From Colius striatus (taxonomy: Eukaryota > Chordata > Aves > Coliiformes > Coliidae), in the NCBI RefSeq assembly GCF_028858725.1, contig NC_084763.1, forward strand, positions 58,117,152-58,181,151: a stretch of 64,000 nucleotides of DNA, written 5' to 3'. Below the pieces are notes generated by a model, which saw only the letters and a list, made by a program, of their open reading frames with translations, ran no database searches and had not been told where the DNA came from. A program made the position numbers and the translations under genes. Below, one piece after another: positions 1 through 64,000 of this stretch; the stretch's first letter is position 1, and each line of letters opens with the position of its first letter.

Positions 1-1205
1 CCCCATGGCTGGGGCTTTCCCAGAGGGGTTTACAGAAGACATCTGTCCCTCATGGCAAACAAAGAGGGTTTGACCAAATGCCAACTTTGGGAGCGGCTGA
101 CCCTCCATCCAACCCCACCACGTGTGGTGAGAGGAAGCCCAAAGGCACCCAGCAAGCTCAGAGCCTCCATGGAGAACGTTCTCATCGTAAATCAAGTGGG
201 GATAAGTGTCAGTGTCAGAGCTGGTGGGTGGCACCTGGGAAGTCCCCAGGGACAGGCACCATCAATCACCAACCCTGCAGGGGAGAGCCAAGGTGAGGTT
301 ATCTTTCAGCCCATCCACGTTGGTCCTGAGAAGCTCCAGTGATGGGGGTCCCACCACATCCCTGGGGAGGTTCTTCCAGTGACCAATTGCTCTGGCCATA
401 CAACCAAAGTTGAGGTGAAACCTCTCCCACTGTGACTTGAACCATCCTGGCAGTCTGGTGTTTTGGTGGGGTCTTCCAAGGAGCCACGTGGAGAAGGAGC
501 AATGGGTACATCTCCAAGGAGAAGAGACTCAGCTCCTAGACCAGGTTCTCCAGCTCTTTGGCCACCGTCCTGGCCCTCCTTGGGACTCTTTCTAGTCAGA
601 GTGGGCTTTTATGGAGCCAAAATCCTTCCAGCCCTTGGAAGGGAGCAACTGCCTGAGCAGCACCCAGGTCCTGTAAGGTCCCACCAAGGGATGCATCAGG
701 TGTCCAGAGGAAATGTTTTGCTCCTTTTGTGATTGTTTTTTCCCCTGCAGCTCCCACTCAAGATTTAATGGTGACCAAAACCAGCATCAAGAACTCGGAA
801 TGTCCTTTCTAAGCATCACATTTAAACCCTGAGCAGACTCATCCCTTGGAAAATCAATATGCAAGCCTGCAAAGCCATTTTTTGGGTCTAAAAAGGGAAA
901 AAACGGTGACTTTTAATCAGGGTAACCCTCAGGTTCCCACAGATACAGCTGCGTTTCTCAGGCCAGCTCCAACACCCCCAAAACCAAACACAAAGGATGT
1001 GGAATCGTGAGAAACACCGTGCTCGTAAATCAAGACTCTCTTTATTTGAGCATCCCAAGGGTGAGCTGCCCCTCCCCATTCCTCACAACCCACATGTTTA
1101 TCTTTGAGTTGTTCCCACAGCCAGGCCCCCATCTGTTTGGACACTCTGATACAAGAAGGAACCACCGGGGTCAGGAGAGGCAGAACATGACCAACTGTGT
1201 GAGGA
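1..1205. other. Left edge, no gene recognised
   Basis: No open frame here resembles a protein I know and no splice-flanked exon stands out. From about 290 to 620 the text, read on the minus strand, has the flavour of an old CR1 LINE (phrases such as 'gaagctccagtgatggggg' and 'cagctctttggccaccgtcc' match CR1 wording), but it is too diverged to bound. In mammals RAMP3 lies on this side of TBRG4; nothing of it is visible. Confidence 0.5.
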
Positions 1206-1437
1206 CACAGCTCCAGGGCTGTGTCAGTGCTGGGCTCTGGGAGGCTGCAGCTCCAGGGCTGTGTCAGTGCTGGGCTCTGGGAGGCTGCAGCTCCAGGGCT
1301 GTGTCAGTGCTGGGCTCTGGGAGGCTGCAGCTCCAGGGCTGTGTCAGTGCTGGGCTCTGGGAGGCTGCAGCTCCAGGGCTGTGTCAGTGCTGGGCTCTGG
1401 GAGGCTGCAGCTCCAGGGCTGTGTCAGTGCTGGGCCC
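1206..1437 (+). repeat. 40-bp tandem repeat, about six near-identical copies
   Basis: The 40-bp unit begins tgggaggctgcagctccagg and ends tgctgggctc. About six copies run head to tail with essentially no differences, so the array is young or homogenised. It passes directly into a sense-strand CR1. The same unit sits at the same place inside CR1 copies near 10.2, 35.1 and 55.8 kb, so this is a repeat belonging to that CR1 subfamily and not a local sequence. The open frames across it (repeating [10 protein letters not shown]-type peptides) are by-products. Confidence 0.9.
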
Positions 1438-1885
1438 CTCACTCCCTGCCACAGGGACACTGAGGGGCTGCAGCGTGGCCAGAGCCCGGCACAGAGCTGG
1501 GGAAGGGGCTGGAGCACAAGGGGCTGGGGAGGGGCTGAGGGAATGGGGGTGTTGAGCCTGGAGGAGCCTGAGGGGAGACAGCAGCACTCTCTGCAGCTCC
1601 CTCACAGGAGGCTGGGGCTGGGGGTCTGTCTGTGCTCCCAAGTGACAGGATGAGAGGAGACAGCCTCAAGTTGCCCCAGGGGAGGTTGAGATTGGAGCTG
1701 GGGAACGATTCCTTCTCCCAAGGGCTGTCCAGCCCTGTCCCAGCTGCCCAGGGCCATGGGGGAGTGCCCATCCCTGGAGGGACCCCAAAGCCTGGAGCTG
1801 TGGGGCTGAGCCCGTGGGTCAGTGGTGGCTGTGGCAGGGTGAATCGAGTGATTTGATTTGATCACCTTCAAGGTCTTTCCACTTA
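1438..1885 (+). mobile_element. CR1 LINE fragment, sense
   Basis: The text from 'ccacagggacactgaggggc' to 'aaggtctttcc' follows the 3' part of avian CR1: the 'gttgagcctggaggagcctg' segment, the 'gacaggatgagagg' segment and the closing 'caaggtctttcc' before a short TGATT-type 3' repeat. It is 5' truncated, with the 40-bp array forming its left end. No reverse transcriptase frame remains. Confidence 0.85.
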
Positions 1886-1975
1886 TAAGACCCAAAACAT
1901 CAACAGGATGCCTCGGTGGGCACTTGGCACCCAGCCGGGGTTCACCCACCATCCATCACGGTGTCCCTGGGGAAA

Positions 1976-2403
1976 GTCAGGGGCCGAGGGTGGTCGGTAG
2001 GGGCCAGGAGTGGCCAGTATGGGCTGGGGGTGGCCGGTAGGGGCCGGGGGTGGCCGGTACGAGCTGGGGGTGGCCGGTAGGAGCCGGGGGTGGTCGGTAC
2101 GAGCTGGGGGTGGTCGGTAGGGGCCGGGGGTGGCCGGTACGGGCCGAGGGTGGTCGGTACGAGCTGGGGGTGGTCGGTACGAGCCGGGGGTGGTCGGTAG
2201 GGACCGGGGGTGGCCGGTACGAGCCGGGGGTGGTCGGTAGGGGCCGGGGGTGGCCGGTACGGGCCGGGGGTGGTCGGTAGGGGCCGGGGGTGGCCGGTAC
2301 GGGCCGGGGGTGGTCGGTAGGGGCCGGGGGTGGCCGGTAGGGGCCGGGGGTGGCCGGCACGGGCTGGGGGTGGTCGGTAGGGGCCGGGGGTGGCCGGCAG
2401 GGG
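1976..2403 (+). repeat. 20-bp G-rich minisatellite upstream of TBRG4
   Basis: About 21 copies of a 20-bp unit of the type gtaggggccgggggtggccg stand head to tail, with unit variants (gtacgagctgggggtggtcg) that alternate and suggest a 40-bp higher-order period. Runs of four or five G in every unit give strong G-quadruplex potential on the plus strand. The array ends directly at the CpG island of TBRG4. Confidence 0.9.
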
Positions 2404-2780
2404 CAGGGAACGTCTCCCACCATGCCCGTTCCCCGGAAGGGCTCCGCGTGCCGCCCCGGCGCCGCAGCCGCTACCGGGTCATCGCCCATGCGCGGGGCTG
2501 GCGGCGCCGTGTGCGGCCCGGGCGGGAGAGGTCAGAGCCGGCGGCCGTGGGGAGGCCGAGAGAGCACGGAGAGGGTGGGATGGGACCCGGCGGGGAGACG
2601 GCCGGGCATCGGGGGTGCCCGGGAGAAGCGCCCGGGAAGGGGGCGATGGGGCCGGGGCGGGGGAAGAGCTGGGGCCGGGGGGAGAGAGACGGGGCGGGGC
2701 CGAGAGGGAATCGAACGGGGCTGGGGGGGCCTGAGGGGAATCGGACGGGGCTGGGGGGGTCTGTGGGGAGAAACAAGCTG
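2404..2780 (+). promoter_or_regulatory. TBRG4: CpG-island promoter region of TBRG4
   Basis: CpG-dense sequence with no TATA box, ending the repeat desert and preceding the TBRG4 start codon by about 0.7 kb. A possible 5' UTR donor is gagag|gtcaga at 2530/2531. The matching acceptor is tccttctgtag|gg at 3161/3162, 46 bases before the ATG. The transcription start itself cannot be placed from sequence. Confidence 0.6.
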
Positions 2781-3207
2781 GGGAATTGCGGGCCAGGCAT
2801 GGTGGGGCCCTGAAGGAATACCCCCGCGGAGGGAGGGGCCAGGCTCAGGGGCTCTGAGGGAGGGCAGGGAGCGTGGTGTGGGGGGACTGGGAGCTGGCAG
2901 GGAGCTGCCTGTGCTTCTGCCTCCACTCCTTGGGAAGCTGTGCCACAGCTGGGCAGCCCTCACAGGGTCTGAGGGCAGCAGTTCCCCCTGAGCAGCCTCG
3001 TCCACAGCGGTGTTTTGCCAGCTGATTGCCAGTACACGTGTATTTCCTCTTCACAGCCAATACTGGGAGCTGAAGGAATCCTCACGACCACAACCCAGCT
3101 GCCTCCTTTTTCTCTCTCTGCAGTTCTCCCCCTTCCTAAAGGCTTTCTTTTCCTTCTGTAGGGTTCCCAAAATGTGGCACTGACGTCCAGCCCCCTCCCT
3201 GCCCACC

Positions 3208-6200
3208 ATGGCCGCTCACCTGGTGCGACGCTGCTGCTGGAGGCATCTGGGGGCTTTCCTCTGCCCCTCCTCAGCCATCCCGGCCTCTCTGCTGGCCGGG
3301 AAGCTGGCCACGACAAGAAGAGCTCTGCCTCATCCACCTCTCTCTTCCTTTCACACCTCAAGCCCTTGGAGGTGGGCAGATGGCTTCTCAGTCAAAGAGC
3401 AGGTGGAAGAGAGTGGAAACGCTGAGTACAAGGTGATCGAGGAACTAATTGAGACAGCATCAACTCCTCACGAACTCTTGCAGCTGAGTGAGCTGCACTC
3501 TCTGAACAGCAACCAGGCCTCGCTGATCATCACTCAGCTTTCCCGGCTCACAGCAGAGAAAAAGCTGGAGGCAGGGAGCATTCTGCAGGATGGACGCTTC
3601 CAGCAGCTCATCAGCATCACAGACTCACAGGTGAGTTCCCTCCTTGCACAGAAAAGCTCTGGGGAAGGAAGATGAGATAGAAAGCAGCCAAGTGCTCCTG
3701 GGATTCGTAGAATCATATGGTCACTTTGGTTGGAAAAGACCTCTGAGCTGCTGCAGTCCCAGCCCTGCCCTCACCCTGCCACAGCCACCACTGACCCACG
3801 GCCCTCAGCACCTCAGCCCCACGGCTTTGGGATCCCTCCAGGGCTGGGCACTGCCCCAGCTCCCTGGGCAGCCTGGCACAGGGGCTGACACCCCTCTCAG
3901 GGAAACAGCTCTGCCTCAGCTCCAGCCTCAGCCTCCCCTGGGGCAACTCCAGCCCCTTTCCCCTTGTCCTGCCATTCATTCCTGGGGAGCTGAGACTGAC
4001 CCCCACCTCCCTACAGCCTCCCGTAGGGGAGTTGTAGAGAGGGCTTCAGCCAGCTGCTTGTGCAGGGTTTGTACTTTGGCATTCTAAGTGAAAAATGAAG
4101 TTGAGGAGATCAGGAATCGGGATGCTTGGTTATTTCCATCTAAGAATGCTGTTTCTTGGGCCACAGACAAAATGCCTTGGAGAGATCTTCCTCCTTAAGC
4201 ACTCCCTCATTCCTGCTCCCATGGGTTCTGGGATTTTTCACTCTGAATAAAGCTGCACCTTGGCCAGTTATTGGCAAGGACATGTTGTCTTCTTCCACAA
4301 TCTCTGCTCCCTAAAACCCCTGTGAGTGTAGTGAGAGAAGTGAGGCAGCGTGACCAAAGTGCAGGAACCTTCCAGGAGGGACGTGGGGAGGCGTTTTGAG
4401 GTTTAAGATGAGCAAACTTGCTGCAAACCCAATTATCCTTCTGCCACGAGCTGTTAGTGCAGCAGCAGCCTCCTGCTGAGGGTCAGGGGGGAGTTTACAG
4501 ATCTCAGGAGAGCTGTGAGACTGTTTGGTGCCATCAGGGAACTTGCTGAGGGTCCCTCTTGTCCCCTCATCCGGGTGGCTGATGAAGATGTTGAATCAGA
4601 CTGGCCTCAGAACCCATCCCTGTGGAACCCCACTGGCCTGATGTTGGGCCTGACTGGCAGCTGGGTGTTCCTGTCTGTTCTCTGATCAACACCTTTCCCT
4701 CTTGTCTCTGTGCTTCCCAGATTTCTCAGGTGTGGAATAACACCTTGGTGAACCTCCTGAAGAGCCTCTACTGCCTGGGCCTGGACAGCAGCAGCAGGGA
4801 GATGCAGTCGGTGGAGCAGGAGGTGCTGTGGCGGCTGCGGCGGCTCAGCTTCAGGCAGCTCAGCTCCCTGGCAGAGTTCCTGGCACCCAGGGAGAGCAAG
4901 GACAGCAAACTGCTCTCTGAGCTCATCAAGAAGCTGGAGCTGCGTTGGACGGAGCTGGAGGGCACCCGGAGCGTGGTGGCCATGATGGGCAAGGTCGGGC
5001 ACATCTCCCCGGCTCTCATGGACCGGCTGGAGGACAAGGTAGGGCTGGGGCTCTCCTGGCATAACACACCTAAAACCACAGGATCTCTGAATGCTTGAGG
5101 TTGGAAGGGGCCTTGAAGATCATCAAGTCCAGCCATTTCCTCAGCACTGCCACAGCCACCACTGGTCCTTAGCCCCACAGCTCCATGGCTTTGGGATCCC
5201 CCCATGGCCCTGGGCAGCTGGCACCCCTCTCAGGGAAGTTTTTCTCCATCTCCAGTCTAAACCTCCTCTGGGGCAACTTGAGGCTGTTTCCTCTCATCCT
5301 GTGGCTTGGGAGCAGAGACCAACACCCCTCTGGCTGCAGCCTCCTGTCAGGGAGCTGCAGAGAGTGCTGCTGTCTGCCCTCAGGCTCCTCTTCTCCAGGC
5401 TCAACACCCCCATTCCCTCAGCCCCTCCCCAGCCCCTTGTGCTCCAGCCCCTTCCCCAGCTCAGTGCCCGGCTCTGGCCACCATCACCCTGTGCCTGTCT
5501 GTACCAGCTGGGCTGGGCGGCTCTGAGGGGAGCTGAGACAAGGAGTGGCTGAGCCATGGCACCCGTTGGCTTCAAAGGGGGCTGACCTGTGCTGTGTGTG
5601 GCTGAGCAGATGTTTCTGACAGTGGCAGGCGCAGGGGATTGTCCTTTGGCTCACAGCTCCACACGAGCCCCGACTGCAGCTGCGTCAAATTCGCTCCTCG
5701 GCTGCCCGTGCTGGGGACCGGCCAAACAGCTGCCACAGCAACCACTGCAGCTCCTGAGCCCCACGTTCCCTTCACCCTGGGGCTAAGGAGATGCTGCAGA
5801 CAGAACCCTGGGGCTGGGTCACACCAGGTCAGCAGCTCAGACAGAGCCCAAACTAACCGTGTTGGGTTGGTGTAGGTTCAGAGGTAGGATTGTTCTAACT
5901 CACGGCCCTCAGCACCCACAGCTCCAGGGCTTTGGGATCCTTCCAGGGCTGGGCACTCCCCCAACTCCCTGGGCAGCCTGGCACAGGGGCTGACACCCCT
6001 CTCAGGGAAACAGTTCTGCCTCAGCTCCAGCCTCAACCTCCCCTGGGGCAACTCCAGCCCCTTTCCTCTTGTCCTGGCGCTTGGGAGAAGAGACCGACCC
6101 CCTGCCCCAGCCACAACCTCCTGTCAGGGAGTTGCCAAGAGCCAGAAGGTCTCCTCTGAGCCTCCTCTTCCCAAACCCTCCTTGGCAGGCTCTGGAGCTG

Positions 6201-9200
6201 GCTGAGCAGTTCAGCCCCGATGACGTCCGGAAGATAACCTTGGCTCTGGCCTACCAGAACCGCCGCTGCGTGCCTCTGCTCCGGGCCCTGTCCTACCACC
6301 TCGTCCAGAAGCACTCAGAGCTCAGCCTCAGCGTCCTCATGGACCTCATTTTTGCCTATGGTAAGTGGCTGAGCCTCCTCAGGACCTGCCAGACCTCATG
6401 GCACGGGGCATTTAGCACTGGGTGAATCTGGGAGGAGCTGAATCCCCTCGTGTTCCAGCCAGCCCTCAGTCTGTCCAGTTGCTGCCGTGACTCCAGGTGC
6501 ACCAACAGCATCTGCTGTAGGTCAGGCTGTGTTCAGACCAAGCAGCTGGGGTACCACCACTCATTGGGTCTTCTTCTGCTCCCCAGGTTTGTTCTGGGCA
6601 CCAGATGTCTGCCACTGACATTGGTCCTTGTGCTTTTCCCACTGTTTGGTGCTTCCAGCACGCTGGGGTAGAGTCCAGCTGGATTTGGCTGCTTGAGCAG
6701 GGGATTTGATGGTGGTGCTGCTGTGGGCAGATGAAGGAGAAAGGCTGGTGGGGGTGTGTTGGGCTGGAGCTGGCACACAGCAGGGTGGTATCCAGCTCAG
6801 AGCACAGTCAGAGTGAGCTCAGGTATAGAACCCCAAATTCACACAATAGTAGGGGCTAGAAGGGCTACAAGTGCCCCTGCAAGTGCCAGGAGACACTCAG
6901 GGCAGTGGCAGCCACCTTGGTGATGTTCCTGGCCACAGCAGCCACCAGACCCATGATGGTGACAGACTCTGGTGTAGAACAGCTCTGTTAACAGCAGGCT
7001 GCCACCAACTGAGAGCCTGGATTAGGATCCTGAGTGTCTTTGTTCTCTGGCTCCTCGTCCTGTGTGATGTTGCATTGTCCTGGTTGCCTCTTATTGTTGG
7101 TAAGCAGCAGAGAGCCCAGGCGAGCAGGGGTGAAGCCCAGGCAAGCAGGGCAGAAGGCCTGGCAAGCAGGGATGCAGCCTAGGCAAGTAGGGAGTGAAAC
7201 TCAGGTGAGAAGGTGAGCAGGGATGAAGCCCAGGGGAGCTGGGTTGAAGCCCCAGGTGAGCAGGGCTGCAGCTCAGGGATGCAAGGATGCAGCTCAGGGA
7301 TGCAGCTCAGGGATGCAAGGATGCAGCTCAGGCATGCAGGGATGCAGCTCAGGGATGAAGGGATGCAGCTCAGGGATGAAGGGATGCAGCTCAGGGATGC
7401 AGGGATGCAGCTCAGGGATGCAGGGATGCAGCCCAGGTGAGCAGAGCTGCAGGAAGCCAGGAGAGGAGGTGGTTTGGGAGCCTGAGCGGCAGCCGCTGCT
7501 TCTCCCCGCTGCTGCTCGAGGTTTGAGCCCGGTGCTGCCGCTGCCGTGGGCGGGCTCGGTCCCTGCCCGTGCCCCTCCCCCGGGCCGTCCCCTGCTCGGC
7601 TCCGGGCGCAGGGCAGCGGGATGCAGAGCTGGGCGCGCTGCCCGGGAAGGAGGGGCCGAGGCCCGGGGGGAGGCGGGACGGGTCGCCGAGCCTCCGCCCC
7701 CGGCACAGCTCCCGCACCGCCTCCGTGTAAGCGGCTGCCACCTCTCTCTTTGCTCCTTTAAGGAAAACTGAATTTCCACCAGCCCCAGGTGTTCCAGAAG
7801 ATAGCCACGGAGCTGCAGCCCCTCGTGCCCAGCATGACGCCCCTCGAGCTGACGCGCTGCACCAGATCCTTGGCCCTCCTCAAGTGGCTCAGCCTGCCGC
7901 TCTTCGAGGCCGTGGCGCAGGTGAGGGGATCTGGGGGAAACAAGGAAGCCCTCGCTGGCACTGGCCCCAGTTCCCCTGGAAATGGGAGCAGTTTTCCCCA
8001 CAGCCCTCAGGAGATGCTCCCTGGAGGCCGTTGCTGCTTTCCTCGCCCAGCCGGTGGCTGTGGTCAGGTCTGATGGGACCCACAGCTCCTCCCCTGCTCG
8101 AGGCACCACTGGGAGCCCAATCCCATCTGGGCCTCCAGTCCTGCTCTATTCCCCCCCAAGCACCTTCCCAGCTCTGCTCCAGTTCATGCACCTGCACTTT
8201 TGTGTCCATCCTGGGACACTGCAGAGCTCTGCCTCCTTCCCTTGTGCCAGGACAAAATCCGAGGGAAGCACTACAAGGACTTTGGCTCGTGGTTTCCCAT
8301 CTTGCCACGAGGCTGGCTGCATCCTTGCCTGACACTTTTGACCTTTTTCTGTCTGTAGGATGGACCTAAACCTCTGCTTTTGTCCCCTCTGTCTCCCAGT
8401 ATGCCCTGGACAAAACCAAGCAGCTGTCGGTCACACACCTCTGTGGTATCATCCTGTCCTTTGCTCGCCTCAACTTCCAGCCCAGCAACAGCGAGGACTT
8501 CTTCAGCATGGTAACCTTCCTCCTTTCCCCTCTCCATCACCCTTTCTCCCTCCCCAGGCAGCAGGAAGGCTGCACATCTCCTTCTAACCCATCCCTGTGC
8601 CAAAGAGGGTGGTGGGTGTGTGTCCAGAGCCGGGCACAGAGCTGGGGAAGGGGCTGGAGCACGAGAGTGCTGGGGAGGGGCTGAGGGAATGGGGTGTTGA
8701 GCTGGAGAAGAGGAGGGTGAGGGGAGACAGGAGCACTCTCTGACACTCCCTCACAGGAGACTGGGGCTGGTTGAGGTCAGTCTCTGCTCCCAGATGACAG
8801 GGCAAGAGGAAATGGCCTCAAGTTTCCCCGGGGGAGGTTGAGATTGGAGCTGGGGAACAATTCCTTCCCCCATGGGCTGTCCAGCCCTGCCCCAGGCTGC
8901 CCAGAGCTGAGCCGGTGTGTTTTCCCTTCGGGCAGGTCCACGAGGAGCTGCAGGGGCAGCTGGCCAGGCTGGAGCCTCCCCTGCTGACCGAGCTGGTGTG
9001 GTCCCTGTGCGTGCTGCAGCAGGCCAAGGCTCCCTACCTGCAGCAAGTGCTGGCGCCCGACTTCCACGCAGGGATCCGAGGTGAGGCGGGTGGTGCCCAC
9101 ACGGGGGAGACAGAGAGCAGCGAGGCGGGGTTGAAGGGCTGGGCTCCGAGGGGACGGCTCAGGGGGATCCCCACGCCCCCCAGCCAGGGCACAGCACCAG

Positions 9201-12200
9201 GGCTGGTGAGAGCCAGGGGCTGGGACTCCAGCGGCCTCTTGGACCTGGGTTTGTGCCTGTGTGCAAGAGGGGAGAACAGAGACAGCAAAGGAGCTGTCTT
9301 CATCCTCTGAGCCTTCCTTGCAACCCCTCTGCCCCAGGGCTTTGGGCCTGAGCTCTGCTTCTGCCCCCCCAGGCGACCAGTCCCCCAAGGCTCAGAGCTT
9401 GTTGCTGAAGCTGATCCACATCAACGCCGCTGCGCACCTGGAGAGCCCCGGCTACAGGGGCCCGTTCCTGCCCACGGCAGCGCTGGGGGCCACGGCTCAG
9501 GTGGCAGGGGACAGGCTGACCCTGCTGCAGAGCAGCCTGAGAGAGGCCCTGGCCAGGCTGCTGGGGAGCCCCCAGCTCGGCCGCTTCAACGTCCGCACGC
9601 TCTACGGGTGGAATGTGGGTGAGTGGCGGCCTCCCCGCCCCCATCAGCACCCTGGGACCCTGGGTGGGCTCTGACAGCTGGGGGGAGTTGAATTGGAGGG
9701 TTGTAGGGGGCAGATGTGGGAGGAAAATACTGTGGAATCGTAGAATCAAGGAATTATGGTTGGAAAAGGCCTTGAAGATAATTAAGTGCCAGCCCTGCAC
9801 TCACCCTGCCACAGCCACCACTGACCCACGGCCCTCAGCACCTCAGCCCCACGGCTTTGGGATCCCTCCAGGGCTGGGCACTCCCCCAGCTCCCTGGGCA
9901 GCCTGGCACAGGGGTGACACCCCTCTCAGGGAAACAGTTCTGCCTCAGCTCCAGCCTCAGCCTCCCCTGGGGCAACTTGAATTTTCCTCTTGTGCTGTCA
10001 CTTGGGAGCAGAGATCAATCCCCCCAGCCACAGGCTCCTGTCAGGGAGCTGCAGAGAGTGCTGCTGTCCCCCTTCAGCCTCCTCTTCTCCAGGCTCAACA
10101 CCCTCATTCCCTCAGCCCCTCCCCAGCCCCTTGTGCTCCAGCCCCTTCCCCAGCTCTGTGCCCGGCTCTGGCCACGCTGCAGCCCCTCAGTGTCCCTGTG
10201 GCAGTGAGTGAGGGGCCCAGCACTGACACAGCCCTGGAGCTGCAGCCTCCCCAGGGCCCAGCACAGGGGGAAGGCCCCTCCTGCTGCCTGGCAGTGCAGG
10301 GGGTGGGGGGCAGCTCTGGGCTCTGCCCCTCGCAGCCCTGTCAAATTCGGCCCTGCCTGCCCCGTGGCAGGGACCGGCCCTCGGGCTGCCACAGCAACCG
10401 TGTGCTGCACGTGCCCCACGTCCCCTCCCCTGGGACACTGGGGGGTAAACGGCCACTGACACCTCTGCTGCCTCTTGGCCTGCACTGAGGAGGGGGAGGT
10501 GGTTTTGGGGGGCACCTGGGGTGTTGTGTGTGCAGCCAGGCCTCAGCAGTGCCTGTGTGCTCCCCCCTCTCCCTGCAGATGCCGAGGTGGTGGTGAACGG
10601 TGAGAACAAACCTCTGCCTGTGAAGGACTTTGCTGCTCCCCATCTGCTCTGCTCTGAAGGGACGAAGCCGCTGCCACCGGGTGCCAGGAGGTGGGTCTGG
10701 GCTCAGATGTGCCCCTCCAGGGAGGAGGAGGAAGGCCCTGCCTCCCCTGGGCTCCACACTTCAGCGTCTCCTGGCAGTGCCAGGGGCACTGTGCCCAGAG
10801 CCCCTCTCCCCTGGGGTGGGCAGAGGACAGGAACTGGGGCAGGGCTGTGCCAGGCCCCCAGGATAACACTGTGGAGCTCTGACCAGCCCAGCTGGTGGTG
10901 AGAGGGACAGACACTGGCCATGGCAATGGTTTCCTCTCCCAGAGAGCCAGTGCCAGGCCAGCCTGGGGGAGCCTGGGGCCAGACGGCTGCCGGGCCTGGG
11001 GCTGTGCATGAATTGGGCTCGAGAGGGCTCCAGCAGCCTAAAACCCAAACAGGCTCGGTTTGGAGGCGGCCCTCGGGCTGCAGGCTCCGCCTGAGCCCCC
11101 TCCCCTTCCCCCTCCCCTCGGCCAGGGTCGCGTTCCTGCGCTGGGAGTTCCCCAACTTCAGCAACCGGAGCAAGGAGCTGCTGGGGCGCTTCGCCATGGC
11201 GCGGCGGCACCTGCAGGCTGCCGGCTTCCTCGTGGTGGACGTGAGTAGCCGCGGGCAGGGGCTGCGGGAGGAGCAGGCGCCTGGGGAGGGGGGAACCCGC
11301 TCCCTCCTCACCCTTCTCACCCTCCTCACCCTCTCCCTGCTGCCTCAGCCCCGGATTAGCCGCCCTGACAGCGGGTACAGGGTGCCCGAGGGATCAGGAG
11401 TGGAGCCAGGGGCTCAGGGTGCTGATCCCTCCCCCCAGCCAGAGCCCGGCTCACGCATTAGTTGGCTGCCCGAGGTAATTATAGCTCTGCCCTCCTGCCT
11501 GGGGGAGGAGATCCGTGGCTTCTCCATGGCTGGAGGGCCACACGTCACCCCAGAGCAGTGTCACTGTCACCCTGCTTCTGCCCATGGGCCTTTCCCTCGG
11601 GGAGGGGGGATGTGTGTGTGTCCCTCCCGCAGCCCTGTGAAGTCGGAGGTTCCCCACGCTGTGTCTGCCAGCTGCTTTGGGATCTCCCCCCTCTCCCTGT
11701 GCTGGCTGGGGAGGTTCAGGGAAGGGAGACAGCAGCAGGAGGAGGAGGAGGAGGGACACATCACTTTCTGCAGCCTCAGCCTCCCAGGGTGTGTGGTGGG
11801 ATCCCCCCGGCTGAGGCTGAGCCCCAGCCCGGCTCCCGCAGCCACAAAGCAAGTGCCCGGCGCTGCAGCCTCTTCCCCCGGCTCCTGCCCGTGCCCACAT
11901 TTTCTCCCAGCGACTGTTTCGTTTCCCCCAGGCGCCGCTGAGGCTGCGGGGGGAGGCCGGGACAGGAGGGTCGGAGCGCTGCTCTCCTCCGCGGCTCGGG
12001 TGAAGCGGGGAGGGAGCGCTCCCGGGGCCCGGGGCGGGCGGGGGGGCTGCGCAGAGCCTCCAGCCCCTCCTCCCGACGCCGTCTCCTCCTCCCCGATCCC
12101 CTCAGGTTCCTCACTACGAGTTCCTGGAGCTGAAGCTGGAGCGGCAGCGGGTGTCGTACCTGCGGGACAAGCTGCACAAGGCCGTGGCCAAGGAGCTGGT

Positions 12201-12216
12201 GAACTCCCCGCACTGA
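3208..12216 (+). CDS. TBRG4: TBRG4 / FASTKD4, mitochondrial RNA-binding FASTK-family protein
   Basis: Ten coding exons: 3208-3630, 4721-5038, 6189-6360, 7763-7920, 8400-8510, 8936-9080, 9373-9618, 10579-10690, 11126-11240 and 12106-12216. All have GT-AG borders and phases that agree, giving 1,911 nt and 636 residues; the human protein is about 631. The start MAAHLVRRC matches mammalian TBRG4 and its N-terminus suits a mitochondrial presequence. The middle holds the FAST repeats ([30 protein letters not shown]-like, [11 protein letters not shown]). Exons 9-10 encode the C-terminal RAP domain ([11 protein letters not shown] ... [15 protein letters not shown]). Family knowledge: it stabilises a subset of mitochondrial mRNAs in the matrix. 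Introns 2 and 7 carry SNORA5-type snoRNAs, as in mammals. Several introns are largely CR1. Nothing is broken. Confidence 0.96.
3703..4050 (-). mobile_element. CR1 LINE fragment, antisense, TBRG4 intron 1
   Basis: The element begins with 'tagaatcatatggtcacttt ggttggaaaagacc', the reverse complement of the CR1 3' end, and continues through 'ctgggcactgccccagctcc' and 'cagggaaacagctctgcctc' to about 4050. It is 5' truncated and non-coding. Confidence 0.85.
4540..4700 (-). mobile_element. CR1 LINE fragment, antisense, next to TBRG4 exon 2
   Basis: The phrases 'gctgatgaagatgttgaatc' and 'aacccatccctgtggaaccc' match the reverse complement of the late reverse-transcriptase part of CR1. It lies upstream of the first fragment's range in the element and ends about 20 bases before exon 2 at 4721. 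Confidence 0.65.
5085..5500 (-). mobile_element. CR1 LINE fragment, antisense, TBRG4 intron 2
   Basis: Reverse-strand CR1 3' end ('gaggttggaaggggccttga') followed by the usual 'tgggcagctggcacccctct', 'aggctcctcttctccaggc' and 'cagcccctccccagcc' segments. It is truncated near 5500, about 170 bases before the SNORA5-type gene. Confidence 0.85.
5675..5805 (+). ncRNA. SNORA5: SNORA5-type H/ACA snoRNA, copy 1 (TBRG4 intron 2)
   Basis: 131 nt with full H/ACA architecture. Hairpin 1 closes with GCAGCUG (from 5676) against CAGCUGC, and contains the GUCAAAUUCG pocket text I associate with SNORA5. The hinge box is ACAGCA. Hairpin 2 closes with CUGCAGC/GCUGCAG, has an inner AGCCCCA/UGGGGCU stem, and is followed at once by the ACA box at 5800-5802 plus three bases. 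Human TBRG4 introns host SNORA5A/B/C, so sequence, structure and position agree. Role by family: guide for rRNA pseudouridylation in the nucleolus, released from the spliced intron. Confidence 0.85.
5893..6178 (-). mobile_element. CR1 LINE fragment, antisense, running into the TBRG4 exon 3 acceptor
   Basis: The sequence from 'actcacggccctcagcaccc' to 'gagcctcctcttccc' is reverse-strand CR1 3' sequence. It ends about ten bases before exon 3 (6189). The pyrimidine-rich 'cctcctcttccc' of the element forms most of the polypyrimidine tract of this splice acceptor. Confidence 0.8.
7110..7440 (+). repeat. Minisatellites in TBRG4 intron 3
   Basis: Two related arrays. From 7110 to 7250 there are loose repeats of the type 'aagcccaggcaagcaggg'. 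From 7262 to 7440 there are tidy 20/21-bp repeats built on ggatgcagctcagggatgca, with ggatgaa variants. Open frames through them give repetitive peptides of no meaning. Confidence 0.85.
7480..7735. promoter_or_regulatory. Intragenic CpG island in TBRG4 intron 3
   Basis: About 250 bp of unmistakably CpG-rich sequence (gggcgggctcggtccc, ctcggctccgggcgcaggg, gggaggcgggacgggtcgcc) immediately before exon 4 at 7763, in contrast with the CpG-poor intron around it. GC boxes (gggcggg, ggcggg) are present, but no TATA and no clear first exon. It could be an internal promoter or simply an unmethylated GC-rich segment. Confidence 0.45.
8615..8913 (+). mobile_element. CR1 LINE fragment, sense, TBRG4 intron 5
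   Basis: Sense-strand CR1 wording from 'agagccgggcacagagctgg' through 'gttgagctggagaagaggag' to 'aattccttcccccatgggct'. It lacks its own 3' end and stops about 22 bases before exon 6 (8936). Confidence 0.8.
9730..10280 (-). mobile_element. CR1 LINE fragment with a single 40-bp repeat unit, antisense, TBRG4 intron 7
   Basis: It starts with 'gaatcgtagaatcaaggaat', the CR1 3' end reversed, and runs through all the usual segments. Unlike most copies it continues past the 'gtgtccctgtggcagtgagt' segment into one copy of the 40-bp unit ('ccagcactgacacagccctg', reverse strand) and then 'agggcccagcacaggggg'. It is therefore the single-unit state of the element-internal repeat seen expanded elsewhere in the window. 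Confidence 0.85.
10331..10464 (+). ncRNA. SNORA5: SNORA5-type H/ACA snoRNA, copy 2 (TBRG4 intron 7)
   Basis: 134 nt sharing with copy 1 the GUCAAAUUCGG pocket, the GGGACCGGCC segment and the CACAGCAACC hinge. Hairpin 1 closes GCAGCC/GGCUGC with an inner CCCUGCC/GGCAGGG stem, where copy 1 uses different bases, so both stems are kept by compensating changes. Hairpin 2 has GUCCC/GGGAC and CCCCA/UGGGG stems. The ACA box is at 10459-10461. Hairpin 2's lower stem is weaker than in copy 1. Confidence 0.8.
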
Positions 12217-12310
12217 GGCTGCGGCCCCGGCCCCGCCGCCCCCCGGCCCGGGGCTGCACCGAGGGGTCGGCAGCGCTCTGCCCTCGGCTCCGCCCCCGCC
12301 CCGCCTGCCC

Positions 12311-12316
12311 ATAAAG
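12311..12316 (+). terminator. TBRG4: Probable TBRG4 poly(A) signal
   Basis: The hexamer ATAAAG, inside CATAAAGA, is a variant of AATAAA. It lies 95 bases after the TGA, with a GT-rich element (gtttgtctttgtgtcgttg) about 25-45 bases further on, as expected for cleavage near 12330-12340. No canonical AATAAA is nearby. Confidence 0.6.
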
Positions 12317-12344
12317 AACCGGCTCGGCCTCCCCGAGTCCCGTT

Positions 12345-13480
12345 TGTCTTTGTGTCGTTGTCCGGGGGGCTGCGTGGGGCTGGGGGGCGGTGGGGAGGGG
12401 CAGCGCCGGTTCCTGGGTCCCCTTCCCAGGGCCACAGCTCCTGTGCCAGCCGGGACCGTGGGGAGAGCCCTGGGGGGGCTCTAAAGGGGAAGGGGGGACC
12501 CTGCCCCACAGCACCCCCACACACACACTGTGTCCCCCGTGGCGAGGGGTCGGGAGCAGCCCCCTCCCCACGCCGCCACGCACAGGGGCTGGCAGCCAGG
12601 AAGGGCTTTGGGGAGGGATCAGTGCCCATCTGGCCCCGGGGCCACTCGCCACGGCCCGTCCAGCCCTCTGGCTGGTGAGGGGGGGGCACAGCCTGGACAT
12701 CCCCCCCAGTCCTGCAGCGGGAGGGATGGGGGTGAGGGGGGGGCCGCAGCCCTTGAGCCATCACAGGGAGCTGCTGAGTCACGGCCCCGGGGCAGCTCCT
12801 GGCAGCAGCCCCAGCCCAGCCCGTGCCACCCGCTGCCAGGCACCGGCCCCGCTGCTTTTCGGGCCGTGCCTCGGTTCCCCCCTCCCCTCCCCACCCTTTG
12901 TGCCCCCTCCCCACGGCGCCATCGCTCCAGCCTCCCCATCACCATGGAGACCAGCAGGGCCGTTCCCATGGCGACAGCACCCATCGGCCTCTCCAGGGAT
13001 GCCCCGAGGACAAGTGGGGAAGGCGGGGGGGGGGGGAGATTGGGGATTCAACACCTCCCCCAAACGCGGCTGCTAACCCCTCTGCACCACCATGCTTTTG
13101 GGGACAGGGGGAGGGCTCCTCCCCCCATCACACCCAGGCCCCTGACAGATGCTCAGCCCCCCTTTTGAGGGGAAAAAATCCTGGTTTTAGGTGTTTCAGC
13201 ATCAGTCCTTCCCCCTCCCTTCCTCCGAGGTGGGGAAACTGAGGCTGAGACACCCCCCCCTTCCCCTCCACCCCCGGCAGCGATGCGAGCGGCGGTGGGT
13301 CCTCCCCTTCCCCCCTCCTCCGCCGCAGTGCCTGGCACACACCCCGAGAGAGGAGGGGAGGGGGAAAGGAGAGAAAGAAAAGGCAGGAGAGACAGAGAGA
13401 GAGAAAGGAGAGACAGAAAGGGGGGGGGAAATAGGGAAGGGAAAAAAAAGGAGCCGGCGTTGCTGACATCATCTGGGATG
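12345..13480. other. TBRG4-NACAD intergenic spacer
   Basis: GC-rich sequence without a recognised gene. Two palindrome-like CCATGG motifs at 12941-12976 (catcaccatggagacc and ttcccatggcgac) resemble RFX X-boxes loosely. From 13356 to 13460 the plus strand is almost pure purine (gagaaagaaaaggcaggaga and similar), a simple-sequence tract able to form triplex or H-DNA. Confidence 0.4.
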
Positions 13481-14640
13481 ACGGCGCTGATCCGGCCGGC
13501 GGCCGCCCCAACGCAGCCGCGCTGATGCTCCCGGCTCCCGGCGCAGCCGCCTCCCTGCAGCCCCGGGCGGGCGAGCGCGGTGCCGGGCGGCCGGGCCGGG
13601 GCCGCCGCAGCCCCCCCGCGCCCGCGGGACCCCAGCGCGCCGCCGGCATGGCCGAGGGAAAGGAGGCAGGTGAGGCCCGGCGCAGCGAGGGGCGGACGGG
13701 GCAGCGTGGGACGGAGCGATGGAGAGCGGAGCAAGGGATGCGGGAGCGGGGATGGAGCAACGGGGGATGGAGGACGGAGGGGCAGGGGGATGCGGGGCGC
13801 AGGACGCGGCGATGGAGGGCAGAGGATGAAGGAATACGGGACGGAGAGAGGACGCGGGGCCGACCGCAGCAGCCGCTCGCAGCCGCCGGCCCGGCCGGGG
13901 GGCTCCGGTACCGGCGCCAGGCGGCTCGGTCCTCCGGGGAGGCTGAGCTCGGCCTCGTCCCCTCCTTCCCTTTCCCCCGAGACCTCCGGGTGGGGAAACT
14001 GAGGCACGGGGCGCGGCCCAAGGTCACCCCGCGCAGCCGGGACGGGGTGGGCGCTGGAGGGTCCCCACGGAGTCGCCTCCCCACCAGCCTCAGTTTCCCT
14101 CCGGGAGCCGGGTGCGGAGCGGCGCGGGGGTCCCCAGAAAAGCGGGGGAGGGGGGGGTCAGGTCTGCCTTCCCACCCCCCGGGGCAGCAGGGCAGGGGGT
14201 CCCCAGGCCAGGTGGGAACTGCCAGAACCCCCAGAATACCTCCAGCGAGGATGAGGAGGGGTCCCGGGCAGACAGGAGCGGCGAGGGGCAGGGTTCAGGT
14301 GTTTCTCTGAGGCAGCCCCCCCAGAATGACACCGAGGGGGAGGTCGCAGCCCCAGAGACACCCCCTAAATTAACCCCCCCCCCCCCCCGCCAGTTCCCGA
14401 GAAGGGAACAAGAAGCCCCTCGCAGGCCCTTTAGAGGGGGGGCTCGTTGCCCCCTCCCGGTGTTAAATGCCCCGGAGCGGCCCCACCTCCCCCCTCCCAG
14501 CAGCCCCCGCGGCCCCGCCCCGCCCCTCCCCCTCTATAAAGACCCCCCCGGGGGGGCTCCGGGAGGTTCGGTTGGGTTTGGGGTCAGAGGTGTGTGTGAG
14601 CCGCTTCTGCCCCATGGACGTGTCCTTGGGGGGCTCAGGT
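13481..14640 (+). promoter_or_regulatory. NACAD: NACAD promoter region: CpG island and a TATA box
   Basis: A CpG island spans about 13480-13960 and contains ATG 13648 followed by a good donor (ggcag|gtgagg, 13669/13670). A second candidate start lies further down: TATAAA at 14535-14540, then, about 75 bases on, ATG 14614 in a good context (ccccATGG) and donor ctcag|gtaagg (14638/14639). Both short exons end in phase 1, while the giant exon at 15115 needs phase 0, so neither joins it directly in frame. An unseen intermediate exon, or translation starting inside the giant exon, would be needed. Confidence 0.5.
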
Positions 14641-15114
14641 AAGGTGCGGGGTATCCCCTCTACTCGCAGGTGGGTGCTGGGGTGGCCGTGAGGTGGGGAG
14701 GGGGCTTCACCCACTGTCCTCCTTAGGTAAGGGAGGGCTGAGGACTCACAAGTTCAGTGCATGGGAGGGGGGGCACGGAGCTCCCTGCGTGGGAGATGCT
14801 GGGGGGGTGGTGGTGGGGGTGGCTGCTCCCCCCATGGAGGGGTCACCATCGTTGGGGGGCACCTGGGCTGTCCCTTAACGCAGCTGCATCCACGTGCTTG
14901 GTGGGGGGGAGGGGGATGATGCGTTGGTGTCACCTTTGGTGTCCCCTCACCCTGGGATGACCCTCTGCTGCTGGGGGGGGGTCACCCTGTTCCCCACCCC
15001 TGGGGTGACCCCAGCCTCACCGGGTGCCCCCCGTTCCCTCTCCCCCCGGCTGTTGCCCCCATCCCGTCGCAGGGCTGCCTGTGGCACTGAGGGGGGTGTC
15101 CCATCTCTCTGCAG

Positions 15115-21494
<6,380 letters not shown>

Positions 21495-21616
21495 CGGCCG
21501 GGAGCATCCTGGCCCCCCTCCCTGTATAGATGCACAGTTACTGCCCCTCCCCACCCTTCACCCCAAAACCTTCCTCTGTCCCCCCTCCATCCCCTTCCCC
21601 AGCGTCTGTAACGCTC

Positions 21617-21622
21617 AATAAA
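21617..21622 (+). terminator. NACAD: NACAD poly(A) signal
   Basis: A canonical AATAAA about 120 bases after the TAG stop, in 'gctcaataaacggcctc'. Cleavage is expected near 21635-21645. The gene ends tail to tail with CCM2. Confidence 0.9.
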
Positions 21623-21838
21623 CGGCCTCATGTATCACTTGGCTCGCACCCGGCCTCCCCTCGTGCTGACTTTGGGGGGACTCGCCCCCAGCCCCAGGTC
21701 CCATCGCTGGGCTGGGGGGGCTCAGGGCGTCCCGTCCTGGCAGTGGGGTGGGTGCAGGGGCTGTGATGGGCTTTGGGAGACACTCAGGAGTGTGCCATGG
21801 GGGAGGTTGGGGGGCAGCCCCTCGTTAATTTGGGGGTG

Positions 21839-21844
21839 TTTAAT
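21839..21844 (-). terminator. CCM2: Candidate CCM2 poly(A) signal (ATTAAA)
   Basis: On the minus strand the text reads ccATTAAAcacc, a common variant signal, about 810 bases past the CCM2 stop. No AATAAA occurs on this strand between here and the stop, though an ATTTAAA near 22440 is another weak option. If correct, the NACAD and CCM2 3' ends are only about 200 bases apart. Confidence 0.4.
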
Positions 21845-22655
21845 GGAGGCCAGTGCTGCTCCTTTCCTACAGCAGCTGGAGGATCCTCTTTGGGGTCAAA
21901 AGGGCTGTAGGGGGTGGATGTGGGGCCATGACCTGCTCCTGGGGACGAAAAGGGTCCTGCCAGAGGTGTGGGGTTGGTGCCTGGGCTGCACCATCCCCCT
22001 TCCAGCTCCTTCCTTCCTCCCCAAGTTGTGGCTCTGGGCTAATCAGGGACCCTCTCCCCCCAACCCCTTCTCAGGTGCCCCCTGCAATTGGCACCTCACC
22101 CTTGGGGATGTGGGGCAAAAACAGGGTGCACTTAGAACTGCGTGTAAAATATACACAGCAGGGATGTTGTGCCTCCAGGCTTCAGCAATGGGGTCCTGGG
22201 GGCCCAGGGAGACCTCCCCTATGGCTTTGGGGTGCCCTGGGTGTGGGAGGGGGGCTGCAGGGGGCTGGTCCTCGTGGTGTAGGCATGCAGGCCAGCTGTG
22301 TGCCCCCCACCTCACCTGGGCACCCCGTTATCAGGCAGGGAGGGGGCCAAGCCCCCTGGCCTCAGCCCCTCCGTGGCCTCAGCAGCTTCTCCTGCAGGGC
22401 TGGAGCCGAAACGTTCCCACAGCACGGAGCAAGAGGTTTAAATAATTCACATTGTGGTAAACTTCATTCAAAACCAGGGGCAGGAGGAGGAGAGCAGTTA
22501 CAGGAGGGGATCCCATGTGCAAAACTGTAAACCAGGCCCGGGGGCTGTAGCAGAGTCATCACAAACCCCCCCCCCAGCCTCTGCAAGGCTGAGCCCCTGC
22601 CCCAGGGTGGGAGGAGCAGCAGAGCGCTGCCCCCGCTGCTGCCGGGGCGCTGAGC

Positions 22656-44308
<21,653 letters not shown>

Positions 44309-45055
44309 GTCTCCGGCGGCGGCGGCGGCCCCGGCCCCCCCCGGGGCATCCCCGCAGCGGCCGTGCTCGCTCGGCCTCGGTGCGCGCCGGGACCCAGCAG
44401 CCCGGCCTCAGTGGCGGGCGGCGGCCATGGCCCGTCCCGCGCCGGGGCCGCGGCTCCCGCTCTCGTTCCCGCCCGGAGCCGCCTCACGGACACCAACAGC
44501 TTTTCAATCCTGCCGCCATCTTGGGCGGCGGCTTCCCGGCCTGCACCGCGCCGCGCCCTCCCCCGGAGCATGACGTCACTGCTCCCGCCGCGCATGCGGG
44601 AAGGCGATTGGCCACTCCCATCAGCCCGCCCCCGCCCCCTTGGAGATGCGGAACGCTATTGGCCGCGATTACCATCCCGGCCACGCCCCCCGCGGGGAGG
44701 CGGGATCCCATTGGCCCGCCCACGCTCACTCCCCGCCCATATAGGGCGGTGCTCTGTCGGCCGCGCCCACGGCTCGGTGCCGCTCCTGCGCATGCGCCGG
44801 CTCCTCCCGCGCTGTCCCCGGCGCTCGGCTGACGTCACGCGGCCTGGCCGTCGCGCCCTCAGCCATGGCGGCGCTTCCCGGTGCCATCCGCTTCCATCCG
44901 CTGCCATCCGCGGCCGGGGCTGCTCTCACGGAGCGAGGGAGGAGCAGAGGCTCTTCGGGGCAGCGTTGGCGAGGCGCCTTCCCCGCCATCGGGCCCCGCC
45001 GCCGCAGCCGTGAGGTGCCGTGGGGCTCGGTGCATGCTGGGAAGGGTAGTCCGCC
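44309..45055. promoter_or_regulatory. Two-way CpG-island promoter between CCM2 and the snoRNA host gene
   Basis: Dense CpG sequence between the divergent genes. It holds a YY1-type GCCGCCATCTTG at 44512-44523 and two perfect CRE palindromes TGACGTCA at 44571-44578 and 44830-44837. Three CCAAT boxes (as ATTGG) start at 44607, 44658 and 44710. There is a perfect NRF1 site TGCGCATGCGCC at 44787-44798 and, at about 45031-45050, a ZNF143/THAP11-like motif (gcatgctgggaagggtagtc). Such motifs are typical of housekeeping and snoRNA-host promoters. There is no convincing TATA box; 'catatagg' at 44739 is weak. Confidence 0.75.
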
Positions 45056-45297
45056 ATGGGCCTCGGGCGGGCGCTCGGGGCTTTCCGCGGGGGTGTCCCC
45101 GGGGGTACAGGGCTCGTGGAGACGGCTCTGTCGGGGAAGGGGACTCCGGGGGTCATCGGGGGGGTGATGAGGGTCTTTGGGTCGGGAGGCGCGGGGCGCT
45201 GAGGGTCCTCGGGGGCCGTGAAGGTCCCCGGGCGGAGCTGAGGTTCCATGGCGGGAGTGAGGATCCAGGGGAAGGGAGAGGGGCTGCACGTCCCCCT

Positions 45298-45422
45298 CAG
45301 CAAGTCTTCCAGCGTGGGGGGGCCTGCTGTGGCCCTCGCTATTCCTACAGCACTTGCCAGAGCAGCCCTGGGACGGTTTGAGGCCTCTCCCTGCCCTCAC
45401 CAGGGAGGGGTTATAGACATCC
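45298..45422 (+). ncRNA. H/ACA snoRNA copy A in host intron 1 (SNORA9-like by position)
   Basis: Hairpin 1 closes GCAAGU/ACUUGC, with an inner stem (GCG...GGG/CCC...CGC) and flanking single-stranded pocket segments. The H box AGAGCA is at 45359-45364 (ANANNA). A second stem is CCUCUCCCUG/CAGGGAGGGG. The ACA box is at 45417-45419, three bases from the end. Length 125 nt, about 100 nt before the next exon. Hairpin 1 is convincing, the lower stem of hairpin 2 less so. Confidence 0.65.
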
Positions 45423-45744
45423 CAGACACCTGGCTGATGAGGGCAACCCTGGAGACAACGCTGGCCAAGGCCAGCCAACTGCCCTCTCCTCCAGAGCTAC
45501 TGAAGCTTTCCCTCCTCTGTTGCAGCCTCTCACTCAGATGATCTAGAGATGTGGAAAGCTGCTGGGATGGAGGAGGCCTCGTTCTCATGTCTCCACATGC
45601 ATGTTTCTTCCTCAGAAGCAACACAGAAATGACACTGGCGGTAAGGGGAGATGAGGCTGAGGGTCTCTGGGTTGGGGGCTGTGTGTCCCCTGGGGGGGAT
45701 TGAGCATACCTGGGGTGGGGAGCAGGGGGCTATATGTCCTCCTC

Positions 45745-45868
45745 AGCAAGTCTTCCAGCGTGGGGGGGCCTGCTGTGGCCCCCACCATTCCTACAGCACT
45801 TGCCAGAGCAACCCTGGGATGGTTTGAGGCCTCTCCCAGCCCTCACTGGAGAGGGGTTGTATACATCC
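45745..45868 (+). ncRNA. H/ACA snoRNA copy B in host intron 2
   Basis: Same architecture: GCAAGU/ACUUGC outer stem, GUGGGGG/CCCCCAC inner stem, H box AGAGCA at 45805-45810, ACA at 45863-45865. In hairpin 2 the loop-closing pairs read CCCAG/CUGG instead of CCCUG/CAGG in copies A and C, a compensating change that keeps the stem. Confidence 0.65.
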
Positions 45869-46154
45869 CAGACATCCCCATGACCGGGGAGAGGCCCCCA
45901 GAGATGTTGCTGATGGGATAAGGCTGGCCAGCTGCCCCCTCCTCCAGTGCCACTGATGCTTTTCCTCCCTGGTTGCAGAGTTCCACTGAGATGAGAGACT
46001 CTCACTTTCTAGAGAAAGCTGCTGGGATGGAGAGGGCCTCATCTTCTCAGCTCCATACAGATGTTTCTTCCCCAGAGCCAACGCAGCAATCCTACTGGTG
46101 GTAAGGGGAGGTGGGGCTGAGGGTCTCTGGGTCAGGGGGCTGCATGTTCCCCTC

Positions 46155-46278
46155 AGCAAGTCTTCCAGCGTGGGGGGGCCTGCTGTGGCCCCCACCATTC
46201 CTACAGCACTTGCCAGAGCAACCCTGGGACGGTTTGAGGCCTCTCCCTGCCCTCTCCAGGGAGGGGTTATAGACATCC
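46155..46278 (+). ncRNA. H/ACA snoRNA copy C in host intron 3
   Basis: Outer stem GCAAGU/ACUUGC, inner stem GUGGGGG/CCCCCAC, H box AGAGCA at 46215-46220, ACA at 46273-46275. It resembles copy B in hairpin 1 and copy A in hairpin 2. It is about 110 nt before exon 4 of the host. Confidence 0.65.
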
Positions 46279-46789
46279 CAGACACCTGGATGACTCTGGG
46301 AGACCCTCAGAGACTGGGGAGGGTGGGCAGGGAGTGAACTGCCCCATTCTCCATACCTCTGACAACCTTCTTTCTCTTCCTGGTTGCAGGCTCCTGCTTG
46401 GGTGATGTGTTGGGATGGAGGAGGCCTCGTCTTCTCAGCCCGACTGGGGTGTCTCTTTCCTTGAGATGATGCAAAGATCGTGCTGGTGGTAAGAGTTGTG
46501 TCACACCTTGATATTAACCCTTCCCTCTTGGGATAGTGAAGCTGGGGACAAGCAGATGCAGCGAGGGGGTGGTGGCAGTCCCCAGGGATTCTGCCAAAAA
46601 CCCCTTGGGCCATCCCCAGCTTCATTAGTGCCATCATGCTCATCCTAATTGTTCCCCCCATTTCTTTTCCAGCCTCACACCACCATGGGGTTCCCCTCTC
46701 CACCAGTCCTCGCCTTGGTCTTCCCAGAGCTCCCAGTTATTCCCAAGGTTTTAACTGGGAATCCTGGAATGAGAACGGGTTTATTGATG

Positions 46790-46795
46790 AATAAA
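46790..46795 (+). terminator. Poly(A) signal of the snoRNA host gene
   Basis: Canonical AATAAA in 'gatgaataaatcatg', about 120 bases into the last exon, followed by T/G-rich sequence (gcctgtttttcccagtgggg). Confidence 0.8.
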
Positions 46796-46854
46796 TCATG
46801 CCTGTTTTTCCCAGTGGGGTTTTGGTACCGTGTGATAAAAGGGGGAAGGGACAT

Positions 46855-47690
46855 GTGTCATAGTACCATAGAATGGATGCTTAGAAATGATCCAGTGCCA
46901 CCCCATGCTACAGCAGCTTCCCCTGGCTCAGGGGGCACAGGAACACGTCCAGGTGGGTTGGGAACCCCCTGAGAAGGAGCCACCACACCCTCCCTGGGCA
47001 GCCTGGGCCAGGGCTCCCTCACCTCAGCACCAGAGGAGTTTCTTCTCCTGTGCCAGGGGCCCTGCCTGTGCCCGCTACCCCTTGTCCTGCCACTGGCCAC
47101 CACACACCAGCCCCATCCTTTAGGGATTGATCAGCATTGATAAGACCCCTCTCAGGCTTCTCTTCTCCAGGCTGAACAGCCCCAGTTCCCGCAGCCTTTC
47201 CTCCTCACACACATGTTCCATCCCCTCAGCACCCTGGGAGCCCTCACTGGCCTCTCTCCAGCAGTTCCCTGTCTCTCTGCAGCTGGGGAGCCCAGCACTG
47301 GGCACAGGGCTCCAGCTGAGGCCTCAGCAGGGCAGAGCAGAGGGGCAGCACACCCTCCCTGGCCCTGCTGCCCACACTCTGCTGGATGCCCCCAGGCTGC
47401 CATTGGCTTCTTGCCCACCAGCCCACACTGCTGCTCGTGTTTCTCTGCTGCCCACCAGCACTGCCAGGTCCCTCTCCTGGAGCTGCTCTCCAGCAGGTGC
47501 CCCCCAGCCTGTGCTGGGGCAGGGGCTTGTTCCTGCCCAGCTGCAGGACTCTGCCCTTGCCCTGGGTGACCCTCAGCAGGTTCCTGTGCCCAGCTCTCAC
47601 TGACTGGCAGCACAGACACTTGTGCTTCGGCCAGTTTGGTGCCAGCAGGGAGCTTGCTGAGGATGATGTTCCAGGGAATGTGGGCTGAGT
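46855..47690 (-). mobile_element. Long CR1 LINE fragment, antisense, just upstream of MYO1G
   Basis: From the reversed 3' end ('catagtaccatagaatggat') through 'ggggcacaggaacacgtcca', 'gctgaacagccccagttccc', 'tggcttcttgcccaccagcc' and 'ccagtttggtgccagcaggg' to about 47690. At about 830 bp it is the longest uninterrupted CR1 here, still without an intact frame. It ends about 145 bases before the MYO1G start codon. Confidence 0.88.
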
Positions 47691-47835
47691 CCCCACCCCA
47701 GAGATTTGGGTGTGCCGGGCCGTGCCCCACAGCCACCCCATGGGAGGTGCCGGTGCCGCCATCGCGCCTGCGCCGCGGGCCGTTGTGGGCGCAGGAAGCG
47801 GCGCGGGGGGAAGCGGGTGGGTGCCGGCGCTGGCG
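47691..47835 (+). promoter_or_regulatory. MYO1G: MYO1G core promoter / 5' UTR
   Basis: Only about 145 bases separate the CR1 from the start codon, and they are CpG-rich (catcgcgcctgcgccgcggg, ggaagcggcgcgggg). CCATTG-type or TATA motifs are not seen. 'aggaagcggcgcg' resembles an ETS/PU.1-class GGAA site, which would suit a leukocyte gene. The first exon may begin within this stretch. Confidence 0.45.
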
Positions 47836-50800
47836 ATGGCCGAGCTGGAGGGGCCCGAGTTTGGCAAAGCCGACTTCGTCCTGCTGGACGAGGTGACGAT
47901 GGAGCAGTTCCTGGAGAACCTGCGCCTGCGGTACGGGGCTGGGGGCGGCGGGGGGCAGGGGGCTCCCTGGGGCAGCACCCCGTGGGGTCGCCCCGCTTGA
48001 GCGGGCTGCCGGCGCTGCGCCCCGCGGCATCGCTGTGCCATGGGCGACGTGGCCTGGCGGGGACGGGGGCACCGGGGGGATGCGGAAGTGCCAGCAGCAA
48101 CCCCAGCTCGGCGGGAAGCATCTGGGCGGTGCCTGTGGGGGGAAACCGAGGCACAGGCACCCCCAGAGCGCTTTGGGGGGCTGTGGGGTGTGGGAGTCAC
48201 ACAGCCATGGGGCGGCTGCACACTCGTGGGGTTCCCCTGCTTCCTGTCCCCACGCTCGCGGGTGCTGCCCACAGGAAGAGCTGTTGCCCCACAGCCCAGC
48301 CCCATCCAGGGGTGCCAGCCGTGCCTGTGAGCCCGGTGCAGTGGTGCTGTGCCTCCTGGCACCCTGCCCCATGGTGTGGTGTCAGTGTCCTGCCCCGTGG
48401 TGTGGTACTCTGCAGGATGTGCTTCCTGCACCGGAGCTCAGCACCCTGCAGGGCATCACCTCACCCTACAGCATCTCATCCCACCCCAAAGCTCTGCACC
48501 CTGCAGGGCATCACCTCACCCTACAGCATCCAATCCCACCCCAAAGCTCTGCACCCTGCAGGGCATCACCTCACCCTACAGCATCTCATGCCACCCCATA
48601 GCTCTGCACCCTGCAGGGCATCACCTCACCCTACAGCATCCAATCCAACGCCATGCCTCAGCACCCTGCAGGGCATCACCTCACCCTACAGCATCTCATC
48701 CCACCCCATAGCTCAGCACCCTGCAGGGCATCACTCCACCCTACAGCATCCCAACCAACTTCATAGCTCAGTATATGAAGGGCATCACACCACCCCACAG
48801 TGTCCCATCCCACCCCATGCCTCAGCACCCTGCAGGGCATCATCCCACTCCACAGCACAGCACCCTACAGAGCGTAGGGTAGCATCCTGCCTCATGACCC
48901 AGCAGCCTGCAGGGTGCCGCCCTGCCCCACAGCACCATCCCACCCCATGCCCCAGCGCCCCGCAGGGTTCCCTCCTGCCCCAGCCCCCTGCAGGGTGCCC
49001 CCCAGCCCAGGGCAGCCCCCTCGGTGTGCGCAGGTTCTCTCAGGGCCGCATCTACACGTACATCGGGGAGGTGGTGGTGGCGGTGAACCCGTTCCGGGCG
49101 CTGGCGCTGTACGGTGCCGCGGCGGTGGAGCGCTACCGCGGGCGCGAGCTCTACGAGCGCCCGCCTCACCTCTTCGCCTTGGCCGACGCCGCCTACAAAG
49201 CCATGAAGCGCCGCGCCAAGGACACCTGCATCGTCATCTCGGGTAGGGACGCGGGCGGCCGGGGCTGGGGGTACCCGTGGCGGGGCCCCGGCTCAGCGCC
49301 CTGCCCTCCCTGCCAGGCGAGAGCGGCGCGGGCAAGACCGAGGCCAGCAAGTACATCATGCAGTACATCGCTGCCATCACCAACCCCACGCAGAGGGCAG
49401 AGGTGGAGAGGTGGGTCCGGCCCCACGGCGCGGGAGGGCATGCGCCCCGCTGACCTGCCCAGCCCTGGGGGGTCACTGGGAGGGCACCTGCGTGTCCTGA
49501 GCCTGTGGGGTGGGGGGTGGGAACCAGGGGTGACTGTGGGGCAATCCTGGGGTGCTCTGTGCCCCTAGAGAAAGTGTGGGGCAACCAAGGGGACACAGTG
49601 CTTGTGGGGTGACCCTGGGGTGCCCTGTGCCCTAGAGAAGGTGTAGGGCAACCAAGGAGCCACAGTACTTGTGGAGTGGTCCTGGGGTGCCCCTAGAGAA
49701 GGTGTGAGACAACCAAGGGGGCACAATACTTGTGGGGTGACCCTAGAGTGCCCCATGTCCCTAGAGAAGGTGTGAGACAACCAAGGGGGCACAATACTTG
49801 TGGGGTGACCCTAGAGTGCCCCATGTCCCTAGAGAAGGTGTGAGACAACCAAAGGGCCACAATAGCCGTGGAGTGGTCCTGGAGGTGCCCCATGCCTGTG
49901 GGGTGGGGTGGAGGGGACCAGGGTGCCCCATGCCCATAGTTTTGGTGTGGAGTAACCAGGGGTGTGCCATTCCTGTGGTGTGGTTCTGGGATGCCCCCAT
50001 GCCCAGAGGTATGGTGTGGGCGGCCCAGGGCGCCCCATGAGCCTGTGGGGTGGTGTGGGGGGACAAGGGGTGCCATACCATGCCCCCTTCCAGGGTGAAG
50101 AACGTGCTGCTCAAGTCCAACTGTGTCCTGGAGGCCTTTGGCAACGCCAAGACCAACCGCAACGACAACTCCAGCCGCTTTGGCAAGTACATGGACATCA
50201 ACTTCGACTTCAAGGGTGACCCCATGGGCGGCCACATCCACAACTACCTCCTGGAGAAGGTGTGGGGCGCTGTGGGTGGCGTGGCTGGCGGGTGGGTCTG
50301 AGGGGCACTGCCCAGCACTCACCCCCTGCTCCCACTTCCAGTCCCGGGTCCTCCAGCAGCAGCCGGGAGAGAGGAACTTCCACGCCTTCTACCAGGTGGC
50401 CAGGGGCTGGGATGGGATGGGATGGGATGGGGTGGGAAGGTTGGGATGAGGATGGGATTGATGGGATGGCTGGAATGGGGATGGTTGGGAAGGATGGGAT
50501 CTATGGGATGAGAAGGTTGGGGTGGGATGAATGAGTTGGGATGGATGGAATCTGTGGGGTGGGATGAAGGTGGGATAAGTGGGGTCTGTAGGGTGGAGTG
50601 GGATAGATGCAGTGGGTGGGATGAGAAGATTGGGATGGGAGGGATGAGATCTACAGGATGTGGTGGGGTGGATGGGGTGAGGATGGGATGAAAAGGTTGT
50701 GGTGGGGTGGCTGGGATGAGAGGGTTGGGGTGGAGTTTGGTGGGATCTGTGGGGTGGATGGGATGAGGATGAGGTGGGTGAGATGGGATGTGGGGGACAC

Positions 50801-53800
50801 AGCAGGGTGTGTTGGGGGGTGCTGCCAGGTGCCCTGACCCCCCAGGTGTGCTGACCCCATCCCCAGCTGCTGCGGGGAGCCCCGGCGGCACTGCTGAGCG
50901 CCCTGCGCCTGCGCCCCGACCCCGGCGCCTACCGCTACACCCAGGAGGGGGCCCAGGGCGTGAGTGGGGCTGGGGGGGCTGGAGGGGGCTGGGAGGTGGG
51001 CAGGGGGAGCTCAGCCCCTCATGCCCCTCACCCTGGCCCCAGGCCTGTGGGGAGGACGCAGCCGGCTACCAGGCAGTGGAGGAGGCGCTGGCCATCATCG
51101 GCTTCTCCCCGGAGGAGGTGGGCTCCCTGCGCCGCGTCCTGGCCACCGTCCTGCACCTGGTGAGACTCCCTCCCAGTATGGACCCCCACACCAGAATGGA
51201 TCCCCTTGCACCAGTACAGGCCCCCCTGCCCCAGTACGGCCCCCCACATCAGTACGGCTGCCCCCCTACCAGTACGGCCCTCCCAAACATCAGTACAACC
51301 CTCCCACACCAGTATGGCCCCAGACGGACCAGTATGGCCCTTGGCAAATCAGTATGTCCCCCCCAGGCCAGCATGCTCCCCCCTCCCCAGTACAACACAC
51401 CTGGGCAAACCAGTACAGCCCCATCCAGACATACATGGCCCTGCACTGCCCAGTACAGACCAGTAGGAATAGGTAATGACCAGTTCATACCTGTGCAATG
51501 CTGCAGAAACCAGTACAGCCCAGCACAAACCAGTATGGCCCAATGCAAACCAATACAGCTCATTACAAACCAGTGTGGCCCAGTACAAACCAGTACAGCC
51601 CAGCACAAACCAGTGTGGCCCAATGCAAACCAATTCAACTCATTACAAACCAGTACAGCCCAGCACAAACCGGTATGGCCCAATGCAAACCAATTCAGCT
51701 CATTACAAACCAATGTGGCCCAATACAAACCAGTACAGCCCAGCACAAACCAGTATGGCCCAATGCAAACCAGTACAGCCCAGCACAAACCAGTATGGCC
51801 CAATGCAAACCAGTACAGCCAAGTACAAACCAGTATAGCCCATTACAAACCAGCTCAGCCCAGAATGGCCTAGTACAGCCCTGTCTGGCCCACTACATCC
51901 CAGTACAAACCAGTAAAGCCCTGTCTGCCCCGGGGTGGGGGCTGGAGCAGGGTGGATGCTCTCGGTGCCCCCTCCTCACCCAGCGCCGCCGCAGGGCAAC
52001 GTGGTGTTTGTGGCGGAGGGCGAGGCGGCGGCGCTGGAGGAGGCAGGGCAGGAGGAGCCCACGGGGCAGGTGGGCACAGGGCAGGTGGGCACGCTGGCAG
52101 AGCTGACAGCCACGGCCCCGGAGGAGCTGCGCCAGGCCCTGCTGAGCCGCACCGTGGCGGCGGGCGGAGGGGAGCTCATCCAGAGGGGACACAGCCCCCG
52201 GGAGGCCGCCTACGCCCGCGATGCCTGCGCCAAGGTAGGGAGGGGGACACGGGCTGGTGGGAGTGGGGGGGGGGAGGAGGTGTGTGCCCCCCACCCACAG
52301 CACCTTTGGGTGCCCACCCTGTCCCCGTCCCAGGCCATCTACGAGCGGCTCTTCTGCTGGATCGTGGGGCGCATCAATGCCAGCATGGCCCCCCGCGGGC
52401 ACGACCCGCGCCGGCACGGCAAGGGCACCGTCATCGGCGTCCTCGACATCTACGGCTTTGAGATCTTCCAGACCAACAGGTGACCCAGACCAGGGAGGGG
52501 ACCTGGGCTCGCTGGGAGCTGGGGGACACCTGGGAGGGACATGGCTTGGGAGTGAGCGCCCAGGAGGGACACGGGGAGAGGACAGGACTCAGGAGGGACA
52601 GAGAGGTGGCAGGACCCCAGAGAGAGACACGGAGGGGACAGGGCCCAAGAGGGATACAGGGAAGGGACAGGGCTTGGGAGGGACATGAGGAGGGGACAGG
52701 GGTTGGGAGGGACATGAGGAGGTAATAGGATGGGACAGGGGTTGGGGAGATGTATGGGAGGAGTGAGGGTGCAGGAGGGAGACAAGGAGGGGACAGGACA
52801 TGGAAGAGACACGTAGAGGGAACAGGAGTTGGAGGGATGTGTGGGGGGAATAAGGGCCCAGGAGAGACATTGTGGGGAGACAGGGCCCAGGAGGGACACA
52901 TGGAGGTGGCAGCACCTCAGAGGGACATGGGGAAGGAGCAAGGCCCAGAAAGGACACATGGAGATGGCAGGGGACAAGACCAGGAGGGACCCTCAGAGGG
53001 ACAGTGCCCATGAGGGATGGCATCGACCATGCTGTGCCAGGGGGCTGGGTGGCAGTGTCTGTCCTGACCCCCTGCCCACAGCTTCGAGCAGTTCTGCATC
53101 AACTACTGCAACGAGAAGCTGCAGCAGCTCTTCATCGAGCTCATCCTGCGGCAGGAGCAGGCGGAGTACCAGCGGGAGGGCATCGCCTGGCAGAACGTGA
53201 GGGGATGGGGAGGATGGGGGGCATCGCCTGGCAGAGTGTGAGGGGATGGGGAGGATGGGGGGCACCGCCTGGCAGAGTGTGAGGGGATGGGGAGGATGAG
53301 GGGCATCGCCTGGCAGTGTGTGAGGAGATGGGGAGGATGAGGGGCATCGCCTGGCAGAGTGTGAGGGGATGGGGAGGATGGGGGGCATTGCCTGGCAGAG
53401 TGTGAGGGGATGGGGAGGATGAGGGGCATCGCCTGGCAGAGTGTGAGGGGATGGGGAGGATGGGGGGCATCACCTGTCAGAGTGTGAGGGGATGGGGAGG
53501 ATGGGGGGCATTGCCTGGCAGAGTGTGAGGGGATGGGGAGGATGAGGGGCATTGCCTGGCAGAGTGTGAGGGGATGGGGAGGATGAGGGGCATCGCCTGC
53601 AGAGCTTGAGGGGATGGAGGGACATGGAAGGGACACAGGGGCATCACCTGGAAGAGCATGAGGGGATGGAGGGGGATGAGGAGACATGGGGGGAAATGGG
53701 GGATGTTGCTTGGTAGAGTGTGAGGAGATGGGGGTCGGGGGGACATTGCCTGGCAGAGCACGTGGGACACAGCAGGGACATGAAGGGTTACTCCTCAGTG

Positions 53801-56800
53801 TGAAGGGCACAAGGGGCCCGTGGGGGCATCGTCTGGCAGTTTTGGGGGGTCATGGTGGGCATCCCCTGGCAGGGCCAGCTCTGGGGTGCAAGGGGGGCAC
53901 TTTAGTGCTCCGAGTGGGGGGATTTGGGCTTCCCCCACCCCCGCCTCCTCCTCCCCAGATCGAGTACTTCAGCAACGAGGCCATCGTGGCGCTGGTGGAG
54001 CAGCCGCACCGCGGGATCCTGGCGCTGCTGGACGAGGCCTGCCTGGCCGCGGGGGCCCGTCACCGACCCGCTGTTCCTCAGCTCCATGGACGCCCGCCTC
54101 GGCCGCCACCCCCACTACACCAGCCGCAAGGTGCCGCGGGGCGCCGGGGAGGGGATCCGGGGGGGGTGTGGGGTGCTGACGGCCCCCTGCCCCTCAGCTC
54201 TGCCCCACAGACAAGAGCATGGAGTTCAACCGGGACTTCCGCATCAGGCACTACGCGGGAGACGTCACGTGAGGCCGTGGGGGGCTGGTGGGAGTGTGGG
54301 TGACCGTGGGGGACTATGGATGTGATGGGTGGCTGCGGGGTTGTGGGGGACATGAGGGGCCTCAGGAGGACATGGGGGCACCTAGGACCATGGGGCTACA
54401 GACTGTGGGTGGTCTTGGTTGACTGTGGGGCTTGGAGGACCCACTGGGGGGTTGTGTGGGGTCGCTCAGGGCCGTGGGAGGCCATTTGCGGGGAGGATTG
54501 AGGTCAGTGGGATCTGCTTGGTCACTTGAGCCATGTGCCATCCCCAGGCCATGTGGCATCTCTGTGGTGTCCCCAGCAGCCCTTCTCCCACCCTAGGGAG
54601 GAAGGGGCTGCCCAGGCGCCAGAGGGTGCATCTCCCCTCCACTCCCCTGCAACACACAGCGGCTGGCAGAGCCCCCATGGTGTTGTCCCCCTCCCTCAGG
54701 TACTCAGTGGAGGGCTTCCTGGACAAGAACAAGGACACGCTCTTCCAGGACTTCAAACGGCTCTTCTACAACAGGTTGGGGACACAGGGGACACGGCGGG
54801 GGGGGGTGGTGGCACAGCGTGGGAGTGGCAGCAGGGTGCCTGGCGCCTCCAGCCCCACGCCACGGCCGTCCCCAGCGCCGACCCCGTGCTGCGTGCCATG
54901 TGGCCCGACGGCGAGCAGAGCATCACCGAGGTGACCAAGCGCCCGCTGACCGCCGGCACGCTCTTCAAGAACTCCATGGTGGCCCTGGTGGAGAACCTCG
55001 CCTCCAAGGTAGGGCATGGGGACGTGGCACGGCCCTGTGGCAGCTGGGCACGGCCCCAAGACACGTGGTCATGGTCCTGAGGCAGCCAGCTCTGTCCCTG
55101 TGCCAGCTGAGCATGTCCCCAGCCAGCCAAGATGTCCTTGAGCCAGCCGGGCACGTCCTAAGCCACCTGAGCATGTCCCTGTGCCAGCTGAGCATGGCCC
55201 CAGCCAACCAAGATGCCCTGGAGCCAACCAGGCATGTCCTAAGCCACCTGAGCACGTCCCCGTGTCAGCCTGGCGTGTCCCCAGCCAGCCAAGATGTTCC
55301 CAAGCCAGCCTGACTTGTCCCTGTGGCAGCCTGGCACGTCCCCAAGCCTTCAGGTCTGTCCCCAAGCCAGTGGAGCCAGCCAAGCTGTCCCAGTGCTAGC
55401 CAGCCATGTCCCCAAGCCCGTGGCACCCGTACCCAGTGTAACCCCACATCCCCTGTCCTGCCTTGGAGGGCTGTGTGTCCCCACGTCCCCTGTGTCCCCT
55501 CAGGAGCCCTACTACGTGCGCTGCATCAAACCCAACGACCAGAAGTCTCCGACGCTGTTTGACGAGCAGCGCTGCCGGCACCAGGTCGCCTACCTGGGGC
55601 TGCTGGAGAACGTGCGTGTGCGCCGCGCCGGCTTCGCCTACCGCCAGCCCTACCAGCGCTTCCTGCTGCGGTACGGCGCTGCCCCGGACCCCACACCCCC
55701 TCACCCTGTGTGCCCACGTGGCCCAGGCCAGGGGCAGTGCCCATCCCCTGTGCTGGGCTCTGGGAGGCTGCAGCTCCAGGGCTGTGTCAGTGCTGGGCTC
55801 TGGGAGGCTGCAGCTCCAGGGCTGTGTCAGTGCTGGGCTCTGGGAGGCTGCAGCTCCAGGGCTGTGTCAGTGCTGGGCTCTGGGAGGCTGCAGCTCCAGG
55901 GCTGTGTCAGTGCTGGGCTCTGGGAGGCTGCAGCTCCAGGGCTGTGTCAGTGCTGGGCTCTGGGAGGCTGCAGCTCCAGGGCTGTGTCAGTGCTGGGCTC
56001 TGGGACGCTGCAGCTCCAGGGCTGTGTCAGTGCTGGGCTCTGGGAGGCTGCAGCTCCAGGGCTGTGTCAGTGCTGGGCTCTGGGAGGCTGCAGCTCCAGG
56101 GCTGTGTCAGTGCTGGGCTCTGGGACGCTGCAGCTCCAGGGCTGTGTCAGTGCTGGGCTCTGGGACGCTGCAGCTCCAGGGCTGTGTCAGTGCTGGGCTC
56201 TGGGAGGCTGCAGCTCCAGGGCTGTGTCAGTGCTGGGCTCTGGGAGGCTGCAGCTCCAGGGCTGTGTCAGTGCTGGGCTCTGGGAGGCTGCAGCTCCAGG
56301 GCTGTGTCAGTGCTGGGCTCTGGGGAGGCTGCAGCTCCAGGGCTGTGTCAGTGCTGGGCTCTGGGAGGCTGCAGCTCCAGGGCTGTGTCACTGCTGGGCC
56401 CTGGGAGGCTGCAGCTCCAGGGCTGTGTCAGTGCTGGGCCCCTCACTCGCTGCCACAGGGACACTGAGGGGCTGCAGCGTGGCCAGAGCCGGGCACAGAG
56501 CTGGGGAAGGGGCTGGAGCACAAGGGGCTGGGGAGGGGCTGAGGGAATGGGGGTGTTGAGCCTGGAGAAGAGGAGGCTGAGGGCAGACAGCAGCACTCTC
56601 TGCAGCTCCCTCACAGGAGGCTGGGGCTGGGGGAAGTCAGTCTCTGCCCCCAAGTGACAAAAGAGCCTCATGTGTAACCAGGGAAGGTTGAGACTGGAGC
56701 TGGGGAACAATTCCTTCCCCCAAGGGCTGTCCAGCCCTGTCCCAGCTGCCCAGGGCCATGGGGGAGTGCCCAGCCCTAGAGGGATCCCAAAGCCGTGGGA

Positions 56801-59800
56801 CTGAGGTGCTGAGGCCATGGGTCAGTGGTGGCTGTGGCAGAGTGAAGGATGGGCTGGGACTCCAGCAGCTTCAAGGGCATTTTCAACCCAAATGATTCCC
56901 TGATTCTCTGCCCCTCAGCTACAAGATGACCTGTGAGTACACGTGGCCCAACCACCTGATGGCCAGTGACCGGGAGGCCACTCAAGCCCTGCTGGAGCAG
57001 CACGGCTTCCAGGACGACGTGGCTTATGGCCACACCAAGGTCTTCATCCGCACGCCCCGCACCCTCTTCCGCCTGGAGCAGGAGCGGGCGCAGCTCATCC
57101 CCATCATCGTCCTGCTGCTGCAGAAGGTGAGCACGGGCCATGTGAGCCAGCTGGGTCTGGTGCCCATGGGGTGACACGGGGTTGTGGGGGCACCCTGGTG
57201 CCTGAATGGGCATGGGCTGCCTATGTGGGGAGCTGCTGGTGCTGGGGGGCTTGGAGCGGGGCAGCAGGCTGCTGTGGGCATGACATGGGGCACAGGATGG
57301 TGCAGAGCAGGGGCTTGGCATGGGCAAAGCATTGTGTGGGGCAGGGGATGGGGTGTGACGTGGGGCATGGTGTAGGGTGTGCTGTAGGGCAGGGGATGGG
57401 GTTGGCATGGTGTAGGGTGTGCTGTGGGGCAGGGGATGGGGTTGGCATGGTGTAGGCTGTGCTGTGGGGCAGGGGATGGGGCAGGGCTTGCGGCCTGGGA
57501 CACGGCAGGGGCGTGGAGTGTGGCATTGGGCATGCTGTGGGGCTTGGCGTGGGGGATGCTGTGGGGCTCTGCACGGAGCGTGGCATGGGGCAGCGGACAG
57601 GGCACTGTGTGGGGCTCGGCATGGCATGGGGCAGGCCGTGGGGCTGGCACGGGGCACAGCGCGGGGCATTGCTTCGGAGCAGGGCTGGGGTGCGCTGTGG
57701 GGGTTTGGGGAGCGGGGGATCCGCGGGGCCATGCCCACCCTGACGGCCGTTGCCCGCAGGCGTGGCGCGGGGCCCTGGCCCGCCGGCGCTGCCGCTACCT
57801 GCGCGCCGCCCGCGCCATCCTGGCCTGCTACAAAGCGCAGAAGGTGCGGGCGTACCTGCGGGAGCTGCTGCGGCGCTTCCAGGGCGTGCGGGCCCTCCCC
57901 GACCTGGGCGCCAGCCTGGCCTGGCCCCCGCCGCCCCCCGTGCTCGCCCGCTTCCAGGAGGGCACCCAGCGCCTCTTCCGCAGGTACCCGCGGCGGGGGC
58001 ACGGCCTGGGGTCACCGGCGGGCGTGCAGGGGTGGGACGGATGGGGACACGGGGTGGGGGTGTAGGGGTGGGACGGATGGGGACACGGGGTGGGGGTGTA
58101 GAGGGTGGGATGGATGGGGACATGGGGTGGGGGTGTAGAGGGTGGGATGGATGGGGACATGGGGTGGGGATGTAGGAGGTGGGATGGATGGGGACATGGG
58201 GTGGGGATGTAGGAGGTGGGATGGATGGGGACATGGGGTGGGGGTGTAGGGGATGGGACGGATGGGGACACGGGGTGGGGGTGTAGGGGATGGGATGGAT
58301 GGGGACATGGGGTGGGGGTGTAGGGGGGTGGGATGGATGGGGACATGGGATGAGGATGGGGATGACCATGTGGGATGGGGACAGGGGGACAGGAACGTGG
58401 GATGTGGATATAGGATGAGGACAGGGGACGAGAACATGGGACATGAGCGTGGGATGTTTATGTGGGATGGGGAGAGGGATGTGGGACGGGGTCACAAGGC
58501 AGGGATGTAGTATATGGGATGGATGGGGACATGGAATGGGGATGGCAATGTGGGATGGGGACATGGGGACAAGGGACAGGAACATGGGATATGGACGTGG
58601 GCTGGGGATGTGGATGTGGGATGGGGTCATGAGATGGGGATGTGTTGTATGGGATGGATGGGGACATGGAGTGGGATGGCAATGTGGGATGGGGACAGGG
58701 GACAAGGGACAGGAACATGGGATGTGGACATGGGATATGGAATGGGCATGAGGGATGGAGGCATGGGCTGTGGATTCAGGATGGGGATGTGGGGCTGGAA
58801 TGGAGAGTGAGGATGTGGGACAGGGACATGGGATGTGGGATGGAGACAAGGATGTGAGGACGGGACAGACACAGACGATGATGGGACTGTGGGATGGGGC
58901 TGTGGGACGGGAGTGCAGGACGGGGCCATGGGACGGGGGTGCAGGACGGGGCCATGGGACAGGGGTGCAGGATGTGCTGTGGTGTGGTTGCTGCAGGTGG
59001 CGAGCACGGCAGATCATCAAGAACATCCCTCCCTCGGAGATGGGGCAGATCCGGGCCAAGGTGGCCGCCATGGAGGCGCTGGCCGGGCTGCGGCGGGACT
59101 GGGGCTGCCAGCGCCGCTGGGCACAGGACTACCTCTCCTCGGTAAGGGCTGCCAGAGCCTTTGGGCTGCCACCCACACCCTCCTCCAGGCTGCCACCACC
59201 ACTCTCCACCACCCCCTCCCCATGTCTCCCCCCAGCCCAGCGAGAACCCGGGGCTGGCGCTGCCCTTCGCCCGCCGTGTCCAGGCCCTCAAGGACAAGGT
59301 GCATTTCAGCTCCGTCCTCTTCTCCTGCCACGTCCGTAAGGTGAGGGGGGGGATGTGGGTCCTGCCCAGCCACTGCCTCTGTGCCACCCCTGACGTGTCC
59401 CCTCACCTCACCCCTCACCCCACAGATCAACCGCTTCGGGAAGAGCCGGGACCGTGCCATCCTCCTGACCGACCAGCACCTCTACAAGCTGGACCCCCGG
59501 CAGCAGTACCGGGTGATGCGGGCACTGCCCCTCAGCACTGTGAGTGTCTCTGGCGGGGAGAGGGCACAGCCACCCTCTGCAGGGTCAGGGGGACTCAGGT
59601 GTCCCAGCTGTCCCAGTCCCACACAGTGTTAGCCCCTTGCCTGCTACCAGAAACAGCTCCACACAAAACCATGACAACACCCCGCCGTGGTCCCCATGGC
59701 CATGTGCTGGGAGCATCAGCATCATAGTGTGGCCCTCACTGCCACAGGGACACTGAGAGGCTGCAGCCCCAGGGCTGTGCTCAGTGCTGGGCCCCTCACT

Positions 59801-60813
59801 CACTGCCACAGGGACACTGAGGGGCTGCAGCGTGGCCAGAGCCGGGCACAGAGCTGGGGAAGGGGCTGGAGCACAAGGGGCTGGGAAGGGGCTGAGGGAA
59901 TGGGGGTGTTGAGCTTGGAGGAGGCTGAGGGGAGACAGCAGCACTCTCTGCAGCTCCCTTACAGGAGGCTGTAGCCAGGGGAAGTCAGTCTCTGCTCCCA
60001 AGTGACAGGACAAGAGGAAACAGGCTCAAGTTGCTCCAGGGGAGGTTGAGGCTGGAGCTGGGGAACAATTCCTTCCCCCAAGGGCTGTCCAGCCCTGTCC
60101 CAGCTGCCCAGGGCTATCCTGGAGGGATCCCAAAGCCTGGGGCTGTGGGGCTGAGCCCATGGGTCAGTCAGTGGTGGCTGTGGCAGTGCTGGGGGACTGT
60201 TGGGCTCCATCAGCTTCAGGGGCTTCTCCACCCAAAATGCTTCAGTGATTGTGTGACATGGGGAAGTCCCCTGGGACAGAAGTTGGTGCTGTCCCCACCA
60301 CAGTGCCTGTGCCATTGTCTCCCCACGATGTCCCCACCGTTCTGCCTTGGCCACGGTGAGGCTGTGTCCCCCAGCCCCTCCTGCAGCCCTGGTGACAGCA
60401 GCGACACCCGTCTGTCCCCGCAGGTGACGGGGCTGAGCGTGACGAGCTGCCGGGCGCAGCTGCTGGTGTTCCACACCCAGAGCCAGGAGGACCTGGCCGT
60501 GTGTCTGCACAAGATGCAGCCGGCGGGGGACAACAGGGTGGGCGAGCTGGTGGGCGTCCTGCTGGAGCACTGCCGAGCGTGAGTTGGGGGATTCGGGGCT
60601 CTGTGGGGGGAGTCACAGCGCCCCTTGAACCGCCCGCTGACGCCGGGGTGTCGTAGGACCAAGCGGGAGCTGCGGGTGCGGGTGTCCGACTGCATCCAGC
60701 TGAACCTGCGCGGGCGCCGGCGGCTGCTCACGGTGGAGACGCGGCCGGACGCCGCCACCCCCGATTTTGGCAAGAGCCGTGACGGCTTCGTGCTCTACTG
60801 GTCTGGGAAATGA
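47836..60813 (+). CDS. MYO1G: MYO1G, class I unconventional myosin (haematopoietic)
   Basis: Twenty-two exons: 47836-47930, 49034-49242, 49317-49410, 50094-50259, 50342-50395, 50867-50959, 51043-51159, 51995-52234, 52334-52479, 53082-53196, 53959-54130, 54198-54268, 54700-54774, 54876-55008, 55504-55670, 56919-57126, 57760-57983, 58997-59141, 59236-59340, 59426-59539, 60424-60578 and 60657-60813. The sum is 3,055 nt, one more than 1,018 codons; human MYO1G has 1,018 residues. Motifs: P-loop GESGAGKT (residues 102-109), switch [10 protein letters not shown] (156-164), switch II DIYGFE (394-399), then the converter, a basic IQ neck in exon 17 ([14 protein letters not shown]) and the TH1 tail ([22 protein letters not shown]). 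Known role: actin motor at the leukocyte plasma membrane. Oddity: exon 11 is 172 nt although it enters and leaves in phase 0; an extra G in 54051-54055 shifts the frame between LDEACLAAG and [12 protein letters not shown]. Confidence 0.95.
48400..48990 (+). repeat. 55-bp minisatellite, MYO1G intron 1
   Basis: Repeats of a 55-bp unit containing 'gcaccctgcagggcatcacc' at 48441, 48496, 48551, 48606 and 48661, then decaying copies to about 48990, eight to ten units in all, ending just before exon 2 (49034). The long open frame through it is a repeat artefact. Confidence 0.88.
49500..50060 (+). repeat. About 66-bp minisatellite, MYO1G intron 3
   Basis: Units with 'ctagagaaggtgtgagacaa' recur at about 49566, 49631, 49693, 49761 and 49828, fading into 'gcccatgcccgtggggtggt'-type variants up to exon 4. 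Confidence 0.82.
50396..50800 (+). repeat. GGGAT-rich simple repeats, MYO1G intron 5
   Basis: Degenerate short repeats based on gggatgggatg and ggttgggatgagg fill almost the whole intron between exons 5 and 6. The minus strand reads (CATCC)n-like. Confidence 0.82.
51160..51935 (+). repeat. 20-bp minisatellite, MYO1G intron 7
   Basis: About 38 copies of a 20-bp unit of the type ccagtacagcccagcacaaa, with variants (ccagtatggcccaatgcaaa) that alternate in higher-order 40-bp and 80-bp blocks from 51480 on. The first third is more diverged. Frames through it give QTSTAQHKP-type peptides. Confidence 0.92.
52485..53030 (+). repeat. Purine-rich degenerate repeats, MYO1G intron 9
   Basis: Loose units of 'caggagggacacggggag' and 'gggacagggcttgggaggga' type, 25-30 bp, much diverged. 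The plus strand is about 80% purine. Confidence 0.75.
53175..53625 (+). repeat. MYO1G: 41-bp array copying the end of MYO1G exon 10 and its splice donor
   Basis: The exon ends ggcatcgcctggcagaac|gtgagg at 53196/53197. Downstream, the about 41-bp unit 'gcatcgcctggcagagtgtg' + 'aggggatggggaggatgggg' repeats ten to eleven times. Each unit thus repeats the last 16 or so exon bases and the donor, with aac changed to agt. Looser copies reach 53760. Confidence 0.92.
55080..55420 (+). repeat. About 60-bp minisatellite, MYO1G intron 14
   Basis: Repeats with 'gcatgtccctgtgccagctg' and 'agccagccaagatgtccttg' recurring about five times with moderate divergence. Confidence 0.78.
55752..56440 (+). repeat. 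Expanded 40-bp CR1-internal repeat, about 17 copies, MYO1G intron 15
   Basis: About 17 head-to-tail copies of tgggaggctgcagctccagg + gctgtgtcagtgctgggctc. Four units have gggacgctg instead of gggaggctg, and one has an extra G. The left flank 'gggcagtgcccatcccctgt' and the right flank 'cccctcactcgctgccacag' are those of the 3-copy element at 35 kb, so this is the same CR1 segment expanded. All frames across it stay open and form a 420-codon false ORF joined to exon 15. Confidence 0.93.
56441..56908 (+). mobile_element. CR1 LINE fragment, sense, abutting MYO1G exon 16
   Basis: The element continues from the 40-bp array through the usual segments to 'cagcttcaagggcattttca acccaaatgattccctgatt'. 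Its 3' end is about ten bases from exon 16 (56919), so the element's tail supplies most of the polypyrimidine tract of that acceptor. Confidence 0.88.
57180..57700 (+). repeat. G-rich minisatellite, MYO1G intron 16
   Basis: Repeats of 'ggggcaggggatggggttgg' + 'catggtgtagggtgtgctgt' are tandem two to three times at 57374-57480. Around them are looser 'ggggcttggcgtgggg' units. Confidence 0.8.
58025..58900 (+). repeat. G-rich minisatellite, MYO1G intron 17
   Basis: From 58025 to 58340, tidy 40/41-bp units of the type gggatggatggggacatggg + gtgggggtgtag (nine copies). From 58340 to 58900, looser 'gggatggggacatgggacag' units. They give many frames of [13 protein letters not shown]-type peptide on the minus strand, all artefacts. 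Confidence 0.88.
59728..60260 (+). mobile_element. CR1 LINE fragment, sense, MYO1G intron 20
   Basis: The segment 'cactgccacagggacactga' occurs twice (59738 and 59800), separated by a partial 40-bp unit ('agggctgtgctcagtgctgg'). The standard CR1 body follows, and the 3' end is 'caggggcttctccacccaaa atgcttcagtgatt'. Confidence 0.87.
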
Positions 60814-60941
60814 GGGAGGAGCGGCTCCCCCTGCCCCCCTCCCCTCTGCTCAGCACCCCACGGCCCCGTGAGCCCCAACCACCCGTCCCCTACCCTGTGT
60901 CTCCCCCCCGGGACGATGCTGAAGCCTCTGTGTGTGCCAGG

Positions 60942-60947
60942 AATAAA
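60942..60947 (+). terminator. MYO1G: MYO1G poly(A) signal
   Basis: Canonical AATAAA in 'ccaggaataaagagctgg', about 130 bases after the TGA. Confidence 0.9.
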
Positions 60948-61189
60948 GAGCTGGATGGGACCCCTGCAGCCCACCTGAACATGGCCAGGACCCCCAGAAC
61001 CTGCCTCAGAGCTGGCCCCTGCCAGCCCAGGGCGAGCAGTGGGGCAGCACTGGGCTCGGGGTGTGGATGGGGGTGGGATGGGAGCTCTGGGGTGGGGTGA
61101 GGTGGCCCTTACAGCCCTGATGTCTCCATGGCTTGGTGCCCTCATGGCCTGGATCCTGATGTCCCTCCCTCACACCCAGTGACCCACAT

Positions 61190-61410
61190 CCCCAATGTCC
61201 TCTGTCCCTGTGCCCATGTCCGTGTCCCAATGTCCTCCGTGTCCCTGTGCCCATGTCCCCGTGTCCCAATGTCCTCAGTGTCCCTGTGCCCATGTCCCAT
61301 TGTTGTCAGTGTCCCCGTGCTTCATCCCCATATCCCAACGTCCTCTGTCCCTGTGCCCGTGTCCCCATGTCGTCAGTGTCCCTGTGCTTTGTCCCCATGT
61401 CCCAGCCACC
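61190..61410 (+). repeat. Minisatellite of 'tgtccctgtgcccatgtccc' type
   Basis: Degenerate repeats of about 50-55 bp built from 'gtgtccctgtgcccatgtcc' and 'caatgtcctc', four to five units, between the MYO1G 3' end and PTPN23. Confidence 0.8.
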
Positions 61411-61564
61411 CTGTGTCCCCAGGGAACGGGGCAGACTGTTGGTGTCTGGAAGGTGACCGTGTCCCCCTGGCGTTGGGTTGGACTTTGGCATCCGAAGAGC
61501 TCATCCTGTGCCAGGAACCACCAGACCATGGTGTTAGCGGCGTTTCAGGCATCCAATTAATATC

Positions 61565-62175
61565 TCCATGGGCAACTGTAAACCGCCTGTGAACCCCCAA
61601 ACCGGGAGCATCGCCGTGGGAACCGCCTGTGAACCCCCAAACCGGGAGCGCTGCCATGGGAACGGCCTGTGAACCCCCAAACCGGGAGCGCCGCCGTGGG
61701 AACCGCCCCTAAACCCCCCAAACCCGGAGCGTGGCCATGGGAACGGCCTGTGAACCCCCAAACCGGGAGCGCCGCCGTGGGAACGGCCTGTGACCCCCCA
61801 AACCGGGAGCGCCGCCGTGGGAGCGGCCCGTGACCCCCAGGCCGGGAGCCCCGCCGTGGGAGCGGCCCGTGACCCCCCAGGCCGGGAGCGCCGCCGTGGG
61901 AGCGGCCCGTGACCCCCAGGCCGGGAGCGCCGCCGTGGGAGCGGCCCGTGACCCCCAGGCCGGGAGCGCCGCCGTGGGCGCGGCCCGTGACCCCCCAGAC
62001 CGGGAGCGCCGCCGTGGGAGCGGCCCGTGACCCCCAGACCGGGAGCGCCGCCGTGGGAGCGGCCCGTGACCCCCCAGACCGGGAGCGCCGCCGTGGGAGC
62101 GGCCCGTGACCCCCCAGGCCGGGAGCGCCGCCGTGGGAGCGGCCCGTGAACCCCAAGCCGGGAGCGCCGCCGTGG
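61565..62175 (+). repeat. CpG-rich 39/40-bp minisatellite at the PTPN23 promoter
   Basis: About 15 units of the type gcccgtgacccccaggccgg + gagcgccgccgtgggagcg. Left-hand units carry TG or CA where right-hand units carry CG (cctgtgaac against cccgtgacc, gccatggg against gccgtggg), so CpG content rises toward the gene. The array ends about 130 bases before the PTPN23 start codon. Confidence 0.93.
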
Positions 62176-62308
62176 GCGCGGCGCCGCTGGGGCGTGTCCC
62201 GGAACGGGCGGGCCGCGCTTCCCCGCGGGACTCGGTTTCCCGTGAGGCCCCGCGCGGGCGCTTCCGGCGGGCGCTTCCGGCGGGCGCTTCCGGCGGGCGC
62301 AGGCCGGG
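62176..62308 (+). promoter_or_regulatory. PTPN23: PTPN23 core promoter with three spaced ETS motifs
   Basis: CpG island. The motif CTTCCGG (ETS/GABP class) occurs at 62261-62267, 62274-62280 and 62287-62293, exactly 13 bases apart, because a 13-bp unit gcgggcgcttccg is repeated three times. There is no TATA box. The island runs on into intron 1 to about 62560. Confidence 0.65.
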
Positions 62309-62392
62309 ATGGAGGCCGTGCCCCGCATGCCCATGATCTGGCTCGACCTCAAGGAAGCCGGGGAGTTCGCCTTCAACGCCGCCGTCAAGAAG
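62309..62392 (+). CDS. PTPN23: PTPN23 (HD-PTP), first coding exon only
   Basis: ATG at 62309 opens MEAVPRMPMIWLDLKEAG, identical to the start of mammalian PTPN23 as I know it. The 28 codons end ...AAVKK in phase 0 at a donor (aagaag|gtgcgg). This is the beginning of the Bro1 domain, which in the full protein binds ESCRT-III (CHMP4) and is followed by a V domain, a proline-rich part and an inactive-type tyrosine phosphatase domain. The next exon (FVLKNYGENP... in mammals) is not in the remaining 1.6 kb, so the gene continues beyond the window. Confidence 0.82.
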
Positions 62393-64000
62393 GTGCGGCT
62401 GGGGCTGGGGCGGGGGCGGCCAGGGCCTCGGTGAGGGGTGTTTGGGGTCCGGGAGCGGGGCGGGTGGTGCTCGGGGAGGAGGAACCGGGCGGGGGTGTGA
62501 GCCCCGTGGGGGAGAAGGCGGCCTGGGGAAGGGGCAGGCCGCGGCGGTGTCAGTGGCTCCGCGGGGGGCGTGGGACCCCTAGGGACGGGCGGGGGGGAGG
62601 AGGCAGCGTGCGGGGTTGCTTGGGGGGCAGTGATGGAGGGGAAGGCGTGAGCTGCAGGGAGGGGCCGCGGCGGGGGGTGCAGCGTCTTCGGGGCGTCCCA
62701 GGGAAGGTGAGTGCGGGGGCTCTGGGGGCTGCGGGGGGAGCGCCTGGAGACGCGGAGGAGCGGAGCGCGGCTGCCGGGGTCGCGTCAGGCCCTGGGGGTG
62801 CTGGGGCGGGGATGCAGCGCCTCATCACCCCGCCGTGCCTCTGCCCTGCCCGGCACAGAGCGAGCCGGGCGACCAGCCCGTCTGTGCCCCGCTCAGCACC
62901 CCCCCGGTGCCTCCTCGGCGCTGCGGGACCTGCTTCGGGCTCCGCGGGGTTTGGGGAGCGGGGGGAGCCCCCGGAGCTCTCGCTGTCCCAGGCGGAGCTG
63001 GTCCCGGCCGCCTCGGGGCTGAGCCGTGAGTTGGCAAGTCCGGCCCCGCCGCGTGTGACCGCGCTGACTCGCACAGGCGCCAAACCCGCACCGGCTCCCC
63101 CTGTTCGTAACGCGGGGAGGGCGGCTTGAGGAGCTCCGGGGGCCAGTCCCTCGCGGCTCCCTCCCCTCCGCTGCTTCTGCCTCGGGCTCGCTGACGGTCG
63201 CTCAGCGGAAAGCCCCGGGCGCTTCATGGCTCGGCGCCTGGGAGATGCTGGGCTCTTCCTTCCCGAGGCTTCCAGGGGACACGGCGTGTCCCTGCCGCCC
63301 CGGTGTACGCCCAGCCGGTGGTGAAGGACTTCATTCAGCAGCTGTAAACAAGCTCCACCTCTGACTGACGCTTCCTGCTGCCACCTAGGGCTGACAGTCC
63401 TGATTTATGGATGTGGAAGGAGGATGAGGGAGGGGGCTCTCCCATGTCCCTGCCCACACCTACTCCAGCCCCTCTGGTTCTGGGGCCGGTGTCTCATCGG
63501 AGCCGGGTGGCAGAGATGTCCCTGTGCCAGGGGGAAAGTGTCTCTGGATCAGGGAGCTGAGTCATGCTGTGCCAGCTGGGACAAGGTGTGGAGGCTGTCA
63601 GGGCAGCTGTGTGCCAGGCCCAGAAGCTCCTGCAGTCCCAGCCCTGCCCTCACCCTGCCACTGACCCCTGGCCCTCAGCACCTCAGCCTCAAGGCTTTGT
63701 GACCCCTCCAGGGCTGGGCACTGCCCCATGGCCCTGGGCAGCCTGGCACAGGGGCTGACACCCCTCTCAGGGAAGAAGTCCTCACAGTCCCCTCCATGAG
63801 AGTGGGGACAGCACCTTCCCCGGGGCCTCCAGAGCATTTCTGGCCAAGCCCTGGCCCCAGCCTGTCTCCGTGGTGTCTGAGGAGCCTGTCAGGCTGCACT
63901 GCCCAGCTTCATTTCCCTTTTGGCCCTTGCCATGATGTTCACTTCCAAGACATTTGCCCCCAGTGCTCAATGAGGGCTTTGCTCCCATCCCCACGCAGAG
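62393..64000 (+). other. PTPN23: PTPN23 intron 1 (partial)
   Basis: CpG-rich to about 63200, then ordinary sequence. No exon matching the continuation of the Bro1 domain is present on the plus strand. Open frames in the CpG-rich part (for example 62550-63227 on the minus strand) look like composition artefacts. Confidence 0.6.
63612..63785 (-). mobile_element. CR1 LINE 3' fragment, antisense, PTPN23 intron 1
   Basis: 'gctcctgcagtcccagccct' through 'tccagggctgggcactgccc' to 'acacccctctcagggaagaa', the reversed CR1 3' region. Confidence 0.82.

Follow-up and report, generated by a model that had tools for sequence, protein, structure and literature searches.

Three tandem SNORA9 copies in predicted introns of a likely SNHG15 orthologue in Colius striatus

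The box H/ACA RNA SNORA9 (ACA9; Rfam family RF00411) has been catalogued in chicken. The 2009 catalogue, which used the galGal3 assembly, lists it as GGgACA31, with one isoform that is intronic in transcript CR391354 (PMC2653536). There, chicken ACA9 is assigned to 28S-1618 by hairpin 1 (yeast snR43) and to 28S-1701 by hairpin 2 (snR33). In horse, the SNORA9 sites are given as U1683 and U1782 (PMC12288042). Human SNORA9 is described as lying in intron 2 of SNHG15, a non-coding gene of five exons (PMC6480895). For chicken, duplication within genes has been put forward as a main path of snoRNA expansion (PMC2653536).

Here, we describe a locus of Colius striatus in a 64,000-nucleotide stretch of DNA (the window). 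Between CCM2, on the minus strand, and a myosin gene, on the plus strand, it has three tandem modules, each an intron and an exon. We think it very probable that this is the bird SNHG15 orthologue, a host gene of RNA polymerase II in which an exon and its snoRNA-bearing intron were twice duplicated in tandem, giving three SNORA9 RNAs that would guide modification of two 28S uridines.

All three RNAs are on the plus strand. Copy A, in intron 1 of the predicted gene, is at 45298..45431 (H box AGAGCA 45359-45364, ACA 45426-45428). Copy B, in intron 2, is at 45744..45877 (H box 45805-45810, ACA 45872-45874) and copy C, in intron 3, is at 46154..46287 (H box 46215-46220, ACA 46282-46284). Against RF00411, which has a cut-off of 85 bits, the copies score 125.0, 112.8 and 127.7 bits, respectively; copy C is the highest. 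Each match spans model positions 1-133. By these matches the RNAs are assigned to SNORA9. A sequence-only reading of this DNA had left the choice between SNORA9 and a new H/ACA family to an Rfam search. The new family is ruled out because all three copies match RF00411 over its full length and above the cut-off. The same reading had placed the RNA starts within 1 nt of ours, at spacings of 447 and 410 (here 446 and 410). Its RNA ends, at 45422, 45868 and 46278, fall just short of the ACA boxes (starts at 45426, 45872 and 46282). What it had described as kept, namely the GCAAGU/ACUUGC stem, the AGAGCA hinge and the ACA, is identical across the copies. Each RNA has the box H/ACA order of hairpin, hinge, hairpin and tail, with an ANANNA hinge and an ACA 3 nt from the presumed 3' end. 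Each RNA sits in a 158-nt direct repeat. The three repeats are at 45280, 45726 and 46136, and the second and third are 87% and 95% identical to the first. Additional repeats in the window extend over the exons.

Compared with dinucleotide shuffles, each of the RNAs has the better fold, with z scores of -2.5 (A), -3.5 (B) and -4.2 (C). Shuffles that folded as well as the RNA numbered 3/200, 0/200 and 0/200, respectively. For copy A, the two-hairpin fold is 0.1 kcal/mol above the best fold, which is a different one. In copies A and C, the hairpin-2 guide arms pair with each other in the best naked-RNA fold. Of the 28 family pairs, all are standard in A and C, and 27 are in B. A two-sided compensatory change had been proposed for hairpin 2 of copy B. 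Read in the register of the family, it is instead an A x G in place of U-A, together with a second pair that changes from G-C to G-U, and pairing is restored only by a one-base slide with a bulged A. In that register we reject the compensatory pair, and the proposed change is a register slip.

The pockets were compared with 28S rRNA from the same assembly. A cattle 28S stretch from PMC1325260 served as query and returned two assembly stretches, L007 and L008; for the second site, the surrounding 28S sequence had initially been taken from a primer in PMC3691250. Both stretches end within 28S, and the scan is confined to this part of 28S. Both target sites are present in L007 and in L008, 81 bases apart. 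Every U was scored, 349 in L008 (1,072 N) and 326 in L007 from base 1357, with pocket boundaries supplied from the fold and offsets of 0-2 and 0-3 bases allowed. For hairpin 1, the expected site ranks first with all three copies (1/349 in L008, with 5+4 pairs, and 1/326 in L007, with 5+5). For hairpin 2 of A and C, the expected site ranks second in both stretches, with 7+4 pairs, and an adjacent U outscores it by one point. For hairpin 2 of B, the expected site ranks first in both, with a lower score (20, versus 24 in A and C) and 7+3 pairs, one of them a G-U in the shorter arm. The search for pocket complementarity that the sequence-only reading had suggested finds both reported 28S sites at rank 1 or 2 in every copy.

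The two 28S stretches differ at 1553, beside the hairpin-1 target, where L007 has CTTAGGAT and L008 has CTCAGGAT. The CTTAGGAT version pairs with one more guide base than CTCAGGAT.

The 3' guide arm of copy B is changed at two positions. Copy B probably guides the hairpin-2 site less well, because it forms fewer pairs and has a lower hairpin-2 score. One copy therefore appears, from its guide sequence, to be losing part of its guiding ability. An incipient division of work among the copies is a reading that we regard as doubtful. In it, B would be on its way to serving the hairpin-1 site alone and A and C would still serve both, with the outcome that guide dosage would no longer be equal at the two 28S sites.

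The RNAs differ from one another far less than the intron and exon sequence after them. Within the RNA, the differences are 13/134 (A-B), 5/134 (A-C) and 10/134 (B-C), or 4-10%. In the intron after the RNA together with the exon, they are 64/209, 71/188 and 69/196, or 31-38%. With sites taken as independent, in one MAFFT alignment with gap columns dropped, the Fisher p value for this contrast is at most 5e-6. In the intron before the RNA, 36/91 (A-B), 12/45 (A-C) and 6/48 (B-C) sites differ, and with this segment included p is at most 7e-8. For B-C, the pre-RNA intron alone has no significant excess over the RNA (p 0.37), and so this pair gives no contrast there. The earlier statement that the exons are much less alike than the RNAs agrees with the multiple alignment (61-69% versus 90-96%). 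Jukes-Cantor distances for the post-RNA intron and exon are 0.39 (A-B), 0.53 (A-C) and 0.48 (B-C); judged by these distances, the duplication is old. B and C are identical throughout hairpin 1, and a single site separates A from C in hairpin 2. Copy C looks nearest to the ancestor in this comparison, which is confined to the three copies.

Gene conversion, too, could keep the RNAs alike. If so, only C, perhaps with A, would make a working RNA, and B, perhaps also A, would be decaying, their likeness owed to conversion and not to selection. The identity of B and C over hairpin 1 and the single A-C difference in hairpin 2 form a mosaic that conversion would also yield. B and C are also alike directly upstream of the RNA, at 42/48 sites. 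In addition, B breaks one family pair, has a shifted upper helix and carries the two guide-arm changes. Against this, B retains both boxes (H and ACA), 27/28 pairs and the guide strands of hairpin 1, and the hairpin-1 changes in copy A leave all 28 family pairs standard. Moreover, the 158-nt repeat is bounded near the RNA ends (18 nt before and 6 nt after copy A), and such boundaries are more readily expected from selection. We consider decay of this kind possible but unlikely.

We now turn to the host gene. Over 44860-46815 there are 12 donor-like and 23 acceptor-like sites, and sites recurring in register were chosen. TTGCAG acceptors that end at 45525, 45978 and 46389, with GTAAG donors at 45641, 46101 and 46489, delimit predicted exons 2 (45526..45640), 3 (45979..46100) and 4 (46390..46488), which belong to modules 1, 2 and 3, respectively, all on the plus strand. 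Exon 3 resembles both of the others; exon 2 is 75% identical to it over 85 nt and exon 4 70% over 81 nt. A further acceptor, ending at 46672, precedes the predicted last exon (46673..46815, plus strand), which contains AATAAA at 46790-46795 and has a presumed 3' end. Intron 4, before the last exon, has no Rfam match, SNORA9 included, at E up to 1. The start site and the first exon probably lie within 44860..45104 on the plus strand, where candidate donors include GTGAGG at 45010 and GTACAG at 45105, among others. Between these two donors, at 45032..45050 on the minus strand, is a promoter motif that we take to be ZNF143/SBS-like. It fits the typed pattern with 0 mismatches; the pattern was typed after the sequence had been seen, and 6/100 shuffles match it at ≤2 mismatches. 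Open reading frames of at least 50 aa that overlap 44860-46900 number 25, both strands counted.

A block of ~30 nt (TGCTGGGATGGAGGAGGCCTCGT...) at 45560, 46020 and 46408 is among the best-kept parts of exons 2-4, and might be a splicing signal. A sequence that we take to be CR1-like, at 46850-47400, starts just beyond the host gene's polyadenylation signal.

The neighbours were identified by domain scans of reading frames. On the CCM2 side, Malcavernin and CCM2_C matches lie at 16000-30400 on the minus strand, and minus-strand frames over 30000-44330 have no CCM2 match. A 10-residue peptide encoded on the minus strand at 44279-44308, upstream of the host gene, is presumably the CCM2 N-terminus. 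Downstream, a plus-strand gene has Myosin_head and TH1 matches (two of the three plus-strand frames scanned), and by human gene order we assume it to be MYO1G. Human SNHG15 is, we take it, flanked by CCM2 and MYO1G. The locus thus has the position between CCM2 and the presumed MYO1G, and it has SNORA9 in an intron. The three-module gene is most likely the SNHG15 orthologue because human SNORA9 sits in intron 2 of SNHG15. A gene of non-coding type at the SNHG15 position had already been proposed, and the Malcavernin, Myosin_head/TH1 and SNORA9 matches agree with that position.

The repeated units, and a neighbourhood with what we assume is CR1, would suit a transposable element that happens to carry an H/ACA RNA. 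The searches for dispersed copies point the other way. In the assembly of 1,212,370,026 bases, SNORA9 occurs at least three times, all at this locus (the best 42 of 86,483 candidates were scored). The exon module 45860-46160 is found at two places among the matches listed in the assembly, itself and module 1, and exons 2-4 match one another only (64-kb window, E up to 0.01). With SNORA9 and the exon module placed here alone, among the matches listed, a dispersed element is disfavoured, and we regard it as highly improbable. For a relic of a fourth SNORA9, there was no further Rfam match in 40000-52000 (E up to 1) and, beyond the three copies, no blastn match to copy C in the window (E up to 0.01). 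What the sequence-only reading had proposed stands for the three modules with H/ACA RNAs, the SNHG15 position and, within the assembly searches, the lack of dispersal, and falls for the compensatory pair in copy B.

A match in a viral collection (L001) to a 20-mer of the RNA 5' end was set aside as chance or unrelated. L001 had no Rfam match (E up to 0.1), and blastn did not match it to the window (1e-5). A 28S pattern search of viral contigs returned nothing.

The age of the three-module gene can be read in a second way. The gene could date from the bird ancestor or earlier, with the single copies of human and chicken due to later losses or assembly gaps. Such an age would suit the 31-38% difference in the post-RNA intron and exon, and also the five exons of human SNHG15, with SNORA9 in intron 2 (PMC6480895), beside five predicted exons here. 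The chicken count is based on galGal3 (PMC2653536), and snoRNA copies outside mammals have been argued to be underestimated, in a passage that does not name SNORA9 (PMC3349704). Conversely, chicken SNORA9 is listed with one isoform (PMC2653536), and a survey of 48 birds, in the section concerned, reports other RNA classes without unexpected expansion, except SNORD93 (PMC4378963). We judge so old a gene to be on the unlikely side. A single ancestral unit fits the one chicken isoform, though the chicken assembly is an early one (PMC2653536).

We favour a single unit that was duplicated within the SNHG15 orthologue. Tandem duplication would have taken place twice, in an order that we presume. RNA polymerase II would transcribe the host gene and the introns would be spliced out; each spliced intron would then be trimmed to an RNA of ~133 nt that binds the H/ACA proteins dyskerin, NOP10, NHP2 and GAR1. 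The RNA would guide pseudouridylation of U1683 by hairpin 1 and of U1782 by hairpin 2 (horse numbering, PMC12288042). Copies A and C would retain both guides, and B would retain the hairpin-1 guide with a weakened hairpin-2 3' guide arm.

The window also contains SNORA5. Two copies, at 5675-5805 and 10331-10464 on the plus strand, score 66.8 and 54.5 bits (cut-off 30). The region has exons that encode FAST_1 and FAST_2, together with a RAP match that stays under its cut-off, which is the pattern to be expected for TBRG4. Human TBRG4 carries three SNORA5. In the assembly, SNORA5 occurs at least twice, both in this window (the best 46 of 89,413 candidates were scored).

The identity of the RNAs is settled as SNORA9, and the locus lends itself to tests of how snoRNA copy number changes within a single host gene, since the assembly also contains both target sites in readable form. 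Among the titles and abstract openings listed in the literature searches, there was no report of a tripled SNORA9, and so the tripling itself may be unreported. The duplication is of an ordinary kind, and this type of event is already described for birds. With SNORA9 as defined by RF00411, the Colius striatus RNAs share the full-length match, the boxes, the two pockets and the two reported 28S sites; they differ in being three tandem copies, of which B carries an altered 3' guide arm. In comparison with chicken GGgACA31, the target sites are the same and the RNA is intronic in both, whereas the catalogue lists one isoform in chicken and Colius striatus has three copies. Human SNHG15 has five exons, as predicted here, and SNORA9 is intronic in both genes, in intron 2 in human (PMC6480895) and in three successive introns in Colius striatus. 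Finally, as in the intragenic (cis) duplication of snoRNAs described in chicken, the copies occupy neighbouring introns of one host, and there is no difference in kind (PMC2653536).
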